NCBI GenBank assembly: GCA_003667865.1 | Contig: CP033051.1 | Location: forward strand, 3,784,001-3,848,000 | From: Rossellomorea marisflavi | GTDB taxonomy: Bacteria; Bacillota; Bacilli; Bacillales; Bacillaceae_B | DNA length: 64,000 bases | Direction: 5' to 3' | Shown here: positions 1 to 64,000 of the stretch, piece after piece | Numbering within the stretch: the first letter of the stretch is position 1 | How the letters are laid out: the number at the start of each line of letters is the position of its first letter | Position numbers and translations under genes: made by a program | Notes under the pieces: model-generated | Told to the model about the DNA's origin: nothing | The model's database searches: none | Seen by the model: only the letters and a program-made list of their open reading frames with translations

Positions 1-31
1 AAGCAATTTAAAGTGAATGACAGATAGTTCA

Positions 32-1201
32 TTAAAGAACAGGTAATTCAATAGAAAAAATTGTTCCCATGTTAGGAGTACTTTCAACTTCAATGCTACC
101 TTTATGCTCACGAATAATATTGTATGAGATTAGTAACCCGAGGCCAGTACCATTTTCCTTTTTTGTAAAGAATGGCTCACCTAATCGTTCAATTTCTTGA
201 GATGACATCCCGCAGCCATAGTCTTGAATCTCAATTATGACCTTTCCTTGTTTACCATGGACCCTGATGTTAATTTTTTGACCTTGTTCACTTGCATCAA
301 TTGCATTCTTTATAAGGTTGATTAACACTTGCTTTACCTGAGCTACATTACATTTTATATTTATGGGATTCGTTAAATTATTTTCTAACTCTAACCAAAT
401 ACCTCTAAGATTTGATTCAGGCAATAGTAAAGATACAACTTCAGAAACCAATTGGAAACCATCAAAAATTTCTTTTTTATTTTTAACTGGTTTTCCTAGT
501 AATAACATCTCACTTGCGATTGCTTCAATACGACCAATCTCTGACTCCATAACCTGAATATACTCTACTTTTCGTTCAGGTGTATGCTTTAATAAGCTAA
601 GGAAACCTTTAATAGCTGTCAATGGATTTCGGATTTCATGTGCAATTCCCGTTGCGAGCTGCCCAACAATATTTAACTTTTCTCTTTGAAGAAGTTCGTT
701 TTGTTCTGCTTCTCGATCGGTCATGTCCTTGCAGATACAGAACCATCCACCTGATTGACACTTAGATATTGTACATTCTACTAAAAGGAATTCTCCATTT
801 TTCTTTCGTAAGTGCTTTACACTTATACTTTCCTTTAAATCTTCCTCTTGTAATCTCCTAAGCTCAGAATTAATAAATGCCTGGTTTAATTGATCAAAAA
901 GCATACTTAACTCTTCACTTATAATTTCTTCTTGTTTATATCCAAGAAGTGATTGAATATTTGCTGATACCTTTTTACATACTCCATTATCCTCTAGTAT
1001 AAATACGAGATTACCGCTATGTTGAAAAAGAAATTCAAAGTCTTGCTCAATAGAATTGATCTTCTTATCTATGTTAAAATCAACAGCACTACATGCAGTA
1101 GGTTCTTTCATTAATCGCAGGCTAGAGTCTCTGTTACCTTGCGAGTAGTTAGTCTTTTGATTGGCTAGACCTTCACTCTGTTCATCTTGATTCTTTTCCA
1201 T
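32..1201 (-). CDS. Sporulation-type PAS sensor histidine kinase
   Basis: Soluble two-component sensor kinase of 389 residues with no membrane segment or signal peptide. A PAS-like region spans about residues 50-165 (LVFILEDNG, then LLGYKQEEI), followed by a HisKA helix with the phospho-acceptor His188 in AHEIRNPLTAIKGF. The HATPase domain shows the N box (NLIKNAIDAS), G1 (DYGCGMS) and G2 (GTGLGL). The HEIRNPLTAIKGF signature and soluble PAS layout match the KinA/KinE class that feeds the Spo0F-Spo0A phosphorelay; that role is inference. No response regulator gene is adjacent, which fits orphan sporulation kinases. The ATG has a good site, AGGAGGTAGAA. Rather short for KinA (about 600), closer to KinB/KinC-like lengths. 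The N-terminal 45 residues are polar and unrecognised. Confidence 0.9.
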   Translation of the reverse strand: MEKNQDEQSEGLANQKTNYSQGNRDSSLRLMKEPTACSAVDFNIDKKINSIEQDFEFLFQHSGNLVFILEDNGVCKKVSANIQSLLGYKQEEIISEELSMLFDQLNQAFINSELRRLQEEDLKESISVKHLRKKNGEFLLVECTISKCQSGGWFCICKDMTDREAEQNELLQREKLNIVGQLATGIAHEIRNPLTAIKGFLSLLKHTPERKVEYIQVMESEIGRIEAIASEMLLLGKPVKNKKEIFDGFQLVSEVVSLLLPESNLRGIWLELENNLTNPINIKCNVAQVKQVLINLIKNAIDASEQGQKINIRVHGKQGKVIIEIQDYGCGMSSQEIERLGEPFFTKKENGTGLGLLISYNIIREHKGSIEVESTPNMGTIFSIELPVL

Positions 1202-1305
1202 TTCTACCTCCTGCTACGAATGTGGTTCTTACTAGTACCGATAGTATAAGTAACGTTTCATTATATGTTTGGCTTACTATAAATATCACTAATCTAGTTA
1301 AAAAA

Positions 1306-1338
1306 ATGACCTAATCTCACTATGTGAGATTAGGTCAT
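1306..1338 (-). terminator. Terminator of the DUF2294 gene
   Basis: Perfect 15-base inverted repeat (arms 1306-1320 and 1324-1338, three-base loop) followed on the minus strand by seven T residues. It lies just after the stop of the gene ending at 1358 and before the kinase start. Confidence 0.9.
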
Positions 1339-1357
1339 GAAATGGCTTGATGTCCCT

Positions 1358-2041
1358 TCATTTACCTTTTTGAGAGTTTAAAATCATGCATATAGTTGAA
1401 AAGTCTTCATGTAAGTGCCAATCAACGAAAATTTGATCAATTGATTCGCCAAATACTTTTCGATAGTTTATGTCGTAAGTGAAATATTTTTTTTCAATTT
1501 CTGATTTTGTAATTCGAAGTTCCGATTCAAAGCCTTTTTTTATCAGCGCTTTTTCAAGTACTGTTAAAATACCTCTTCGTATGCATACATAGATACTAGG
1601 AGTAATTTTATATACAGTGGTTTGTTCTGGAACTTTCTGTACCACTTTAGAAATCCGATTCACTTCTTCAATAATTGTAGATGATTCTGGAAAATCTGAT
1701 ATAACATCCTGCTCATTTTGGAGATGTATAAGTATAACACCTGTATTTCTTTCAAAATCCCAATCATGACTAATTTTCTCAATATCTTGCTGAAGTCGTT
1801 CCTCTACGACCCCTTTAAGCTGGGATAATAGCCCATTCACAACAGTATTTCTTGATAAATAGGCGGTATCAATCTCACCCTGTTTCGTGAGTGCAATCTC
1901 AAGTGGGGAGATAAACTCTTGTATATGTATCACTAGGAAAGGATATTCATGATAAGCCCGACATTGCTTCGGACCTTTTCCAAATTCCTTACGAAGTAAT
2001 TTACTTGTATAACTACTTATGTATTGTAACTCGTCTTGCAC
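1358..2041 (-). CDS. DUF2294 / MpsC-family protein
   Basis: Protein of about 227 residues that looks like two tandem copies of the DUF2294 (Na+-translocating MpsC family) fold: KLLRKEFGKGPKQ opens the first, and a related block near VYKITPSIYVCIRRGILT-VLEKALIKKG belongs to the second. Function in Bacillus is not established; MpsC-family members have been linked to bicarbonate or sodium transport systems, but no MpsA/MpsB partner is here. The longest frame reaches 2179, but the extension has no ribosome site and contains a plausible minus-strand -10 box TACAAT at 2118-2123, so I prefer the GTG at 2041 behind GAGG; an in-frame GTG near 2090 is also possible. Monocistronic, closed by the hairpin at 1306. 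Confidence 0.75.
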   Translation of the reverse strand: MQDELQYISSYTSKLLRKEFGKGPKQCRAYHEYPFLVIHIQEFISPLEIALTKQGEIDTAYLSRNTVVNGLLSQLKGVVEERLQQDIEKISHDWDFERNTGVILIHLQNEQDVISDFPESSTIIEEVNRISKVVQKVPEQTTVYKITPSIYVCIRRGILTVLEKALIKKGFESELRITKSEIEKKYFTYDINYRKVFGESIDQIFVDWHLHEDFSTICMILNSQKGK

Positions 2042-2271
2042 GCTTTCTTCATCCTCGTTGTACGGGGGAACAAAACAGTTCCTATTCACTGACTTCCTAT
2101 GACAATGAACGGTTCTTATTGTATCACATCTCCGATTATTTTTAATACTAGTTTGTATAAAAAACACGGAAATATGCATAAAATAATATATTTGCTTGTT
2201 CCTTTTCTATATATATATCCAAAATCTTATGAAGCTCAAACTTATTCATCTAAAATAATTAAACAAAGAAA

Positions 2272-2297
2272 GGAGCACCACCGATTGATGGTACTCC
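2272..2297 (-). terminator. Terminator after cotX
   Basis: Nine-base stem GGAGTACCA/TGGTGCTCC (one G-U pair) with an eight-base loop, followed on the minus strand by TTTCTTTG. It closes the coat operon that ends at 2344. The remaining bases between 2042 and 2271 hold only the putative promoter of the DUF2294 gene. Confidence 0.7.
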
Positions 2298-2343
2298 AAA
2301 CCACTATCTTTTAATGAAGGTGTTCAGTAAAACAAGTTAAACA

Positions 2344-2814
2344 TTATAGGATGTTTAAAGATATAAGCAAAGCAACAAGAATTTGTAGGAATAGTTGTAC
2401 GGTTACTGCAACATCAGTATTACGCGTTCTTACTTCAACTTTACAAGAGTCTTCAATGATTGTACGCCCACGGTTCACTTGAGCATTCTTAGTATACTGT
2501 AATAGCTCTTGGTAAATTTCTTTAGATGTTTCAGCACTAGCAATTGAGATGTTAATGACAATCGCAATTAATGCTTGAATTGCTACTTGGATATTTACTC
2601 CGACTTGTGTGTCAGATGTGCTTACTTGCACACCCTCAGAGTTACGAACAACAATAAGTTCATCCGTAACTTGGTACGTTTTGCTCACTTGATCTGCCAC
2701 TTGCGCTGTATCCTTGAATAAAGGATGAACACTATTCGGATCTAATGCATTCCATCCACATTTATTCTCTGCCTGAACATCCGCAACGTTGTCATAGCAA
2801 TAGTTATTTCCCAT
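2344..2814 (-). CDS. cotX: Spore coat protein X (CotX/CotV domain)
   Basis: A 156-residue coat protein. Two copies of the CotX/CotV (PF07552-type) unit are visible, each a polar strand followed by a hydrophobic helix: TDELIVVRNSEGVQVSTSDTQ then GVNIQVAIQALIAIVINISI, and TIIEDSCKVEVRTRNTD then VAVTVQLFLQILVALLISL. CotX belongs to the insoluble fraction/crust of B. subtilis spores. The N-terminal quarter is Asn/Asp rich with two Cys (residues near 6 and 19), possible cross-link points. Its ATG overlaps the stop of the upstream gene by one base (TAATG), so the two are translationally coupled and share the sigma-K-like promoter at 3056-3082. The second Cys pair member lies in DSCKVEV. Confidence 0.92.
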   Translation of the reverse strand: MGNNYCYDNVADVQAENKCGWNALDPNSVHPLFKDTAQVADQVSKTYQVTDELIVVRNSEGVQVSTSDTQVGVNIQVAIQALIAIVINISIASAETSKEIYQELLQYTKNAQVNRGRTIIEDSCKVEVRTRNTDVAVTVQLFLQILVALLISLNIL

Positions 2815-3023
2815 TATTCATTTTCCTCCTTTTTATCGTTCGCGGAATCAAGGAATTGTTGCACATTTCCTTGTAGATCGCTCACCATTTTTAGAATTTC
2901 TTGTCTTTCTTCTTCTGATGGCCCTTCGACTTGACTTAGGTCAACCCCATGCTTCTTAAGAATGCTTTTTACAAGCTGATTCATAAGAGGGTTGGAATAT
3001 TGTTTAAGATCATCTAGACTCAT
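2814..3023 (-). CDS. Small coat-operon protein (CotW-like position)
   Basis: A 69-residue, highly charged, helical protein (SLDDLKQYSNPLMNQLVKSILKKHG, then an acidic region ending KKEENE). I cannot assign a family with certainty. It directly precedes cotX with a one-base stop/start overlap, has a strong site AAGGAGGGAATTTGAA before ATG, and sits behind a sigma-K-like promoter, so it is very likely a mother-cell expressed coat component or assembly partner, in the place cotW occupies in the B. subtilis cotVWX operon. No transmembrane segment, no cysteine. Confidence 0.75.
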   Translation of the reverse strand: MSLDDLKQYSNPLMNQLVKSILKKHGVDLSQVEGPSEEERQEILKMVSDLQGNVQQFLDSANDKKEENE

Positions 3024-3055
3024 TTCAAATTCCCTCCTTTATGTGATTACACTAT

Positions 3056-3082
3056 TACTCTATGAAATTAGGGAAAATGAGT
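3056..3082 (-). promoter_or_regulatory. Sigma-K-like promoter of the coat operon
   Basis: On the minus strand CATAGAGTA (3056-3064) fits the sigma-K -10 consensus CATAnnnTA, and the AC of the -35 (3081-3082) is exactly 16 bases upstream. It lies about 33 bases before the start codon of the coat operon. Agreement with the expected late mother-cell expression of cotX raises confidence. Confidence 0.75.
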
Positions 3083-3200
3083 ATGGACGAGTATCCTAAT
3101 CTAGTGAAAATGTGCTAGTAACTAGTAGATATGCAGGAGTAACAAAAGTATATAGACATAGCAAAAACGCCTAAAATTTAGGCTGTGAAGAGGAATTATA

Positions 3201-3213
3201 GAGGGACGGACCT
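3201..3213 (+). repeat. Dispersed GGGACGGACC repeat, copy 1
   Basis: GAGGGACGGACCT core shared with copies at 3416, 21066, 23275, 28051/28085, 31717 and 35549. Here it is intergenic; an A/T stretch follows. Confidence 0.75.
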
Positions 3214-3265
3214 AATAAAAAAACCGAAAAACCTCTAGGATTTCTCAGTTTCTACAATATTTTTC

Positions 3266-3376
3266 TTACCAAAGGCTGTTGAACAAACGCTTTTCAATTA
3301 AATCGGTATCTATTGGACATTTTTTCGCATCTCTTCCATATTGCCATGCCCAAACATTTGCTTGTACACCCTCTTG
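3266..3376 (-). pseudogene. Possible gene remnant between two repeats
   Basis: A 36-codon open stretch without start codon, entered from an in-frame TGA at 3377-3379, reads like a real protein tail (ANVWAWQYGRDAKKCPIDTD, ending in LFNSLW). No ribosome site, and it is bounded by the GGGACGGACC copies at 3201 and 3416. I do not recognise the family. The gene-free stretch 3024-3442 otherwise holds the sigma-K promoter, these repeats and an AT-rich palindrome near 3167-3182. Confidence 0.35.
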
Positions 3377-3415
3377 TCAATAGAATGCCTACTATACTTA
3401 TTCAAGTTTTTCACA

Positions 3416-3429
3416 AGAGGGACGGACCT
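3416..3429 (+). repeat. Dispersed GGGACGGACC repeat, copy 2
   Basis: AGAGGGACGGACCT in the same orientation as copy 1, about 215 bases away, 14 bases downstream (minus sense) of the stop codon of the YwaF-like gene. Confidence 0.75.
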
Positions 3430-3442
3430 TATTTCGTGTTCA

Positions 3443-4171
3443 CTACTCTTCCTGTTTTGATTTTCTCAAAATAACAATGATACCGTAGATAACACTAAAT
3501 AAAACGAATGCGATTAGTTCAAGAGATAATATATACCATGGATATGGCCCTAGATAATCAATTGGACTTGCATTCTGTGGCTTCTGTGTAAGAAACATAT
3601 AATTAGATCCTAGCAGTTTATTTATTATATAGACGAAAACGGCAATAATATTTAGAGTTATGAAGGATTTAATAAGAGAAGAAAAGGTAGGAATGTACTC
3701 TTCTATCCACACCATATAAAAACAAGAAATGACAATAGCGATATGTGCAATAAAAAACTGATAGAAGCGGAAATGTGGAAAACCAAAGAATAGTTCTGGT
3801 GTAATCATTGCTATTAATGCCCCTGACATACTAACAAAAAAGGCAACTTCAAAGATTCGGTAGCTTTTTGTAATGAGCATAATCGTGCATAGATAAAGAG
3901 ATATAGAACATAATTGAAATGGTAGGTTTATGGTAGGATCCCATTTCCCATGAGCGAGATACCAAACGTGAAAGCCAACTTCACCAAAAAATAGTGAACC
4001 TATTAATAGATAATTCATTGGTTTTCTATAATCTTTTTTTATACGATTCTTAAATGAATATAACAATACCAACAATACTAGTGTAATGATAAGAACAACC
4101 AAATGTGAAATTGAAAATAATTGAAACGGATAATCCTCGTACCGAAAACTAAAAAAAGTATCCATATTCAC
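3443..4171 (-). CDS. YwaF-type integral membrane protein (TIGR02206)
   Basis: A 242-residue protein with about seven transmembrane helices. The pattern of the TIGR02206/YwaF family is clear: an N-terminal helix after FSISHLVVLIITLV, then the block WDPTINLPFQLCSISLYL, then GFPHFRFYQFFIAHIAIV with conserved His/Arg/Phe residues inside the membrane. Function of the family is unknown; the polar intramembrane residues suggest a transporter or sensor. It is the only gene of its transcript as far as can be seen. The C-terminus is basic and cytosolic (RKSKQEE). Its end lies next to the dispersed repeat at 3416. Confidence 0.85.
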   Translation of the reverse strand: MNMDTFFSFRYEDYPFQLFSISHLVVLIITLVLLVLLYSFKNRIKKDYRKPMNYLLIGSLFFGEVGFHVWYLAHGKWDPTINLPFQLCSISLYLCTIMLITKSYRIFEVAFFVSMSGALIAMITPELFFGFPHFRFYQFFIAHIAIVISCFYMVWIEEYIPTFSSLIKSFITLNIIAVFVYIINKLLGSNYMFLTQKPQNASPIDYLGPYPWYILSLELIAFVLFSVIYGIIVILRKSKQEE

Positions 4172-4406
4172 AAATCCAATCTTTAAAGGAGTAGAGGCTA
4201 CATTTCACATTAGCCCCTATATATTTTATACAAATTCTTTTGTTGCATGCCAATCCATCATGTTGATCCATTGTTTTTATTTTAGGCAAAACAATGGACC
4301 GATGATTTGTGGGTTCCATCTCAGAAGGAACTAGAGCTTAGAATCCTACCGAAGTGAAGGCAAACTATTTCTTTAGTTACTTTATCCATCAGAACGTAAT
4401 TACAAC

Positions 4407-4562
4407 TTATCCACCAAACCAACTATTTGCTTTTACACGTTCTTCTTCATGAAGGATACGTTCATTTTCGATTCCATCTTGGAAATGATTTCTACTCTTA
4501 GAACGAACAAATCCACTAACAACACCAGCAACAATTACAAAACCAATTAGACCCCAGATCAT
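4407..4562 (-). CDS. Small membrane-anchored protein, 51 aa
   Basis: Small gene with a textbook start: AAGGAGGG, seven bases, ATG at 4562. The product has one N-terminal transmembrane helix (WGLIGFVIVAGVVSGFVR) followed by a charged, helical cytosolic tail rich in Glu/Arg and ending in NSWFGG. I do not recognise a named family. It sits in an otherwise empty 480-base interval, divergent to the DUF4003 gene. The strong ribosome site, clean amphipathic design and codon use make it a real gene despite its size. Confidence 0.75.
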   Translation of the reverse strand: MIWGLIGFVIVAGVVSGFVRSKSRNHFQDGIENERILHEEERVKANSWFGG

Positions 4563-4651
4563 GTATATCCCTCCTTAGATTTTCGAGAAAAAAGCATCTA
4601 TTTATATAGTAGTACGTTTCAAGGTTAAAAAAGTTTCAATGCATATTCATT

Positions 4652-4680
4652 TTGTCATCTTTATCATTTTACCTTATTAT
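4652..4680 (+). promoter_or_regulatory. Sigma-A promoter of the DUF4003 gene
   Basis: TTGTCA (4652-4657), a 17-base spacer, TATTAT (4675-4680). It overlaps the upstream part of the open frame and so rules out the TTG at 4652 as the translation start. Confidence 0.7.
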
Positions 4681-4750
4681 GGAATTGAATGAAACCTCAC
4701 AAGTAATTAGTCGTATTATTAGTAACTATATTTTTAGGGTGGGAGAAGCT

Positions 4751-5743
4751 ATGTTGTCTTCAGAAATGGAAAACAAAGTTACACAATTTGTATCAATATA
4801 TGAGCAGATAAAGAGTGAGCTTGGATGGGGGGCTCCAAACAAAGAAATCATGATGCTTGTAGCTTCAATGTACGTTTCATCAAATCAGTCATTTCACTTA
4901 AGACGGTATATAACGATATGTGAAAGCATTAAAGAACAAGTAGGGTTTTTCTCAACATTAAAAGGCTACGAGAGGTATTCAATAGCAGCACTATTAGATA
5001 TTCATTTTGACAACCCACAACATGAATTTAAGACCTTAACAGAATTATATAATAAACTGATAGAAAATGGTTTTCAAAGAGGGATGTTTTCCTATATCGC
5101 TGCAAGTGTGTTTCTAACAAATAAATCGCAGTTCGAATACCAAGATTCTAGTATTGAAAGAGCACACACTATCTATAAGGCGATGAAACAACATCACTTC
5201 TTTTTAACAGGACAGAGTGACTACCCTTTAGCTGTATTGCTGTCGCTACGCACTGGTAATATTGACTCCCTTATGATGCTTGTGGAATCGTATTATGAAC
5301 AGCTTCATTCATTAGGATTCAAAAAGGGCAATGATCTTCAATTTTTAAGTCATATCCTTTCCCTAAACTGTAAAGAAGAAGGTTCTAAGCTCACACACCA
5401 ATGTATGAACATTTTTGAGGAGTGTAACCGCATTGGATTAAAATTGAAACCAAGGCATTACCCGTCAATTGGAATCATTGCGCTTTTAAATGATCAGATA
5501 AATATTGACGAACTTTTGGAGCTTTCAGAGAATTTATCTTCTGTAAAAGCGTTTCGTTGGCAAAAGGACCTTATTTTTATGATCAGTGTTAGCTTTCTTG
5601 CAAGCGAGTTTACAGATACTTCGTCAATCACAACAGCTGGAATCATGACAACAGTAGAAACCCTTATTCAAGCACAACAAGCGACTATGGTTGCTTCTAT
5701 GGCAACGGTGAGTGCATCATCAAGTACGTCATCAGACTCTTAA
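4751..5743 (+). CDS. DUF4003 family protein
   Basis: About 330 residues, mostly helical, soluble, with the repeated YxxL/helix pattern of DUF4003 (found in Bacillus, function unknown). Motifs seen: WGAPNKEIMMLVASMYV, GYERYSIAALLDIHF and TGQSDYPLAVLLSL, which look like related helical units of about 110 residues. The frame is open from 4652, but the promoter lies inside that extension; the ATG at 4751 follows GGGAGAAGCT and is the likely start. The last 45 residues are low-complexity Thr/Ser/Ala, with QAQQATMVASM and a Ser-rich end. Shares a bidirectional terminator with argH. Confidence 0.75.
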   Translation: MLSSEMENKVTQFVSIYEQIKSELGWGAPNKEIMMLVASMYVSSNQSFHLRRYITICESIKEQVGFFSTLKGYERYSIAALLDIHFDNPQHEFKTLTELYNKLIENGFQRGMFSYIAASVFLTNKSQFEYQDSSIERAHTIYKAMKQHHFFLTGQSDYPLAVLLSLRTGNIDSLMMLVESYYEQLHSLGFKKGNDLQFLSHILSLNCKEEGSKLTHQCMNIFEECNRIGLKLKPRHYPSIGIIALLNDQINIDELLELSENLSSVKAFRWQKDLIFMISVSFLASEFTDTSSITTAGIMTTVETLIQAQQATMVASMATVSASSSTSSDS

Positions 5744-5747
5744 CCAA

Positions 5748-5810
5748 AAAAGACATCTTATAAGGTCCCTCTATCGATATTTTAGATAGATCCTTATAAC
5801 GATGTCTTTT
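5748..5810. terminator. Bidirectional terminator, DUF4003 / argH
   Basis: Long hairpin AAAAGACATC...GATGTCTTTT with an inner TATAAGG/CCTTATA stem. A/T runs on both sides allow it to end both convergent genes; the argH stop follows at 5815. Confidence 0.85.
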
Positions 5811-5814
5811 GCAT

Positions 5815-7212
5815 TTATTTACTACTCATCTCATGAACCTTATTTAGTTCTTTTTCTGCTAGTGCTATTTGATTTCTAACCTGATTTGGTGAGGTTCCTC
5901 CAAAACTTTCTCTTGCTGCTACGACATTCTTAGGTGATAGCACATCATATATATTTTCATCAAACATTTGATGGAATTGTTTGTACTCACTTAGATCTAT
6001 GTCTAATAAGTACTTGTTTTCTTTAATTGCGAATAAAACGATCTTCCCAATAATTTCATGTGCTTCTCGAAAGGCTAAGCCTTTCTTCACTAAATAGTCA
6101 GCTAAATCGGTTGCATTGGAGAAATCTTGTTTTACTGCTTTTTCCATTGAAGCTTTCTTTACTACCATTGTTTCAATCATTGGTGCAAGTAGTGAAAGAG
6201 TCCCTTCTAGGGTTTCAACCGTATCAAACATTCCCTCTTTGTCTTCCTGCATATCCTTGTTATACGCTAGCGGTAAGCCCTTAAGTACGGTCAAAAGACC
6301 CATAAGATTTCCATATACTCGACCCGTTTTGGCACGTAACAACTCTGGTACATCCGGATTTTTCTTTTGTGGCATTATGCTTGAACCTGTACAGAAGGAA
6401 TCGTCTAACTCTACAAATTGAAATTCTTGACTTGACCAAATGACCAATTCCTCTGATAAACGTGAAATATGTGTCATGAGAATAGATGCATTCGATAAAA
6501 ATTCAAGAATAAAATCGCGGTCACTAACAGCATCCATGCTATTCGGGTAGACCGATTGAAATCCTAGCAGTTCAGCAGTTCTCTGTCGATTAATTGGAAA
6601 GGTTGTTCCGGCTAGTGCTCCAGCTCCTAGAGGTGACCAATCGATTCTTGATAAACTTTCTAGCAATCGCTCTTTATCTCGTTCAAACATCCAAAAGTAA
6701 GCCATAAGATGATGTGCGAATGAAATCGGTTGTGCTCTTTGTAGATGTGTATACCCTGGAATGATCGTATCTATATTCTGTTTTGCTTGAGAAAGTATTG
6801 CATATTGAACCTTCTCTAGTTGCTCAACAAACTGAATCACTTTCTTCTTTAAATATAAATGCATATCTGTTGCCACCTGATCATTTCGGCTTCTACCTGT
6901 GTGAAGCTTCCCGCCTACAGGACCAATTAACTGTATAAGCCTTTTCTCAATATTCATATGAATATCTTCATCCGCAACAGAATATTCTATTTCCCCCTTA
7001 AGAATTTGCTCTTTTATTTCATATAGACCTTTCTTTATAAGTAAAACGTCAGGAAGAGGTACTATCGCACACTCCCCTAGCATTTGAACATGCGCTAAGC
7101 TTCCTTCAATGTCCTCAAGTGCCAATATTTGATCAAACGAAATAGAAGCAGTAAATTCTTCAACGAGTTTGTTTGTTTCTTTTGTAAATCGTCCTCCCCA
7201 TAATTTCGACAA
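5815..7212 (-). CDS. argH: Argininosuccinate lyase
   Basis: Last step of arginine synthesis: argininosuccinate to arginine and fumarate. Length 465 is normal. The fumarase/aspartase superfamily signature [12 protein letters not shown] is present, with the catalytic Ser in the flexible loop, plus [12 protein letters not shown] and [10 protein letters not shown], which carries the catalytic His. N-terminus [10 protein letters not shown] is typical. Start is TTG at 7212 behind AAGGAGGG. It follows argG after a 104-base gap containing a strong hairpin at 7233-7288, so its transcription probably depends on read-through from argG. Confidence 0.97.
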
Positions 7213-7232
7213 GTCGATACCCTCCTTTTAAA

Positions 7233-7288
7233 ATAAGGCTCTTCTTTTAATGTTTTTTCACCTATTACAACTATAAGAAGAGCCTTAT
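7233..7288 (-). terminator. Hairpin between argG and argH
   Basis: Perfect 14-base inverted repeat (7233-7246 and 7275-7288) with a 28-base loop; on the minus strand it is followed by TTTTAAAAGG, a poor U run, and then the argH ribosome site. More likely a partial terminator or an mRNA processing/stability element than a full stop. Confidence 0.6.
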
Positions 7289-7316
7289 CTCTGTTCGAAA
7301 ATCCTTTACAAACAAA

Positions 7317-8543
7317 TTATGACTTAATAAATGTCAGATCCTCTTTTTTACCACCGTTTACCTGGGAATAGACCTTTGTTGTCAATCCCCATAGTTTAAT
7401 AAATCCAACAGCTGCATGATGATCAAATAAGTCTCCTTTTGAATAGGTTGCCAGCTCTTCATTATATAGACTGTGATTTGATTTACGCCCCACAACGGTA
7501 TGTGTACCTTTAAACAGCTTCACTCGAATAACACCAGACACTACCTTTTGCGTTTCGTCTACAAAAGCTTGTAAAGCATTTCGTAGTGGTGAATACCAAA
7601 GACCTTCATAAATAAGCTTTGTCATTTGCTGATCGATATCTGTCTTACATTGTGTTACTTCACGTGGTAATGTTAAAAACTCTAACTCTTTATGAGCATT
7701 AATTAAGATGAGTGCAGCAGGGTTTTCGTATACTTCACGGGACTTGATTCCAACAAGGCGATTTTCAATATGATCAATCCTTCCAATACCGTGGAGACCA
7801 CCAATTTCATTTAACTTTTCGATCAACGGAACTAGATTCATTTTTTCTCCATTTAGTGCAATCGGTACTCCTTGATCGAATTCTAATTCAATGTACTGTG
7901 CTTCGTCAGGGGCTAACTCAATCGGATTTGTCCAATCAAACGCAGCTTCAGGAGCCTCGTTCCATGGATTTTCTAGAACACCTGCTTCACATGCACGTCC
8001 CCATATATTGGCATCTATTGAGAAGGGATTATCTAAATCTACTGGGATTGGAATGTCGTTCTCTTCTGCATAAGCAATTTCTTCATCACGTGTCATCCCC
8101 CATTCACGCACTGGAGCAATAACCTTCAAATCTGGATTTAAGGCTTGAATGGATACTTCAAAACGTACTTGATCATTCCCTTTCCCAGTACATCCGTGAG
8201 CAACTGCAACAGCTCCTTCTTTTTCTGCTACCTCAACTAATAGCTTTGAGATTAAAGGTCTTGATAATGCGGAGGACAGAGGATACTTCCCTTCATATAA
8301 GCAATTTGCTTTCAAGGCAGGAATAATATACTCATCGGCAAGCAGTTCTTTAGCATCAACCATATATGCTTTTATGGCTCCTACTTTTAATGCTTTATTT
8401 TTAATCGCTTCAAGGTCTTTTCCTTCTCCAACATCAAGACCTAATGCGATAACATCATAGCCGTATTTTTCTTGAATCCATTTCACTGAAACAGATGTAT
8501 CCAATCCACCTGAATAGGCAAGGACTACTTTTTCTTTTTCCAT
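7317..8543 (-). CDS. argG: Argininosuccinate synthase
   Basis: Joins citrulline and aspartate with ATP to argininosuccinate. 408 residues, full length. The N-type ATP pyrophosphatase loop [10 protein letters not shown] is at the N-terminus, followed by [14 protein letters not shown] and [12 protein letters not shown], both family signatures. ATG start behind AAAGGAG. The gene has its own promoter region at 8559-8596 with two arginine-repressor boxes, separate from the argC promoter, and is followed by argH. So the pathway is transcribed as two arginine-controlled units in the same direction. Confidence 0.98.
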
Positions 8544-8558
8544 TATTCGTACACTCCT

Positions 8559-8596
8559 TTTGAATATTAAAACACATACTAGTATTTTTATACAAT
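8559..8596 (-). promoter_or_regulatory. AhrC/ArgR operator and promoter of argG
   Basis: Two ARG-box-like 16-mers, 8559-8574 and 8581-8596; the latter reads ATTGTATAAAAATACT on the minus strand. Their starts are 22 bases apart, exactly as upstream of argC. A -35-like TTGTAT lies inside the distal box and a -10-like TTTAAT in the proximal one, so repressor binding would cover the promoter. Confidence 0.75.
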
Positions 8597-8767
8597 CAAT
8601 CCCAAAAAAATATATATTTTCTATATGATCAGTTGCTTTCCTGATAGGTTCTCTTCGGTACGGGTATTAATTTCTTTCCACGTCTAAAATCACTGTAGAG
8701 TATTTTTGCCTCTGCGTTATGCATAAAGGAAATTACATGTGATGCATTAAAGTCAATGGGATTTGAA

Positions 8768-9748
8768 TTAGTAGCTTTTCCCCATCAGTGCCTTCAGTAT
8801 TGCTTTTTGGGCATGAAGTCTGTTTTCAGCTTCATCAAATACGACTGAATGGGGGCCATCAATAATGCTTCCCGTTACCTCTTCCCCTCTATGGGCAGGT
8901 AAGCAATGTAAGAAAATATAATCCTTTTTCGCAAGGGAGCATAGCTCGTCATTAACTTGATATCCTTCAAAATCCTTCATTCTCGCTTCTACCTCTGACT
9001 CCATCCCCATGCTTGCCCAAACATCTGTAATGACGACATCCGCATCTTGTATTGCCTGTTTAGGATCGTTTGTTAGTGTAAGTTGACGCCCATTCTGTTT
9101 GGCAATCACTTTAACAGATTCTGTAATTTCTTTATTCGGTTCATATCCATTTGGACTAGCTATAGCAACTTCCATGCCAACTTTTGCAGCACCTTCCATT
9201 AAGGAATGGGTCATATTATTATTGCCATCACCAATGTAGCATAACTTTAACCCGTTCAATGTACCTTTGTGTTCTAGTATTGTAAGGAGATCTGCAAGCA
9301 CTTGGCAGGGATGATGAAGATCTGTTAATCCGTTAATTACCGGGACGGTAGCATTCTCAGCAAATTCCTTTATTTTGTCATGACCAAATGTACGAACCAT
9401 AATACCATCAACATATCGAGAGAGTACCTTGGCCGTATCTGAAATGCTTTCTCCTCTTCCAAGTTGGATATCTTTAGAGCTTAAGAATATCGCATGACCA
9501 CCGAGCTGAAGCATTCCTACCTCAAAGGAAATCCTTGTTCGTGTTGAAGACTTTTCAAATATCATCCCTAGTACTTTTCCTTGTAGGTATGGGTGAGGAA
9601 TCCCTGATTTTTGCATCTGTTTTAATTCCATCGCATCTTTTAAAAGACTCTTGATTTCAAATGAGCTATAATCCGAGAGTGCTAGAAAATCCTTTTGCCC
9701 GATCGTCATTCCAGAATACCCTGGCCATTCTACTTTGTTGATCATCAT
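8768..9748 (-). CDS. argF: Ornithine carbamoyltransferase
   Basis: Converts ornithine and carbamoyl phosphate to citrulline. 326 residues. Carbamoyl phosphate loop SSTRTR, LHHPCQ and the ornithine loop HCLPAHRGEEV are all intact. Start ATG at 9748 or the next ATG at 9745 behind AGAGGTGAC; the N-terminal dozen residues before MTIGQKDFLALSDYS extend a little beyond other family members. Last gene of the argCJBD-carAB-argF operon, eight bases after carB. This is the same gene order as in B. subtilis. Confidence 0.97.
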   Translation of the reverse strand: MMINKVEWPGYSGMTIGQKDFLALSDYSSFEIKSLLKDAMELKQMQKSGIPHPYLQGKVLGMIFEKSSTRTRISFEVGMLQLGGHAIFLSSKDIQLGRGESISDTAKVLSRYVDGIMVRTFGHDKIKEFAENATVPVINGLTDLHHPCQVLADLLTILEHKGTLNGLKLCYIGDGNNNMTHSLMEGAAKVGMEVAIASPNGYEPNKEITESVKVIAKQNGRQLTLTNDPKQAIQDADVVITDVWASMGMESEVEARMKDFEGYQVNDELCSLAKKDYIFLHCLPAHRGEEVTGSIIDGPHSVVFDEAENRLHAQKAILKALMGKSY

Positions 9749-9756
9749 GTCACCTC

Positions 9757-12700
9757 TTATTTTTTTACAATTCTTTTGTTCTCTATATACTGTGAGATTG
9801 TTTGAATCTCTTGATTTTCTTTCTCCTCTTCGGCTTCTAATGCTGCTATAACCGTATCAATACAAGTGAAATATGGAATATCATAAAGTACCGATAATTC
9901 ACGAATATAGAAGCCTTTACGATTGTTTATACGACCTCTTGTCGGGATATTAATTACAGCCGAGACTACTCCCTTTTTGAATATCTCTACTAAGCTATTA
10001 TCCTTACAATCCACTTCACGTGCAGGTACCCCTTGTTCTTTTAAAAAGGTAACAGTTCCTTTTGTTCCTATAATGACAAACGATCGGTTTACTAGTTCCT
10101 TTATCATCTCTACACACTCTTCTTTTGCTGAGTCGGCTATTGAACAAAATATTGTATCTTTTACTTGTGATTGCGAAAAAGGAGCGATGTTATGATAAAA
10201 TAATGCTTTTCTCATTGCTTCTTCCTTTGAATACCCTATACCAAGAACTTCACCCGTTGATTTCATCTCAGGACCAAGAACATGGTCTACTCCTTTTAAT
10301 TTACTCGCTGAGAATACAGGTGCTTTTATCGTGTAATACGTAGGTGGTTTTAATAGTCCAACTTCATTGTGGATGTCTTGTAAATGTTCCCCTAATTGCA
10401 CTCGAGTTCCCCATTCAATCATTGGAATACCGGTTACCTTGCTTATTACCGGAACGGTTCTAGAGGATCTCGGATTAACCTCAATAACATAAATGACTTG
10501 TTCAGAAAGGACAAATTGAATATTCATTAAACCGACTATTGGTACTGCTCTTGCTAGACGATACGCATATTCTACCAGTATCCCTTTTTCTCTCTCTGAC
10601 AATTGTACTGGCGGAAAAATACTTATACTATCCCCAGAGTGAACTCCTGCTCGTTCTATATGCTCAAATATTCCTGGAATTATGATTTCTTGGCCGTCAC
10701 TAATCACATCTATTTCACATTCTAGCCCAGGTATATATTGATCAACTAACAATGGCCAAATCGCTTCATTCTTGTTCTTCTCTAGTTGACTACAATACTC
10801 ATACAACTCTTCCTCTGCATGAAAAACAAACATCGATTGACCACCAATTACGTAAGAGGGACGGACCAAGACCGGATATCCTAATTCCCGCGCAATCACT
10901 AAAAGCTCTTTAGGCTTTGAGGCAGTTGACCCTTTAATACGTGGGATCTCCAATGAATCTAATAGATGATAAAATTGCTTACGATCCTCAAGTGCATGAA
11001 TATTATCAACATCTGTTCCGAAAATTTTCACCCCTGCATCTCTCAAATCCTTTGCAAGATTGATTGCTGTCTGTCCTCCAAATTGTACAAGCACACCGTC
11101 TACCTTTTCTTTTTCAACAACATAAAGTACATCCTCTGTTGTTAATGGTTCAAAATATAAACGATCCGCTATCGAATAGTCTGTGCTGACTGTTTCAGGA
11201 TTATTGTTCATGACGACTGCTTCGTATCCACTATTCTTTAAAGCAAGTGCCGCATGAACGGATGCATAATCAAATTCCACGCCTTGACCAATTCGTATGG
11301 GTCCAGATCCTAATACAAGAACTTTTCTTTTGTCAGTTGGTTCCACCTCATCATAGCCATGCCATGTTGAATAATAATAAGGAGTAATCGCATCAAATTC
11401 AGCTGCACACGTGTCAACAAGCTTGTAACTCGGTCTCCAGCCCAGGTCCTTGATTTTTTGACGAACTTCTTTTTCCTCTATTTGAAAAAGCTGTGAAAGT
11501 CTTCGGTCGCTTATATTTTGTTGTTTTGCTTTTTGAAGGAGTTGTACCGGAAGCACGTTCCATTCATAGGACTGAATCAATTCTTCGAGATTGATCATAC
11601 CTTTAAGTTTCTCAATAAACCATGAATCAATATTTGTGTGTTCTACGACCTTCTCTACTCCAAACCCACGTCGTAATGATTCTGCAATGACAAAAATACG
11701 AACATCCGTCGGTTGAATCATTTGCTGAATGAGTTCATCATTTTCCATTCTAGAAACGATTTCCATCGATAGACCATATGTGTGTTGCTCAAGTGATCGA
11801 ATCGCCTTATTCAATGCTCCTTCAAAGGTACGATCAATAGCCATCACCTCTCCCGTTGCTTTCATTTGAGTCCCTAGTGAACGATCCGCTTCTGGAAACT
11901 TATCGAATGGAAATCTCGGAAGTTTTACAACAATGTAATCGATGGCTGGTTCAAATGATGCATACGTTGAACCTGTAATAGGATTCAGAAGCTCATCTAG
12001 GTTATAGCCTACTGCACACTTTGCAGCCATTCTTGCAATCGGATAACCCGTTGCTTTAGAGGCAAGTGCAGAAGAACGACTTACCCTAGGATTTACTTCA
12101 ATGATATAGTACTGATTCGATTCAGGATCGATAGCAAATTGAATATTGCATCCTCCGACAATCTTTAACGCACGAATGACCTTTAATGATGCATTCCGTA
12201 ACATTTGATATTGTACATCTGATAAGGTTTGAGAAGGAGCAACTACTATAGAGTCCCCAGTATGGACACCTACTGGATCCATATTTTCCATATTGCACAC
12301 GATAATGCATGTATCATTTTCATCTCTCATTACTTCGTATTCAATTTCCTTCCAGCCTCTAATACTTCTTTCTAGAAGAACTTGATGTATGGGACTAGCT
12401 GAAAGTCCCTTGTTTAATATGACCTCAAGCTCTTCCATATTGTGAGCAAATCCTCCTCCTGCTCCTCCTAATGTATAAGCGGGTCGAATGATTACTGGAA
12501 AACCGATCTCTTTGACAAATTGAACACCATCATCGAGGTTTTGTATTATTTTTGATTCAGGGATGGGTTCATGAATCTTAATCATTAAATCACGAAACTT
12601 TTCACGATCCTCTCCTTGTTGTATAGAAGAAACACTCGTTCCTAAGAGCTCTACTCCATATTTTTCAAGAATCCCATTGTTATAGAGTTCAACCGTTGCA

Positions 12701-12990
12701 TTTAAGCCTGTTTGACCTCCCAGGGTACCAATAATTCCATCTGGCTTTTCTTTTGCAATAATGGACTCCAGACTTTCTAGTGTTAGTGGTTCCATATATA
12801 CGCTGTCAGCAATCGATGAATCCGTCATAATTGTAGCCGGATTGTTATTCGCAAGAATGACTTCTATTCCTTCTTCCTTTAATGCCAAGCACGCTTGAGT
12901 TCCAGCATAATCAAACTCTGCTGCCTGCCCGATAACGATTGGACCTGAACCAATTACTAGAACTTTCTTTATTTCTTTACGAAAAGGCAT
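9757..12990 (-). CDS. carB: Carbamoyl-phosphate synthase, large subunit (arginine-specific)
   Basis: Makes carbamoyl phosphate from ammonia (from CarA), bicarbonate and two ATP. 1077 residues, full length, with two homologous ATP-grasp halves: N-half starting VLVIGSGPIVIGQAAEFDYAG and C-half starting VLVLGSGPIRIGQGVEFDYA. Both have the NNNPxTxxTD motif and IEVNPRxSR. The C-terminal MGS-like allosteric domain is present (SFVIIGTKGT, INIPTRGR). Placement inside the arginine operon marks it as the arginine-regulated enzyme; a second, pyrimidine-regulated copy is expected elsewhere. Starts 14 bases inside the end of carA. The codons for RPSYVIGG contain a chance GGGACGGACC match. Confidence 0.98.
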   Translation of the reverse strand: MPFRKEIKKVLVIGSGPIVIGQAAEFDYAGTQACLALKEEGIEVILANNNPATIMTDSSIADSVYMEPLTLESLESIIAKEKPDGIIGTLGGQTGLNATVELYNNGILEKYGVELLGTSVSSIQQGEDREKFRDLMIKIHEPIPESKIIQNLDDGVQFVKEIGFPVIIRPAYTLGGAGGGFAHNMEELEVILNKGLSASPIHQVLLERSIRGWKEIEYEVMRDENDTCIIVCNMENMDPVGVHTGDSIVVAPSQTLSDVQYQMLRNASLKVIRALKIVGGCNIQFAIDPESNQYYIIEVNPRVSRSSALASKATGYPIARMAAKCAVGYNLDELLNPITGSTYASFEPAIDYIVVKLPRFPFDKFPEADRSLGTQMKATGEVMAIDRTFEGALNKAIRSLEQHTYGLSMEIVSRMENDELIQQMIQPTDVRIFVIAESLRRGFGVEKVVEHTNIDSWFIEKLKGMINLEELIQSYEWNVLPVQLLQKAKQQNISDRRLSQLFQIEEKEVRQKIKDLGWRPSYKLVDTCAAEFDAITPYYYSTWHGYDEVEPTDKRKVLVLGSGPIRIGQGVEFDYASVHAALALKNSGYEAVVMNNNPETVSTDYSIADRLYFEPLTTEDVLYVVEKEKVDGVLVQFGGQTAINLAKDLRDAGVKIFGTDVDNIHALEDRKQFYHLLDSLEIPRIKGSTASKPKELLVIARELGYPVLVRPSYVIGGQSMFVFHAEEELYEYCSQLEKNKNEAIWPLLVDQYIPGLECEIDVISDGQEIIIPGIFEHIERAGVHSGDSISIFPPVQLSEREKGILVEYAYRLARAVPIVGLMNIQFVLSEQVIYVIEVNPRSSRTVPVISKVTGIPMIEWGTRVQLGEHLQDIHNEVGLLKPPTYYTIKAPVFSASKLKGVDHVLGPEMKSTGEVLGIGYSKEEAMRKALFYHNIAPFSQSQVKDTIFCSIADSAKEECVEMIKELVNRSFVIIGTKGTVTFLKEQGVPAREVDCKDNSLVEIFKKGVVSAVINIPTRGRINNRKGFYIRELSVLYDIPYFTCIDTVIAALEAEEEKENQEIQTISQYIENKRIVKK

Positions 12991-14053
12991 ATTCCGCTTC
13001 TCCTCTAGGTAGTTTTCGAATAAACTCTGTAAAAATATATTCCGTATCCGATGGGCCTGGATGGGCTTCTGGATGAAATTGCACCGTTTGAATGTTGTAG
13101 TGTTTATGCTTTAATCCTTCAATCGTTTTATCATTCACATTTACATGGGTAATGTCGAACACACTTTGATCAATACTTCCGTTTGATACTACGTAGCTAT
13201 GATTCTGTGATGTTACATGCACTTTCCCAGTTAGGAGGTCCTTTACAGGGTGGTTACCACCACGATGACCGTACTTTAGTTTTTCGGTTTGCGCACCAAA
13301 AGCTAAAGAAATGAGTTGATGACCCAGACAGATTCCTAGTGTAGGGTATGTTTCACTAATTCTTTTAATATCTGGTAAATAGTTTGAAAGGCTCATAGGG
13401 TCTCCAGGCCCATTACTAAATACCACTGCTTGAGGGTCTAATAATTCGACTTCCTCAAAGCTTGTTTCGAATGGTACTACGGTTACTTGACATTTCTCAG
13501 CAAGTAAGGCATCTAGGATTGACTTTTTATAGCCATAATCAAAAAGGACAACATGTGGACCAGGGTTGTCATAACATACCGCTTTTGTAATAGAAACTTG
13601 AGGAACCCAAAAAGGAGGATCATACTCTTCTATTAATTGAGAGCCTTTTGTTTTCTCAGTTGTTATGACTCCCTTTACAGTTCCCTGCTTTCTGATTGCC
13701 TGCACAAGAGCTCTAGTGTCCACTCCTGATAACCCTGTTACTCCTGCTTCATGAAGTTGTTCAGAGAAACTTTTTACTGTTAGGTAATGGCTCGGCTGCT
13801 CACATAAATCTCCCATAATGACACCCGCTACTTGTGGGCATTTACTTTCATTATCAAATAGATTAATTCCATAATTCCCTATTAGTGGATAACAGAATGT
13901 TAAGATTTGTCCCGCATAAGAAGGATCTGTAATCATTTCTTGATAGCCTGTCATGCTGGTATTGAATACTACTTCCCCTAACGAGTCACTTATATAACCG
14001 AATAATTCCCCTTCAAAACACTCACCTGATTCTAAAACTAGATATCCTTTCAT
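12977..14053 (-). CDS. carA: Carbamoyl-phosphate synthase, small subunit (arginine-specific)
   Basis: Glutaminase subunit giving ammonia to CarB. About 358 residues from the ATG at 14053 (MKGYLVLESG), which follows AAAGGAG at a slightly long spacing; the upstream extension to 14128 runs into argD and is rejected. Class I amidotransferase triad is complete: nucleophile Cys in GICLGHQL, then HPE in FHPEAHPGPSD. N-terminal CPSase small-chain domain has FNTSMTGYQEMITDPSYAGQI. Lies 28 bases after argD and overlaps carB by 14 bases, consistent with translational coupling of the two subunits. Confidence 0.97.
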   Translation of the reverse strand: MKGYLVLESGECFEGELFGYISDSLGEVVFNTSMTGYQEMITDPSYAGQILTFCYPLIGNYGINLFDNESKCPQVAGVIMGDLCEQPSHYLTVKSFSEQLHEAGVTGLSGVDTRALVQAIRKQGTVKGVITTEKTKGSQLIEEYDPPFWVPQVSITKAVCYDNPGPHVVLFDYGYKKSILDALLAEKCQVTVVPFETSFEEVELLDPQAVVFSNGPGDPMSLSNYLPDIKRISETYPTLGICLGHQLISLAFGAQTEKLKYGHRGGNHPVKDLLTGKVHVTSQNHSYVVSNGSIDQSVFDITHVNVNDKTIEGLKHKHYNIQTVQFHPEAHPGPSDTEYIFTEFIRKLPRGEAEYAFS

Positions 14054-14081
14054 GAAAGACTGCTTCTCCTTTCGTGTTCTT

Positions 14082-15275
14082 CTAGATGGATTTAAGAACA
14101 TTTCGTAATGTTTCCAAGCACAAATCAATCTCCATTTTGTTTGTCGTTAATGGAGGTAAGATTCTTACTACATCTTGACCTGCGAGTAGTAGCAATACAT
14201 TTTTTGCTCTTGCTTTTTCGACAACCTCCAGTGCTTTATGCTCCTTCATGACAATTCCTTTTAAGAGACCTTTACCTCTTATTTCTTCTATGCTAGGAAA
14301 TTCTTTTTGGAGTTTCTCAAGACCTTTATGAAAATAATCGCTTTGTTCTTTTACATGATTCAGAAATGAACCTTGAGAAATGTGCTCGACTGTTGCAATT
14401 CCAGCAGTAGCCGCTAATGGATTTCCACCGAATGTGCTTCCATGACTTCCTGCATCAAAGCCTGAAGCTGCCTTTTCATTTGCAATCATGGTACCAATTG
14501 GAAACCCAGATCCTAGCCCTTTCGCTACACTAATAATGTCTGGCTGTATATCAAATTGTTCATAGGCAAAAAGCGTACCTGTTCTCCCCATCCCTGTTTG
14601 TATTTCGTCAATTATGAGCAATAGCTCATGCTCTTTACAGATGGTTGCTACTTTTTTTACCCATTCAACCTCTGCTGGAACTACGCCACCTTCACCTTGA
14701 ACGAGCTCTAGCATAACGGCACATGTTTTCTCTGTTACGAGCTGATCTAAAGCTTCAAAATCATTAAACGGTAAATAGCGAAAGCCAGTGAGTAATGGTT
14801 CGAATCCTTGTTGGATTTTTTCCTGTCCAGTTGCTGATAAGGTGGCAAGTGTTCTGCCGTGAAAAGATTGCTTAAAGGTAACAATTTCATATCGATCAGT
14901 TCCTTTATTTTTTTGTGAATAACGTCTAGCAAGTTTAATTGCCGCTTCATTTGCCTCAGCACCACTGTTACAAAAAAACACGTAATCCCCACAGCTATGC
15001 TTAACGAGTAAACTAGCAAGCTTCTCTTGAGGAGGAATTTTGTATAGGTTTGAGCAATGCCAAAGTGTATTCAACTGTTCCTCTACTTGTTCTTTTACAT
15101 TGTCAGGAACATGCCCTAAGTTACATGTCGCAATTCCTGAAGTATAATCCAAGTACTGATTGCCCTTTTCATCCCAAACATAACTTCTTTTCCCTTTTAC
15201 AATCGTCAAAGGAAAACGATTATAGGTTGCAAATACTCTTGAGTCATTTAGAGCATTTTCAATATTTGTAGACAT
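14082..15275 (-). CDS. argD: Acetylornithine aminotransferase
   Basis: PLP enzyme making N-acetylornithine from N-acetylglutamate semialdehyde and glutamate. About 397 residues from the ATG at 15275, chosen because AGGAGG lies six bases before it; the frame opens 18 bases earlier. Class III aminotransferase features: FCNSGAEANEAAIKLAR (PLP phosphate), SFHGRT, IDEIQTGMGRTG, and the Schiff-base Lys in SVAKGLGSGFPIG. Sits between argB and carA in the operon. Confidence 0.97.
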   Translation of the reverse strand: MSTNIENALNDSRVFATYNRFPLTIVKGKRSYVWDEKGNQYLDYTSGIATCNLGHVPDNVKEQVEEQLNTLWHCSNLYKIPPQEKLASLLVKHSCGDYVFFCNSGAEANEAAIKLARRYSQKNKGTDRYEIVTFKQSFHGRTLATLSATGQEKIQQGFEPLLTGFRYLPFNDFEALDQLVTEKTCAVMLELVQGEGGVVPAEVEWVKKVATICKEHELLLIIDEIQTGMGRTGTLFAYEQFDIQPDIISVAKGLGSGFPIGTMIANEKAASGFDAGSHGSTFGGNPLAATAGIATVEHISQGSFLNHVKEQSDYFHKGLEKLQKEFPSIEEIRGKGLLKGIVMKEHKALEVVEKARAKNVLLLLAGQDVVRILPPLTTNKMEIDLCLETLRNVLKSI

Positions 15276-15293
15276 TTCCGTCCTCCTACTCAT

Positions 15294-16109
15294 TTATCTC
15301 AATGGATATAGATCCTCTGAATGTAAAACGATTCTAGTACCAACTCTTGCTCCATTACAATAATCTATTAGACTATTAGCCTTAGCTCCACTTATGATCA
15401 CTACCTCTGACACACCATTCATAAGACAATCAATTGCGGCTTTTACCTTTGGAATCATGCCGCCGGAAATAGTCTCATCTTCTAACATTTGCTCAGTCAT
15501 ATCTTTGCATAATCGATCTAGAATCATCTTATCTCCATTTTCATAAACATAAATCCCAGGAATATCACTAACGATACAGAGCTTTGCTTGAAGCGCTTTC
15601 GCAATAGCCGCTGCTGCGGTATCGCCATTAATGTTGTATCGTTGTCCATCACTATCAATTCCAAGAGGAGAGATAACAGGAATATATCCCTGACTCACGA
15701 TCCCTTCAATTACTTGTTCATTAACTACAGATACTTCACCAACAAAACCATATTCCTCATACAATTTGCTGGATTCATCAACAGTAAGTAATCTACCATC
15801 GACTCCACTAATTCCATATGCTTGACCACCAGCTTGTAAAATCTTCCGAACAATGTTTTTATTAACAGAACCACTTAAGACCATTTCAACAATATCAAGT
15901 GTGTCATCTGTCGTAACTCTTATCCCGTTAATAAATTCTGTCTCTATATCAAATTTTTGAAGAAGCTTTGAAATGAGTGGTCCTCCACCGTGAACAATCA
16001 CCGGAATCCATGAACCAGATTTAGATAATGTCACAATGTTTTGAAAAAAGGAATCAGGAAGCTCCTCCATGATGCTGCCACCACATTTAATGACTAAATA
16101 TTGCTGCAT
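15294..16109 (-). CDS. argB: Acetylglutamate kinase
   Basis: Phosphorylates N-acetylglutamate. About 271 residues. Amino-acid-kinase fold with N-terminal VIKCGGS, VHGGGPLISKLL and NINGDTAAAAIA-KAL, and GGMIPKVKAA near the C-terminus, all diagnostic. The ATG at 16109 (MQQYLVIKC) is six bases after AAGGGGG and preferred over the ATG at 16115, which touches the ribosome site. It lacks the N-terminal extension of arginine-sensitive hexameric forms, so feedback inhibition by arginine is probably weak (inference). Five bases after argJ. Confidence 0.96.
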   Translation of the reverse strand: MQQYLVIKCGGSIMEELPDSFFQNIVTLSKSGSWIPVIVHGGGPLISKLLQKFDIETEFINGIRVTTDDTLDIVEMVLSGSVNKNIVRKILQAGGQAYGISGVDGRLLTVDESSKLYEEYGFVGEVSVVNEQVIEGIVSQGYIPVISPLGIDSDGQRYNINGDTAAAAIAKALQAKLCIVSDIPGIYVYENGDKMILDRLCKDMTEQMLEDETISGGMIPKVKAAIDCLMNGVSEVVIISGAKANSLIDYCNGARVGTRIVLHSEDLYPLR

Positions 16110-16120
16110 AACCATCCCCC

Positions 16121-17347
16121 TTACGTACGGTACGAAGCATTAATTTTCACATAATCATAGGTTAAGTCACAGCCCCATGCTGTTGCCTTTTCCTCTCCGA
16201 TACCAAGATTCACAATGATAGAAATGTCCTCTTGTAACAGATAAAGTTTTGCTTCTTCCTCGCTAAATGGTATTGGTAAGCCTTTTGAAACAACCTCAAT
16301 AGGCCCTAGACTCACTTTTAAGGAAGAAGGATTTATTTTTACCCCACTATTTCCAATAGCACTGACAATTCTCCCCCAGTTCGCGTCTGCCCCATACATA
16401 GCCGCCTTCACTAAGTTAGAAGAAATAATAGACTTTCCAATGATCTGAGCCGATTGTTTTGTTGGAGCATTTTTTACAATGACCTCAATTAGCTTTGTTG
16501 CACCTTCACCATCTCGGGCTATTTTTTTCGCTAATTCACTACACACTTTGTTTAACGCTTGTTGAAAAACATGCCACTGTGGATGATTCACTGTTAAAGG
16601 ATTATTTTCAGCTTCACCATTTGCTAGAACAAGAACCATATCATTTGTACTTGTATCGCCATCTACGGTGATCATGTTAAACGTGTTGTTGGTCACATTT
16701 CGCAAAGCAAAATCTAAGTTTTTATAATCTATTTTGGCATCTGTTGTGACAAAGCCAAGCATTGTTGCCATATTCGGGTGAATCATTCCAGAGCCTTTAG
16801 CTGCACCACCAATGACAACCTTATTACCATCAATTTCACATTCAACGCTGATATGTTTTACACATGTATCTGTTGTTAATATCGCTTCTTGGAATTTTTC
16901 TACTCCTAAATGATCAGGCTTTACAATGTCATTCGCTCCTTCAACAATTCTGTCCATCGGTAGTGCAACCCCAATGACCCCTGTCGAAGCAACTCCAACA
17001 TAATGAGGGGATAGCTTTAAGGCTTCAGCAAATACATTTCGCATTTCATAAGCATCCTGCAATCCGGCCTCTCCTGTACAAGCATTTGCAATGCCTGAAT
17101 TCACAAGAATAGCCTGTAGCTTTTTATCTTGTTCTATGCTCTCTTTTGTTACAAGAAGTGGAGCCGCCCTGAATTGATTTAACGTATACACTCCTGCAGC
17201 TGTGGCTGGTACACTTGAATAGATATAACCGAGGTCTAGTTTCTTCTTTCTGATTCCGCAAAACATTCCACCTGCTTGGAACCCCTTTGGAGAGGTAACC
17301 CCGCCCTTCGTATCAATCATTAATTCTTCATCCTTCACTACCTGCAT
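16121..17347 (-). CDS. argJ: Bifunctional ornithine acetyltransferase / N-acetylglutamate synthase
   Basis: Recycles the acetyl group from N-acetylornithine to glutamate and may also make N-acetylglutamate from acetyl-CoA. About 408 residues from the ATG at 17347, which has GGAG ten bases upstream; the longer frame to 17425 overlaps argC and is rejected. Self-cleavage motif KGSGMIHPNMATMLGF is intact, with Thr195 as new N-terminal nucleophile of the beta chain. Presence of argJ explains the absence of argE and argA in the operon. Lies 32 bases after argC. Confidence 0.97.
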   Translation of the reverse strand: MQVVKDEELMIDTKGGVTSPKGFQAGGMFCGIRKKKLDLGYIYSSVPATAAGVYTLNQFRAAPLLVTKESIEQDKKLQAILVNSGIANACTGEAGLQDAYEMRNVFAEALKLSPHYVGVASTGVIGVALPMDRIVEGANDIVKPDHLGVEKFQEAILTTDTCVKHISVECEIDGNKVVIGGAAKGSGMIHPNMATMLGFVTTDAKIDYKNLDFALRNVTNNTFNMITVDGDTSTNDMVLVLANGEAENNPLTVNHPQWHVFQQALNKVCSELAKKIARDGEGATKLIEVIVKNAPTKQSAQIIGKSIISSNLVKAAMYGADANWGRIVSAIGNSGVKINPSSLKVSLGPIEVVSKGLPIPFSEEEAKLYLLQEDISIIVNLGIGEEKATAWGCDLTYDYVKINASYRT

Positions 17348-17379
17348 GGTAAAACAACTCCATTTCAATTTAGTTTCAA

Positions 17380-18417
17380 CTATGGATAAACTGGAATACT
17401 TAGTAGCCCTGTACGTATGTCCCATCCATTCATAAGATTCAAGTTTTGAACAGCCTGACCTGCAGCACCTTTTACGAGATTATCAATAACTGATACAATG
17501 GTTACCCTTCCTGTACGGGGATCTGAATACAGGCCAATGTCACAAAAGTTCGAACCATAGACCTCTTTTGTTGCAGGGATATTCCCCTCTTTGCGTACGC
17601 GTACAAAAGGATGCTCGTTATAAAATTGTTTATATAAATCTATGAGTTCTTGTGTACTCTTATAGTCTTGCAAATTAGCATATATTGTACACATAATGCC
17701 TCTTGTCATCGGAACAAGATGTGTAGTAAACGTCACGTTCACCTCTTCATTTGCAAAGCTTGTTAGTACCTGCTCAATCTCTGGAATATGCTGATGAACA
17801 CCGAGCTTATAAGCCTTTAGATTTTCATTTATCTCTGAATAATGTGTACCTAGACCAGTGGACCTCCCTGCTCCTGATACTCCAGACTTTCCATCAATAA
17901 TAATCGTAGTCGGATCAATAATTTGTTGTTCTAACAGCGGTAGTAGTCCAAGTAATGTGGCAGTAGGATAGCACCCAGGGTTTGCTATAAGGCTAGCATT
18001 ACGAATTTGGTTCGGATAAATCTCACTTAAACCATATACTGCCTGTTTTACATAGGCCTCGTCTGGAGCAGAAAGCTTATACCATGCTTCATATTTTTCA
18101 GATGATTGGAGACGAAAATCACCTGACAAATCAATACACCTCAAACCATGATCAAGAAATTGCGGTAGTAGGCTTTTACTAACTCCTGCAGGTGTTGCAA
18201 AAAAGACACAATCAACCTGATTTTTTATATCAGTAATCTGAATCGTATCTAATGGTTTTTCAACGATTGTTTGCAAATGTGGATATATATCTTGTATGTC
18301 AGTACCAGCCTGCGAAGAAGAATACATCATCTCCACTTCTGCTAAAGGGTGATGATGCAGTAATCGTATAAGCTCGATTCCACCATATCCTGTACCACCA
18401 ATAAGTAAAATCTTCAA
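17380..18417 (-). CDS. argC: N-acetyl-gamma-glutamyl-phosphate reductase
   Basis: NADPH-dependent reductase for the third step of arginine synthesis. 345 residues, the same length as the B. subtilis enzyme. NAD(P) loop IGGTGYGGIE at the N-terminus; catalytic Cys149 in NPGCYPTATL; conserved SGVSGAGR. First gene of the operon. It starts with TTG at 18417, nine bases after a strong GGAGG. Transcription comes from the ARG-box promoter at 18444-18481. Confidence 0.97.
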   Translation of the reverse strand: MKILLIGGTGYGGIELIRLLHHHPLAEVEMMYSSSQAGTDIQDIYPHLQTIVEKPLDTIQITDIKNQVDCVFFATPAGVSKSLLPQFLDHGLRCIDLSGDFRLQSSEKYEAWYKLSAPDEAYVKQAVYGLSEIYPNQIRNASLIANPGCYPTATLLGLLPLLEQQIIDPTTIIIDGKSGVSGAGRSTGLGTHYSEINENLKAYKLGVHQHIPEIEQVLTSFANEEVNVTFTTHLVPMTRGIMCTIYANLQDYKSTQELIDLYKQFYNEHPFVRVRKEGNIPATKEVYGSNFCDIGLYSDPRTGRVTIVSVIDNLVKGAAGQAVQNLNLMNGWDIRTGLLSIPVYP

Positions 18418-18443
18418 TGTCTAATTCCTCCAAAGCTCTTGTT

Positions 18444-18481
18444 ATTGAATGATTATACTTACAACAGTATTTTTATTCAAC
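18444..18481 (-). promoter_or_regulatory. AhrC/ArgR operator and promoter of the argC operon
   Basis: Minus-strand promoter TTGAAT, 17 bases, TATAAT (-10 at 18452-18457). Distal ARG box at 18466-18481 (GTTGAATAAAAATACT) covers the -35; proximal box at 18444-18459 covers the -10. Start-to-start distance 22 bases, two helical turns, identical to argG. Arginine-bound AhrC is expected to repress. The rest of the 378-base gap up to 18795 is AT-rich without other visible signals except the terminator at 18756. Confidence 0.85.
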
Positions 18482-18755
18482 TGTTTTGTTGTTATTTTTT
18501 TCTTTTTTTATAAAAATATCCTTCACCAATTTTCGATACCCTACGACAAAACGTTAGAAAATTCATCAACACAGCCTATTTACCCTGTTTTCGGTTTCAA
18601 ATCAAAATCAACAATCAGGATACACACCTTATGCATAAACATGAATATCGTTGCATATTAAAAATTTTTTAATAAATCTAATACTAACTCTATTTTTCCT
18701 GTTGGCTAGATAGTAAAGCATTCATGTGTGATATCGCTTTTAAAACAAGCACAAA

Positions 18756-18785
18756 AAAGGCTGCATATTTTTAACTGCAGCCTTT
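18756..18785 (-). terminator. Terminator of spoIIP
   Basis: Ten-base perfect stem AAAGGCTGCA/TGCAGCCTTT, 10-base loop, T-rich tail on the minus strand. Follows the spoIIP stop at 18796. Confidence 0.85.
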
Positions 18786-18795
18786 CCACTAAAAA

Positions 18796-19926
18796 TTATT
18801 CAGTTGTAGTAACTTCTTCAGCTTGCCAATAATGCTGACTAAATACATCAGCAAGCACTTCAACGGAATTAAACAATTCTACAAGGTTATTATCGACACC
18901 ACCGAACTCAAGTAGGATCGCCCGATTCGATAAGTCTTGATTGTATACTCCATTTCCTTCCGTTTTCCCCTTTAGTCCGACACCTCGACTTAGCCCAGGA
19001 TATTTTTCTTCAAGAATTTGGTTTAACTGTTTTGCAAATTCTAAATTTTGTTCATAGTTTTTATTCTCTTTTCCAACTATAAAGAAAATCCGTGCATATG
19101 ATTTTCCATTTATCGTTGTTGTCGTAAGGTCTTTTGGAAGTGAATCTCGATGAATATCAATAAAATATTTCAATCTATCGTTTTGTCCCATCGCTTGTTC
19201 TACTCTTGTTCTTGCATAAGGATATGAATCGGACCACTGCAATCCATTCTGTTTTAAACCGTTAGAGACATTTGTATTATCATGTTGAACACCAATACCT
19301 CTTTCCTCAAGCTCTGCTTTTAATTGATTTCCAACAGCAACAATGTTTACTTTTTCGTTATCACTAGAGGTTCCTCCATCAGCAAGTAGAGGCTTAAAGG
19401 CTTCCCAGCTATGTGCATGATAGATAAAAACAGATTTCTCTTTAATATCTAGTGTCGGCGCTTCACTATTGTCATCTTCTACACGATTCAATTCATCTTG
19501 ATTTATATCTTGACTAGATAATGAATCATCTTCAGGCAACGGAGATTCAATCGGAAGTGTTGTAATATCTGTTCCCTCTCCTGCAACGACAATTTCAGTA
19601 TGATAGATATCGATCCCAGGTATTTCTCTTCCAAAAAGACTTCGATTATCCTTAAAATTCACACTAGTAGTTAGTTGCAAAATTAGATTTCCTACATTCA
19701 TATGTGTAATACTTTCTTTTATTCGTAACGGTGTAATCTCTTGTGCAAAAATAAAGCGTACAGCATCCTCGTGTACTCTTGATGTCACTTCATTTATGGT
19801 ACTTGAATTAAATTGATGTTTTAGATCCGATACTGTTACAAAACTGACAATGAAATAAATAAAAACAAATAATCCGATAAACCAAGCCGCAAATCGACTT
19901 ATTATTAGAAGCCAGGTTGATTTCAC
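18796..19926 (-). CDS. spoIIP: Stage II sporulation protein P
   Basis: Cell wall amidase/endopeptidase that, with SpoIID and SpoIIM, thins septal peptidoglycan and drives engulfment. 376 residues. One N-terminal transmembrane helix (LLIISRFAAWFIGLFVFIYF), a variable linker with an acidic stretch near 135-160, and the SpoIIP catalytic domain starting at SVFIYHAHSWEAF with HAHSWE, then DIHRDS, a Zn-ligand-type motif, and AILLEFGGVDN near the end. Start is GTG at 19926 with a weak site GGTGG. Monocistronic. Bacilli may carry more than one SpoIIP-like gene, so I cannot say whether this is the main engulfment copy or a paralogue. Confidence 0.93.
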   Translation of the reverse strand: MKSTWLLIISRFAAWFIGLFVFIYFIVSFVTVSDLKHQFNSSTINEVTSRVHEDAVRFIFAQEITPLRIKESITHMNVGNLILQLTTSVNFKDNRSLFGREIPGIDIYHTEIVVAGEGTDITTLPIESPLPEDDSLSSQDINQDELNRVEDDNSEAPTLDIKEKSVFIYHAHSWEAFKPLLADGGTSSDNEKVNIVAVGNQLKAELEERGIGVQHDNTNVSNGLKQNGLQWSDSYPYARTRVEQAMGQNDRLKYFIDIHRDSLPKDLTTTTINGKSYARIFFIVGKENKNYEQNLEFAKQLNQILEEKYPGLSRGVGLKGKTEGNGVYNQDLSNRAILLEFGGVDNNLVELFNSVEVLADVFSQHYWQAEEVTTTE

Positions 19927-20060
19927 TATGCCACCATTCCCTATTGCGTAATGGTTAACTATATGCTTGGTTTAGTAAAAATATTAAAGGTTATAGGTGT
20001 TGCTGATTTTTACAATGTTACTAACACTTATTAATGCTAATCTGAAACGATCACGGATTA

Positions 20061-20951
20061 TTATGCTTGTGAAGTAATTGGATGTTTGAAATCGTCCGAT
20101 AGGAATGCTTCACTTTCAAATTTCACAAATAAGATTTCTGAACCACTAAAGTTAGTTTGTGTATAGTAATTTATTTCCTCTTTATTCGGTGTAAAATGCA
20201 AGACAATCTTTTTTGTAGATGCGGGAGCAATGCTTAATAAGAAACTTGTCAGATTCATTTCACCTTGTGTTATAACGTCATAAACATGAAGGTGATGTTG
20301 TTCATCTAGTTGATACAAGACAATGATATTTTCATTTTCAAAGTAATAGATATTATTTGGAAAGGCATTCATGCAATAAAAAAGTAACAACTCCTCCGTA
20401 TGTAATGTACTAAAACTCAAGGATAACGGCTTTCTATTCTGTGCAAATTCATAGATAAATTGTAAATCAACAACATTTCTTCCATCTAATTTTTTTATTG
20501 AGGAATGATGTGAGTTAGAGGTGTGATTTATATCAAGAGTAAACTGCACTTCACTTGTCCTTTCAAATCCAAATTTAGGATAGAAGTCTAGTACTGTAGC
20601 ATTTGCAAATAAGTACATCAAATCATATTTCCCTTTATACTCTTCCAATACTTCTAATAAGAGTTTTCTAGAAAGTCCGAGGTTTCTGTAGTCTGGGTGT
20701 GTCATAACCGTACCTATTTGAAGTGCCTTTTTTTCCTCTCCATTTACGAGTAAATCAATTACATTAACAGACACATTACTAATAACCTTTCCTTCGTTTA
20801 TAAAAGAATAGGGAATGTATTTATTGGTCCAGTACCCGTTTTCAAACCAACTATCAAATGAAATACCAAAAACTTGATTCGCTAACCCATTAAAGCTATC
20901 TCTTAACTCTCCAACTTTTTGATATCCTTTCTTCATTTCCAAATGATTCAT
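20061..20951 (-). CDS. GNAT family N-acetyltransferase
   Basis: 296 residues. The GNAT core occupies about residues 5-145, with the acetyl-CoA loop in TVMTHPDYRNLGLSRKLLLEVL (Q/R-x-x-G-x-A replaced by RNLGLS) and LFANATVLDFYPKFGFERTSEV, the typical beta-bulge end of the fold. The C-terminal half (after about 160) is a second, less conserved domain of unknown use. Substrate unknown. Site GAGGGAGAATGTAA before ATG. Stands alone between spoIIP and the MscS gene. Confidence 0.85.
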   Translation of the reverse strand: MNHLEMKKGYQKVGELRDSFNGLANQVFGISFDSWFENGYWTNKYIPYSFINEGKVISNVSVNVIDLLVNGEEKKALQIGTVMTHPDYRNLGLSRKLLLEVLEEYKGKYDLMYLFANATVLDFYPKFGFERTSEVQFTLDINHTSNSHHSSIKKLDGRNVVDLQFIYEFAQNRKPLSLSFSTLHTEELLLFYCMNAFPNNIYYFENENIIVLYQLDEQHHLHVYDVITQGEMNLTSFLLSIAPASTKKIVLHFTPNKEEINYYTQTNFSGSEILFVKFESEAFLSDDFKHPITSQA

Positions 20952-21054
20952 TTACATTCTCCCTCTCTTTTCTTGCATCATCTTGGGTGTAACTTTTTTA
21001 CAAGATCTCTAAATTGGGTTACTTCATTTAAAGTTACATTATATCAATAAAAAA

Positions 21055-21075
21055 ACAGACCATTTAGAGGTCCGT
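21055..21075 (-). repeat. GGGACGGACC repeat forming the mscS gene end and terminator
   Basis: On the minus strand the repeat AAAGGGACGGACCTCTAA supplies the last codons (Lys-Gly-Thr-Asp-Leu) and stop of the channel gene; ACGGACC then pairs with GGTCTGT after a seven-base loop and is followed by T residues, giving a terminator. Confidence 0.7.
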
Positions 21076-22128
21076 CCCTTTATTAAAGGTTCTAATATGA
21101 AGATCGCGTTGTGGAAACGGGATTTCAATGTTGTTTTCTGATAGTATTCTGTTGATTCTAAAGTTGAGGTTGCTTTTTATGATGATAAATTGGTTTGGGT
21201 CTGAGATCCATACGAATAATTCAAAATCTAATGAAGACTCTCCAAACCCCACAAAGTTTACAAATGGTTCAGGTGTTGCAAGTACTGTTGATGATGCACC
21301 TCTCTCTTCCTTCGCAACATCTAATAACAACTCGCGTACTTTTTCTACATCTGTTCCATACGCAACACCAATGGGGATCACGAGCCGTAAGCGAGGATCA
21401 CTAAAGGAACGGTTTACCACTTTTTCTTCTAAAAAGTAGGAATTTGGAACGATAATATGTTCATTATCAAGGGTTTTAATGATTGTTGCTCTCATATTGA
21501 TCTTCTCAACATCACCAATGATTTCATCAATAATGACTCGGTCTCCTACCTTTATCGGTCTCTCAAACAATAGGATAATTCCCGAGATGAAATTCGAAGC
21601 AATGTTTTGAAGCCCAAAACCAATCCCTACACTGATAATACCAGCAAATACAGTTAATGCACTTAGGTCTATTCCAACCGTTGTTAAGCTTATTATAAAT
21701 GCAAGAACCATAATACAATAGTGGATAATCCGGTCAAAAGTAAATCGTAAGCCCTTGTCAAGATTATATCGATTATAAATTCCTGGTAACAATACACTTG
21801 TTGCCACTTTTGATAATCGACTCGCAAGAGAGATAATGAGAATGGCGATTATAATCAGCATGACTGTAACTTTCACATTTCCAATATTGAATAAGCTTGC
21901 AAACATCCATTTTGCATCTGAAAAATAGACAAGTAAAAAAACAAAAATTCCGTAGAAGGTAAACCAATTCACCATACTCTTTGTAGCGCCATAATACTTA
22001 GGCAGCTTTTTAGCACTCCATAAAAGGATGATACGAACGCACAGAATTCCCACTATAACTCCAGCTGAAATTAGTAGGTCAGTATAATCAATTTTCTCAA
22101 TCCAGTCTGTATATGTATGTAAATTCAT
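21064..22128 (-). CDS. Small-conductance mechanosensitive channel (MscS family)
   Basis: Turgor-gated channel protecting against osmotic downshift. 354 residues: about five transmembrane helices, the last being the glycine/alanine-patterned pore helix (LTVFAGIISVGIGFGLQNIASNFISG), then the soluble beta domain (FERPIKVGDRVIIDEIIGDVEKINMRATII, VPNSYFLEEKVVN) and the alpha/beta end with FPQRDLHIR. The closing residues KGTDL are encoded by a dispersed repeat and are not part of the family pattern, so the C-terminus was probably remodelled by repeat insertion. Site GGGGGCAGGGA before ATG. Confidence 0.93.
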   Translation of the reverse strand: MNLHTYTDWIEKIDYTDLLISAGVIVGILCVRIILLWSAKKLPKYYGATKSMVNWFTFYGIFVFLLVYFSDAKWMFASLFNIGNVKVTVMLIIIAILIISLASRLSKVATSVLLPGIYNRYNLDKGLRFTFDRIIHYCIMVLAFIISLTTVGIDLSALTVFAGIISVGIGFGLQNIASNFISGIILLFERPIKVGDRVIIDEIIGDVEKINMRATIIKTLDNEHIIVPNSYFLEEKVVNRSFSDPRLRLVIPIGVAYGTDVEKVRELLLDVAKEERGASSTVLATPEPFVNFVGFGESSLDFELFVWISDPNQFIIIKSNLNFRINRILSENNIEIPFPQRDLHIRTFNKGTDL

Positions 22129-22240
22129 TCCCTGCCCCCTTAAGAAACGTTGGGGCTAATTATACGGGAATTCTTCTTGTTTGAAAAATCCTATTATGCA
22201 ATACAAAAGGCTCACCCCAATTTTAGAGCAAGCCTCCGCA

Positions 22241-22513
22241 TTATCTTTTCTTAAAAATTTTATCTGACGCACCTTTAAATACATTGGATGTCGTATCAAC
22301 CGTTTTTCCAATTGCTTTATTACTAGTATTTGATACACCTTTTACTAAATCCGTAGATGCATCAGTTACTTTTCCAACAATCCCGCCTTCACCACTCACC
22401 GTTTTAACGATTTTGTTTGCAGTGTCAGCTGTCGTATTTACAATATCACTCGCTGACTTAGAGGTATCCTTTAGTAAATCTTGCGGTGTATATGACTTCT
22501 TTTTCTCAGTCAT
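22241..22513 (-). CDS. Small LEA-like repetitive hydrophilic protein
   Basis: About 90 residues from ATG 22513, which follows AAGGAGGGATGTAAC; the longer frame lacks a ribosome site. Composition is Ser/Thr/Lys/Val/Asp rich, no Cys, no aromatic residues except one Tyr and a few Phe near the end. Repeating short units such as DIVNTTADTANKIVKTV, DASTDLVKGVSNTSNK and TVDTTSNVFKG suggest an amphipathic helix with an 11-residue-like period, as in LEA or apolipoprotein-type stress proteins. Family not recognised. A weak hairpin downstream (22206-22237) may end the transcript. Confidence 0.7.
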   Translation of the reverse strand: MTEKKKSYTPQDLLKDTSKSASDIVNTTADTANKIVKTVSGEGGIVGKVTDASTDLVKGVSNTSNKAIGKTVDTTSNVFKGASDKIFKKR

Positions 22514-22694
22514 GTTACATCCCTCCTTCATTGAACTAATACTATAGCTATGTTCACTTGTAGTGGTATATTCAAAATAAATAAGAAAAGTAGACAAATT
22601 TGGACAACCTTTCCTACATTTTCATCATGTTTTTTCCATTCTTGAAACATACTAAAGAAAGGACACAAAGTCTTACAATAGGTAGGAGGATTAT

Positions 22695-23117
22695 ATGGGA
22701 GACGCAGTTCGTGAGTTAAATAAATTTCTAAAAGGGATTTATATGGGCATCCATTCGTATGAAAATCTTATACAAAATGAACAAAACCCAAATATTAAAC
22801 AAGAACTTCAAAGAATGCAGCAGGATCATAAAAATAATGCAGCAAAAGTTGCTGAAAGAATTCAAAATCTCGGTGGCACACCTGTAACAGATGAAGGGAT
22901 TATTGGCTCAGCACAGAATTTCATCAGTGGATTAACGACTCCTACTGAAACAGATTCCATTTTAAGAGATGCGTTAAAAGGTGAAGAGTACTATGCTATG
23001 GAAGTTTCGCGGAAGGAAATTGTAGGAGACATTGACGAGGAGAGCAAACAATTAATTGATGATATTTTAGAAAAAGAGAAAGAGCATGTTAACACACTAA
23101 GAGCTTATTTAGGGTAA
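22695..23117 (+). CDS. DUF2383 ferritin-like protein
   Basis: 140-residue, four-helix protein of the DUF2383/ferritin-like type: YMGIHSYENLIQNEQNPNIKQEL, then QQDHKNNAAKVAERIQNLGGTP, then DALKGEEYYAMEVSRKEI and a last helix with EKEKEHVNTLRAYL. Glu/His residues spaced on helices (ExxxN, QQDH, GEEYY, EKEHV) could bind a di-metal site, but this is inference. Family members are often stress- or sporulation-associated. Excellent site TAGGAGGATTAT before ATG; ended by the hairpin at 23122. Confidence 0.85.
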   Translation: MGDAVRELNKFLKGIYMGIHSYENLIQNEQNPNIKQELQRMQQDHKNNAAKVAERIQNLGGTPVTDEGIIGSAQNFISGLTTPTETDSILRDALKGEEYYAMEVSRKEIVGDIDEESKQLIDDILEKEKEHVNTLRAYLG

Positions 23118-23121
23118 GAGT

Positions 23122-23160
23122 ACGACCTGAAACAGACCTATGTTCACCGTTTCAGGTCGT
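23122..23160. terminator. Terminator, DUF2383 / peptidase E
   Basis: Perfect 12-base stem ACGACCTGAAAC/GTTTCAGGTCGT between two convergent genes, with T-rich sequence after it on the plus strand. Confidence 0.85.
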
Positions 23161-23170
23161 TATTTATTGT

Positions 23171-23869
23171 TTATTCTTCTAAAAACTCCACATCAAGAGC
23201 AGTTTCGTTAATTTCTCCATTCTCTAACTGTACATAGTAAGCTTTTGCCGCTGGTCGTGACGTTACAATCTTGTAGAGGTCCGTCCCTCTAAAATGTAGT
23301 GCTGCTCCATCGTCGACTGCATATCCAGGAAGTAGTTTTTCTGTTTGTATTAGATGTTGATAGCTAGGGCGTCTATTCACTTCCCCGTCATAGTGTGGTG
23401 AATGACTTCCTTTTAGAAGTCCTAAAGCATCCATCGGGTAAAGCTCATCACCATATGAATCTGTTACACCTTGCTCAAACCAACAGATTGATCCCGCACT
23501 TAAACCTGCAAGAACGATTCCTTTTTCCCATGCTTTATGTAGGACCTTGTCTATTCCCCATTCCTTCCAAAGAACGAGCATGTTAACAGTATTTCCACCA
23601 CCAACATAAATGATATCCTGACTCAATAAGAAGGTTTCTATTTCCAAGGTCGATGGCTTAAAAACAGAAAAATGTGAAGGCTCACAGGTCTCTTTATTAA
23701 AAAATTCATAAAAACGATCAATGTACCCTTGTGCATCGCCACTTGCTGTTGGGAAGAAGCAAATTTTTGGTCGTGGATTGTCTACTAAACTTAAAATATA
23801 TCGATCTAAACGAGGGTTTTCAGGCTCCATTGAGAAACCTCCCCCACCCATTGCCACGATCTGTCTCAT
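23171..23869 (-). CDS. Peptidase E (family S51) dipeptidase-like
   Basis: About 232 residues. Cytosolic aspartyl dipeptidase-type serine hydrolase related to B. subtilis YgaJ. Nucleophile Ser in GLSAGSICWF within the class I glutamine amidotransferase-like fold; also MGGGGFS, PKICFFPTASGD, DIIYVGGGNTVNML and the His in SHSPHYDGE. Start is the ATG at 23869 (MRQIVAMGGGG) behind TAGGAGGAATAAG; the extension to 23923 overlaps the promoter, an extended -10 TGTTATAAT at 23897-23902. The codons for FRGTDLY coincide with a GGGACGGACC repeat. Confidence 0.9.
   Translation of the reverse strand: MRQIVAMGGGGFSMEPENPRLDRYILSLVDNPRPKICFFPTASGDAQGYIDRFYEFFNKETCEPSHFSVFKPSTLEIETFLLSQDIIYVGGGNTVNMLVLWKEWGIDKVLHKAWEKGIVLAGLSAGSICWFEQGVTDSYGDELYPMDALGLLKGSHSPHYDGEVNRRPSYQHLIQTEKLLPGYAVDDGAALHFRGTDLYKIVTSRPAAKAYYVQLENGEINETALDVEFLEE
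23275..23290 (-). repeat. GGGACGGACC repeat inside the peptidase E gene
   Basis: AGAGGGACGGACCTCT, read as Arg-Gly-Thr-Asp-Leu in the coding frame. It shares 14 bases with the copy at the mscS end, more than expected by chance for a coding stretch, and is a candidate for in-frame insertion. Confidence 0.5.
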
Positions 23870-24182
23870 CTTATTCCTCCTAATACATTTTTTAACATTA
23901 TAACATGTACGATTTCTCAACATAGCATGGTGACTAAGAGTAAATTCAAACAGTACTAGTAAAACTTTTACTTTCCTATAGAAATTGCTCTCAGCAGGTG
24001 CACTCCTAGAATTCTATAGTCTAAACGACACATTAAGATAAGGAATATCAACATTGTTCTTTAGAAAACACTGGTATCTATAAAATGGTTCCAAGATATT
24101 CGTTCTAATCTATGTGAAGATAGTATTTTGTCAGTAAATAATGCATATTTTGTATTTTTCTGTTTTATTATTAGAAGTTTTG

Positions 24183-24210
24183 TTGAACCTCTTTTATTCG
24201 GACATAAAAT
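24183..24210 (+). promoter_or_regulatory. Putative sigma-A promoter of the 48-aa gene
   Basis: TTGAAC, 16 bases, TAAAAT, 33 bases before the start codon. The remaining bases of the 373-base gap (23870-24242) contain only the peptidase E promoter and a weak inverted repeat near 23976-24018. Confidence 0.5.
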
Positions 24211-24242
24211 CGTTAATAATTCTAACAAGAGGTGATGAAAGG

Positions 24243-24389
24243 ATGGAAAACAAAACAACGCAGAGCTATCTTAAAGAGATTGGTAAGCTAATTAAAGACT
24301 TTGAAAATTGCAAAGATGCCGCAATTAAAGAGCAAATTAAACAGAATATCATCTTGAAAAGTAATTCTTCCCAAGCACAAAGTCATTAA
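24243..24389 (+). CDS. Small charged helical protein, 48 aa
   Basis: Starts at ATG 24243 behind AAGAGGTGATGAAAGG. Product MENKTTQSYLKEIGKLIKD... is a single predicted amphipathic helix with alternating Lys/Glu/Ile and a polar Ser/Gln tail, no membrane segment. Family not recognised. It has its own promoter and terminator, which supports expression. The open frame extends upstream to 24141 but without a ribosome site. Confidence 0.65.
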   Translation: MENKTTQSYLKEIGKLIKDFENCKDAAIKEQIKQNIILKSNSSQAQSH

Positions 24390-24401
24390 ATAATAAAAGG
24401 A

Positions 24402-24432
24402 ACTGACTCAATAGACAGGTCTTCGAGTCAGT
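24402..24432. terminator. Terminator between the 48-aa gene and gerC
   Basis: Eight-base stem ACTGACTC/GAGTCAGT, extendable by G-C pairs, with A/T on both sides; placed between convergent genes. Confidence 0.65.
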
Positions 24433-24457
24433 CCCATAATAAATTTATTCTACATTG

Positions 24458-25558
24458 TCACCCTTCGATCGTACCTGTACCCATTACATCCAAGTTTACA
24501 GTAATGTCAAACTCTAATTCTGGATAGATTTTTTTCCATTTTTCAATTTTTTCTTCCTCGTCTCCTGTATTAAGTGCTCGATAGTGAAGTCCAAATCCCA
24601 TAGGATCCACTTTTTCCTTCTGTAATTTCACTAAAAGTGTTTTTAATTCATTCTTTAAGTGTTCACTTCCTATTTTTTCGCGTTCTTCCTTTGAGAGGTT
24701 CTGATGACTCTCTTCAAGAATTCCACGTACCGTCATCGTTAGTTGGATTTTCTTTGGGTCCTTATTTAGATCAAAATCATAATTTACATTAATTACTTCA
24801 ACTGAAACAATATCTTTTTCTCCATCCTTTTTAATTTCTACAAAAGATTTCCGCTGCTCCTGTAGCATGTTAAATATCATTGTTTGATTTCTCGAGAGCG
24901 AAACCAACTCTCCTTCATTCTTATCTAAAACAGAAATCGTATTGATTTCAAACCTTTGTTCCTTTTCTTTTGCCTCAATCATTGGGATATATGCACTAAC
25001 ACCCTCACTTTCTAAATCACGCTTAAGCTCAAACAGATATTTCGAATGGGTATAGATACTCTCACTTCCTATCTCACCAAAGGAAAGAAACAAAGTATTT
25101 GACGGAAGCCTTTCTGCTTTAGGTTTAATATTTAGAACGTCTTTTGCATTTGGTTTACCTATTCCAACCCATGCAATTTTTTGAACATCTCTTCTGCGTA
25201 GAAAAAAATCAATGTAGTCAATAAATTTTTCTTTATTCGTTGCAAACTCTTCACCAAAAACAATTAACTTTGCATGAGCAAAATCAAGTTCTTTGTCAAC
25301 ATCACTCTTAATCAGCCTGACAGCTTCAGCGATCGTATCTGCTTCCTCAGTCACAATAAGAAAATCTGATTCTCCATCCTTCGAGCCTTGAGGAATAGCG
25401 AATTTAAGACTGAGCTCTACCTTGTTTTCGTCCTCTTTCCCTTCATCAATTCCAATTGAAACAACAAAAAATCGTTTATCAATATCCTTATAGGCGCATC
25501 CTGACAGTATTACACTTAAACAAAGAGTTACAGTAAGAATTAGAAACCCCTTTTTCAC
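24458..25558 (-). CDS. Germinant receptor C subunit, Ger(x)C lipoprotein
   Basis: Third subunit of a GerA-type nutrient receptor in the inner spore membrane. The start is GTG at 25558, overlapping the gerB stop by four bases (GTGA); from it the protein begins directly with a lipoprotein signal peptide, KKGFLILTVTLCLSVILSGC, and lipidated Cys about residue 21. The frame opens at 25642 but the extension would bury the signal. Three-domain Ger(x)C pattern seen: KDIDKRFFVVSIGIDEG at the N-terminus and FGLHYRALN-TGDEEEKIEKWKKIYPE near the C-terminus. About 366 residues, normal. Ended by the hairpin at 24402. Confidence 0.93.
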   Translation of the reverse strand: MKKGFLILTVTLCLSVILSGCAYKDIDKRFFVVSIGIDEGKEDENKVELSLKFAIPQGSKDGESDFLIVTEEADTIAEAVRLIKSDVDKELDFAHAKLIVFGEEFATNKEKFIDYIDFFLRRRDVQKIAWVGIGKPNAKDVLNIKPKAERLPSNTLFLSFGEIGSESIYTHSKYLFELKRDLESEGVSAYIPMIEAKEKEQRFEINTISVLDKNEGELVSLSRNQTMIFNMLQEQRKSFVEIKKDGEKDIVSVEVINVNYDFDLNKDPKKIQLTMTVRGILEESHQNLSKEEREKIGSEHLKNELKTLLVKLQKEKVDPMGFGLHYRALNTGDEEEKIEKWKKIYPELEFDITVNLDVMGTGTIEG

Positions 25559-26640
25559 GCTGCTTTTTTCTTTTGTTTTGAAACCATCCATAGAATCACC
25601 AAGACCCCTATTAAATTTGCTGGAACTAGTGTCATGATCCACATTTCACCTAGCATAAATATATTCTCTTCATTTAAGTACCGATTTCCGAAAATGGTTA
25701 CTATGATAAAAAGGATTGTCAGAACTTGATCTCTTTTTAACTTAAAAAGTTTTTTCTTCATTATTGGTTTTACAAGGTTAATGCTAACATGCCAATGAAC
25801 GGTAATACTTAGTGTAGAAAAAGCGATATAAAGTAGTACAAAAATATATATGACACGTTCAATAAAAGCAAACTCAATTCGCAATGAATCTGATGTTGTA
25901 ATCCAGGGATATAGTAGTTGATCCACCCAATCAATTCCTTGAAGACCAATTGGAACAATTGCAGTAGTAATTAAACTCCCTACCCCAAATGTGCCAATTA
26001 AAAGCAGGTCCCTTTTACGCACCTTGGTGTTAATATTTTTGTTAAACACAACAATATTGGAAAAACCTAAATAGGCATAGAATGCAGCAGAGATTGCTGT
26101 CACACTTGGCATATCATTATAATGTGTTGCGACGATTCTTATAGAATCCCAGCTAATCGATTGATTCGTGTAAGCCTTAATTAAAATGATAATGATTAGA
26201 GGTACACACATTAGCATGATAAACTCAACTGCATATAGCAGTCTCATTGACTTTAATAATGCTCCAAAAACAACAAGGATTAAATAAAAGAACAAGACAT
26301 AAATTGTATCAGTATCTGGTGAAATAAATCGTGCCGTAATCTTAACAAAAACAAGTAACGTTAAAGATCCAGCAACAAACCACATAAAACCTAAGAACAT
26401 AAGGTATGGAGTGTAGAATGCTTTGTGAGTATAAGATCGCAAAATATCTGGTAATGATTGTTCAGGAAAATGATTCATTGCATTTGAGTATATATAAATT
26501 GTAAGGACACCAAAAACTGATGCAATTAAGATACTAGCAATCAGATTGTCATAACGCGCCTCAATTAGCATCCTTGGTACAAAAGCAATCCCATTTGTTA
26601 CGATATTTAGTCCTAACAGATAAATTAAGTACTTATTCAC
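25555..26640 (-). CDS. Germinant receptor B subunit (spore germination permease)
   Basis: 361 residues with about ten transmembrane helices, APC-superfamily GerB permease fold, the presumed nutrient-binding subunit. The N-terminus GLNIVTNGIAFVPRMLIEAR and the region ISAAFYAYLGFSNIVVFNKNI fit GerB proteins. GTG start at 26640, eight bases inside the end of gerA; ribosome site GGGAGTG. Which nutrient it senses cannot be told from sequence. Confidence 0.92.
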   Translation of the reverse strand: MNKYLIYLLGLNIVTNGIAFVPRMLIEARYDNLIASILIASVFGVLTIYIYSNAMNHFPEQSLPDILRSYTHKAFYTPYLMFLGFMWFVAGSLTLLVFVKITARFISPDTDTIYVLFFYLILVVFGALLKSMRLLYAVEFIMLMCVPLIIIILIKAYTNQSISWDSIRIVATHYNDMPSVTAISAAFYAYLGFSNIVVFNKNINTKVRKRDLLLIGTFGVGSLITTAIVPIGLQGIDWVDQLLYPWITTSDSLRIEFAFIERVIYIFVLLYIAFSTLSITVHWHVSINLVKPIMKKKLFKLKRDQVLTILFIIVTIFGNRYLNEENIFMLGEMWIMTLVPANLIGVLVILWMVSKQKKKAA

Positions 26641-27982
26641 TTGTGGACACTCCCTTTTTATCCTTGCTTGTTATTCGCAAGAAGGGCTCTCCAAAGCTAT
26701 CAAGACTTACAAAATAATAAATTAAAGCAATAAACGAAACCACTAAGCCAATTAAACCGGTTAGTGTCGTAATCACTAGAAAAATGTATTTAATAACACG
26801 CATCGAAAAACTCATTTCATTTATTGGGATAACAAAGTTTGATATTGCAACGGCAGCAACAATAATAATCATGATGTTACTAACAAGACCTGCTTCTGTT
26901 GCAGCCTGTCCTAATATAAGCCCCCCAACGGTCGTTGCTGTTGATCCTATTTGTTTTGGCAGCCTGATGGATGCTTCCGTTAAAAGCTCCATCATCAATA
27001 ACATAAACAATACTTCTAAATAGGCTGGATAAGGTACTGGGGTTCGACTCCCTGCTATTGATAGAGCTAATTGAACACGAAGCAATTCAGGGTTGTATGC
27101 TGTAACTCCTACATAAGCAGCCGGTAAAATAATGCTTATAAAAAGCCCGATATAACGTAAGGCGATAAGGAATTTCGACACCCAATAAGGCTGATATTTA
27201 TCCTCCATCGAGGACATAAAGTCATAAAAGATGGTTGGTGCTATTAGAGCAAAAGGGCTTCCTTCCATCATAAAAATAACCTTACCTTCTGCTATATTTA
27301 GCGTAATTCGATCCGGACGCTCTGTAACAATCAGGGTCGGAATTAAATTCTTTCTTTTATGAAACTTCCTTTCAACTTCTCCCACAGATTGAATAACATC
27401 TGCGTCTATTTCTTCAAGCTTTTTCTTAAACTCTTTTAATATGTTTGGATTCACTTCTTTCTCATCATAAATAAGTGCATACTGATTTTTGGTTTTCTTG
27501 CCAATCGTACTGATTTCACTTCTTAACGTGGGCTGATGGTAACGGTGTCGGATTAAGTTTAAGTTCGTCGCAATATCCTCACTAATCCCTGTCTGCGGCC
27601 CTTGTATTGTTGTTTCAACAGAAGCATCTTGGATTGCCGTGTTTTTATGGTCTTTGAGATCAAAGAGCTTTACTTCGTCGGCAATAATCACCACGATTTG
27701 ACCTTTCGTTAATCCATCAATTGTTTCATCGAGGCTCTTATACTCTTCCACCTCTGGTTGGGAATGAACATAGCTTTTGTATGTTTGAATATCACCATTA
27801 AGCTCATAGAATGGTGTAATGATTAAGTCATGTAATTTCTGACTATCGCAAACTTCTTTTATATAAATGATGGTAATCGATTGATTGTCTTCATAGGACA
27901 ATGTAAAAGACGTATAAGGAGAATTCTCTTGTACAATGCTTTTCACTTCTTCGGCTTGACTAGGTGTCTTTTTCTTAAACAT
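26633..27982 (-). CDS. Germinant receptor A subunit (GerA family)
   Basis: 449 residues: a soluble N-terminal region to about 260, then five or so membrane helices. Family motifs EGSPFALIAPTIFYDFMSSMEDKYQPYW, the Pro-rich turn SRTPVPYPAYLEVLFMLLMMELLTEASIRLPK and GGLILGQAATEAGLVS are intact. First gene of the gerA-gerB-gerC operon, with overlapping starts and stops. A sigma-G-like promoter lies just upstream (28015-28043), as expected for forespore expression. Confidence 0.94.
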   Translation of the reverse strand: MFKKKTPSQAEEVKSIVQENSPYTSFTLSYEDNQSITIIYIKEVCDSQKLHDLIITPFYELNGDIQTYKSYVHSQPEVEEYKSLDETIDGLTKGQIVVIIADEVKLFDLKDHKNTAIQDASVETTIQGPQTGISEDIATNLNLIRHRYHQPTLRSEISTIGKKTKNQYALIYDEKEVNPNILKEFKKKLEEIDADVIQSVGEVERKFHKRKNLIPTLIVTERPDRITLNIAEGKVIFMMEGSPFALIAPTIFYDFMSSMEDKYQPYWVSKFLIALRYIGLFISIILPAAYVGVTAYNPELLRVQLALSIAGSRTPVPYPAYLEVLFMLLMMELLTEASIRLPKQIGSTATTVGGLILGQAATEAGLVSNIMIIIVAAVAISNFVIPINEMSFSMRVIKYIFLVITTLTGLIGLVVSFIALIYYFVSLDSFGEPFLRITSKDKKGVSTSE

Positions 27983-28014
27983 GACGTTCTCCTTTTCACA
28001 AAGATTCTCTTTCC

Positions 28015-28043
28015 CATTATGCGTAAATACTGGAAAACTATAC
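28015..28043 (-). promoter_or_regulatory. Sigma-G-like promoter of the germination operon
   Basis: On the minus strand GTATA (28039-28043), 17 bases, CATAATG (28015-28021), matching the sigma-G pattern GYATR and CATnnTA except for the last base. It is 33 bases upstream of the gerA ATG. Confidence 0.6.
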
Positions 28044-28046
28044 GAA

Positions 28047-28101
28047 AAAGAAGAGGGACGGACCTTTGTTTCATATAAACAAAGGTCCGTCCCTCTTCTT
28101 T
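28047..28101. repeat. Perfect inverted pair of GGGACGGACC repeats
   Basis: 25-base arms (28047-28071 and 28077-28101), perfectly complementary, with a five-base loop CATAT. Each arm contains AGAGGGACGGACCT. The right arm overlaps the stop codon of the acetyltransferase gene, so the element also acts as a strong hairpin, probably a terminator, between that gene and the germination operon. Confidence 0.9.
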
Positions 28102-28591
28102 AAGCTATATAATAATGTAAAATGAGTTGTTCACCAATTTTCCCTTCTTTTCTAATGCCCTTATCAATAAAGCCACTAGAAATGTATAACGCTTTTGCTC
28201 CTTCATTTTTCATATTAACAGCTAAAAACAATTCATCATACTCAGGAAAATTCTCCTTAACAAATTGAGGAAGCCTAAGCATTGCCTGCTTGGCGTATCC
28301 TTTCCCTTGATGTGAATGATTGATCGAAAGAGCACGTATTAAAATAGCCTTCCGGTTATTTGTTAGCTCCTTAATTCCTTCTCCTATGTGAAGCACAAAA
28401 AAACCTACTGGAGTATTTTCCGCCATGATTAACATAGGGATTCGCCCTTCATCTGAAATAGTAGCTCTTATTGCATCCATTGGTAATGCTGTAAACTTCA
28501 ATTGTTCTTCAGGCAACCAAAATTTTTGTAGCATTTCATCTATTCCTGGTTCACTTTGATAAAATATGAGTTCTATATTGGTCTGATTCAT
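28100..28591 (-). CDS. GNAT family N-acetyltransferase
   Basis: 163 residues of one GNAT domain. Acetyl-CoA loop: ALSINHSHQGKGYAKQAM (Q-G-K-G-Y-A), then LAVNMKNEGAKALYISSGFIDKGIRK, the usual NxxAxxLYxxxGF signature. The N-terminal LIFYQSEPGIDEML varies. Substrate unknown. ATG behind AGGAGATAGTTAG. Its stop codon lies on the edge of the palindromic repeat. Confidence 0.88.
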   Translation of the reverse strand: MNQTNIELIFYQSEPGIDEMLQKFWLPEEQLKFTALPMDAIRATISDEGRIPMLIMAENTPVGFFVLHIGEGIKELTNNRKAILIRALSINHSHQGKGYAKQAMLRLPQFVKENFPEYDELFLAVNMKNEGAKALYISSGFIDKGIRKEGKIGEQLILHYYIA

Positions 28592-28732
28592 CTAACTATC
28601 TCCTACAAGTTATATTCTGCTCTATTTTACTTCCAACAAATCCTTTCTGTAAAATATTTCAATCTACTGTAGGCTATTTTCATAATTCTTTTCAAACTGG
28701 AAAAAATACTATTGAAAAGGTAGGTGAAGGTC

Positions 28733-28864
28733 ATGGCGAAATCAACAAAACGTGAGCAGCAGCTTCGTGATGGTGAGCGTGCTACAAATGAAGCATTCGA
28801 AGAACAAGTAAAGAGTGCCAGAAAACAAAAGAAAAAAGAAAGAAATGCAGAAGGCCTTATTTAA
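28733..28864 (+). CDS. Small highly basic/charged protein, 43 aa
   Basis: ATG at 28733 behind AGGTGAAGGTC; product MAKSTKREQQLRDGERATNE... with a Lys/Arg-rich middle (KSARKQKKKERN). Entirely hydrophilic, one predicted helix, no Cys. Family not recognised; the composition resembles small acid-soluble or nucleic-acid associated proteins of Bacillus spores, but this is only an analogy. Closed by the 13-base hairpin at 28902-28939, which it shares with the convergent SDR gene. Confidence 0.65.
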   Translation: MAKSTKREQQLRDGERATNEAFEEQVKSARKQKKKERNAEGLI

Positions 28865-28901
28865 AGCATCAAGCTTTGCTTCAATCGTCATCACAGAAAA
28901 G

Positions 28902-28939
28902 ACAAGGATGTCTCCTATTTCTTTTAGAGACATCCTTGT
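28902..28939. terminator. Bidirectional terminator
   Basis: Perfect 13-base stem ACAAGGATGTCTC/GAGACATCCTTGT between the 43-aa gene and the convergent SDR gene. Confidence 0.85.
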
Positions 28940-28945
28940 AAAAGA

Positions 28946-29713
28946 CTATCGCATAAAGCCACCTTCTGAGTGGAGTATTTGACCGGTAATCCACTGAGCC
29001 TCAGAGGAGACAAGAAACCCAATTAAATTGGCCGCATCACTTGGAACTCCAATTCTCCCTTGTGGAAATAAAGGGAGCAGTTGCTGTTCCATTTCTTTGT
29101 TAATCCAGCCTGTATCAGTAGGACCAGGGTTCACTGCATTAATCGTTATCCCTTTTTTAGCAGCTACCGACGCTAATGTTTTGGTCAAAGTTTCTATAGA
29201 GCTTTTCGTTATAGCATAAGCAATTTCATCTGGCATTGCCCCAAGTGATTGACCTGAGGTTATATTTACAATTCTTCCGCCTGTACTACCATGAAAGTGT
29301 GTGATGAAGTTTGTTGTCAATAAGCTTGTTGCTCGAACATTTACTTTATAATGGCGATCAAGTTCTTCCTCAGATAATGTTTCAACAGATGTCGATGTTG
29401 AATAGGTTGCATTATTAATTAGAACAGAAGGACTTCCAAGCTTCTCGTTTACACAATCAATTAGTTTAGTATGTGCACCGGCTTCCATAAAGTCAATTTC
29501 TATCCATTCACATCTGACTCCCTTATCCTCAATAAGCTTTTTTAACTGATTTGGGTCATCATCACTTTTGAACCATGGCATACATTTGTCATACGTTCTC
29601 CAGCTAGTAAAAAATATGTCATACCCTTTCTCAGCAAGTAAAAGCGATGCCGCTGCCCCAATTCCATCTAAACGACTTGCTCCGGTAACCATTGCAATTG
29701 AATTGTTCTCCAA
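28946..29713 (-). CDS. SDR family oxidoreductase
   Basis: 255 residues, classical short-chain dehydrogenase/reductase. Cofactor motif is TGASRLDGIGAA, slightly longer than the common TGxxxGxG, then NNAT (residues near 107), catalytic Ser in NITSGQS and the YxxxK motif in AYAITKSS, followed by NPGPTDTGW. Close to 3-oxoacyl-ACP reductase-like enzymes; substrate unknown. TTG start at 29713, seven bases after GGGGG. Lies 15 bases downstream of the ABC-F gene stop, so it can be cotranscribed with it. Confidence 0.9.
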   Translation of the reverse strand: MENNSIAMVTGASRLDGIGAAASLLLAEKGYDIFFTSWRTYDKCMPWFKSDDDPNQLKKLIEDKGVRCEWIEIDFMEAGAHTKLIDCVNEKLGSPSVLINNATYSTSTSVETLSEEELDRHYKVNVRATSLLTTNFITHFHGSTGGRIVNITSGQSLGAMPDEIAYAITKSSIETLTKTLASVAAKKGITINAVNPGPTDTGWINKEMEQQLLPLFPQGRIGVPSDAANLIGFLVSSEAQWITGQILHSEGGFMR

Positions 29714-29728
29714 ATCTCTTCCCCCTTC

Positions 29729-31321
29729 CTAAACTTTTCTTAATTCGTTGAGTTTCTTTAGTACAATATCATATTCTCGTTCTAAATCTTCTTTATTCAT
29801 GTTTGAATCTTGAATACTCAATCTAGAAATAATTTCTGTTAACTTTGTTTCTAACATCATTTTTTCTTCTTCACTATGATTACGTTGCTTCGGACGAGCT
29901 TTTGAAGACTCAAATTCAGTTAATGAACCGTCAAACATACGGATTGTTTCTTCCTCTATGATCCAAAGCTGATTGGCTACACGATCAACAAATTCTCGAT
30001 CATGTGAGACCACCAATACTGTACCAGGATAATCGACTAATAGCCCCTCAAGTGCTTGTAACGTATCTAAATCAACATGGTTTGTTGGTTCATCCAGAAC
30101 AAGAAGATTATAATCTCCGACAAGGAGCTTTGCTATTGAAATTTTCACTTGCTCTCCACCACTCAAGACATTGATAGACTTTGCCATGTCTTCTTCAAAA
30201 AAACGGAGCCTTGCCAAAATGATTCGAATTACATGCTGTGGTAGCGTGCTTCCTTCCATTACATACTCTAGTACCGTTTTATGAAGGGGTAGTTTCTTAA
30301 GTTGTTGATCGAAATACCCGACCTTAGCATTTTTTGTCATATCCACTCCTTCGTGTTCTACCTGTAATAGCTGCTGAATAAGGGTCGTTTTTCCACATCC
30401 ATTTCGACCAAGACAAGCTGTCTTACTTCCAGTTTTTAGCTTTAAGCTGTCGACATTATAAAGTCTACGCCCATTAATCTCTTTGCTCAAATCCTTTACT
30501 GAGATAAAGTTTTTTCGATACACGGGTGATTGAAGTATATAATCCATTTTCACATCGTCCCATTCAAAGGGCTTTTCAACTTTATCCATGCGCTCAATTC
30601 TCTCTTTTAGGACAGTCGAAACCCTTTCAATTTTTCCACGCTTACCTGCTGCTTTCCCTTTATATAACTGCCACTCAGAATTTCCAAATCTTGATGGAGG
30701 TGTATCCATATTTTGTGATTGTTGTACTTTTTTCTGATAGCGCTCTGTTAACCTCTTCTTTTCTTTTGTATACGCAATATATTTTGCATCGTGCTCTTGT
30801 CTTTGACGCTCTTTTTCTCTTACATAATCATCATAATTCCCCTGATACTCTGTGAATTCCCCCTCATCTAGCTCCCAAATTTTTGTACAAACCTTGTTTA
30901 ATAGGGCACGGTCATGTGAAGCGATTACGACTGCACCAATCCAATGCAGAATTCGTGTTTCAAGCTCTTCGATTCGTTTCCAATCTAAATTGTTTGAGGG
31001 TTCATCCAGAAAGAGAATGTCGGATTTTAATGCAAAGCATTTATTCAATCTTTTAATCGTTTCCTCACCACCACTAAGATAAGAAGTATTCTCAAAATGG
31101 TTTATTTGAATTTGCTCAAAATAATTTTTTGTTCCAAACCACTCTACCTGTGGGACCACACTTAATTTCCCTAGTAAATATTTTAGTAGCAGCGATTTCC
31201 CTTGACCATTCTTACCAATAAGACCGACTCTTTCCCCTTCATAAACTGAAATCTCATCCATCTTAAAAAACGATCGATCCGCAATCGTTACTTCTACATT
31301 TTTTGCTTTCATCAATAACAT
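29729..31321 (-). CDS. ABC-F ribosome protection protein (VmlR-like)
   Basis: 530 residues, two ABC ATPase domains and no membrane part. First domain: Walker A IGKNGQGKS, signature LSGGEE, Walker B ILFLDEPSNNLD. Second: LGRNGCGKTT, LSGGEQ, LLVLDEPTNHVDLD. The linker between them is long and charged (about residues 180-265), as in antibiotic-resistance ABC-F proteins that reach into the peptidyl transferase centre (VmlR, Vga, Msr type). Resistance spectrum (lincosamide, streptogramin A, pleuromutilin) cannot be read from sequence. Starts at ATG 31321 behind GGGGAGG; that ribosome site is part of the terminator hairpin in the leader. C-terminal extension is basic and helical. Confidence 0.9.
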   Translation of the reverse strand: MLLMKAKNVEVTIADRSFFKMDEISVYEGERVGLIGKNGQGKSLLLKYLLGKLSVVPQVEWFGTKNYFEQIQINHFENTSYLSGGEETIKRLNKCFALKSDILFLDEPSNNLDWKRIEELETRILHWIGAVVIASHDRALLNKVCTKIWELDEGEFTEYQGNYDDYVREKERQRQEHDAKYIAYTKEKKRLTERYQKKVQQSQNMDTPPSRFGNSEWQLYKGKAAGKRGKIERVSTVLKERIERMDKVEKPFEWDDVKMDYILQSPVYRKNFISVKDLSKEINGRRLYNVDSLKLKTGSKTACLGRNGCGKTTLIQQLLQVEHEGVDMTKNAKVGYFDQQLKKLPLHKTVLEYVMEGSTLPQHVIRIILARLRFFEEDMAKSINVLSGGEQVKISIAKLLVGDYNLLVLDEPTNHVDLDTLQALEGLLVDYPGTVLVVSHDREFVDRVANQLWIIEEETIRMFDGSLTEFESSKARPKQRNHSEEEKMMLETKLTEIISRLSIQDSNMNKEDLEREYDIVLKKLNELRKV

Positions 31322-31328
31322 AAAAAAA

Positions 31329-31353
31329 CCTCCCCGAAATTGTTTCGGAGAGG
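31329..31353 (-). terminator. Leader terminator overlapping the ABC-F ribosome site
   Basis: Minus-strand hairpin CCTCTCCGAAA / TTTCGGGGAGG (11 pairs, one G-U, loop CAA) followed directly by seven T and the start codon. The 3' arm contains the Shine-Dalgarno sequence, so the hairpin can block both transcription and translation. Confidence 0.88.
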
Positions 31354-31624
31354 TGGCGTCCTATATTTGATTGACCATAAATTGCATTATAAATAAGAGC
31401 ATGATTAAGAGGAAGAGTTCTTCAAGTTTACATACAACTGAAACTCTTATCAAAATGCCTCCAATAACAAATCATACAACTTTATCATTGTAACCAGAAG
31501 CTAACATGCCTGTTAGTAAAGGTAACTTTTGAGCAATATTTTGGCCAAACGGGCACACTTCACCTATCCGAAACGAGTACGTAATGCAACATTCTTATTA
31601 AACTCGTGTCTTTGTTGGGATAGG
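31342..31624 (-). promoter_or_regulatory. Predicted antiterminator switch in the ABC-F leader
   Basis: Segment 2 at 31561-31574 (GTTTCGGATAGGTG on the minus strand) can pair 13 of 14 bases with the 5' arm of the terminator at 31342-31355, giving an antiterminator. Segment 1 at 31618-31624 (CCTATCC) can instead pair with GGATAGG of segment 2 (31563-31569), supported by an inner ACGAG/CTCGT stem. This makes four mutually exclusive segments, the classical attenuation layout. Confidence 0.75.
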
Positions 31625-31644
31625 CTAATTACTTCATCGCTCAA
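31564..31644 (-). CDS. Putative leader peptide, 26 aa
   Basis: TTG start at 31644 with AAAGGA eight bases upstream. Product (M)SDEVISLSQQRHEFN..., ending in RTRFG; its stop codon TAG lies within segment 2 of the leader switch. A ribosome paused early in this frame would cover segment 1, free segment 2 and favour the antiterminator; this is inference from layout. Other short frames in the leader (GTG at 31556, TTG at 31453) are less well placed. Confidence 0.5.
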   Translation of the reverse strand: MSDEVISLSQQRHEFNKNVALRTRFG

Positions 31645-31676
31645 AAATTCATTCCTTTCAGTCACAATTTGACTTT

Positions 31677-31705
31677 ATTATAGAACAACTGGAAGAATCA
31701 TGCAA
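31677..31705 (-). promoter_or_regulatory. Promoter of the ABC-F gene leader
   Basis: Minus strand TTGCAT (31700-31705), 17 bases, TATAAT (31677-31682). Predicts a leader RNA of about 350 bases before the start codon. Confidence 0.8.
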
Positions 31706-31716
31706 CTGCTATTTAT

Positions 31717-31730
31717 AGGGACGGACCTCC
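31717..31730 (+). repeat. Dispersed GGGACGGACC repeat
   Basis: AGGGACGGACCTCC directly upstream of the ABC-F promoter and downstream of the cold shock gene. Confidence 0.7.
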
Positions 31731-31777
31731 GTTTCCAACAAAAAATAATCATCACGCTAATTTTAGGCAAAAAAATA

Positions 31778-31797
31778 GGCACGCCTATTAGCGTGCC
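31778..31797 (-). terminator. Terminator of the cold shock gene
   Basis: Stem GGCACGC/GCGTGCC with a six-base loop, then TATTTTTTT on the minus strand, 15 bases after the stop. Confidence 0.9.
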
Positions 31798-31811
31798 ACA
31801 ATCAAGTTCTA

Positions 31812-32042
<231 letters not shown>

Positions 32043-32196
32043 TCATAAAATTTGATTCTTGCCCCGATATTCTTTCAAGATGTGATAACTCACTTCTCTC
32101 ATGATTCGCTCAAGCAAAAAATCTAAGCCTACTATAGCAAACCGATTTTCAAAAAACAAGAAACCACTTAACATTCGTTGGAGATATAAAAAACCC

Positions 32197-32757
32197 TTAT
32201 AGAAGAACCGTCGCAGCTTTTAATTCGTTTTGTGTTTCTTTCCATTCTTCATTTAATATCCCCATCTCATACATACTCCAGAATTCTCCTTCACGAAATT
32301 TCCTATGATCGCGTAATAGTCCTTCAATTTGAAATCCACATTTTTCATAGCATCGAATGGCTCCCTTATTAAAATCGAATACTCCTAATGTTACTTTATG
32401 CAATTCGAGCTCTTGAAAGGCGAACTGAAGAATTCCTCTAATCATCATTTCACCGTAGCCCTTCCCTCTGACATTTTGTGCTCCGATTAATACCTTTCCA
32501 ATTCGAGCCGATCCGTTATATTTATCAATTCTATCTAACGAAATATGACCTATCGTCGTTCCGTTATTTTCTACACATTTAAAGATATATTTCTTGCCCT
32601 CTATTGTATTTGCACCATCAGTATATCGGTCAAGCTGTTCGTGTGTAAGTGGAAACTGAAAGTGAGGTCCACTCCATTGTAATAATAACCTAGGTGAGTC
32701 AATCCAGTTTATAAGTGTTGAATAATCGTCTTCGATAAATCTAACAAGTGTAAGCAC
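32197..32757 (-). CDS. GNAT acetyltransferase, RimJ/RimL-like
   Basis: About 186 residues from the GTG at 32757, nine bases after AAGGGG; the TTG at 32793 has no site. Typical of the RimJ/RimL subgroup: LTLVRFIEDDYSTLINWI, GHISLDRID, ARIGKVLIGAQNVRGKGYGEMM (acetyl-CoA loop) and ELHKVTLGVFDFNKGAIRCYEKCGF. Divergent from the phospholipase-like gene at 32870. Substrate may be a protein N-terminus or small molecule; not determinable. Confidence 0.87.
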   Translation of the reverse strand: MLTLVRFIEDDYSTLINWIDSPRLLLQWSGPHFQFPLTHEQLDRYTDGANTIEGKKYIFKCVENNGTTIGHISLDRIDKYNGSARIGKVLIGAQNVRGKGYGEMMIRGILQFAFQELELHKVTLGVFDFNKGAIRCYEKCGFQIEGLLRDHRKFREGEFWSMYEMGILNEEWKETQNELKAATVLL

Positions 32758-32869
32758 CGTATTCTTCCCCTTATCAATATAATTAACTAACAAAATATGA
32801 ATAATATTGAAAAATCTGTTATTCTATCATTATCATATTAGAACAGAAAGCGTCAATGAGGTGATGAAT

Positions 32870-33499
32870 ATGGGATCAAGAGTGATGCATGCCATTATTG
32901 CGGAAAATGTCTCAAAGAAGTTAGAAATTCAGAATGTTGACATGGTTTTACTAGGGAGTATTGCAGCTGATGCAGCTACAAATAATGATATTTCACATTA
33001 TTATCAAGGAGATTCTGTTACATACACTAGAACCATTAATATTACAAAATTCATAGGAGACTTTCCCAGTTTTCATCAAGTTCCATTCTTAATCGGGTAT
33101 TTCTCTCACTTAGTAGCAGATGAACTATGGCTAACTGGATTTTATCAACCGTGGCTTCGTAACAGACTCGAAAATAACGAGAACTTACTAAACACATACC
33201 ATCATGATTTTTTCTTATTAAATGCGAAACTATGTGAATTTTATGACTGTAAAGAGTTTCTAATACGCCATATTCCAAGAACAGCTACAATTCCAACGAT
33301 TCTTTCCTGTGATGAGACGAATGTGCTAGCTTTCTCTCAAGAATTACTAGAGGATCTAAATTACACAAATGAAAAGATAAATGAGTCATTGTCCGTCTTC
33401 ACACTGCAGCAAATAGTAGGCTATATAGAAACCTCATTTGAAAAAACCACATATTTAATCAATAACTTAATACAAAATCCAAAAGGAGAAAATTCATGA
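32870..33499 (+). CDS. Zinc-dependent phospholipase C-like hydrolase
   Basis: 209 residues from ATG 32870 (GSRVMHAIIAENVSKKL), behind GAGGTG. The pattern MGSRxMH, then LLGSIAADAATNND-ISHYYQGD, and PFLIGYFSHLVADELWL fits the Bacillus branch of the zinc-dependent phospholipase C family, with His/Asp metal ligands (His in RVMH, Asp in AADAA, His in ISHYY, HLVAD). No signal peptide, so it is cytosolic unlike secreted PLC; activity is unproven. Promoter-like TTGAAA, 18, TATCAT begins at 32807. Overlaps the next gene by four bases. Confidence 0.75.
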   Translation: MGSRVMHAIIAENVSKKLEIQNVDMVLLGSIAADAATNNDISHYYQGDSVTYTRTINITKFIGDFPSFHQVPFLIGYFSHLVADELWLTGFYQPWLRNRLENNENLLNTYHHDFFLLNAKLCEFYDCKEFLIRHIPRTATIPTILSCDETNVLAFSQELLEDLNYTNEKINESLSVFTLQQIVGYIETSFEKTTYLINNLIQNPKGENS

Positions 33500-33966
33500 T
33501 TACATTTCGCTCAATGACTCTACATGATCTGGACATCATGACAAAATGGCTACAAAAAACTGAAGTGCTAGAATTTTACGGTGATCCCAAAAACCCTTTT
33601 ACATATGAGCAGGTAAAAGAAAAGTATAGTCCACGCATTAATGGAAAAACTTCAATTACTCCGTACATTATTGAATATAATGAACAATCTATTGGATACA
33701 TACAGTGCTATCCTTATAAGGAAAAGCCTAAAGAAAAAGGAATTGATTTGTTTATAGGGGAGCCTCAATTTTATGGTACTGGACTTGGTACCAAAACGAT
33801 AAAGGCTTTTATTCAAAGACTAGTAAACGAAGATTCTACTGAAAAAATATTTGTTGATCCTCATCATTCAAATAAAAGGGCCATTCGATGTTATGAAAAA
33901 TGTGGTTTCGAAACAATCGATATGATTAATGACGGGGAAAGCCATATTATGCGATGGCAAAAATAA
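33496..33966 (+). CDS. GNAT acetyltransferase, AAC(6')-like
   Basis: 156 residues. Layout of the aminoglycoside 6'-acetyltransferase-like GNAT subgroup: MITFRSMTLHDLDIMTKWLQKTEVLEFYG, QSIGYIQCYPY, GIDLFIGEPQFYGTGLGTK (acetyl-CoA loop) and DPHHSNKRAIRCYEKCGF. Similar proteins are often housekeeping acetyltransferases, so antibiotic resistance must not be assumed. Starts within the stop of the preceding gene (ATGA), so both form one operon; ribosome site AAAAGGAG. Confidence 0.85.
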   Translation: MITFRSMTLHDLDIMTKWLQKTEVLEFYGDPKNPFTYEQVKEKYSPRINGKTSITPYIIEYNEQSIGYIQCYPYKEKPKEKGIDLFIGEPQFYGTGLGTKTIKAFIQRLVNEDSTEKIFVDPHHSNKRAIRCYEKCGFETIDMINDGESHIMRWQK

Positions 33967-33970
33967 AACA

Positions 33971-34024
33971 AGGCTGTTCACAGTTCTAGGAAACCAGTGG
34001 GTTTCTTTACAACTGTGACAGCCT
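33971..34024. terminator. Terminator between AAC-like gene and RsbR-like gene
   Basis: AGGCTGT-CACAGTT pairs with AACTGTG-ACAGCCT (two 7-base stems with one bulged T) around a 24-base loop, between convergent genes. Confidence 0.75.
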
Positions 34025-34045
34025 ATATTGTAGATGACAAGGATA

Positions 34046-34891
34046 TTATTTTGAAAATCCTAATTCTTTTAATGCGATTGCGAGACTTGGACGAATTGGA
34101 ACATCATGGAATTCAAGACCTAATTGAATAGCCGTTTGAGCAACTTCAGGTCGAATTCCAGATAAGACTGCTTGTACACCAACTAATCTTAATGCTGATA
34201 GAACATGGAAAATCTGTTGAGCCACCATTGTGTCAATAATTGGTACACCAGATAGATCAATAAACAATGTCTGTATTTTTTTATCTAGACATTGTTGTAA
34301 TGTTGACTCCAGAATTAGCTTTGCTCGATGTGTATCAATATCTCCAACTAGAGGTAGCACTCCGACCTCTGTTGTAACCGGAATAACTGGACTACTAAGC
34401 TCATAAATCATTTGCTGCTGATTTTTTAATAGCTTGTCAGTCACTTCTTGATAATTCTCAATAAAAATTTCGATCACTTGGTCAAATAAATAATTCAGTT
34501 CGTCACTCCACTTTGCAACTTGAGTAGGCTTCACTTCACTTTCATATTTCGAGATAAACTCTTGGACAAATCTCCAGTAGATTTGGCGAAAAATTTTAAA
34601 CTGATTGATGATAATATGTATGTCTGTTCCATTAAATGCACGGTTCTGCGAGACCTTTACTGCCCAATCTATAATTTCTTCCTTATATGAGTCTTCTGCT
34701 TCAATAAAAACTTTTGAAATTGCTGTAATAAGCTCCTGATTTTCTTCACGTAATTGTAATTCTATACTTTTCGGTGCAGATGCGGAGTAAACCGATTCAC
34801 TATCACCGGTTTTTCTAGTATTTAACCAAGTTTCTGTAATCTGCTCTTTGTTCTCAATTAGATTTTGATAAAGTAGTTGTCTTATTGGCAT
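34046..34891 (-). CDS. RsbR-type STAS domain protein
   Basis: About 281 residues. N-terminal globin-like sensor region (to about 150) followed by a STAS domain from MIYELSSPVIPVTTEVGVLPLVGDID, with DLSGVPIIDTMVAQQIF, the site that carries the phosphorylated Thr in RsbR co-antagonists (here Thr in IDTMV). Such proteins build stressosomes with RsbS and RsbT to control sigma-B. No rsbS or rsbT lies here, so it is an orphan RsbR paralogue, as common in Bacillus. Start ATG 34891 is preferred over TTG 34900, which is only two bases from AAAGGAG. Confidence 0.87.
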   Translation of the reverse strand: MPIRQLLYQNLIENKEQITETWLNTRKTGDSESVYSASAPKSIELQLREENQELITAISKVFIEAEDSYKEEIIDWAVKVSQNRAFNGTDIHIIINQFKIFRQIYWRFVQEFISKYESEVKPTQVAKWSDELNYLFDQVIEIFIENYQEVTDKLLKNQQQMIYELSSPVIPVTTEVGVLPLVGDIDTHRAKLILESTLQQCLDKKIQTLFIDLSGVPIIDTMVAQQIFHVLSALRLVGVQAVLSGIRPEVAQTAIQLGLEFHDVPIRPSLAIALKELGFSK

Positions 34892-35087
34892 CTTGAACAA
34901 TTCTCCTTTATATGATTTCTTTTCCTACGAAGATAAGTTCGCAGTCAAAGGTTAAATATGTATTCACTTTGTTCATTATAAAAGAAAAATGGGCGGAAAA
35001 GGGAATTTTTTTAAAAAAACACTTACAAGATTGTGATAATCTTGCTATGATAGTTTCCTATCTTAGTGAAAAGAGGTTGATTGAGTA

Positions 35088-35549
35088 ATGTCATATCCGA
35101 TTCGTGTTCGTGCTGGTGGGTTTATTTTATCTAACAATCAATTATTATTAGCAGAATTTCATGATGAAAATGGATTACATTATAATATGCCATCTGGAGG
35201 TGTTGAAGCAATGGAATCCGTTACCGAAGGAGCCGTTCGCGAGGTATTAGAAGAAGCGGGTCTTGAAGTAGAAGTCGGACCATTGGCTTTTGTTTACGAA
35301 TATGCCCCTCACTTAACAGATAATCGTTATGGACAAACCCCTACACTTAGCTTTTTCTTTGATTGTAAGCCAATACAGAACAACCTTGTACCTATACCTA
35401 AGCAGCTTGATCCGACTCAACTTGGTGCCAAATGGATTCCTGTTAATGAGTTAGACAACATTCTTCTATATCCAAAAATCCAAAACCACATCAAAACCTA
35501 CATAACAACCAAACAAACCCTTTTCATCCGTGAAACTGACCTAGAATAG
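35088..35549 (+). CDS. Nudix hydrolase
   Basis: 153 residues. The Nudix box fits GX5EX7REUXEEXGU exactly: GGVEAMESVTEGAVREVLEEAGL. The N-terminus PIRVRAGGFILSNNQLLLAEF is typical. Substrate (NDP-sugar, (d)NTP or similar) unknown. ATG behind AAAGAGG at a long spacing. The stop codon is immediately followed by a GGGACGGACC repeat. Confidence 0.92.
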   Translation: MSYPIRVRAGGFILSNNQLLLAEFHDENGLHYNMPSGGVEAMESVTEGAVREVLEEAGLEVEVGPLAFVYEYAPHLTDNRYGQTPTLSFFFDCKPIQNNLVPIPKQLDPTQLGAKWIPVNELDNILLYPKIQNHIKTYITTKQTLFIRETDLE

Positions 35550-35561
35550 GGACGGACCTTA
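35548..35561 (+). repeat. Dispersed GGGACGGACC repeat after the Nudix gene
   Basis: AGGGACGGACCTTA begins inside the TAG stop codon of the Nudix gene. Confidence 0.7.
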
Positions 35562-35633
35562 AGAGTTCATGTAGGCCTTGATGTTCTATCTTTATAGTAA
35601 TCTGCTATCCTACTCAAAAGGAGGGAGATACTC

Positions 35634-36233
35634 ATGCTGCTAGCATTGTGGATTTTATTTATTATCTATTCAGTTTTCCTTGCACCGGGTGATGGTTTTA
35701 CGAGTGATACGGTTATAAGTCTGATACGAGGAACATTCTCAGATATTGAACCACTTGTTGTTTTTATATTTAACCTATTAGGAATTTATCCACTTTTGTT
35801 TGCTGTTATCTTATCTAATAGGAATTCTGGCGGTTCTCCTGTATGGCCATTTATTCTTCTTTCATTTGTACTTGGAGCCTTCGCTCTTTTACCCTATTTC
35901 TTTTTATTCTCTTCAAAACCTAAGACATCTACTAAGAACAACCCATTACTCGAATTCATATGTAAGATTCTTCAGTCAAAAACGATATTGTTTATCATTG
36001 TTATATTTTTTATAGCTAATCTTTTCGTTTTAACAAGAGGTTTTTCTTTAGATGGTTTTATGATTGCCTTTTATTCATCTAAATTGGTTAATATTATGTC
36101 AGTTGATTTGCTTCTATTATTATGGTTATCCTATTATTCTTTTAAGCATTTATATGGCAATAAACATGCTTGGCTGTCATTCATTCCAGTAGTTGGACCC
36201 ATTATGTTATTATGGAAAAAAAAGACTCATTAA
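35634..36233 (+). CDS. Multi-pass membrane protein, unknown
   Basis: 199 residues, about five or six transmembrane helices, basic C-terminus (LLWKKKTH). I do not recognise the family. The N-terminus LLALWILFIIYSVFLAPGDG and a loop FTSDTVISLIRGTFSDIEPLV resemble membrane proteins shared with cyanobacteria and plants, but I cannot confirm this. Strong site AAAAGGAGGGAG before ATG. Followed 15 bases later by the DUF2164 gene, likely one operon. Confidence 0.75.
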   Translation: MLLALWILFIIYSVFLAPGDGFTSDTVISLIRGTFSDIEPLVVFIFNLLGIYPLLFAVILSNRNSGGSPVWPFILLSFVLGAFALLPYFFLFSSKPKTSTKNNPLLEFICKILQSKTILFIIVIFFIANLFVLTRGFSLDGFMIAFYSSKLVNIMSVDLLLLLWLSYYSFKHLYGNKHAWLSFIPVVGPIMLLWKKKTH

Positions 36234-36248
36234 GGAGATTTTGTTGTT

Positions 36249-36506
36249 ATGCAAGAGATAAAAATTGTAAAGACTGAGAAAGATGAAATAATTGGCAGAA
36301 TGAAAACATTCTATTATGAAATGAGTGGTGATGAAATCGGGGATCTTGCAGCGGAGCATTGGTTTGAATTTATGAAAAAGGAAGTAGGACCATTCTTTTA
36401 TAATAAAGGCATTGAGGATTCAAAACAGATGCTTATGGAAAAAATGCTTCATCTTGAAGAGGATCTATATGCACTAAAGCGCCCGCTTCAAACAATTAGG
36501 AAGTAA
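36249..36506 (+). CDS. DUF2164 family protein
   Basis: 85 residues. Matches DUF2164: EKDEIIGRMKTFYYEMSGDEIGDLAAEHWFEFM, then VGPFFYNKGIEDSKQML. Helical, cytosolic, function unknown. Site AAGGAG at 11 bases from ATG. Ends in a basic tail; terminator at 36528. Confidence 0.85.
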   Translation: MQEIKIVKTEKDEIIGRMKTFYYEMSGDEIGDLAAEHWFEFMKKEVGPFFYNKGIEDSKQMLMEKMLHLEEDLYALKRPLQTIRK

Positions 36507-36527
36507 TGTTCTAAGATATCTTACTCG

Positions 36528-36567
36528 AATAAGGGACACTGGTTATAATAAAGTCTGTGTCCTTTAT
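36528..36567. terminator. Terminator after the DUF2164 gene
   Basis: AATAAGGGACAC pairs with GTGTCCTTTATT (one mismatch), T-rich tail; also suits the convergent gene ending at 36590. Confidence 0.75.
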
Positions 36568-36589
36568 TCATTGAAATATAAATTAAGAG

Positions 36590-37522
36590 CTACTTAATTT
36601 CCTTCCTATAGATATCCAAAGAGGAATCCTTCCAATTCTTTAAGACGTCACTAGCTCTCAAAACCTGCCATGGATTAAACATTGTTTGACCATGCTTATT
36701 AAACAAATACTTTTCATCTAAAGCATAAGCAGCATGTACAATCGTATATTCCTTTCTCCATACTAAAACATCATCCGATTGTATTTCTATAAAACTTCCT
36801 TTTTTATACTCATTATTTTGGAGAATGCGTTCAAAATCAAGAGGATGTAACCATTCATAGATGAGCTGATTACTACCTATGATTGCAGTGGCTACAGCTG
36901 CTAAACAATTTGGTCCATTAATAGTAGGGAACCTATCGAAATAAGGAGCCAGCTCGGGTACCTTTTCTACTAATAGGCTGTTAACTTGTTTCCTTAAGGT
37001 GGAAAACAAAGCATGGTCGTGCAACCAGTATTTTACATAGTTTCGCAGAATGATTCTTTTTGTATCAATTGGAATAAGCGTCCAACTATGTCCTTGTATC
37101 ATGATCAATTCTTCATTTGGATGATAGTAAACAGTCTGTCCATTACGGAACAAATTCAGAGCCCTCTTTTGTTCCACTTCACTAAGCCCTTCCAATAAAT
37201 CAACCATATCAGGAAGCGGAAAGACTAAATACCTTCCAATTTCCCACTGTTCTCTTATGCACGAAGCCTGAGTATGTTTATCCCAAAGTAAGAATTCCCT
37301 ATTTGGCACTCTTGCTACGTAATTTGCATCCTTCACAGCCCATGTACCAAAGGAGGTACGTTCATCTAGGGTATAGAAATCTTTTGAGATGCTTTCAATT
37401 TGAATTGCTGAAACAAAATCAGGTTTCCGCTTAAAAAATAACAAATCATAATCGGGAACAAATCGTTGCTCCCAGTTACAAAATACGTCTTCTGTGATGG
37501 TATAACCATTTACTTTATTCAT
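36590..37522 (-). CDS. Unknown protein with possible Cys-His-Asn hydrolase arrangement
   Basis: 310 residues, soluble, no signal peptide. Family not recognised. Notable is the C-terminal third: GPNCLAAVATAI, about 50 residues later DVLVWRKEYTIVHAAYALDEKYLFNKHGQTMF. A Cys at a helix start, then V-x-H-A-A and a strand ending F-N-K-x-G is the order seen in papain-like/NlpC and C39-like hydrolases, so a cysteine hydrolase or inactive relative is possible; this is inference only. The N-terminal two thirds have many Trp/Tyr residues. ATG behind AGAGGTAAATA. Confidence 0.7.
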   Translation of the reverse strand: MNKVNGYTITEDVFCNWEQRFVPDYDLLFFKRKPDFVSAIQIESISKDFYTLDERTSFGTWAVKDANYVARVPNREFLLWDKHTQASCIREQWEIGRYLVFPLPDMVDLLEGLSEVEQKRALNLFRNGQTVYYHPNEELIMIQGHSWTLIPIDTKRIILRNYVKYWLHDHALFSTLRKQVNSLLVEKVPELAPYFDRFPTINGPNCLAAVATAIIGSNQLIYEWLHPLDFERILQNNEYKKGSFIEIQSDDVLVWRKEYTIVHAAYALDEKYLFNKHGQTMFNPWQVLRASDVLKNWKDSSLDIYRKEIK

Positions 37523-37594
37523 TATTTACCTCTATTTAACTAAGATTAGCGAGACCCATTATGAAGGTCTGCCCCATAGGTATTTTCATTTAGC

Positions 37595-37789
37595 TTAATC
37601 TTCGCTTGAAAACCTAAATTTTTGAAGCATATCTTCTATGAATTTCTCTTCATATAATTGGATAAATATCTCTGCACATTGCTGCTTTCCATCTTAGCAA
37701 TCCCACTTACTACCTTCACCAATTCGGACAGTAAAGAACAACTTTCCATTTGATTCTACTGTTTCAAATATTTCTTTTACAAATCCTTT
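37595..37789 (-). pseudogene. Gene remnant with internal stop
   Basis: A continuous 65-codon frame with one TAA reads GFVKEIFETVESNGKLFF... then, after the stop, QQCAEIFIQLYEEKFIEDML and FRFSSED. It looks like coding sequence but has no start or ribosome site and overlaps the end of the acetyltransferase gene by 13 bases. Probably the rest of an inactivated gene; family unknown. Confidence 0.45.
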
Positions 37790-38250
37790 TTAAAATAAAT
37801 TAATGTTGTTCTATTATTTATTTTCTTTTCTACACCAGTCTTTACATAACCCATCTTTTCATACAGATAACAATTGCGCTCTTCCTCTAAAAGTGTGGAT
37901 AGTTCCCATGTTGTCGCCTGTGGTATTTGCAGTTCAATTAACGAAATTACTTCCTGCGCAATCCCTCTACCCTGATACTCAGGCATAATAAACATTGGAC
38001 TAATCCAGTACGTCGTTTCGTTATCTTTCCATCGCGCACATATCGCCCCTACTAGTGTTCCTTCAACAATAATTTTGTAAAAACCACCTTTTGGATCATG
38101 TATCCTGGACAACACTCTATCAATCTTTTCATTTGCTGGATTTGTTTCATAATCCTGATATTTCTCTAATAACGGCTTAAATGCCTTAACTTGCATATCA
38201 TAGATAGCGTGTGCATCGGTCTCTGATGCTTTTTCCAAACTAATATTCAT
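37777..38250 (-). CDS. GNAT family N-acetyltransferase
   Basis: 157 residues from ATG 38250 behind GAGGTG; the GTG at 38259 overlaps the ribosome site. GNAT pattern: ISLEKASETDAHAIYDMQVKAF, GGFYKIIVEGTLVGAICA, MFIMPEYQGRGIAQEVISLIE (acetyl-CoA loop QGRGIA) and ERNCYLYEKMGYVKTG. Substrate unknown. The stop is followed by a gene remnant. Confidence 0.87.
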   Translation of the reverse strand: MNISLEKASETDAHAIYDMQVKAFKPLLEKYQDYETNPANEKIDRVLSRIHDPKGGFYKIIVEGTLVGAICARWKDNETTYWISPMFIMPEYQGRGIAQEVISLIELQIPQATTWELSTLLEEERNCYLYEKMGYVKTGVEKKINNRTTLIYFKKDL

Positions 38251-38441
38251 CTCATTCACCTCAAATGATGATAAAATCTCGTTTTATGTTTGTTGTGATT
38301 CAATTTTATAGGAAGATTCTTTTTGATCATTTTAAAGTCTCCATATAGAAATCTAAATTTCGTACAATGCACAACTCCTATGTAGTAATGTTACCACCCT
38401 TACCCTACGTTTAATAGATACCAATATTTTTGACAAAAAGA

Positions 38442-38472
38442 AAAGCACAAACCCCAATTGAGTCTGCGCTTT
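38442..38472 (-). terminator. Terminator-like hairpin, 5 bases after the reductase gene end
   Basis: 13-pair stem with three G-U pairs (minus strand AAAGCGCAGACTC / GGGTTTGTGCTTT), then TTCTTTTTG. Belongs to the reductase gene ending at 38478. Confidence 0.75.
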
Positions 38473-38477
38473 TTTCG

Positions 38478-39527
38478 TTATTTAAGCATGTTACGTACAA
38501 GTTCTTTATTTCGATCCTTAAATACCTCGTTATGTGATGATACCATTGCAAATGCTGCTGAATCAGGCTGAATATACTGTTTAGCCTTGTTTACAGCGTT
38601 GGCGGCATCTTGAAAGGCACCTGCAATTAGATGTAGCTTACCATCGTGCTTTAATATGTCTCCTGCAGCAAATAGTCCATCTACAGACGTTTCGCTTGTT
38701 GAACTTCCTTTAATATAGAAATCATCGACCAATTGAATTTGAAGATTACTATCCTTTAATAGTGCTGCCTCTTGCTCAAAACCATGGTTAATAATCACAT
38801 CATCTACATCCAGTTGAAATGATTCATCTGTCTCATGGTTCGTTAACTCAACACATTTGATTTCATCGTGCTGATTATTTGCAATGAGTCTTGAAATTTT
38901 TGTATTAAAGAATACTTCTGCAGAGCTATTTAACAATTGAGAAACTTGGGCTTCGTGCCCTGATAATTGATCTTTACGGTGTGTTAAATAGACTTTGTGT
39001 GCTACGGGAAGCAGTTCATTTGCCCAATCGATAGCTGCGTTTCCTCCACCGGAAATGAGAACGGTTTTTCCGATAAAGTTCTTTAGGGATTTTACGGTAT
39101 AGTGTAGATTCGATACCTCAAAGCGTTCTGCCCTCTCAATATGTAGCTTTTGAGGTTTTAAGATTCCACTTCCAACAGCAACAATGATTGTCTTGGATAA
39201 ATGTTCATTTCCGGATGCTGATTTAAGGATAAATAATCCTTCAGCATTCTTAGTAATCGATACAATCTTTTCATTTAACACCACAGTAGGATCAAATGTT
39301 AAGCCTTGCTGCACCATTTGATCTATTAATTTTTCTCCCGGTATTGGAACTTGCCCACCTATATCCCAAATCATTTTCTCTGGATAGATATGAACCTTAC
39401 CTCCCAAATGAGGTTGGAATTCAATAATTTTCGTTTTCATCTCTCTAAGTCCACTATAAAAAGCTGAGTATAAACCAGCTGGTCCACCACCGATAATGGT
39501 TACATCAAAGCATTCTTGCTCTTTCAT
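38478..39527 (-). CDS. Ferredoxin/flavodoxin-NADP+ reductase, TrxR-like (YcgT/YumC type)
   Basis: About 349 residues from ATG 39527. FAD loop VTIIGGGPAGLYSAFYSG, second dinucleotide loop TVLISGGGNAAIDWANEL, and GLFAAGDILKHDG near the end; no CxxC redox pair, so it is not a thioredoxin reductase but the Bacillus-type ferredoxin-NADP reductase. YumC-like enzymes support electron transfer to ferredoxins or haem/iron systems. A Fur box overlaps its promoter, which argues for the iron-regulated paralogue YcgT. The GTG at 39536 is only two bases from the ribosome site, hence the ATG choice. Confidence 0.9.
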   Translation of the reverse strand: MKEQECFDVTIIGGGPAGLYSAFYSGLREMKTKIIEFQPHLGGKVHIYPEKMIWDIGGQVPIPGEKLIDQMVQQGLTFDPTVVLNEKIVSITKNAEGLFILKSASGNEHLSKTIIVAVGSGILKPQKLHIERAERFEVSNLHYTVKSLKNFIGKTVLISGGGNAAIDWANELLPVAHKVYLTHRKDQLSGHEAQVSQLLNSSAEVFFNTKISRLIANNQHDEIKCVELTNHETDESFQLDVDDVIINHGFEQEAALLKDSNLQIQLVDDFYIKGSSTSETSVDGLFAAGDILKHDGKLHLIAGAFQDAANAVNKAKQYIQPDSAAFAMVSSHNEVFKDRNKELVRNMLK

Positions 39528-39634
39528 TATGCTCACTTCCCCTAGGAATAATCGAAATTACCATTCTCAAACTATATTTAAGATGCCGTTGACATAGATC
39601 ATAACTATTTCAATAGTTCTATTGTACACGATAC

Positions 39635-39649
39635 TGAGAATGATTTTCA
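39635..39649. promoter_or_regulatory. Fur box at the reductase promoter
   Basis: TGAGAATGATTTTCA fits the 7-1-7 Fur consensus TGATAATnATTATCA with three mismatches. It lies between the -35-like TTGAAA and -10-like TACAAT (18-base spacing, minus strand) of the reductase gene. The rest of 39537-39873 holds the dyads described at 39810 and an isolated inverted repeat AAATTTGTG/CACAAATTT (39724-39762). Confidence 0.65.
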
Positions 39650-39809
39650 ATGTCAAATGTCTTTTTTGCCAAAAAATCTAATTTCCTTATTAAAAAATAC
39701 AACTTAATCGAAGTTATCTGGATAAATTTGTGCCACTATGTCAGCAGCTCAAATCACAAATTTGTTTTTCACTTATCTTTTCTTTTTGCAAACTTGCATA
39801 GAATTCGCC

Positions 39810-39853
39810 TATAGTCAGAAACTATTTATAGTGTTATGACTATAGCACTATAA
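39810..39853 (+). promoter_or_regulatory. Nested dyads upstream of a 36-aa gene
   Basis: Two perfect 8-base inverted repeats are interleaved: CTATAGTC (39810 on) with GACTATAG (to 39845), and TTATAGTG (39826-39833) with CACTATAA (39846-39853). A -10-like TATAGT lies in the first arm, 18 bases after TTGCAA (39786-39791). Looks like an operator for a dimeric regulator; which one is unknown. Confidence 0.5.
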
Positions 39854-39873
39854 CATGATGTGGAGGGGTATAA

Positions 39874-39984
39874 ATGAATCAACTTATAAGTATCATTTCA
39901 ACAATCGTTGTGAGATTCTTACGAGCAATTTATTTACTTCGCTATAAAGCTATTGTATTTCCCTTTCCAGCTGCGATTAAATAA
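39874..39984 (+). CDS. Small hydrophobic basic peptide, 36 aa
   Basis: ATG behind GGAGGGGTATAA, a strong site. Product MNQLISIISTIVVRFLRAIY... has one membrane helix interrupted by Arg, then LLRYKAIVFPFPAAIK; net positive charge. No family recognised. Size and composition resemble membrane-active peptides (type I toxins, small regulatory membrane proteins), but nothing proves this. It has its own dyad-containing promoter region and a strong palindromic terminator at 40026. Confidence 0.55.
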   Translation: MNQLISIISTIVVRFLRAIYLLRYKAIVFPFPAAIK

Positions 39985-40025
39985 ACCAAACGATTCATTT
40001 ATCACATATCTCATTGTTGTTATAA

Positions 40026-40053
40026 AAAAAGTGAGCAAATTTGCTCACTTTTT
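40026..40053. terminator. Bidirectional terminator
   Basis: Perfect palindrome AAAAAGTGAGCAAA/TTTGCTCACTTTTT between the 36-aa gene and the convergent DUF3231 gene; the DUF3231 stop codon lies within it. Confidence 0.9.
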
Positions 40054-41046
40054 CTTTGCCAAAGCTTCTCGGTCATCTGTACTTGGTGGTTGCTCTAACC
40101 AACCATTTTTTATTAATAACTCCGCTCCATCCTCTGCATAAAAACCAATTTCAGTCATCAACTTCAAATACTGTACAATTAAATCATTCCTTTGACAGGT
40201 CGATAATGCAGATCCATAATACCCAACAGATACGGTAATTAAATTTACAATATGAAAGAGCATTAGCTTGTCTGAAAATGGGGAGACAACAGAATTTGAA
40301 ACCTCGGATGTCCAATTTCTTGGTGAAGGTAAATGATCATTTGACATAATCGTACTGAAGATATCAATATGTTTATTGCAAAGCTTCGCACCTCTTTGGA
40401 AATACTCCCGCAATTCCTTGGAGTGTGTTACCTGGCTAAATCCAATTTCCAGGACAATTTTAACAATGGTTTTTTGCATATTGTAATAAATGTTTCCGAT
40501 TTCAATCCCATTCAGTGGTCTCTTTTTACCAAAATATCCTGACATATAATTTTTATTGTAAATAAAATCTACGTCATGTGGTGCATTTATATATGGTGGA
40601 CGACTAAAAATACCTTTATCCAACATAGCTGCTAATATTTGATCATAAAGCTCCATTGTTTCTTTCATACACTGAATATAATAGGACCTTTGATCCTCTC
40701 TAACCGAAGTACCAACAGAAAGAGAATAACCATTCATACCATGTAAAGTCATGACATATAGGTATTGCATCACAAAGGTACCCGAGAATAAAGGTGGTGC
40801 ATCAAGATTTACATCTTCTTTCGTGAAACCTTTTGGTATTGGGTATTTTGCCTCTTGAAGCATAGCAGTAACCTTTTTTATATGTGTATTGGACAAATCT
40901 AGTGCATATTTAATAATGTTTTTTATTTCTAAATCGTCAGTTGTTTTATCAAAATAGGTTAGAACACAAATGGCCATACTATCATTCATGTATTGAGTCC
41001 ATAAAGCAGAAATCTCAGGTGCTGTTAGCCGGATATTTTGTTTCAC
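40045..41046 (-). CDS. DUF3231 family protein
   Basis: About 333 residues. Two related helical halves of DUF3231, a ferritin-like-clan family common in spore formers: LTAPEISALWTQYMNDSMAICVLTYF, then later the second unit with GNIYYNMQKTIVKIVLEIGFSQ and MLFHIVNLITVSVGYYGSALS. Function unknown. GTG start at 41046 behind AGAGG at nine bases is preferred to TTG 41055 that overlaps the ribosome site. Confidence 0.83.
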   Translation of the reverse strand: MKQNIRLTAPEISALWTQYMNDSMAICVLTYFDKTTDDLEIKNIIKYALDLSNTHIKKVTAMLQEAKYPIPKGFTKEDVNLDAPPLFSGTFVMQYLYVMTLHGMNGYSLSVGTSVREDQRSYYIQCMKETMELYDQILAAMLDKGIFSRPPYINAPHDVDFIYNKNYMSGYFGKKRPLNGIEIGNIYYNMQKTIVKIVLEIGFSQVTHSKELREYFQRGAKLCNKHIDIFSTIMSNDHLPSPRNWTSEVSNSVVSPFSDKLMLFHIVNLITVSVGYYGSALSTCQRNDLIVQYLKLMTEIGFYAEDGAELLIKNGWLEQPPSTDDREALAKKK

Positions 41047-41150
41047 CCAAATCAACCTCTTTTTTTATCTTTGATATCTTCTAATTAGCTTTTCTTATCA
41101 CTTGAAATTTATTCTAATCAACAATATTACAAGCGAATAATAGAAAAAAA

Positions 41151-41174
41151 CACATTCTTTCTCATAAGAATGTG
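41151..41174 (-). terminator. Terminator of citA
   Basis: Stem CACATTCTT/AAGAATGTG with a six-base loop followed by TTTTTTT on the minus strand, 113 bases after the citA stop. Confidence 0.8.
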
Positions 41175-41286
41175 CCATATTATTCTATTCTCTCACATGC
41201 TAGTTTGTTTCATTCAAGCTAAATAAGGATTCATCTCTTCTTTTGGAGTACATCAACCTCTAACTCTTTTTTCAGTCTAATTTTCG

Positions 41287-42369
41287 TTAAATAATATCCC
41301 CTATATATTCTGATTGTGGCCGGTAAATAACATTATGTTCAGCTTGTTCTAATACATGTGCAGTCCAACCAACAATTCTACTTGCTGTAAATGTTGGAGT
41401 AAATAGCTCTGAATCCATGCAAATCGACTTCATTATTGCAGCTGCATAGAACTCAACACTTGTATAGAGCGAACGTCCAGGTTTGTATTCGTTTAGTATA
41501 TGGATTGCTTCATTTTCAACATGTAATGCTAAGTCAAGCCATGGGTCCTCTCCGTCCATTTCTAATAAAACATTACGAAGTGCCACTGCTCTTGGGTCGT
41601 GTGTCTTATATACACGATGGCCAAATCCCATTAGCTTTTCTCCATTATGAATTTTTCTTTGAATCACACTTTCTGCCTGGTCCATTGTTTGTATTTCATC
41701 TAGTAATGCGAGTACTCCTGAAGGTGCTCCACCATGTAATGGACCTTTCATCGTACCTATAGCAGCACAAATAGCAGAAACTATGTCAGATTCAGTAGAG
41801 GCTGTTACTCTTGCTGAGAAGGTGGATGCGTTCATTCCATGTTCAAGTGTTAAGATCATATAGGTTTCAAGTGCTCTTACTTGTGCTTTCGTTGGCCTTG
41901 CCCCATTTAACATGTATAAATAATTCTCTACATGATCTAGTTCGTCATTTGGGCTCGTGAAAGGTTTGTTGCTTTGCTTGGCCCTCCAGTACGAAATAAT
42001 TGTTGGTATAATAGCTGTTAACGTAATAGATTGTGCTAAATTAGGTTTCCATTGATAATGCAACGTTCCTTCTGCAGATATTACGGTTCTTAATACGCCC
42101 ATATATTCCATGTTACTCGGTAAAACGTCCATGATTGCCTTCATTTCTTTCGTTAATTTTCTTTTATCGCGAATCTGCTTGCTTAATTCACTCAATTCTA
42201 TTCGTGTAGGGAACCTCCCATTCCAAATAAGGAAGGCTACCTCTTCAAAGGAATATTCCTGTGCTATATTTTGAATATCATACCCTCGATAAATTAACTT
42301 TCCTTTCTGACCATCAATATGTGAAATGCGAGTCTGTGCCGCAACGACACCTTTTAATCCGTTACTCAT
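41287..42369 (-). CDS. citA: Citrate synthase (CitA type)
   Basis: Condenses acetyl-CoA and oxaloacetate. 360 residues, the short Bacillus type. Catalytic His in HGGAPSG (GPLHGGAPSGVLALL), His in MGFGHRVYKTHDPRA, and the Asp/Arg region near PRSLYTSVEFY-equivalent GRSLYTSVEFYAA. Divergent from citR, the same arrangement as B. subtilis citA/citR, where CitA is the minor citrate synthase. ATG behind AAAGGGGAG. Confidence 0.95.
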   Translation of the reverse strand: MSNGLKGVVAAQTRISHIDGQKGKLIYRGYDIQNIAQEYSFEEVAFLIWNGRFPTRIELSELSKQIRDKRKLTKEMKAIMDVLPSNMEYMGVLRTVISAEGTLHYQWKPNLAQSITLTAIIPTIISYWRAKQSNKPFTSPNDELDHVENYLYMLNGARPTKAQVRALETYMILTLEHGMNASTFSARVTASTESDIVSAICAAIGTMKGPLHGGAPSGVLALLDEIQTMDQAESVIQRKIHNGEKLMGFGHRVYKTHDPRAVALRNVLLEMDGEDPWLDLALHVENEAIHILNEYKPGRSLYTSVEFYAAAIMKSICMDSELFTPTFTASRIVGWTAHVLEQAEHNVIYRPQSEYIGDII

Positions 42370-42415
42370 TTTAATCTCCCCTTTATACTTATTACAAATA
42401 TTGTATAATGGTTTT

Positions 42416-42436
42416 ATAATTAATAAAATTAATTAT
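42416..42436. promoter_or_regulatory. Operator-like inverted repeat between citA and citR
   Basis: Perfect 9-base arms ATAATTAAT and ATTAATTAT separated by AAA, in the centre of the divergent promoter region. Fits a LysR-type regulator site; the citA -10 TACAAT is next to it. Confidence 0.6.
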
Positions 42437-42484
42437 TATTAATTAAACTGATTATGATACTTAATTAGCGAGAGGATTTATGGT

Positions 42485-43360
42485 ATGGAACTAAATTGGA
42501 TCCAGACGTTTGTCGCGGCTGCAACGTACGGAAATTTCAGAAAGACTGCAGAAAATTTGTATATCTCTCAGCCTTCTGTGACGGTGCATATTAAACAGTT
42601 AGAAAAGGAATTAGGGATTCTTTTATTTGAAAGAGAAGGAAAAAAGGTTAAGCTAACTGAGGCTGGAAGAAGATATTTGCAGCATGCAAAAAAGCTTCTC
42701 CAAGTATATGAAAATGGCGTGACCGATCTCCAAACATTTAGTCAGGGCTATACAACGACATTGTCACTAGCCATCTCCCCACTTATTGCCGATACAATTC
42801 TACCCTTTGTGTTAAAGCAATACTTAAAAAAGCACCCTCAAGTCGAGATATCTGTCAGCATTATTGAATCAAAAGAAATTGAAAGGGCTGTTTGGAACGA
42901 AGAGGTTGATATCGGTTTATCATGTTTAAATAGCTTTCATCCAGAGCTTGAATCAAGTCTACTTTACCAGGATCGAATCATGCTTGTAGCACCACATGAT
43001 GGTCGTGATTTCGAATCAGCTTTTCCTTTAGAGGAGGAGGAAATTTTAGCAAGTAATTATTTATTAACCCACAATCATCCTGGATATTGGGAGGAATTAT
43101 CCCAAACTGTAAAACGTTTATATCCTAGTATTCAGATGATGAAGGTGTCACAGGTCCATATTACGAAGAGATTTATTGTTGAAGGATTAGGGGTCTCATA
43201 TCTACCTGAGTCCACTGTAAGAAGAGAGCTTTTAGAAGGAAGGTTACTCGAGGTGCCTTCACATTTCTCTTTACCAGAAGCCAATACCTTTGCCATTTTA
43301 AAATATCGACATAAGAAACAGGAAGAATTTTTGGAATTTTTATCACGGTATCGATTATAG
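42485..43360 (+). CDS. citR: LysR family regulator CitR
   Basis: 291 residues. N-terminal winged helix-turn-helix (WIQTFVAAATYGNFRKTAENL, YISQPSVTVHIKQLEKELGILLFERE) and a LysR substrate domain (SLAISPLIADTILPFVLKQYL). Divergent gene pair with citA gives the assignment; in B. subtilis CitR represses citA and itself. Start ATG 42485 behind GAGAGGATTTATGGT. Confidence 0.9.
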   Translation: MELNWIQTFVAAATYGNFRKTAENLYISQPSVTVHIKQLEKELGILLFEREGKKVKLTEAGRRYLQHAKKLLQVYENGVTDLQTFSQGYTTTLSLAISPLIADTILPFVLKQYLKKHPQVEISVSIIESKEIERAVWNEEVDIGLSCLNSFHPELESSLLYQDRIMLVAPHDGRDFESAFPLEEEEILASNYLLTHNHPGYWEELSQTVKRLYPSIQMMKVSQVHITKRFIVEGLGVSYLPESTVRRELLEGRLLEVPSHFSLPEANTFAILKYRHKKQEEFLEFLSRYRL

Positions 43361-43371
43361 TGAGCATACAA

Positions 43372-43399
43372 AAGGATCTATTCGATGGAATAGATCCTT
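43372..43399 (+). terminator. Terminator of citR
   Basis: Perfect 12-base stem AAGGATCTATTC/GAATAGATCCTT, loop GATG, then ATTCTT. Also placed to serve the convergent lipoprotein gene. Confidence 0.88.
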
Positions 43400-43412
43400 A
43401 TTCTTACTAGTA

Positions 43413-43844
43413 CTATTCTTCAAGATAAATTGCTTGTTCATCAATCATTCCATCATCATTTAATACTTCAATTGTAACCGTTTCTTTTTCTGTGTCTTTT
43501 ATCTGCTTTATAGCATCTGCTACTAATGACGAATCTTTAAATTCTACACTCTGTGAAACTTCATGTGTTTCTGGTTCACTACCACGTTTTAACTCGTTTT
43601 CTACAAAGATTAAGTCTGTGCCAAGTGCTTGCCTCAAACTACCTGCTTCTATATAAAAACGTGTCATAATTTGTGTATTTTCATCAAGATTATTGTCTGA
43701 GATAGTCGCATGAAATGTAATTGACTTCATATCTTCTGAAACGGTCATTTTGCCACTATCAATAACCTCTGCAGCGTTTGTATTACAAGCAGATAACACG
43801 AATAAGGTAACTAAAATCATAATCATGATCAATTTTCTTTTCAA
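43413..43844 (-). CDS. Lipoprotein of unknown function
   Basis: 143 residues with a lipoprotein signal KRKLIMIMILVTLFVLSAC; lipidated Cys at about residue 20 (lipobox LSAC). The mature part is acidic, beta-rich, with the pattern KMTVSEDMKSITFHATISDNN. No family recognised. TTG start at 43844 behind AGGAGG at nine bases. Monocistronic. Confidence 0.75.
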   Translation of the reverse strand: MKRKLIMIMILVTLFVLSACNTNAAEVIDSGKMTVSEDMKSITFHATISDNNLDENTQIMTRFYIEAGSLRQALGTDLIFVENELKRGSEPETHEVSQSVEFKDSSLVADAIKQIKDTEKETVTIEVLNDDGMIDEQAIYLEE

Positions 43845-43909
43845 CTTAGTAATCCTCCTACTATGTATCGAACATACAAAATCATATCAAAAACTTATAT
43901 TTTCGTAAA

Positions 43910-44539
43910 TTATTTATCCATCATTGAATCAACAAGTTCAAGAAAATGCATCAGAACCCTAGCGGTTAATCCCCAAATAACCTTATCCTCAAAGTAAAAG
44001 AAATACTCCTTCATTTCTCTTGTTTGCCAATTGTAATTCTCTCCACCCGGGATATGATGAAATGGAAACCGCTCTTCAGGCTCAAGCGTTGACTTTATAT
44101 AAAACACTTCTGGTTTATTTTCTTTAAAATAACGTAATGGAACTAGAAATGTTTCAGCTACTTCATTTGGATTTTCTTTAATCGGATAGTGTGTACTAAT
44201 TTTTCCAACAAACGGATATATTATGGTACCAAACGGTGACACAATATAGTCGAGTGGGTAGATATCACTGATCGCTTCACTTGGAATACCTAGTTCCTCT
44301 GTCGTTTCACGAATAGCAGCATCCTTCTCAGTACGGTCATGAGGATCTACTTTCCCACCTGGAAAACAGATTTCACCAGGCTGTCTTCTCATTTTCTTTG
44401 AGCGTACCTCAAATAATATATGTAAACCTTTCTCTGTTTCAACTATTGGTAATAATACTGAAAAGTTGACAAACTTCTCACTGCCTAAGATGGTAGGTGT
44501 TCGATTCTTTAATTCATTCCAAATAAGGTTCATATCCAT
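43910..44539 (-). CDS. CoA pyrophosphatase-type Nudix hydrolase
   Basis: About 209 residues from ATG 44539, five bases after GGAGGGG. It combines the UPF0035 CoA-ase motif (RSKKMRRQPGEICFPGGKVDP) with a Nudix box (GGKVDPHDRTEKDAAIRETTEELGI), which marks enzymes that split CoA and derivatives. C-terminal ALTARVLMHFLELV-like end (WGLTARVLMHFLELV) is also typical. Divergent from the arylamine acetyltransferase gene. Confidence 0.9.
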   Translation of the reverse strand: MDMNLIWNELKNRTPTILGSEKFVNFSVLLPIVETEKGLHILFEVRSKKMRRQPGEICFPGGKVDPHDRTEKDAAIRETTEELGIPSEAISDIYPLDYIVSPFGTIIYPFVGKISTHYPIKENPNEVAETFLVPLRYFKENKPEVFYIKSTLEPEERFPFHHIPGGENYNWQTREMKEYFFYFEDKVIWGLTARVLMHFLELVDSMMDK

Positions 44540-44673
44540 CGTAACCCCTCCGCCTCCGTTCATAGCATTTCTTTTATTATATTATTGCAAAGCCAGATAA
44601 ACAAACAATACCCTTCCAGCAACTCTCATGGTAATATGGTCCATAAGAAACATGCGAAAAGAGGGTTATATTC

Positions 44674-45435
44674 ATGAATTTGTCAACATATTTTTCTCAC
44701 ATACATTTACAGCATGAAACAAACAAACCTACCTTGTCTCTACTTAGAGCTATTCATAGACAACACTTACTACATATCCCTTTTGAAAATTTAGATATTC
44801 ATTTAGGTAAGAAACTGTCAATGGATCCAGTTGTTGTGTTTAAAAAAATCACTGAACATAATCGCGGCGGATTGTGCTTTGAAGTCAATAGTCTTCTATA
44901 TTCGATTCTAACGTTGCTAGATTACAAGGTTTCCTATATATCTGCTAGTTTCTGGAATACTGATAAACAAAGCTGGAATCCAGACTTCTCCCACTTAGCA
45001 TTGCTCGTTCATTTAAACGGGGCCAAGTATCTCTTTGATGTTGGGGTTGGTGGAGGTTTTACAGAGCCATTGCACATTCTTGATCGCTATCAGCACCACG
45101 ACCAGAATGGTCATTATCTAGTTGAAGCTACAGACGACTCAAACATTTTTATCATAAAAAAGAATAGTCATGATCATTGGAACCCCTTATTTAAAATCGA
45201 CACTAACCCTCGTGTACTTCAGGACTTTGAAGAAATGTGTTCGTTTACTCAAATTGATTCCGATTCTCTTTTCACTCAAAAAAAGCTTTGTAGTATTATA
45301 ACAGAGACTGGACGTATTTCATTAACTGATGAATACATTAAGGTGACAAATGGTGACGATATAACAATCACTCCAGTTACCTCACGAAATGAGTGGACTA
45401 CAGCATTATGGGAGTATTTTCATATAGAACTATAA
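44674..45435 (+). CDS. Arylamine N-acetyltransferase
   Basis: 253 residues. Acetyl-CoA:arylamine transferase of the NAT family with the papain-like triad: Cys in NRGGLCFEVN, His in DFSHLALLV, Asp in YLFDVGVGGG. N-terminus with LHIPFENLDIHLG is diagnostic. Function in Bacillus is detoxification or unknown physiological acylation. ATG behind AGAGGG. Confidence 0.95.
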   Translation: MNLSTYFSHIHLQHETNKPTLSLLRAIHRQHLLHIPFENLDIHLGKKLSMDPVVVFKKITEHNRGGLCFEVNSLLYSILTLLDYKVSYISASFWNTDKQSWNPDFSHLALLVHLNGAKYLFDVGVGGGFTEPLHILDRYQHHDQNGHYLVEATDDSNIFIIKKNSHDHWNPLFKIDTNPRVLQDFEEMCSFTQIDSDSLFTQKKLCSIITETGRISLTDEYIKVTNGDDITITPVTSRNEWTTALWEYFHIEL

Positions 45436-45502
45436 TGCTAGCCAAGTTTATTTATATGATTCTTGCTATATAATAGATATATCACGTTAAAGGAGTACAA
45501 CT

Positions 45503-46126
45503 ATGAATATGATGACGGGATTTCTTTTTAGAATCTGTGAGTGGATTTTTCGACTAGTATACGTCCAGATGCTCTGGATTACTTTTACATTATTAGGACT
45601 TATTCTTTTTGGTTTTTTCCCATCCACAATTGCAATGTTTACTGTCGTGCGTAAGTGGATGATGGACGAGATTGACCCCCCTATTTACTCGACATTTTGG
45701 ACAAGCTACAAGAAAGAGTTGGTAAAGGGCAATGCAATAGGAGTTCTACTCGTGCTATCGGGTATCATTATTTATTTTGACTATCAATTTTTAGTGGGTA
45801 ATACAGCTTCATTTGCCTCGTTTAGTAAATATCCTTTATTTTTAGTACTTATGTTATTGGGGCTTACTTGTATTTATGTAATACCTACTTATGTACATTA
45901 TGACTTGAAACTGTATCAGATCATTAAAAACGCCTTTCTTTTTATGGTGTTAAATCCACTTAATACGATTTTTATTGTCATTGGGCTTATTCTAATTTAT
46001 ATTATTGCCATTCTACTTCCTCCTCTTGCTTTCTTTTTAGGTGGAAGTGCAGCAGCACTTATTATTATGGGATTGTGTTATCGAAGCTTTATATCTATTG
46101 AACAAAAGAAAAGTAGATCAATCTAA
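45503..46126 (+). CDS. YesL/DUF624 family membrane protein
   Basis: 207 residues with about five or six transmembrane helices. DUF624 pattern: RICEWIFRLVYVQMLWITFTLLGLILFGFFPSTIAMF, RKWM, and IPPIYSTFWTSYKKELVKGN-like DPPIYSTFWTSYKKEL. In Bacillus these are often next to sugar ABC transporters and may assist them; here no such genes are near. ATG behind AAAGGAG. Confidence 0.88.
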   Translation: MNMMTGFLFRICEWIFRLVYVQMLWITFTLLGLILFGFFPSTIAMFTVVRKWMMDEIDPPIYSTFWTSYKKELVKGNAIGVLLVLSGIIIYFDYQFLVGNTASFASFSKYPLFLVLMLLGLTCIYVIPTYVHYDLKLYQIIKNAFLFMVLNPLNTIFIVIGLILIYIIAILLPPLAFFLGGSAAALIIMGLCYRSFISIEQKKSRSI

Positions 46127-46136
46127 TAAATGAAAA

Positions 46137-46263
46137 GAAGCTGAAACATAAATCTTTCACTAATGATAAAGACCCGAACAATTAGGCGATATCTTATGAT
46201 AATTCGCTAAATCGTTCGGGTTTTTATCACTATTTTAAAAATGGTTTTGTATATTCCAGCCTC
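46137..46263. mobile_element. MITE-like element, copy A
   Basis: About 127 bases. Ends are imperfect inverted repeats (GAAGCTGAAACATAA left; TATATTCCAGCCTC right) of the GAGGCTGGGACATAA type. The centre is a hairpin 46173-46220 between CCCGAAC and GTTCGGG followed by TTTTT, so it can also end the yesL-like transcript. The centre matches the reverse complement of the copy at 47686-47734. Confidence 0.7.
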
Positions 46264-46279
46264 AAATGAAAAATTACAT

Positions 46280-47257
46280 CTAAATACTACGCTGATCCTT
46301 CTTTTCACCTAGCATTATAGGCTTTAATTCATTTCCAGTTCCCTTCTTACCTTTCATACTGTGAAGGGTCATGCCAATCACGATGCATACGACGCCAGTT
46401 AGAGCTATAAGTGATGGTGCTGGTGAAGATAAGACAAGCATTTCTCCTAATATGACAAACAGCACTTGTGTTGATTGTGTTGCTTCTACAGCAGCGAGTT
46501 TCCGTCCATCGTCTTTTACTAGTTCTGTAGAAAAGAAGAATAAGAGTGTTGCGATCACACCGGAAGAAATTGCTACAATAAAGGTTTGTACTAGCTGATC
46601 CGAACTAGGTGGACCAACTTTTATTGATGCTACGATAGATAAGATAAACCATAATGGAAGTGAAGCAATCGTCATCCCGAGAACTCGTTGAAATGTATCT
46701 AACTTACCGCTATAATGCATCATCATTTTTCGATTCCCTAGAGGATAAGCAAATGCAGCAATCACTACAGGTAACATCCCGGTTAAGAATAATTGTAAAG
46801 ATATTCCACCCTCTGCATTTTCCCATTGAAGAATCATAACACCAATAAAAATTAACAGTGAGAAGAACAAGCTTTTGATCGGTAATGGATTTCTTTTACC
46901 CTTTTCATCAAAAAAGAGTGGCGTAATGAAGATGCCTGCAATGATCGTTAATTGCCAGGTTGCAGCGACTAACCATCCTGGACCAGAAGCAGCGGCATAG
47001 GTGATAGGAGCGTAAAATAACCCAAAACCTACAAAACTCCAAAACAACCATATACTCGGCCGAGCAATCATTTCTTTTATAAGAGGTCTCAAATTCCCAC
47101 GCAACATCACTATTACCATTAGAAAAGGAACCATAAATATATATCGCAGTGAGGAACTCCATAACCAGCTTCCACCAGAAAGCTCCATGGAACGATTCAA
47201 AATAAACGTAACAGCAAAAAAGATTGAGGACAAAATTCCAATTAGGATTGCTTTCAT
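46280..47257 (-). CDS. EamA/EmrE-like transporter
   Basis: About 325 residues, ten transmembrane helices, drug/metabolite transporter superfamily, multidrug-resistance efflux (EmrE-like) branch. N-terminus AILIGILSSIFFAVTFILNRSMELSGGSW and LKDDGRKLAAVEATQSTQVLF-like region (VKDDGRKLAAVEATQS) fit the Bacillus members. Substrate unknown. Start ATG 47257 behind AGGAGG at eight bases. The gene is bracketed by two inverted MITE-like elements (46137-46263 and 47365-47769). Confidence 0.88.
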   Translation of the reverse strand: MKAILIGILSSIFFAVTFILNRSMELSGGSWLWSSSLRYIFMVPFLMVIVMLRGNLRPLIKEMIARPSIWLFWSFVGFGLFYAPITYAAASGPGWLVAATWQLTIIAGIFITPLFFDEKGKRNPLPIKSLFFSLLIFIGVMILQWENAEGGISLQLFLTGMLPVVIAAFAYPLGNRKMMMHYSGKLDTFQRVLGMTIASLPLWFILSIVASIKVGPPSSDQLVQTFIVAISSGVIATLLFFFSTELVKDDGRKLAAVEATQSTQVLFVILGEMLVLSSPAPSLIALTGVVCIVIGMTLHSMKGKKGTGNELKPIMLGEKKDQRSI

Positions 47258-47364
47258 CTCTAACACCTCCTACACCCAGTACTTCATGTTTATCATTATT
47301 ATAGCGAATATATACAAGTTTGGTTAAAGAACTTATAATACCCTGAAAACTTTTCTAAAAAAGA

Positions 47365-47769
47365 GAGAGCCTGGGACATAACATACTAATCCACCCTTAA
47401 AGAGGAACAATACAAAAATTATACTCAACATAGTACCCGTTTCTATTAATCAGTATTAAGCAATATACAAGTTCGTTCCATTGCGCTACAGACACTCGCT
47501 TTCCACGGGGAGGAACCTGAGCCTCCTCGTCTTCGCCTGCGGGGTTCCGTTCCAGTGGGTACGTCACCTTGGTCTCAGCCTTTCCTCTAATCCCGTAGGA
47601 GTCGAGTGTCTTCCGCTACATTCCACTAAGTCTTTATAAACAGTAAGTGAAATGGAAAAGCATGTTTAAAAACAGTAAATAAAGACCCGAACAAATTAGC
47701 AAAATATCCGTTAGATATCGCCTAATCGTTCGGGTTTATCATTAGCATTAATCCTTATGTCCCAACCTC
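47365..47769. mobile_element. MITE-like element, copy B (composite)
   Basis: About 405 bases with terminal inverted repeats GAGAGCCTGGGACATAA and TTATGTCCCAACCTC. Inside are the 47471-47628 repeat and a hairpin 47686-47734 (CCCGAAC/GTTCGGG) related to copy A in reverse orientation. No open frame. This accounts for most of the 530-base gap between the exporter gene and nrdB. Confidence 0.75.
47471..47628 (-). repeat. GC-richer 160-base dispersed repeat
   Basis: Minus-strand features AGCGGAAGACACTCGACTCC, CGAGGAGGCTC and CCGTGGAAAGCGAGTGTCTG match a repeat type I know from many Bacillaceae genomes. Its ends form an inverted repeat (AGACACTCG near 47490 and CGAGTGTCT near 47602). Base composition is clearly above the surroundings. 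Confidence 0.75.
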
Positions 47770-47787
47770 ATCTACAAGATCAATATG

Positions 47788-48825
47788 TTACAACTCATCG
47801 AATCCATTTGCATCTGATGTTTTTGTGTATTGTCTTGATTTCTGCTCAAAGAAGTCTGTTTTACCTAAGTCGACTTCTTGGTATGCTACAATCCAGCGTA
47901 ATGGATTTGTGCGGTATCCTTCAAAAGGTGCTGTAAAGCCTAGCTGTTCTGAACGTTTATTTGCCATAAATTTAATGTATTCCTCTAATTCAGGCATTAA
48001 TAAGCCATCAATTTGATTGCCGATAATTTGTTCTGCCCATTCAATTTCAAGTTCTGCTGCTTTTTTAAACGTATTTGTACCTAATTCTTGTAGTTCCGCT
48101 GTATCATATTGAGGATTCTCTCTTAGAATCTCTTTAAATATCTTTTCAAAGAGTCCAACATGAAGCTGCTCATCGCGATTAATATAATTAATCATTGTAC
48201 TTGTTGCGACCATTTTCTGGTTACGTGCAAGATTATAGAAGAATGCAAACCCTGAATAAAAGAACAAGCCTTCTAGAATAACATCATATATGATGGAGTG
48301 TAATAAGTTTTCAACAGTTGGATTTTCAACAAAGCTTTTGTATCCGTTTGTTATAAAATCATTTCTTCTACGAAGAGTAGGTTCTGTTCTCCAATAATCA
48401 AATACCTCGTCTTGTTTCGCTTTTGGAACAATACTTGATAAAACATAACTATAGGAATGGTTATGAACGACTTCCTGTTGTGCCAGGATAATCATCAATG
48501 CATTTAGACTTGAGTCTGTTAAATAGTCCGCTACTTTTCCAGCATAGTCTGTTTGTATACTATCTAAAAGTGCTAGGAGTCCTATAACTTTCAGGAATGT
48601 ATCTTTCTCTTGTTCTGTTAAATTAGGAAACTGTTTTATATCTTTAGACATATTGATTTCAAATGGTGTCCAGAAATTCCCTAGCATTCTCTTATATTTT
48701 GGATAAGCCCACGGGAAGCGAACATCGTCCCAATTTAAGATATTAGAGCTTTTACCATTTACAATACCTGTTGAAGCATTTGGAGCGTCAACATCAATAA
48801 GGTCCCTTTTTTTAATTTCTAACAT
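47788..48825 (-). CDS. nrdB: Class I ribonucleotide reductase, beta subunit
   Basis: About 345 residues from ATG 48825 behind AAGGGTG. Ferritin-like R2 fold; di-iron ligands seen as Glu and His in QQEVVHNHSYSYV, Glu in ILEGLFFYSGF and Glu/His in RDEQLHVGLFE. The Tyr in HSYSY is at the radical position, so it is a tyrosyl-radical type. C-terminal tail (SRQYTKTSDANGFDEL) binds the alpha subunit. Not the usual Bacillus nrdIEF: no nrdI is near. Lies 25 bases after nrdA, in the B12-riboswitch transcript. Confidence 0.92.
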   Translation of the reverse strand: MLEIKKRDLIDVDAPNASTGIVNGKSSNILNWDDVRFPWAYPKYKRMLGNFWTPFEINMSKDIKQFPNLTEQEKDTFLKVIGLLALLDSIQTDYAGKVADYLTDSSLNALMIILAQQEVVHNHSYSYVLSSIVPKAKQDEVFDYWRTEPTLRRRNDFITNGYKSFVENPTVENLLHSIIYDVILEGLFFYSGFAFFYNLARNQKMVATSTMINYINRDEQLHVGLFEKIFKEILRENPQYDTAELQELGTNTFKKAAELEIEWAEQIIGNQIDGLLMPELEEYIKFMANKRSEQLGFTAPFEGYRTNPLRWIVAYQEVDLGKTDFFEQKSRQYTKTSDANGFDEL

Positions 48826-48850
48826 ATGCTTTTCACCCTTTATTCTGTAG

Positions 48851-51082
48851 TTAACTATGGCAGCTTTCACACTCATCTATATCTTGACTTGAAGTAGACC
48901 GAATATAATATGTTGTTTTCAATCCGGATTTCCATGCATCAAGATGGATGTCTAAAAGTGCTTTGGCTTTTATATCGTTTCTTACATATAGATTAAACGA
49001 TATCGATTGATCGATATGTTTTTGACGTTTTGAGTTTTGGCTTATGCTCCAGTGCTGATCAACATTGTAGGCTGTCTTATAGAACCATGTTGTACTTGGA
49101 GAAAGGTCTGGTGCTGTTACCGGAATCTTATAGTCCTTCTTTTCTTCTGAATATTCGAGTCTGAATATTGGATCAATGCTTGCTGATGATCCTGCTAATA
49201 TGGAAGTAGATGAATTCGGCGCAACAGCCATTAAATACCCATTACGGATTCCTTTATCTGTAACCTCTTTTTCAAGCTGTTGCCATTTATCTGATGTATA
49301 GCCTCTTTTCTTAAAATAATGGCCATTAGACCAGTCTGATCCTTCGAAATAAGGGTATGCGCCTTTTTCTTGAGCCAACTCTTTACTTGCCGAAATTGTG
49401 AGGTAAGCAATTTGGTCATAAAGTTCATCACAATACTCTACAGCCTCTTCGCTTTCCCACTTGATCCCTTTCAGGGCAAGAAGGTGATGCCAACCAAACG
49501 TTCCTAGTCCAATACCACGGTAATTCTGATTCGTTAATTGTGCTTGCAGGACCGGAATTTCATTGATGTCAATGACGTTGTCTAACATCCTTACTTGAAT
49601 TGGAATAAGTCTCTCAAGGACATTCTCCATCACACTTTTTGCTAAAGAAATGGAAGATAGATTACATACTACAAAATCACCTGGTTTCTTGTATGTAATA
49701 ATCCGCCCATCTGAAACCCTTTCTTCTTCTAAGACGGTTGGGCTCATATTTTGTGTGATTTCAGTACATAAATTACTACAATAAACCATTCCCTTATGAG
49801 TATTGGCATTTAATCGGTTCACAGTGTCACGATAGAACATATACGGCGTTCCTGTCTCGAGCTGTGATACCATAATAGATTTGAAGATCTCAATTGCAGG
49901 GACTATATTACGTGATAGTGAAGGATGGTTGACACATTCCCAATACTTTTGACGGAACGAACCCTCTCCTTGTGCCTCATCAAAGTAATCCTCTAGTGAA
50001 TACCCCATCACCCGTCTTACTTCATGAGGATCAAATAAATACCAATCCGCTCTATTTTCTACCTGTTCCATGAATATATCTGGAATGCATACTCCCGTAA
50101 ATAAATCATGTGTTCGTTGACGCTCATCACCATTATTTAATTTTGCGTCGAGAAACGAAAAGATGTCCTTATGCCAAACATCTAAGTAAACAGCAATAGC
50201 TCCTTGTCTTTGTCCCAATTGATCAACCGAAACTGCCGTATTATTCAGTTGTTTCATCCATGGAATAACACCAGAACTAACACCCTTAAACCCTTTAATA
50301 TCGCTTCCTCGACTGCGAATTTTCCCAAGATATATTCCGATACCACCGCCATTTTTACTTAGCGTTGATACATCTGTATTCGAATCATAAATACTCCTTA
50401 GGTCATCTTCAATGGTGTCAATGAAACAGCTAGAAAGCTGACCATAGCTTTTCCCTGCATTAGCTAATGTTGGAGTTGCGACTGTCATATAAAGATTTGA
50501 AAGTGCCCAATATGCTTCTTTAATGAGATCTATACGTTTATTCGTAGGTTCATTTTGTAGAAGTGTCATCGCAATAATCATAAAACGCTCTTGAGGTAAT
50601 TCAAAGAACGCTCCAGCCTGTGATTTTGCTAAATAACGTTCAGCTATTGTTAGAATTCCGATATATGTAAATAGCTCATCCTTATTAGGCGCTATTACTT
50701 TTTCTAATTCATTAATCTCTTCTTTAGAATAGGTTTGCACTAGTAATGGATCATAGATGCCAATCTCTACTAATCTTTCAATTAACTCATAAAAAGAACC
50801 ATAACCCTTTTCTGATTGGGTCCCTCTAGACGCAGCACTTAAACGGTATAACCGTTTTAAATAAATGTTTGCAGCAACATAGGTCCAATCTGGCTCTCTA
50901 CTATTGATTCTTTCCAAAGCAGTTAGAATAAGCAAATTCTCTACTTGATCAGTTGTCATTTCTTTCACTTCAAGCGTTGTGGTTACTTTCTCTTTGTACG
51001 AAGTAAAATCAATCTGACTATGCTTCTGCTCCAATTCAATTAACAATTCATGAACACGGTAATTTTCTGTAACGATACTCAT
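48851..51082 (-). CDS. nrdA: Class I ribonucleotide reductase, alpha subunit
   Basis: 743 residues. Reduces ribonucleoside diphosphates. Active-site set complete: Cys in LSSCFIDT, SNLCTEI (Asn, Cys, Glu), Cys in VVCNLSSISLA, the Tyr-Tyr radical relay in TTYYIRS and the C-terminal redox pair CESC. The first 60 residues do not show a complete ATP-cone, so overall dATP inhibition may be absent or altered. The ATG overlaps the thioesterase stop by four bases and has AAGGGGA seven bases upstream. Confidence 0.94.
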   Translation of the reverse strand: MSIVTENYRVHELLIELEQKHSQIDFTSYKEKVTTTLEVKEMTTDQVENLLILTALERINSREPDWTYVAANIYLKRLYRLSAASRGTQSEKGYGSFYELIERLVEIGIYDPLLVQTYSKEEINELEKVIAPNKDELFTYIGILTIAERYLAKSQAGAFFELPQERFMIIAMTLLQNEPTNKRIDLIKEAYWALSNLYMTVATPTLANAGKSYGQLSSCFIDTIEDDLRSIYDSNTDVSTLSKNGGGIGIYLGKIRSRGSDIKGFKGVSSGVIPWMKQLNNTAVSVDQLGQRQGAIAVYLDVWHKDIFSFLDAKLNNGDERQRTHDLFTGVCIPDIFMEQVENRADWYLFDPHEVRRVMGYSLEDYFDEAQGEGSFRQKYWECVNHPSLSRNIVPAIEIFKSIMVSQLETGTPYMFYRDTVNRLNANTHKGMVYCSNLCTEITQNMSPTVLEEERVSDGRIITYKKPGDFVVCNLSSISLAKSVMENVLERLIPIQVRMLDNVIDINEIPVLQAQLTNQNYRGIGLGTFGWHHLLALKGIKWESEEAVEYCDELYDQIAYLTISASKELAQEKGAYPYFEGSDWSNGHYFKKRGYTSDKWQQLEKEVTDKGIRNGYLMAVAPNSSTSILAGSSASIDPIFRLEYSEEKKDYKIPVTAPDLSPSTTWFYKTAYNVDQHWSISQNSKRQKHIDQSISFNLYVRNDIKAKALLDIHLDAWKSGLKTTYYIRSTSSQDIDECESCHS

Positions 51083-51573
51083 TGTAAGTCCCCTTCTCGT
51101 TTTGTTTGCTCATTTCTCATTTCTAAACGACGCCGTTTTCTAACTTGTGCTGTTTTAAACAACTCTTTCTCCTCTTCTGTTTCTGGAATGACTCCAGGAA
51201 CCGGTGAAGGTACTCCTTTTGAATCCTTTGCAACCATAGTTAGAATAGACGTTGTTGTTAAGGTTCTCGTAGAAGTTTTGAGATTTTCGCTTTCCACTTT
51301 TACAAACACCTCCATTGATGTTCTTCCTGTAGAAATGACAAACGCCTCTAACGTCAAAATATCTCCAACCTCTGCAGAAGATAAGAAATTCACTCGATCA
51401 ATTGATGCAGTAACAACGACTTTCCTACTGTGTTTCATGGCTGAAATGGCAGCAATCTCATCAATATAAGATAAAACCGTACCACCAAAGATTGTTCCCA
51501 TATGGTTTGTGTCTGGTGGCAAAACAAGACGTGTCTGAATTGTTCGCGACACATTTGAAGATAAAGCATTCAT
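51079..51573 (-). CDS. Acyl-CoA thioesterase (hotdog fold, YkhA-like)
   Basis: About 164 residues. Hotdog thioesterase of the cytosolic acyl-CoA hydrolase type: LVLPPDTNHMGTIFGGTVLSYIDEIAAISAMKHS, VTASIDRVNFLSSAEVGDI. C-terminal tail is basic (KRRRLEMRNEQTKRE). It is the first gene of the riboswitch transcript and ends in an ATGA overlap with nrdA, an unexpected partner. Start ATG 51573 lies seven bases after GGGAG; the ATG at 51579 is too close. Confidence 0.9.
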   Translation of the reverse strand: MNALSSNVSRTIQTRLVLPPDTNHMGTIFGGTVLSYIDEIAAISAMKHSRKVVVTASIDRVNFLSSAEVGDILTLEAFVISTGRTSMEVFVKVESENLKTSTRTLTTTSILTMVAKDSKGVPSPVPGVIPETEEEKELFKTAQVRKRRRLEMRNEQTKREGDLQ

Positions 51574-51621
51574 GTTCATTCTCCCTTTCGTAATTTACAG
51601 CTTAGAGAGAAAATGGGAAAT

Positions 51622-51644
51622 AAAAAAACCATCCTAAAGGATGG
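51622..51644 (-). terminator. Riboswitch expression-platform terminator
   Basis: Minus-strand stem CCATCC/GGATGG, loop TTTA, followed by TTTTTTTA, between the cobalamin aptamer and the first gene. Predicts B12-dependent transcription termination. Confidence 0.85.
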
Positions 51645-51744
51645 GTTATAAACGTTGATATACTAATAGACAACTAGATTTTAAGGGCCTACCAATGTAT
51701 CCTCGTTATACCTTCCCAATTCCCGAAGAAGATAATACGCTATA

Positions 51745-51912
51745 AATAAGGCAGGTCTCCTGACTTGTGCTTCTTCCTACTCTAAGACCTTCCCATCTCT
51801 AGATAGACAGTGGATACTCCTTAGTTCGTCAGCACTTACAGTTGCGGGGACAGCTCTGGATTTACACCAGATTCCCTATTATGTCTTTAGTAGACACCCT
51901 ATTTATCGGCTA
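51745..51912 (-). promoter_or_regulatory. Cobalamin riboswitch
   Basis: Minus-strand aptamer with the conserved blocks GGGAATCTGGTGTAAATCC, GCTGTCCCCGCAACTGTAAG (51836-51855), CCACTG, and the B12 box AAGTCAGGAGACCTGCC near 51750-51768. Controls thioesterase-nrdA-nrdB. High adenosylcobalamin is expected to switch the operon off. The remaining sequence between 51913 and 52177 is AT-rich and holds no clear signals beyond the lipoprotein promoter region. Confidence 0.95.
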
Positions 51913-52177
51913 ATTCAATATGTAGTTATTTACTGGTTACAAAACACTAAATATTGTGTTCTATAGAAAATAATAAAGCACCTATACGACAAATTCAACC
52001 ATTATTTTTATCTTTCGTCTAGTTATTTTTTCACTACATGATTCCTCCGATAACTATAAACCTTGGTGGCATTAGCTTTTCATTCAATACGAAGAAAAAT
52101 TTTTTTTCTAATTAAACATTTTAGCGGACGAGCTTGAATATATTTTTCTATGAATTTTAATATTAAGGAGAGTGTCT

Positions 52178-52516
52178 ATGAAAAAAATGGTCCTATTCGT
52201 AGTATGTTTCACCTTTCTAACTGGTTGTAATGTTACAAAAGAATCTAGTTATACTAGTGAATTGTGTAGTTTTGGCCCAATGATGGTTCTAAACGGGAAG
52301 CAATATATTCAAGTTAATGAGAGCAAAGCTCTTACAGTAACCGATAAGCTAGGAGAAATCAGTTATAAAATGAACGAGGAGCTTCATCCAACAGCAGATT
52401 TTACTTCGAATACATTAGAAGAAGGGACCACGATTTATTCTGTAAAAGGATACGACCATTACGTTGTAGCAAAAACATTGGATAATAAGTATTTACTTTT
52501 TGATGAAATAAAGTAA
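52178..52516 (+). CDS. Small lipoprotein of unknown function
   Basis: 112 residues from ATG 52178, seven bases after AAGGAG. Lipoprotein signal KKMVLFVVCFTFLTGC with lipidated Cys at about residue 17. Mature part with SELCSFGPMMVLNGKQYIQ, DKLGEISYKMNEE and GTTIYSVKGYDHYVVAKTLDNKYLLF, a beta-rich pattern. No family recognised with confidence. Divergent from the riboswitch operon. Confidence 0.75.
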   Translation: MKKMVLFVVCFTFLTGCNVTKESSYTSELCSFGPMMVLNGKQYIQVNESKALTVTDKLGEISYKMNEELHPTADFTSNTLEEGTTIYSVKGYDHYVVAKTLDNKYLLFDEIK

Positions 52517-52628
52517 TTAACTCTAATTTCAGCTTCAGCTATAAATAGTACTAAAAAAATCTAGTAACCAATAGGATATTATAAGCAATACTTTTCATAG
52601 AGATAATTAAAAATCTAACTCCTTAATA

Positions 52629-52666
52629 AAAAGTCTCACTGTTTAAAAGTAAACAATGAGACTTTT
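52629..52666. terminator. Bidirectional terminator
   Basis: AAAAGTCTCA...GTTTA / TAAAC...TGAGACTTTT around a four-base loop, T run on the plus side and A run on the other. Ends the metal-ATPase operon. Confidence 0.85.
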
Positions 52667-52672
52667 TTATCT

Positions 52673-52921
52673 TTATATAGCTTGTGATTCTGTGTAAGTG
52701 TTGAGTTTGGATTCTACCCAATCATGAAATAAATCATAAGCTAAATCTAGGTTATCTACACTGTAAATTTTCTTACCTTCATATGATTTAATATGAGACG
52801 GTAGTGAATTACACGATAAGAAAACATCATAGCTACCATGATCACTAAAAATACCAATCGCTTCGATAATATGATTGTATTTATAATACCCTAGATATAT
52901 GGTTTGATTATCCTCTTTCAT
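52673..52921 (-). CDS. Last gene of the ATPase operon, unknown, 82 aa
   Basis: About 82 residues from ATG 52921 behind AGGTGATGTTG. Soluble, alpha/beta pattern: TIYLGYYKYNHIIEAIGIFSDHGSYDVFLSCN, then YEGKKIYSVDNLDLAYDLFHDWVESKL. No family recognised. Location 30 bases after the 77-aa membrane protein makes it part of the HxxPGRxR operon. It has several His/Asp residues and one Cys but no known metal motif. Confidence 0.65.
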   Translation of the reverse strand: MKEDNQTIYLGYYKYNHIIEAIGIFSDHGSYDVFLSCNSLPSHIKSYEGKKIYSVDNLDLAYDLFHDWVESKLNTYTESQAI

Positions 52922-52951
52922 CAACATCACCTAATTCAGTTATTTACACGA

Positions 52952-53185
52952 TTAATTTGTAACCCCCGCTTGTTTCTCAGCAATTAAGTCTTCTAATCTT
53001 TCTTTTTGTAGTGCTAGCTCTTCCAGAGTAGGCTCTGCCTTTGTGCCTCCGGAAAAACCAAATTGTGGTGCTTGTTGAATAAGGTTTTGAAGCTGTCCGT
53101 TGTTTTGTTCATACAATCTGTAACCAACAGCTCCTACTACAGTTCCAGATAGAAAACCCATTAAAAAATCTTTGTTTAAAGGCAT
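52952..53185 (-). CDS. Membrane-anchored small protein, 77 aa (PacL/YtxH-like layout)
   Basis: N-terminal transmembrane helix (LMGFLSGTVVGAVGYRLY), a polar linker, and a C-terminal charged helix (TLEELALQKERLEDLIAEKQ). This layout recalls the small DUF1490 PacL proteins that scaffold mycobacterial CtpC-type ATPases, or YtxH-type anchors; homology is not established. It has no Cys or His, so it cannot be a metal chaperone of the PacL tail type. Site AGGGGGAAATTAGT before ATG. Gap of 31 bases from the preceding gene. Confidence 0.7.
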   Translation of the reverse strand: MPLNKDFLMGFLSGTVVGAVGYRLYEQNNGQLQNLIQQAPQFGFSGGTKAEPTLEELALQKERLEDLIAEKQAGVTN

Positions 53186-53216
53186 ACTAATTTCCCCCTA
53201 ATTAATGTTTGTTTAT

Positions 53217-53789
53217 TTATTGATAAAGAAGCTGTTTGCTTCTTCTCAAATCGTTAAATACCTCTATCAAATTAACAATCCAAGTTACAGCAGCTACCTG
53301 AAGAATATTTTGTGCTCCTAGTGATAACATGGAAATGATACCCGTTATTACATCAGGATGACTTAGTTTATTTTCTCCGTGGGAAAGCACTGTATATGAA
53401 GTAGATATGACAACCAAGTAATCAAATGCATCAGGACGACCACCAATGTTTCCCCTTAAAAAGGCAGCCAAAAGTAGGCAACCTGATACTAGCGAACGGA
53501 ATAGATCCTTTCTCAAATTCTCTCGTTCTGGAATTTCCCTATAAGGGTCTATATTGGTCTGTTGGAAAAATAAACTAATATACCGGAGTACATGCTTATG
53601 AGTTAATTCACTGGAATTGTACTGAATTACTATAGAACGGATTATTGGCTCTATTCTAACAGAGTCAATTCCTCTAATAGATTCAAACATCTCCTCAATA
53701 GCTGAGTACTCTTTCGTATTTGCTAGAGCCGGTATTATCAATCGTATCCTTCCAGGTATTAAATGAATGATCTTGTAGTTGAAGTACAT
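53217..53789 (-). CDS. HMA_2-like membrane protein, truncated-ATPase-like
   Basis: 190 residues. N-terminal HMA_2-like ferredoxin fold with HLIPGRIRL (His9, PGR 12-14) and the second half strand pattern SIRGIDSVRIEPIIRSIVIQYN; then three or four membrane helices including DVITGIISMLSLGAQNILQVAAVTWIVNLIEV, which resembles the first membrane region of the neighbouring ATPase. It has no catalytic P-type domains, so it is a paralogue of the ATPase N-terminal third. The ATG 53789 is eight bases after GGGAGG and lies 95 bases inside the end of the ATPase gene, in another frame. Confidence 0.8.
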   Translation of the reverse strand: MYFNYKIIHLIPGRIRLIIPALANTKEYSAIEEMFESIRGIDSVRIEPIIRSIVIQYNSSELTHKHVLRYISLFFQQTNIDPYREIPERENLRKDLFRSLVSGCLLLAAFLRGNIGGRPDAFDYLVVISTSYTVLSHGENKLSHPDVITGIISMLSLGAQNILQVAAVTWIVNLIEVFNDLRRSKQLLYQ

Positions 53790-55881
53790 TCATTTTACCT
53801 CCCGTGAAAATCAATTTTGCACTATTTATAACAACACCTATTGTAGCTGCATTGTGGATTGCAGCCCCAAGGATTGGTTGTATCACTCCAAGTGTACCTA
53901 GGGAAATTGCAACTGTATTAATAAATAAAGTTGCTAGAATATTTTGTTTTATAACGGTCATTGTTCTTTGAGAAAGCTTTACTACTTCAGACAATAATAA
54001 TGGGTTATCTGAATGAATGACCACATCGGCTGTTTCCATAGCAATATCTGTCTTTTTCCCACCAAGCGTTACACCAATATCAGCATAAGCTAAGGCAGGA
54101 GCATCGTTAATACCATCACCAACCATCATAATTGTACGGTCTTTTTGTTTTTTTAAGTATCTGACATAGCTTGCTTTTTCCTGTGGCATTACCTCAGCAA
54201 AAAACTCATCGACTGATGTCCGATTTGCTACTTTCTTAGCGGATTGTTTATAATCGCCTGTAAGCATGACAACTTCATCAATACCATTTCTTCTCATTTG
54301 GTTAATACACCTATTCATCCCTTGCCGAACTTGGTCTTCTATCTCAATGATACCGATTATTTCATTTTCTTTTGCTACGAAAACACCCGTATTATAATTG
54401 GTTTCCAGTTTGATTTCGTAGTCATCCATATATCCCCTGCTACCAACGAGAATAAGCTCATCATTTACTATGACGGATAATCCTTTACCTACAACATTTT
54501 CAAAGGTTTCATCATCGTGTTCAGGAACTTCAATTGCTCGATATTGCGCTTCAGATCGAATGGCTTCGGCAATCGGATGTGTTGCATGCTCCTCTGCAGA
54601 TGCAGCAAATGCTAAAACATCTTTTTCAGAATATCCATTAAATGTTTGAATATGGGTCACAATTGGCTTCCCTTCGGTAATGGTACCGGTCTTATCAAAA
54701 ATCACTGTGTTCACTTTAGATAATGTTTCCAAAGTTTGACCGCCTTTTACAAGTACTCCCTTTCTCGCAGCCTTACCAATTGAAGCTGAAATAGCTGTTG
54801 CGGTTGAGAGCTTTACTCCACAAACATAGTCAATAACAAGCATATTCAGTACTCTATTCCAATCCCTCGTAACAACATAAATAACGGCTGCTAGAATAAA
54901 GGAGATTGGTACAACCTTCTTAGTAAATCTTTCTGACATCATTTGAATGGAAGCTTGCTTCTCTTGGGCTTCTTCAATTAATTTTATCATTCTGTTAACA
55001 GCAAGATCGTCCCCTACTTTGTCAACCCTTAACGAGATCTTTCCTTCCGTTACAATACTTCCAGCATACACATAGGAATCTTTGGATACATGTACAGGCA
55101 TATGTTCACCTGTAATGGCGGACTGATCAACTTGCCCATTATACATGAGGACATTTCCATCAAAAGGTATCTTTTCTCCTTGGAACACGACAATTTGGTC
55201 TCCAACTTTTATTTCATCTGTTTGTACCTTAACCTCCTGACCACTTTCTGTGATAAGCCAAGCAAAAGGAGTATCTACTTCCATCATCTCTCTAACAAAG
55301 CCTCTTGTACGATTCATGGTATACTCTGTTAGCAATTCACTAATTGTTGACATAATGTAAATCACTAGTGCAGATTGAGGACTTCCTTTTATGATAGATG
55401 CAACAATAGCCGCAGTGGTTAAAGTATCAGGGTTTGGTTTCGTAATAGATTTTAATCCATTTCGAATAATGTCTCTACAAGAATACAAAATGGCTACAGT
55501 CGTTGGATTTAAAACCCCAATAGGCGTAGATAATATGAAGGGAACTGTCCAGAATTTATTCAATAAGAATGTTCCCATCACAATTCCAAGATCCTTAATA
55601 TGCCTCCGCATATTTTCTTTTGATTCTTCATTTACATTTTTTGTGCTCTGAAATGTGTTTCTTTCAAAAATAGAGTGAATGTAAGCTAAGCACAATTCTG
55701 GAAATTTTTTGTACGTGTGATAAATTACAACACTACCAGTCAAGGTTGAATAGGTTGCAGAAATAATTCCAGGTATGGATCTTATTGTTGCTTCAACGAC
55801 CTCTGGTAAAAAAACTTCATTATGAATCCTTATTCGTGTTCTTCCTGGAACCGAATGTAACACCGTACATACACTACTCAT
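53695..55881 (-). CDS. P1B-type heavy-metal transporting ATPase, atypical
   Basis: 728 residues. N-terminal HMA_2-like domain with HSVPGRTR (His9), membrane helices, actuator with SAITGEHMP (TGE 257-259), the phosphorylated Asp396 in VIFDKTGTITEG, HP at 435-436, MLTGD and MVGDGINDAPAL. So it is catalytically complete. The usual CPC in the ion-path helix is replaced by DYVCGVKLSTAT (352-354 YVC, Lys357), without the Pro; the second usual signature is HNAATIGVVINSAKL. Metal unknown; neighbours suggest Zn or Mn. The last 35 residues (after TGGK) overlap the next gene and look adventitious. ATG behind AGAGG. Confidence 0.9.
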   Translation of the reverse strand: MSSVCTVLHSVPGRTRIRIHNEVFLPEVVEATIRSIPGIISATYSTLTGSVVIYHTYKKFPELCLAYIHSIFERNTFQSTKNVNEESKENMRRHIKDLGIVMGTFLLNKFWTVPFILSTPIGVLNPTTVAILYSCRDIIRNGLKSITKPNPDTLTTAAIVASIIKGSPQSALVIYIMSTISELLTEYTMNRTRGFVREMMEVDTPFAWLITESGQEVKVQTDEIKVGDQIVVFQGEKIPFDGNVLMYNGQVDQSAITGEHMPVHVSKDSYVYAGSIVTEGKISLRVDKVGDDLAVNRMIKLIEEAQEKQASIQMMSERFTKKVVPISFILAAVIYVVTRDWNRVLNMLVIDYVCGVKLSTATAISASIGKAARKGVLVKGGQTLETLSKVNTVIFDKTGTITEGKPIVTHIQTFNGYSEKDVLAFAASAEEHATHPIAEAIRSEAQYRAIEVPEHDDETFENVVGKGLSVIVNDELILVGSRGYMDDYEIKLETNYNTGVFVAKENEIIGIIEIEDQVRQGMNRCINQMRRNGIDEVVMLTGDYKQSAKKVANRTSVDEFFAEVMPQEKASYVRYLKKQKDRTIMMVGDGINDAPALAYADIGVTLGGKKTDIAMETADVVIHSDNPLLLSEVVKLSQRTMTVIKQNILATLFINTVAISLGTLGVIQPILGAAIHNAATIGVVINSAKLIFTGGKMNVLQLQDHSFNTWKDTIDNTGSSKYERVLSY

Positions 55882-55896
55882 AAGGGAATCCTCTCA

Positions 55897-56418
55897 TTAC
55901 TTTTTATTTGTAATAATGGTATATGCCCAATATAGTAAACTACTTGAGAATGCTGGATTCGTTGGGATTCTAACAACACCATTAATGATTAATATGACAG
56001 ATAATAAGGAATCAATATCAATTTTTCCTGCACTTTGTTTTTTCATGGTGCTATTAACGGTACTTACAACATTTTTAAGAATATTCATTAAATCCGATTG
56101 AAGTTCTGGGTATGTAGCAATGGATGTTTGAACTGCACTTTTTACGATGTGGTCGAATTGCTCTGGTGTGAGGGTCTGGGAATGAAATGTTAGTAGTAAA
56201 CTCCCGGTAATGGGTGAAGCATGTGCCTCTTTTACGATTGGTATGGATTTAAATACATGCATTAAATTATTGGTGGTTTGTTCATATTTCCATCTATCAC
56301 ATTGAAGCCTTACCCTACCAGGAACAGCATGAAGAACATGAACTTTCTGGTCTTGTATTCCGCTCATAATCTTTGGAGCTAAGAGAGATGCTCCTATCCC
56401 TAGAATTGTATTTATCAT
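55897..56418 (-). CDS. HMA_2-like protein with C-terminal membrane helices, 173 aa
   Basis: N-terminal hydrophobic stretch (NTILGIGASLLAPKIM), then an HMA_2-like fold with HAVPGRVRL (His30, PGR 33-35) and the closing strand ASPITGSLLLTFH, then a linker and a C-terminal membrane part (SLLSVILIINGVVRI, SSLLYWAYTII). No CxxC metal site. Gap of 15 bases to the ATPase gene and 16 from the 98-aa gene: clear operon. Probably an accessory of the ATPase; family known only as HMA_2-domain proteins. Confidence 0.8.
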   Translation of the reverse strand: MINTILGIGASLLAPKIMSGIQDQKVHVLHAVPGRVRLQCDRWKYEQTTNNLMHVFKSIPIVKEAHASPITGSLLLTFHSQTLTPEQFDHIVKSAVQTSIATYPELQSDLMNILKNVVSTVNSTMKKQSAGKIDIDSLLSVILIINGVVRIPTNPAFSSSLLYWAYTIITNKK

Positions 56419-56434
56419 ATAGAGGCTCCTTGTC

Positions 56435-56731
56435 TTACGAGTACTTTTCTATAATGGAAAGCCAACGCGTTATTGAATCTGATTGATTAATAGCTTCATG
56501 TTTATATAGGATTAAAGCAGTGCCTGTTTCTTTTGTAAATTCGATTGAAGTAATATCAGGATCTAATGCCATTTCTGACATTAATAACAATACCTTATCT
56601 TCGTTTGTCTTCCATTCTGGAAACCCTAATCGAATCCTACCTGGTAGTGCATGTCTTACTTGGATTCCATATTTTCTTAATATAGATTCAATTTTTTTAT
56701 TTACCAATTTATTATGTATTTTCTTAATCAT
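56435..56731 (-). CDS. HMA_2-like soluble protein, 98 aa
   Basis: First gene of the operon. Single HMA_2-like domain: RHALPGRIRL (His27, PGR 30-32), DPDITSIEFTKETGTALILY as the second strand, then a helix SDSITRWLSIIEKY. Preceded by a basic helix (KKIHNKLVNKKIESILRKYG). No Cys at all. ATG behind AGGTGATGTAG; promoter at 56757-56785. Likely a cytosolic partner or docking module of the ATPase. Confidence 0.8.
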   Translation of the reverse strand: MIKKIHNKLVNKKIESILRKYGIQVRHALPGRIRLGFPEWKTNEDKVLLLMSEMALDPDITSIEFTKETGTALILYKHEAINQSDSITRWLSIIEKYS

Positions 56732-56756
56732 CTACATCACCTTCTAAGTTTTCACT

Positions 56757-56785
56757 ATATTACTACTTTATGCTTATCGTGTAAA
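56757..56785 (-). promoter_or_regulatory. Promoter of the HxxPGRxR operon
   Basis: Minus strand TTTACA (56780-56785), 17 bases, TAATAT (56757-56762), 26 bases before the ATG of the first gene. No obvious Zur, MntR or Fur box was seen nearby. Confidence 0.65.
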
Positions 56786-56831
56786 CATTTTTTGTAATTT
56801 TAGTAATATTTTACCATATACACTATGTATA

Positions 56832-56853
56832 AACTCTATTAGGTAATAGAGTT
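56832..56853 (-). terminator. Terminator of the 44-aa gene
   Basis: Perfect nine-base stem AACTCTATT/AATAGAGTT with loop of four; T run on the plus strand and A run on the other, so direction is ambiguous. Confidence 0.6.
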
Positions 56854-56858
56854 TTTTC

Positions 56859-56993
56859 TTATAACACATATCGGACTAGATACATAATACACGCAGCGAT
56901 GGTGATAGGAATCATTGTTAAAAGGAATCTTCTAATTCTTTTCTTTATAAAAAGATGGTTTGATTTCACTTTAGATTTTCTGTAATATTCCAA
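56859..56993 (-). CDS. Small basic membrane protein, 44 aa
   Basis: TTG start at 56993 behind GGAGGGAGAAAA. Product: a basic head (MEYYRKSKVKSNHLFIKKRI, RR) and a membrane helix (FLLTMIPITIAACIMYLV). Family unknown. It lies just upstream of the ATPase operon in the same direction, separated by a terminator-like hairpin, and may be a regulator or a separate unit. The strand between it and the ZIP gene (56994-57276) is AT-rich and shows nothing more. Confidence 0.6.
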   Translation of the reverse strand: MEYYRKSKVKSNHLFIKKRIRRFLLTMIPITIAACIMYLVRYVL

Positions 56994-57276
56994 TTTTCTC
57001 CCTCCTCATTTAGATTAAACCATCAGTTTTTCCCTAGCGCAACTTTTATTTTCTAATATATGTCTGTTTTTATTAAATGTTTACAATTGATTTTATTTTT
57101 ATCAGAATAGATGATTTCAAAGTTTATTGGATTATTAGTAACTAAATAGACAATGAAGATATTCGCATCATAACTGACGTGCGATGAGGTTTTAAACCAT
57201 TTCTAGTACTTCAATCATGTTTAGTCTTATGATGACATAACATGAATTATTAATTGCATCAGGCAGGAGGTTTGGT

Positions 57277-57999
57277 ATGAGCATATTACCTATATTAATG
57301 ACAGCTTTTTGTACAAGCGTTGGAGCATTACCGATATTATTCATTAAAGATATTTCCCATAAGGGTAAGGACGTATTGCTAGCCTTTACTGCAGGAATTA
57401 TGGTTGCTGCATCCTCTTATGGATTAATTCCCTCTGCCCTAAAGTTATCTAATATGATGACTCTCATAGTAGGAATCTTAATCGGCACGATCGTTCTAAC
57501 TTTTCTTGAAAGTGTAGTTCCTCACCATGATTTAGATCATTCAGAGAATAATGTAAAGCAATCGAGTGTAATTTTGTTTTTAATCGCAATGTCCATACAT
57601 AATTTACCTGAGGGACTTTCTGTAGGGATCAGCAATGCAAACACTCAGATAGAATTTGGAAATCTTGTTTCATTCGCAATAGGATTACAGAACGTACCAG
57701 AAGGGTTCTTAGTTGCTTTGTTTCTAATTACACAACAAGTTAGTAGAATGAAAGCACTCTTCTTCGCCACACTTACAGGACTGATTGAATTTATTGCAGG
57801 GCTGATTGGTATTTTATTCGGCGAATCCTTTGAACAAATTATCCCATATGGTCTAGCATTTGCGGCAGGCTCCATGTTGTATGTTGTCTATAAAGAATTA
57901 ATTCCTGAAAGCCATGGAGATGGGCATGAACGTGCTGCTACCTTTACCTTTATTCTTGGATTTATCACAATGGTATTTTTAACCGATTGGTTCCGATAA
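57277..57999 (+). CDS. ZIP family metal transporter (GufA/ZupT-like)
   Basis: 240 residues, eight transmembrane helices. Signature HNLPEGLSVGI in helix IV and QNVPEGFLVALF in helix V mark GufA-type ZIP proteins; the cytosolic loop between helices III and IV has VVPHHDLDHSE, a His-rich metal loop. Likely takes up Zn or other divalent metals. ATG behind AGGAGG. Divergently placed to the ATPase operon, so the two may form a metal homeostasis locus. Confidence 0.93.
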   Translation: MSILPILMTAFCTSVGALPILFIKDISHKGKDVLLAFTAGIMVAASSYGLIPSALKLSNMMTLIVGILIGTIVLTFLESVVPHHDLDHSENNVKQSSVILFLIAMSIHNLPEGLSVGISNANTQIEFGNLVSFAIGLQNVPEGFLVALFLITQQVSRMKALFFATLTGLIEFIAGLIGILFGESFEQIIPYGLAFAAGSMLYVVYKELIPESHGDGHERAATFTFILGFITMVFLTDWFR

Positions 58000-58077
58000 C
58001 AAAAGCTTATAATACATAACATTTTTTAAGCTAGTATGGTATGATATGTACGATATATTACTAAAGGATGTGTCACC

Positions 58078-58269
58078 TTGAAGCGCTTAAAATTTGTTAT
58101 TCCTATTACGATTATTGTTTTCTTTCTCGCACTGCGAACTTTAAATAAGGATTTTTCAGAGGTTGCTGAACATGTACGTGTACTCATAGCACTTGGTGGA
58201 TCTCTATTTTCAGGCTTTATTACCTACTTTTTATTTCCTGAAAAACCTAAGAAAAATGAAACCAATTAA
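58078..58269 (+). CDS. Small two-helix membrane protein, 63 aa
   Basis: TTG start at 58078 behind AAAGGATG. Two membrane helices (FVIPITIIVFFLALRTL and VLIALGGSLFSGFITYFLF) with a short loop (NKDFSEVAEHVR) and a basic, polar tail. Family not recognised. 78 bases after the ZIP gene and followed by a strong terminator, possibly cotranscribed. Confidence 0.65.
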   Translation: MKRLKFVIPITIIVFFLALRTLNKDFSEVAEHVRVLIALGGSLFSGFITYFLFPEKPKKNETN

Positions 58270-58304
58270 AAAGCCATTTAGGATGATCCCTAAATGGCTT
58301 TTTT
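58268..58304. terminator. Bidirectional terminator
   Basis: AAAAAGCCATTTAGG / CCTAAATGGCTTTTTT, 15-base stem, between the 63-aa gene and the K+ transporter gene. Confidence 0.88.
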
Positions 58305-58307
58305 TGA

Positions 58308-59669
58308 TTATCCAATAATTACTTTCTCTCTAGGATAATGGAATTTTTCCTTTATTGTGTTTCCTCTTATCAGAAATAGAAATGAGAAGATTCCTATTCT
58401 CCCAATAAACATGAGAAGCGTAATAATGATTTTCCCTGCTGTACTTAGTTCGGGTGTGATCCCCATTGAAAGACCCGTTGTTCCAAAGGCAGATGTCACT
58501 TCAAAAATAATGGATACCATGCTGAAAGCAGGCTCTAAGACACTTAAGAGAATAATGGCTCCCCCACAAATCATAATGGCAGTTGTTACAACAATAAATG
58601 ACCGATGAACGTCCCCAGGGTCAACTTCTCGTCCAAAAACTTTTATAGAGTCTCTTCCCTTAGCATAAAAGAAAATACTCAATACCATAATCGCAAAAGT
58701 AGTAGTACGAATTCCTCCTCCCACACTACTAGGAGAAGCACCAATAAACATTAAGCTACTAATTACTAAAAGTGTAGGTTCTGAAAATTCGCTTACATCC
58801 ATTGTTGCTAAACCACCATTCCGAGTAGAAATGGATTGAAACAAAGAATAAAATAACGTTTCATGCCATGATTTATCAGCAAAGAATAAGTTATGTTCAA
58901 TTACAAAAATCAATAGTGCTCCAAGAACAACTAGACCAAAAAATGTTATAGTTGTTAGTTTCGTAAATAAGGTAAAACGATACGTATGATTACCCTTATG
59001 TGTAAAAAATTCCTTTATTTCAATTAACACTGGAAATCCAATCGCTCCTAGAATTAGTAACACCATATTAATGAATTGAACAAAATAGTCATGAGCAAAT
59101 GGCACTAGCGATGTTCCGGTTATATCGAAGCCTGCATTGGTTGTGGCACTAACAGAAGCGAAAAAACCTTGTATAAAAGCTTCTTGCCATGTTGGGAAGT
59201 ACTTAAGAAAATGTACCCCTAATATAAAGGCTCCTATAAGTTCAATTGTAACGATTATTATAAGGATTTGCTTCATCAATTGGACAAGACCTGAGAATGT
59301 AGAACGATTTTGATCTGTCATGATTAGCTGACGATCCTTTAATCCAATCTTTTTACCAAACAGTAACCAGATAAAGGTGCCAAGTGTCATAATTCCAATT
59401 CCACCGAATTGTAAGATAAAAACTAGGATAAAGTATCCGAAAACATTAAATGTATCCGCTGTAGACAAAACTGTTAATCCCGTTACACTTATGGCACTAA
59501 CAGCTGTGAAAACTGCATCAACAAGATTCCAATTAACATCAGGCTTATGAGCATAAGGGATACTTAGTAGTGCAGTTGATATAATGACTGCTCCAACATA
59601 ATATAAAACAATTAATTGTACGGAAGACAAACGGTCTGTCCATTTTTCTTCATTTTTTAATTTTTGCAC
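58308..59669 (-). CDS. TrkH/KtrB-type potassium uptake protein
   Basis: 453 residues, four M1-P-M2 repeats. Selectivity-filter segments seen: SAISVTGLTVLS, ATTNAGFDITG, STRNGGLATMD and SAFGTTGLSMGI. Membrane subunit of a Ktr-type Na+/K+ symporter that needs a KtrA/KtrC RCK subunit, which is not adjacent (as for B. subtilis ktrD). GTG start at 59669 with a weak site AGGTTGTGA. Ended by the terminator at 58268. Confidence 0.93.
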   Translation of the reverse strand: MQKLKNEEKWTDRLSSVQLIVLYYVGAVIISTALLSIPYAHKPDVNWNLVDAVFTAVSAISVTGLTVLSTADTFNVFGYFILVFILQFGGIGIMTLGTFIWLLFGKKIGLKDRQLIMTDQNRSTFSGLVQLMKQILIIIVTIELIGAFILGVHFLKYFPTWQEAFIQGFFASVSATTNAGFDITGTSLVPFAHDYFVQFINMVLLILGAIGFPVLIEIKEFFTHKGNHTYRFTLFTKLTTITFFGLVVLGALLIFVIEHNLFFADKSWHETLFYSLFQSISTRNGGLATMDVSEFSEPTLLVISSLMFIGASPSSVGGGIRTTTFAIMVLSIFFYAKGRDSIKVFGREVDPGDVHRSFIVVTTAIMICGGAIILLSVLEPAFSMVSIIFEVTSAFGTTGLSMGITPELSTAGKIIITLLMFIGRIGIFSFLFLIRGNTIKEKFHYPREKVIIG

Positions 59670-59850
59670 ATTGTCACAACCTAACTTTCAATCATATCCT
59701 TAAATATTCCAAAAATAATTATATATTATAGAAATCATATTATATACTTGAATTTTCACTACCTTTCACTATAATTAGACAATAAATTCTGTAGTCAAAC
59801 AGGCACTATTAGTATATATTTATACCATTCCCTTTAAGGTGAGTGATTGA

Positions 59851-60174
59851 ATGAAAACAAGGACATTGATTATTGCTTTCTTGTTGCTTCCATTTTTTCT
59901 TTCTATAACACTTCAAAATACAACGACTATTCACCATATTATAAAAGCTGTAGAGGAACTCCATACCGACATGGAATACTCTATGTATACTCATACTGAA
60001 GAGGAGCCTGGAAATCAGAACTCTTTTGACTTTGTTACTTTAACCATTACGATTTTGATTTTAATAAACATCGCTGCAATTATTAACCATTATACCCGTT
60101 TTATACGAAAATTGATGTTTTTGTTAGCGAGGTTTTACGGGGCGAATTACGTGAGCTGTTCTCCTATAAAGTAG
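59851..60174 (+). CDS. Small membrane protein, 107 aa
   Basis: ATG behind AAGGTGA. N-terminal hydrophobic stretch TLIIAFLLLPFFLSITL (signal or anchor), a polar external part with Asp/Glu/His, a second helix (FVTLTITILILINIAAII) and a basic end (HYTRFIRKLMFLLARFYG). No family recognised. Followed by the 41-aa gene, 29 bases on. Confidence 0.6.
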   Translation: MKTRTLIIAFLLLPFFLSITLQNTTTIHHIIKAVEELHTDMEYSMYTHTEEEPGNQNSFDFVTLTITILILINIAAIINHYTRFIRKLMFLLARFYGANYVSCSPIK

Positions 60175-60203
60175 CTTTATTAACTTTATAAGGAGGAATT
60201 TAG

Positions 60204-60329
60204 ATGATGATGTGGATGCGCTTATTAATGGTAGGGATGTTTTCTCTAACAGCCATTTCACTTATATCCTATCAAGGATATGAGATCTTCCATGCATTTG
60301 TGGACTATTTCAACCAAAACAAAAAATAA
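60204..60329 (+). CDS. Small membrane protein, 41 aa
   Basis: ATG at 60204 behind AGGAGGAATTTAG, a very strong site. MMMWMRLLMVGMFSLTAISL then ISYQGYEIFHAFVDYFNQNKK: one membrane helix with a cytosolic aromatic/basic tail. Met-rich N-terminus. Unknown family; likely in an operon with the 107-aa gene, ended by the hairpin at 60343. Confidence 0.6.
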   Translation: MMMWMRLLMVGMFSLTAISLISYQGYEIFHAFVDYFNQNKK

Positions 60330-60342
60330 TATAAATAGGTAA

Positions 60343-60369
60343 GGGTGTAAAGAGAAGTTTCTTTACACC
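60343..60369. terminator. Terminator between the small genes and corC-like gene
   Basis: GGTGTAAAG/CTTTACACC stem, T-rich tail on the plus side; convergent genes. Confidence 0.8.
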
Positions 60370-60373
60370 TTTA

Positions 60374-61696
60374 TCATTCTTCTGCCTGTTTTTCTTCAAC
60401 AATCGCTCTTACTTTAGAAATTCTTTTCTCATTAACTTCTTCAACTGTGAACACGATGTTTTCATGCCTCACGTCTAACTGCTCGCCTTCACTCGGAATA
60501 TATCCTAGTTCCCCTATCATAAACCCACTTAGAGTATCAAATTTTTCCGTTGGTAGTACTACCTTTAATAAATCTTCTACCTTATAAAGACTTACAGTAC
60601 CAGACATTAAATAAACTCCTTGCTGAATAACCTCTATTTCGACCTCATCTAAATCAGGTTCATCATATTCATCAAAGATGTTTCCTACAATTTCTTCAAT
60701 TAGATCCTCGATTGTAACAATTCCATCTGTTCCACCATATTCATCTGTAGCAACAGCCATATGAATGTTTCTCTCTTGCATTTCCTTAAATAATTCATCA
60801 ATATTTTTGGATTCAAGCACAAAGTATGGTGTACGAAGTAATTTCCTTAAATTAAAATTGTCCTCTTCACAATCCTCGACAAATTGTATTAAGTCCTTTG
60901 AGTGCAGGATTCCAATAATATCATCCATATTCTTTTCATAAACAGGAAAACGGGTGTACCGTTCTGATGTTACAATCGAGATTGTATGTTTTAGACTATA
61001 ATCAATTGGAATCGCTATGATCGATGTACGATGGGTCATAATATCTGAAACCGTTTTATTATTAAATTCAAAAATATTGTTTATCATCACTTTCTCAGCC
61101 TGTTGAATGGTTCCTTTTTCTTCACCAACATCAATCATCATCCGAATTTCTTCCTCTGTTACATTTTCGTCCTCAGCATTCGGATCGACTCCAAATAAAC
61201 GGACCACAACATTCATGGACATCGTTAATAATTTTACAAAAGGTGACGTCACCTTTGATAAAAATGTTAATGGATAAACAGCAATCATCGAAATCTCTTC
61301 TGCTTTTTGTAATGCAAGTCGCTTTGGAACAAGTTCTCCCAGTACTAATGTAAAGTACGATAAAATCAATGTAATAATGACAACTGATAACGTTTCTAGT
61401 AGGTCTTTGGGAATCGGAGCTCCCATATCATATAGAACTTCTGCAAGTCGCCCTGCAAAGCTTCCAGCTGCAAATGCACTTGCTAAAAAACCAGCCAAGG
61501 TAATCCCAATTTGAATCGTTGCTAGAAACCGACTCGGCTCGTTCAGAAGTGTATACAGCATCTTGGCTTTTTTATCGCCACTTTCAGCCATCGCCTTTAC
61601 TTTGTTATCATTTAACGAGATAAGAGCGATCTCGGAAGCAGCAAAAAAAGCATTTATAAGAATCAGTACAATCAGTACTAATATTTCAGTAACCAA
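60374..61696 (-). CDS. CNNM/CorC (hemolysin C family) protein
   Basis: About 440 residues from TTG 61696, nine bases after GGGAG; the frame opens at 61771 but without a site. N-terminal DUF21/CNNM domain with three to four helices (VLIVLILINAFFAASEIALISLN, NEPSRFLATIQIGITLAGFLASA), a CBS pair (HRTSIIAIPIDYSL, RNIHMAVATDEYGGTDGIVTIEDLIEEIVGNIFDEYDE) and the C-terminal CorC_HlyC domain. Family members move or regulate Mg2+ and divalent metals; the hemolysin name is historical. Confidence 0.92.
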   Translation of the reverse strand: MVTEILVLIVLILINAFFAASEIALISLNDNKVKAMAESGDKKAKMLYTLLNEPSRFLATIQIGITLAGFLASAFAAGSFAGRLAEVLYDMGAPIPKDLLETLSVVIITLILSYFTLVLGELVPKRLALQKAEEISMIAVYPLTFLSKVTSPFVKLLTMSMNVVVRLFGVDPNAEDENVTEEEIRMMIDVGEEKGTIQQAEKVMINNIFEFNNKTVSDIMTHRTSIIAIPIDYSLKHTISIVTSERYTRFPVYEKNMDDIIGILHSKDLIQFVEDCEEDNFNLRKLLRTPYFVLESKNIDELFKEMQERNIHMAVATDEYGGTDGIVTIEDLIEEIVGNIFDEYDEPDLDEVEIEVIQQGVYLMSGTVSLYKVEDLLKVVLPTEKFDTLSGFMIGELGYIPSEGEQLDVRHENIVFTVEEVNEKRISKVRAIVEEKQAEE

Positions 61697-61832
61697 TGAA
61701 ACCATCTCCCGTATATAATGGGCTTTATACCCATGAAAGTTTTTATCTATCTTTGATTTAAGTAAGTACATATATTTTATGTAATATTACTGATTACATA
61801 CAGATTGGTCTAATATTTCCTAATCAAATAGA

Positions 61833-61856
61833 AAACAGCCTTAAACTAGGCTGTTT
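61833..61856. terminator. Isolated hairpin upstream of corC-like and FNT genes
   Basis: AAACAGCCT/AGGCTGTTT with a six-base loop in the 354-base gap 61697-62050. T-rich on the plus strand. There is no gene before it on the plus strand; it may end an unseen small RNA. Nothing else is clear in this gap. Confidence 0.5.
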
Positions 61857-62050
61857 ATTTGTTTTGATTTGTTTTCACTTTTTCTGCATTTTGTTTTGCT
61901 CGGAGGTGTTGAATAGTCATAGTTTGATTCTCTACCGATACCCATATCCTTGATCACTATTATGTTTTATTAAAATAGAAATTCTACATATTAATAGTAT
62001 TGCTAGTAAAAAATATAGCTACATTACATGTAGGATTGAGGAATGACAAC

Positions 62051-62842
62051 ATGGAAACACATTCATTGTCACAGGTGGAAACACTAGCGTTAAAAAAGCA
62101 AAAAGTCTTCCAGACAAATAAAGTACACTATATCCTTAGAGCTGTTCTTGCGAGTATGTTTATAGGCTTTGGTGTTATAGTAGCATTCAAAAGTGGTGGT
62201 TACTTCTATAATGAACACTCACCTGTTGCCTACCTTGTGGCTGCTTTTACATTTGGATCAGCCATCATATTAATTGCATATGGTGGTGGAGATTTATATA
62301 CAGGTAATACATTTTACTTTACATATACAGCCCTGAGGAAGAAAATGAGCTGGTCATCCGTTATGAAGTTATGGACTGCTAGCTATGTAGGAAATATACT
62401 CGGAGCAATTGCTTTCGCTTTTTTAATTTATACAACTGGGCTGTTTCGTGATTCTTCAGTAAATGGATTCTTATTATCTGTAGCGGAAAAAAAGATGCAC
62501 ACACCCATATCGGAACTATTTTTCAGAGGAATACTTTGTAATTGGCTCGTTTGCCTTGCCTTTTTTATTCCTATGAATTTAAAAGAGGATAGCGCTAAGT
62601 TATTTGTAAAGGTATTGTTTGTTTTTTGTTTCTTTATTTCGGGATATGAACATAGTATCGCTAACATGTGTACATTTGCCATTGCGCTTGTTTTAGATCA
62701 TCCTGAAACGATTTCATTTAGTGGAGTCATTTATAATCTAATTCCAGTAACGATCGGGAATCTAATTGGCGGTAGTATTCTGATGGGCTGGATGTATTAT
62801 TACGTTAATAAGCCTTATTTTGAAGATGATGCCTCATCTTAA
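62051..62842 (+). CDS. Formate/nitrite transporter family protein (YwcJ-like)
   Basis: About 263 residues from ATG 62051 behind TTGAGGAATGACAAC; the TTG at 62000 has no site. FNT fold with six helices: motif AYGGGDLYTGNTFYFT in helix/loop II, GILCNWLVCLAFF, SGYEHSIANMCTFAI with the central His, typical of FNT channels. YwcJ-type Bacillus members transport nitrite or formate. Confidence 0.9.
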   Translation: METHSLSQVETLALKKQKVFQTNKVHYILRAVLASMFIGFGVIVAFKSGGYFYNEHSPVAYLVAAFTFGSAIILIAYGGGDLYTGNTFYFTYTALRKKMSWSSVMKLWTASYVGNILGAIAFAFLIYTTGLFRDSSVNGFLLSVAEKKMHTPISELFFRGILCNWLVCLAFFIPMNLKEDSAKLFVKVLFVFCFFISGYEHSIANMCTFAIALVLDHPETISFSGVIYNLIPVTIGNLIGGSILMGWMYYYVNKPYFEDDASS

Positions 62843-62915
62843 TGTAATTCTAAAAAGTAGGTTTTCATCTTAGGGGGAATCTAACTGATCCCTCCCTATG
62901 TCACCACATCAAATT

Positions 62916-63692
62916 TTATAGAATATCAATCCAAATTTTAATTGCTGTAGCTGATATTAAAATTGCTAATATGGTTTGAAGTAACTTTGTAGGAATCTTT
63001 TTACCCGACATAGCACCAAGAGGCGATGCAATTAAGCTTGCTACTACCATTATAAATGCTGGTAAATATTCAATCTGTCCAGTTGTTATTTTCCCAACTG
63101 TTGCACCAATTGAAGAAATAAACGTAATAGCTAATGAGGATGCAATGGTCATACGAGTAGGGATTTTTAACACAACAAGCATAATTGGTACAAGTAAGAA
63201 TGCCCCTGCTGCCCCAACAATTCCGGCACCAATCCCAACGACAAGTGAAAGAACAGTTGCGAGCCATTTGTTAAATTGCACATGCTCTAGCTGGATATCG
63301 TCAATGCCTTTTTTGGGAACGAACATCATAATAGCAGCAATCAAGGCTAAAAGTCCGTAGGTTAGATTAATTCCTACTTCAGATACTAGCTTCGATCCAT
63401 AGCCACCAATAAAGCTACCAATCAAAATGCTACCACCCATATACGCAATCAACTTTTTGTTTAAGTATCCACCCTTACGATATGCCCAAACACCACCGAT
63501 TGTTGCAAAAAAAACTTGAATTGCACTTATTCCAGATACTTCATGCGCACTAAAGGCTGCTAAACCAAATAATGGTGGGATATATAGTAGCATTGGATAT
63601 TTGATGATAGACCCACCAATCCCAAGCATTCCTGATATATATGAACCAATGAATCCTATTAAAAAGATTGTAATAATAAACGGAATATCCAT
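62916..63692 (-). CDS. TauE/SafE family sulfite/sulfonate exporter
   Basis: 258 residues, about eight transmembrane helices. TauE/SafE repeats: [23 protein letters not shown] and [27 protein letters not shown] behind GGGGGAGAGGGA. Follows a TusA-like gene in the same direction, as in the yrkI-yrkJ pair, suggesting a role in sulfur oxyanion or persulfide stress handling. Gap of 49 bases contains a terminator-like hairpin. Confidence 0.9.
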
Positions 63693-63714
63693 TCCCTCTC
63701 CCCCTATATGAAAA

Positions 63715-63733
63715 GGGACCTATGACAGGTCCC
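63715..63733 (-). terminator. Hairpin between the TusA-like and TauE-like genes
   Basis: GGGACCT/AGGTCCC with a five-base loop, then TTTTC on the minus strand. May attenuate the downstream exporter gene. Confidence 0.7.
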
Positions 63734-63741
63734 CTATAAAA

Positions 63742-63969
63742 TTATCCCTTTTGAATCCAAAACTTTAAGATATTATCTTCTTCAACAAATTCCAGCAGCT
63801 CATGTCCTCCCGATTTCGTCCAAGCTGTAAAATCATTTTTTGCTCCATGATCTGTTGCATGCACCTCTAATATCTGTCCTGATTCTAGTTCATTCATAGC
63901 TTTCTTTGTTTTCACTATTGGCATTGGACAAGCCAAACCTTTTGCATCTAATACTTTTGTTACTTCCAT
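63742..63969 (-). CDS. TusA/SirA-like sulfur carrier protein (YrkI-like)
   Basis: 75 residues. N-terminal GLACPMPIVKTKKAM contains the CPxP motif with the persulfide Cys; typical SirA/TusA fold with the second strand DHGAKNDFTAWTKSGG. Sulfur relay protein; in Bacillus found with rhodanese and TauE genes. ATG behind GGAGGGTTACTCA. Upstream genes are outside the window. Confidence 0.93.
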   Translation of the reverse strand: MEVTKVLDAKGLACPMPIVKTKKAMNELESGQILEVHATDHGAKNDFTAWTKSGGHELLEFVEEDNILKFWIQKG

Positions 63970-64000
63970 TGAGTAACCCTCCTCTATTTTTTTGTATGTT

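Follow-up and report, generated by a model that had tools for sequence, protein, structure and literature searches.

A two-codon upstream open reading frame as the probable sensor of an ABC-F attenuator in Rossellomorea marisflavi, and its relatives before other resistance genes in Bacilli

The window analysed here is a whole stretch of 64,000 nucleotides of Rossellomorea marisflavi DNA. On its minus strand, a leader of ~350 nt lies between a promoter-like sequence pair and a gene for an ABC-F protein, which is followed closely by a gene for an SDR oxidoreductase. The features of this locus are listed below in window coordinates.

28946–29713, minus strand: SDR oxidoreductase, 15 nt 3′ of the ABC-F stop (NF009389, 356 bits, cut-off 286)
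29729–31321, minus strand: ABC-F ribosome-protection gene, 530 aa, Vga/ARE1-like (NCBIfam profiles, structure relatives)
31322–31354, minus strand: intrinsic terminator made of segments 3 and 4, with T7 (terminator scan, swap test)
31342–31355, minus strand: segment 3 (CACCTCTCCGAAAC), partner of segment 2 in the antiterminator or of segment 4 in the terminator (shuffles)
31391–31396, minus strand: TTATTT, matching the NusG-pause motif reported for vmlR (TTNTTT); a possible pause site read from sequence only, perhaps a chance occurrence in A+T-rich DNA
31524–31538, minus strand: 3′ strand of helix P1 (TATTGCTCAAAAGTT) (MFE fold, swap test)
31561–31578, minus strand: segment 2 (ACTCGTTTCGGATAGGTG), partner of segment 1 or of segment 3 (fold, swaps, covariation, shuffles, masking)
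31602–31624, minus strand: segment 1 (CCTATCC ... ACGAGT), 5′ strand of the anti-antiterminator (swap test, covariation)
31629–31637, minus strand: uORF ATG AAG TAA (Met-Lys-stop), the proposed sensor (conserved place in 102 of 103 distinct leaders)
31635–31649, minus strand: 5′ strand of helix P1 (AATTTTTGAGCGATG), which includes the uORF start codon (MFE fold, swap test)
31653–31659, minus strand: GAAAGGA, Shine-Dalgarno-like, 15 nt ahead of the uORF ATG (aligned with conserved GAAAGG / GGAAGGGTGA in relatives)
31677–31705, minus strand: promoter-like pair TTGCAT-17-TATAAT (sequence; TTGCAA-17-TATAAT in congeners L005 and L009)

The ABC-F protein passes the NCBIfam profile for ribosome-protection ABC-F proteins (NF000355) with 441.6 bits against a cut-off of 380. 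Its score of 512.4 bits against the Vga family (NF000170) is under the cut-off of 725, yet this is its closest family, and its nearest solved structures are 7nhl (a lincosamide-streptogramin A resistance protein) and 7nhn (Lmo0919). The SDR gene is probably co-transcribed with the ABC-F gene. It also trails the ABC-F gene in congeners L002, L004, and L005, and in L152 the RNA element is immediately followed by an SDR gene whose product is 54% identical. These arrangements suggest that the SDR is part of the drug response, perhaps as a ketone-reducing, drug-inactivating enzyme. Elsewhere in the window, a cobalamin riboswitch (Rfam RF00174, 133 bits) is found at 51733–51916 on the minus strand.

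An earlier note on this DNA, made from the letters alone, had described a four-segment attenuator in the leader, and most of that description holds. The promoter-like pair consists of TTGCAT (31705–31700) and TATAAT (31682–31677), with a 17-nt spacer, and the leader has the ~350 bases claimed. The MFE fold of the leader (−90.9 kcal/mol) beats 100 of 100 shuffles (z −3.4). A terminator scan finds the hairpin at 31354–31328 and its seven T at 31328–31322, with the ABC-F ATG directly 3′ of the T tract, and the ribosome site of the main gene (GGGGAGG, 31335–31329) sits within the 3′ arm, hidden as had been proposed. Segments 1 and 2 pair through an outer stretch (CCTATCC 31624–31618 with GGATAGG 31569–31563) and an inner stem (ACGAGT 31607–31602 with ACTCGT 31578–31573). 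The alternative partner of segment 2 is segment 3, with 13 of 14 bases complementary (31574–31561 with 31355–31342), a match that none of 5000 dinucleotide shuffles reaches; the duplex, at −20.0 kcal/mol, is stronger than all 2000 shuffles. Two parts of the earlier description fall short, namely the 26-codon leader peptide, which is discussed below, and the outer helix P1, which hides the uORF start and had been missed. Just after segment 2 (31568–31552, minus strand), GATAGG-N3/4-GTnTG is strongly conserved in the window and all aligned relatives, with a downstream TTTTT in most of the relatives; the motif fits the G(−10) Y(−1) G(+1) signature of RNA polymerase pausing and lies at a place where vmlR has NusG-independent pauses.

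The check proposed earlier, covariance of the stems in related leaders, supports these pairings. On a MAFFT alignment, RNAalifold recovered the five core pairs of the segment 1/2 helix and nothing more, because P1 and the loops could not be aligned, and we therefore used swap tests, in which each segment is matched both to the partner in its own leader and to those of other leaders (n = 101), and a leader is scored when its own pairing is stronger than the median swapped one. This was the case in 97 of 101 leaders for segments 1/2 (P2), 82 of 101 for segments 2/3, 88 of 101 for P1, and 99 of 101 for segments 3/4 (the terminator), counts that are not independent events, as the leaders are related to each other. 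When 98 elements are aligned, pairing in the core 1/2 helix stands at 96.4%, with two-sided changes in three of the five pairs, and the covariation score of the helix is reached by none of 500 column shuffles and is lost when the partner is slid along. The window leader thus combines mutually exclusive anti-antiterminator, antiterminator, and terminator structures with co-variation.

Directly 5′ of the anti-antiterminator strand, the window leader has a very short ORF with its own Shine-Dalgarno sequence. Among 103 distinct leaders, 102 have an ATG, one or two further codons, and a stop between the Shine-Dalgarno sequence and segment 1, the lone exception (L024) having seven codons. The encoded peptides vary (MK, MKY, MDN, MIN, MWN, MKN, MKF, and others) while the place and the stop are kept. 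For the first 29 leaders, the protein was the sole basis of choice; the remaining ones are matches to two models (R1 and R2) trained on leaders with a short uORF, so that part of the recurrence of the uORF among these matches is selection. The gap of 15 nt between the Shine-Dalgarno sequence and the ATG is longer than usual, and is similar in the vmlR ortholog L039, where AAGAAGGG lies 14 nt before the uORF ATG. The ABC-F gene is present in 9 of the 36 genus members examined, and all nine (the window and eight congeners) have the uORF MK*. Beyond the genus, this dipeptide occurs in L021, L030, L123, L124, and L159, and tripeptides dominate elsewhere. Because a stop at codon 4 persists behind the earlier stop in L123 (ATG AAG TAG TAA) and L124 (ATG AAG TAA TAA), we suggest that the dipeptide uORFs were derived from tripeptides in several lineages, L021, L030, and L159 also among them. 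The published vmlR, vmlR2, and cplR leaders have tripeptide uORFs and the window a dipeptide, a difference of detail and not of mechanism.

The leader is also akin to attenuators that have been studied by experiment. A search with Rfam, at gathering and at relaxed thresholds, gave no family for the window leader. Our second model (R2), a covariance model built from 98 elements, recognises the B. tequilensis leader of a vmlR ortholog (E 2e-12, uORF MIN), whose protein matches the VmlR structure 6ha8, as well as the Listeria lmo0919/vga(G) leader (E 1e-9, uORF MKF) and, more weakly, a staphylococcal vga(A) leader (E 3e-4, uORF MIN), so that a single model covers the window, vmlR-ortholog, and lmo0919 leaders. 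A protein-alignment search of genome contigs used patterns of too little specificity and returned, for the most part, distant ABC-F genes, but it supplied the vmlR ortholog L039 as an anchor; against 80 loci of mostly distant ABC-F genes, R2 gave two matches, both in Bacillaceae. The start codon of the B. subtilis vmlR uORF has been toeprinted, and mutations of its Shine-Dalgarno sequence or start codon abolish induction by lincomycin (PMC9226507). The uORF start codon is likewise required in the cplR leader (PMC10201436). By homology, we infer that these experimental results carry over to the window leader.

Taking these lines together, we consider it very likely that the leader is a ribosome-mediated transcription attenuator (and probably a translation attenuator as well) of the VmlR/Lmo0919 kind, sensing through the two-codon uORF ATG-AAG-TAA. 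The main competitor is the reading of the earlier note, in which a 26-residue peptide begun at the TTG at 31644 stalls drug-bound ribosomes inside the peptide, in the style of erm and msr leaders, and thereby covers segment 1. The frame exists (31644–31564) and its TTG is well spaced from a Shine-Dalgarno sequence, 8 nt after GAAAGGA; in addition, an ATG stands in its place in L159, and TTG is kept in six of the seven other congeners surveyed. However, it is crossed by the shorter conserved ORF in another frame, and its start is not conserved, the same place being occupied by TAG in L003, L144, and L147, by TAA in L126, L130, and L150, and by GAG in L010. In congeners, single-base insertions or deletions past the uORF put the frame out of register, so that the peptides are alike in the first few residues only, and across relatives the frame ends anywhere from before segment 2 to past it. 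The peptide has no family match, and the conservation of TTTTTGAGCA is accounted for by the pairing of P1. We looked for a conserved leader peptide of about eight or more residues, of the erm/msr type, and found none in this leader; the 26-codon frame, not being conserved, was rejected as the sensor, and stalling within it seems to us improbable.

Still less probable is a ligand-binding riboswitch, whose conserved 5′ domain would bind a drug or metabolite directly with no need of a ribosome. The 5′ domain does look aptamer-like, as its sequence is kept beyond the paired bases (GATAGGATTAGTCTG..CATTTTT) and is found before unrelated genes, but such a reading leaves aside the start codon, one or two codons, and stop that keep a fixed place while the codons vary. 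Moreover, mutations of the uORF start and Shine-Dalgarno sequence abolish induction in the homologous vmlR leader (PMC9226507), and no Rfam family is reached at gathering score. The last reading, to which we give almost no weight, is that of an ordinary terminator 5′ of a gene with incidental pairings and no regulation; intergenic terminators are common, but pairings beyond chance, co-variation, a conserved uORF, and a spread over 70 of the 135 genera of the order all speak against it.

For attenuation through the two-codon uORF, we propose the following course of events. P1 (31649–31635 with 31538–31524) and segments 1/2 would form a vmlR-like SL-1 that encloses the uORF start. When no drug is present, the two-codon uORF would be translated and the ribosome released at once, so that segments 1 and 2, with P1, could close into the anti-antiterminator, segment 3 would remain available to segment 4, and transcription by RNA polymerase would end at the ABC-F start codon; in any read-through message, the ABC-F ribosome site would be masked by the same hairpin. 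A drug such as a lincosamide, pleuromutilin, or streptogramin A would halt a ribosome on the uORF start codon or immediately past it. The parked ribosome would hold P1 open and clash with segment 1, segment 2 would then pair with segment 3, and with the terminator blocked the ABC-F gene and the downstream SDR gene would be expressed. A ribosome held on a leader ORF, with segment 2 thereby released and the terminator blocked, had been suggested before; this part fits the comparative evidence and what is known of vmlR, cplR, and lmo0919, whereas the sensing ORF had been misassigned. For the R. marisflavi leader, we infer that the uORF is translated, that drugs induce the switch and which classes they belong to, and that the SDR gene is co-transcribed. 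Predicted induction is confined to drugs that arrest ribosomes at initiation, namely lincosamides, pleuromutilins, and streptogramin A, and erythromycin would not be expected to induce.

Folding under a simulated ribosome is consistent with this scheme. Counted from the A of the uORF ATG, segment 1 begins with CCTATCC at +14 to +20, at the edge of an initiating ribosome, and a ribosome reading into segment 1 is not needed, since one at or just after the uORF start covers the beginning of the segment. With a footprint mask that keeps the bases from 20 nt upstream to 16 nt downstream of the uORF start-codon A unpaired, and with the window leader folded as it would be before segment 4 is made, the expected 1/2 pairs fall from 14.4 to 1.1 and the expected 2/3 pairs rise from 0.1 to 12.7. 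Gains of 2/3 pairs under the mask were also found in the 12 relatives tested, and were stronger in some. For the full-length window leader, the terminator is still favoured at equilibrium under the mask, and the decision would therefore be kinetic, or co-transcriptional.

Related elements are widespread. The first model (R1) has a match in 200 of 397 genomes of the order, and R2 has one in 79 of 398 genomes of the class. Among the 80 order matches that were fetched, 68 lie before an ABC-F gene, 9 before an MFS transporter, 1 before an SDR gene, and 2 (L164 and L206, probably remnants of gene loss) before no recognisable gene. A further 78 fetched matches comprise 50 before ABC-F genes, 11 before the same MFS family, 1 before another SDR gene, and 16 before other frames. 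Of these 50, one comes from the window's own genome, where the model matches weakly a second time (G000:C1:3190831-3190937, L327; 35 bits, E 0.013) ahead of another ABC-F gene; the uORF there lacks a short in-frame stop. The MFS family behind the element (L151, L154, L181, L187, L190, L193, L202, L210, L217, L266, L268, L271, L276, L279, L284, L289, L302, L314, L316, and L325) shows 62–72% identity where measured and is only distantly Mef-like.

Several known resistance families also stand directly behind the element (L265, L269, L280, L285, L292, L296, L313, L322, L257, and L326): Vat streptogramin A acetyltransferases (NF000311, 338 and 351 bits, cut-off 300), the lincosamide nucleotidyltransferase Lnu(G) (622 bits, cut-off 525), the rRNA methylase Cfr (TIGR04432, 603 bits, cut-off 550), and proteins like the streptogramin B lyase Vgb (at best 396 bits, under the cut-off of 600). 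An LmrB-like MFS protein (339 bits, under the cut-off of 800) is also among the other frames. Vgb-like and Vat genes are in tandem in L296 and L322, and the order Cfr gene, RNA element, ABC-F gene occurs at G723:C1:444699-445921, G485:C21:2627-3848, and G565:C4:3991887-3993218. The leaders before these other frames share the short uORF, and pairing of segments 2 and 3 is seen where the terminator is correctly picked. Conversely, the element is upstream of 5 of the 29 Vat genes over the cut-off, and of the 24 Cfr genes 1 has it clearly (E 2e-5) and 2 weakly, so that only a minority of Vat and Cfr genes carry it. The gene families listed act on peptidyl-transferase-centre drugs or their partners, which supports the proposed class of inducers. 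A non-exhaustive search of the open literature gave no report of such attenuators before Vat, Vgb, Lnu, or Cfr genes, nor of one attenuator family serving many unrelated resistance genes.

These findings make it likely, though with less assurance than for the window leader itself, that a single family of attenuators with two- or three-codon uORFs serves as a plug-in sensor of peptidyl-transferase-centre drugs before ABC-F, Vat, Vgb-like, Lnu(G), Cfr, MFS, and SDR genes in Bacilli, and can be used to find resistance enzymes. One attenuator family shared by many unrelated resistance genes is to us the part of greatest interest. The window leader corrects which ORF matters and narrows the likely inducers, while the single RNA model ties together the vmlR and lmo0919 attenuators and flags unrelated resistance genes for the same drug site, so that whether one ribosome-reading module controls a whole resistance class becomes directly testable. 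Here it is the RNA switch, rather than protein sequence, that points to candidate resistance enzymes, such as the SDR family behind the window's ABC-F gene. In addition, the shortest uORFs set a bound on how much translation such a sensor needs, and those of two codons suggest that initiation or the first peptide bond alone is sensed.

The closest comparison is with B. subtilis vmlR (PMC9226507), which, like the window leader, has a short uORF in the bulge of an anti-antiterminator hairpin, a Shine-Dalgarno sequence 5′ of that hairpin, an antiterminator, an intrinsic terminator, and an ABC-F target. The two differ in that vmlR has the tripeptide MIN, hides its Shine-Dalgarno sequence in a separate hairpin (SL-4) rather than in the terminator's own 3′ arm, and encodes an ARE2 protein and not a Vga-like one. 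The L. monocytogenes lmo0919/vga(G) leader (rli53) shares with the window a short uORF (MKF, again a tripeptide), a terminator just before the start codon, and a Vga-like ABC-F protein. For C. difficile cplR (uORF MR[I/M]; PMC10201436), likened here to the window by its published description, the terminator likewise extends as far as the main start codon, with the main Shine-Dalgarno sequence masked in the stem; the target confers resistance to pleuromutilins, lincosamides, and streptogramin A, and belongs to a different clade. Attenuation controlled by ribosome stalling is also known for erm, msrD, and hflXr, but there it depends on macrolides and on motifs in the nascent peptide of a longer ORF, whereas the window has no conserved long peptide. 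Most likely, then, the R. marisflavi leader joins the known VmlR/Lmo0919 type of attenuator, with a dipeptide instead of a tripeptide uORF.

Follow-up and report, generated by a model that had tools for sequence, protein, structure and literature searches.

A strictly conserved five-gene module around a P1B-6 ATPase in Rossellomorea marisflavi, probably a divergent ferrosome-type metal-sequestration platform

An operon of Rossellomorea marisflavi raises the question of why one P-type ATPase should be accompanied by three separate proteins that carry the same HxxPGRxR motif as its own N-terminus. The operon lies in a window of 64,000 nucleotides (contig CP033051.1 of assembly GCA_003667865.1, forward-strand positions 3,784,001 to 3,848,000), to which all coordinates below refer. 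Our analysis identifies a real and strictly conserved five-gene module around the pump, and we put at about 60% the chance that it is a divergent ferrosome-type (fez-like) platform for metal sequestration, probably working like a ferrosome operon.

Six adjacent ORFs lie on the minus strand, and re-reading them returned the coordinates given by an earlier sequence-only reading of this DNA. In order, they encode a 98-aa stand-alone HMA_2 domain (gene A, 56435–56731; HALPGRIR), a 173-aa HMA_2 protein (gene B, 55897–56418; HAVPGRVR), a P-type ATPase of 728 aa with an HMA_2-like N-terminus (53695–55881; HSVPGRTR), a 190-aa HMA_2 protein with about four membrane helices (gene C, 53217–53789; HLIPGRIR), a 77-aa membrane-anchored protein (gene D, 52952–53185) and an 82-aa soluble protein (52673–52921; 85 aa if started at an upstream GTG). 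The intergenic gaps are 16, 15, −95, 31 and 21 nt, the negative value being a 95-nt overlap (53695–53789) between the 190-aa gene and the 3' end of the ATPase gene; this overlap recurs in relatives at variable length (110 nt in locus L035, 52 nt in L013) and may reflect translational coupling or variation of the pump tail. The divergent ZIP transporter of the earlier reading was found at 57277–57999 on the plus strand (a ZIP-family divalent metal transporter; PF02535, E = 2e-22), outside the core. A sigma-A-like promoter on the upstream side (TTTACA-17-TAATAT, 56757–56785, minus strand) is a consensus match only (9/12), and sigma-A-like sites in the promoter region show no excess over shuffles. 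An inverted repeat 3' of the last gene, with T-runs on both sides (52628–52668; AAAAAGTCTCA...TGAGACTTTTTT, read directly), is likely a bidirectional terminator closing the operon; a terminator scan with a loop limit of 3–8 nt, which a larger loop may exceed, did not report it.

Among window ORFs of at least 50 aa, H..PGR.R occurs in only four cases, all in the operon (composition expects 0.002), and CxxC is absent from all four proteins, as the sequence-only reading had claimed. That reading had also assigned all four to an HMA_2-like fold and had proposed a profile search as a check: against the curated Pfam cut-off of 30 bits for HMA_2 (PF19991), the similarity of the three small proteins was confirmed (gene A, 39.9 bits; gene B, 74.5 bits; gene C, 43.0 bits), and the ATPase N-terminus fell below the cut-off (23.2 bits, E = 7.5e-5). 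Within the host genome, HMA_2 matches above the cut-off are confined to the operon. Over a wide set of sequences, gene A keeps PGR.R and gene B keeps G-R-x-R without exception, while the motif histidine varies, and a fez-like Azospirillum protein has AVPGRIR, without the histidine. Because the PGRxR core is invariant and the histidine is not, a structural or docking role for the motif is favored over binding of metal by the histidine. The multi-protein docking platform around the pump envisaged in the earlier reading is plausible by analogy, and the three PGRxR/HMA_2 proteins would be paralogous to the N-terminal domain of the pump itself.

Relatives were drawn from named contigs and from genus, order, phylum and plasmid sets. 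The order 98 aa–173 aa–ATPase–190 aa–77 aa is identical in all 23 Bacillales-type clusters examined (19 loci, the Priestia megaterium plasmids pBM400 and p5_CACC119, and the genome L075, with L048 similar on a shorter contig), and an orthologue of gene A is present in every one. Across the 397 genomes of the order, stand-alone HMA_2 genes are found in 15/15 genomes with the ATPase versus 0/382 without it (P ~2e-27); the other HMA_2 matches in this set are frames of about 1,410–1,435 aa. The neighborhood survey that had been suggested as a check found a strictly conserved gene set around the ATPase, with one amendment: the six ORFs are adjacent as described, but the conserved set is one of five genes. 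The 82-aa gene, whose product has no Pfam match, is placed outside the core because its one clear homologue beside the module (43% identity) is in a single other genome, G216, where a ZinT-type protein then follows. The module has a scattered distribution (3 of 36 genomes in the genus set, 15 of 397 in the order) and the genes flanking it vary between lineages, a pattern that fits spread by horizontal transfer. Gene B is split into two frames in L045 (8045–8585) and L013 (8675–9206), which may be decay or sequencing error. Very large frames, about 1,410–1,540 aa long, also contain HMA_2 (G113, G167, G204, G415 and G078; L085:7438–12024 and L090:7735–12354); those of L085 and L090 are PGRxR-headed, have a P2-like P-type ATPase core and adjoin a P1B pump with CPC and HN.

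The ATPase carries the catalytic motifs TGE257, DKTGT396, HP435 and GDGIND588. Its fourth transmembrane helix (TM4) has LVIDYVCGVKLSTATA in place of CPC (D351-Y-V-C354-G-V-K357-L, with proline absent), and TM6 carries H676-N677; HN in TM6 is a P1B6 feature, and CtpC, with HN and CPC, has been termed P1B6-like (Boudehen et al., PMC9374683). In a maximum-likelihood tree of 53 ATPases, the window pump belongs to a clade of 41 sequences without CPC (UFBoot 100). Its other members include the ATPases of the DUF6110 clusters L100, L101 and L103 and those encoded on plasmids of Azospirillum, Arcobacter, Vibrio and Cereibacter in operons of six genes or a similar make-up; the three other P1B pumps of the host genome fall outside the clade. 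Throughout the clade D351, C354 and HN are present (41/41), with K357 in 39/41, whereas A, C and G occupy positions 351, 354 and 357 in CPC-type relatives. The window ATPase is thus a P1B-6 pump, and with neither CPC nor SPC, identity with ZntA/CadA, CopA or PfeT was rejected. Residue 361 is never proline in the half of the clade formed by the Bacillales and the sister families f79/f110, so TM4 lacks both the CPC proline and the TP proline; a TM4 devoid of proline is unusual among the P1B ATPases compared.

The partner proteins differ in how closely they resemble the pump. The AlphaFold2 model of gene C, of moderate confidence (pLDDT 70), shows a beta-beta-alpha-beta-beta-alpha domain followed by about four helices, and Foldseek recovers the HMA fold (Menkes domain 2, rmsd 1.7 over 63 columns; also CopZ and ATP7B). 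H137 and H144 of gene C are invariant. Over its whole length the gene C profile aligns with ATPase residues 1–215 (hhalign E = 3e-17), and its membrane part alone gives E = 0.0016 (score 25.1 versus 20.1 for the best of 30 shuffles); this alignment is suggestive, not proof, of an origin as a duplicated N-terminal half of the pump. Gene B has an N-terminal hydrophobic helix and a C-terminal hydrophobic hairpin (G147, P155, W164); its AlphaFold2 model is of low confidence (pLDDT 62), notably so outside the HMA_2 core, and a PDB sequence search returned no relative. The hairpin was also considered as a copy of pump helices, and no signal was obtained.

Gene D, compared over 33 sequences, has an invariant DF..G...G.V.G..GY glycine-zipper helix (G10, G14, G18 and G21 invariant) and a conserved C-terminal helix, QKExLEDxIA, and lacks a His or Cys metal-binding tail. 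It matches neither DUF1490 nor DUF6110 (PF19605; hhalign probability 0.35%), and no PF19605 match was found in its own genome. Of the relatives found, the YtxH-like protein encoded in fez-like operons is nearest, at hhalign E = 3.8e-5 but a probability of only 44%; common to both are the DF..G...G helix and a KERLED-type C-terminus (KERLED, KERMED or KEQMAD in the YtxH-like proteins).

These likenesses lead to the ferrosome operons. FezB, which is encoded with small partners, is reportedly a P1B-6 ATPase according to the original ferrosome abstracts, and to our knowledge all experimentally described ferrosomes are in anaerobically grown bacteria. In published summaries of the system, FezB is a putative transporter of ferrous iron and FezC a cytochrome of DUF4405-like type; FezA and FezB are known from C. 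difficile. The operons of Azospirillum (L105), Arcobacter (L107), Vibrio (L106) and Cereibacter (L104) plasmids are termed fez-like here by gene content, that is, by a P1B-6 ATPase with HMA_2/PGRxR, YtxH-like and DUF4405/FezC-like partners; HMA_2/PGRxR proteins are present in all four, as in the window operon, and a weak DUF4405/FezC-like segment was seen in two, those of Azospirillum and Arcobacter, the latter also having a rubrerythrin-like protein. In the sister clusters f79/f110, which belong to the window's phylum and whose gene content suggests Negativicutes, a FezC-like two-histidine membrane segment is fused to the gene A homologue (hhalign probability 95, E = 2e-8; score 46, with 40 block shuffles reaching no more than 23). 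FeoB adjoins the module in L009, L076, L077 and L082, and in L101 FeoA/FeoB, a DtxR-type regulator and a rubrerythrin-like gene adjoin a DUF6110–P1B6 pair. A protein in L086 (7405–7941), next to a PGRxR ATPase with CPC and HN, combines a weak rubrerythrin/ferritin-like match with a hydrophobic helix and a DUF5132-like segment and is a possible iron-storage partner of P1B-6-like pumps.

The window module shares with fez operons a pump from the clade of the fez-like ATPases, PGRxR/HMA_2 partners, a small transmembrane protein that may be YtxH-like, and related clusters with a FezC-like domain and Feo neighbors. It departs from them in having no FezC/DUF4405 domain (Pfam search) and no DUF6110 gene, for which reason we do not file it as a proven ferrosome operon; its HMA_2 partners number three and its five genes keep a fixed order, G355 and A361 replace A and P in TM4, a Fur box was not seen, the neighbors are of the Zn/Mn type and the lineage is one of aerobic spore-formers. 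A link between DUF6110, a PacL-like protein, and P1B6 ATPases in Firmicutes has been described (PMC9374683), and these pairs resemble the module in having a P1B-6 pump with D..C..KL and HN and a small membrane partner; unlike the module, the DUF6110 clusters are without the three HMA_2 proteins, and the 77-aa protein neither matches nor aligns with PF19605. The same five genes on P. megaterium pBM400 are annotated in RefSeq by domain only, as "HMA2 domain-containing protein".

Evidence on substrate and control points in two directions. The pump family and the Feo neighbors of related clusters suggest iron, whereas the Bacillales neighbors point to zinc or manganese as much as to iron: ZIP genes adjoin the module in the window, L009, L043 and L044, Zn/Mn ABC importers in L040 and L047 and a ZinT-type protein in L039, permease–TIGR03943 pairs recur among Bacillales neighbors, and a mer operon is near the module in L035. 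No Fur box was found upstream of 22 clusters or in the window region; the regions preceding the operon and its relatives, searched for Fur, Zur, PerR and MntR boxes, gave nothing convincing, and no riboswitch stood out there. On a P. megaterium plasmid (L073), the interval between the module and a divergent permease/TIGR03943 pair contains a sequence resembling a Zur box with 2 mismatches (ACGTAATGTTTACGA); it is situated some 262 bases upstream of gene A and nearer the pair. Elsewhere in the window, a cobalamin riboswitch (RF00174, 133 bits; 51733–51916, minus strand) precedes a thioesterase-like ORF (51079–51579) and a ribonucleotide reductase-like ORF (48851–51082), which suggests B12 control of a B12-independent reductase.

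The alternative that deserves most weight, possible though doubtful in our estimate, is an effluxosome-type platform in the plasma membrane that exports Zn, Mn or Cd in the manner of CtpC/PacL, with the 77-aa protein clustering the pump, the PGRxR proteins docking on it and no organelle being formed. The sequence-only reading had drawn the same analogy with mycobacterial CtpC and its PacL proteins. PacL1 and CtpC of Mycobacterium combine an HN-type P1B ATPase with a small partner having a glycine-bearing transmembrane helix (PMC9374683, PMC13043812), and in PacL the transmembrane glycines serve association while the cytoplasmic segment contacts the pump's N-terminal domains (PMC13043812), a precedent for platform assembly through that domain; the layout of the 77-aa protein is of the same kind, and the Zn/Mn genes beside several Bacillales clusters, the occurrence of the module on plasmids and the nearby mer operon in L035 would suit such a role. 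The analogy holds for the platform concept and for HN, but it is remoter than that with the fez operons: CtpC has CPC, PacL is a DUF1490 protein with a metal-binding tail, and the Rhodococcus example (L074) has no HMA_2 proteins, whereas the window pump has no CPC and is separate in the tree from the CPC+HN group, grouping instead with fez-like and DUF6110 ATPases, a His or Cys metal-binding tail is missing from the 77-aa protein, and Feo genes adjoin related clusters. With neither a DUF1490 partner of this kind nor a CPC-type pump, the window operon was not assigned to the PacL effluxosomes.

The HMA fold of the gene C model, with Menkes domain 2, CopZ and ATP7B among its structural matches, could also mean that the PGRxR proteins are metallochaperones, supplying the pump with metal in the way that CopZ supplies CopA. 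We consider this improbable, as the proteins have no CxxC and no conserved cysteine, the motif histidine is not invariant, and membrane-spanning segments are present in two of the three. The best scores of the ATPase come from general heavy-metal ATPase models, as would those of an ordinary ZntA/CadA-like exporter with chance neighbors; strict conservation of the gene set, perfect co-occurrence and the absence of the CPC motif leave that explanation next to no likelihood, and we regard it as refuted by the gene-set conservation.

The ferrosome-type reading is favored by the P1B-6 signature, the clade shared with fez-like ATPases, the FezC-like domain of the sister clusters, the FeoB neighbors and the co-occurrence; the lack of FezC or DUF6110, of a Fur or Zur box and of a riboswitch, together with the Zn/Mn neighbors and the anaerobic growth of the bacteria whose ferrosomes are described, speaks against it. 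On this reading the P1B-6 ATPase, as a relative of FezB, would move a divalent metal, most likely Fe2+ (alternatively Zn2+ or Mn2+), out of the cytosol and possibly into membrane compartments; the substrate, the direction of transport, the clustering and organelle formation are what we infer from the likenesses set out above. The PGRxR/HMA_2 proteins and the 77-aa glycine-zipper protein would bring pump molecules into clusters and give their membrane patch its shape: the 77-aa protein may gather pumps together, and by analogy with PacL the PGRxR domains may pack with the pump's own N-terminus. As a more tentative proposal, aerobic spore-forming Bacillales, including plasmid-bearing P. megaterium, might build a ferrosome-like compartment from the five-gene module, using copies of the pump's N-terminal domain rather than a FezC cytochrome as scaffold and a pump that works with a TM4 lacking the usual P1B proline.

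If the ferrosome-type reading is correct, metal storage of this kind would not be limited to anaerobes, where it has been described, and would reach tractable aerobic Gram-positive bacteria; a sequenced P. megaterium plasmid carries the whole module. The PGRxR/HMA_2 domains, which at present have a domain name only, would gain a testable role in pump assembly, and the fields of the PacL effluxosome and the ferrosome would be linked through one P1B-6/P1B-6-like lineage. The pump, whose TM4 is free of proline, probes the extent to which a P1B ion-binding site can diverge from CPC.
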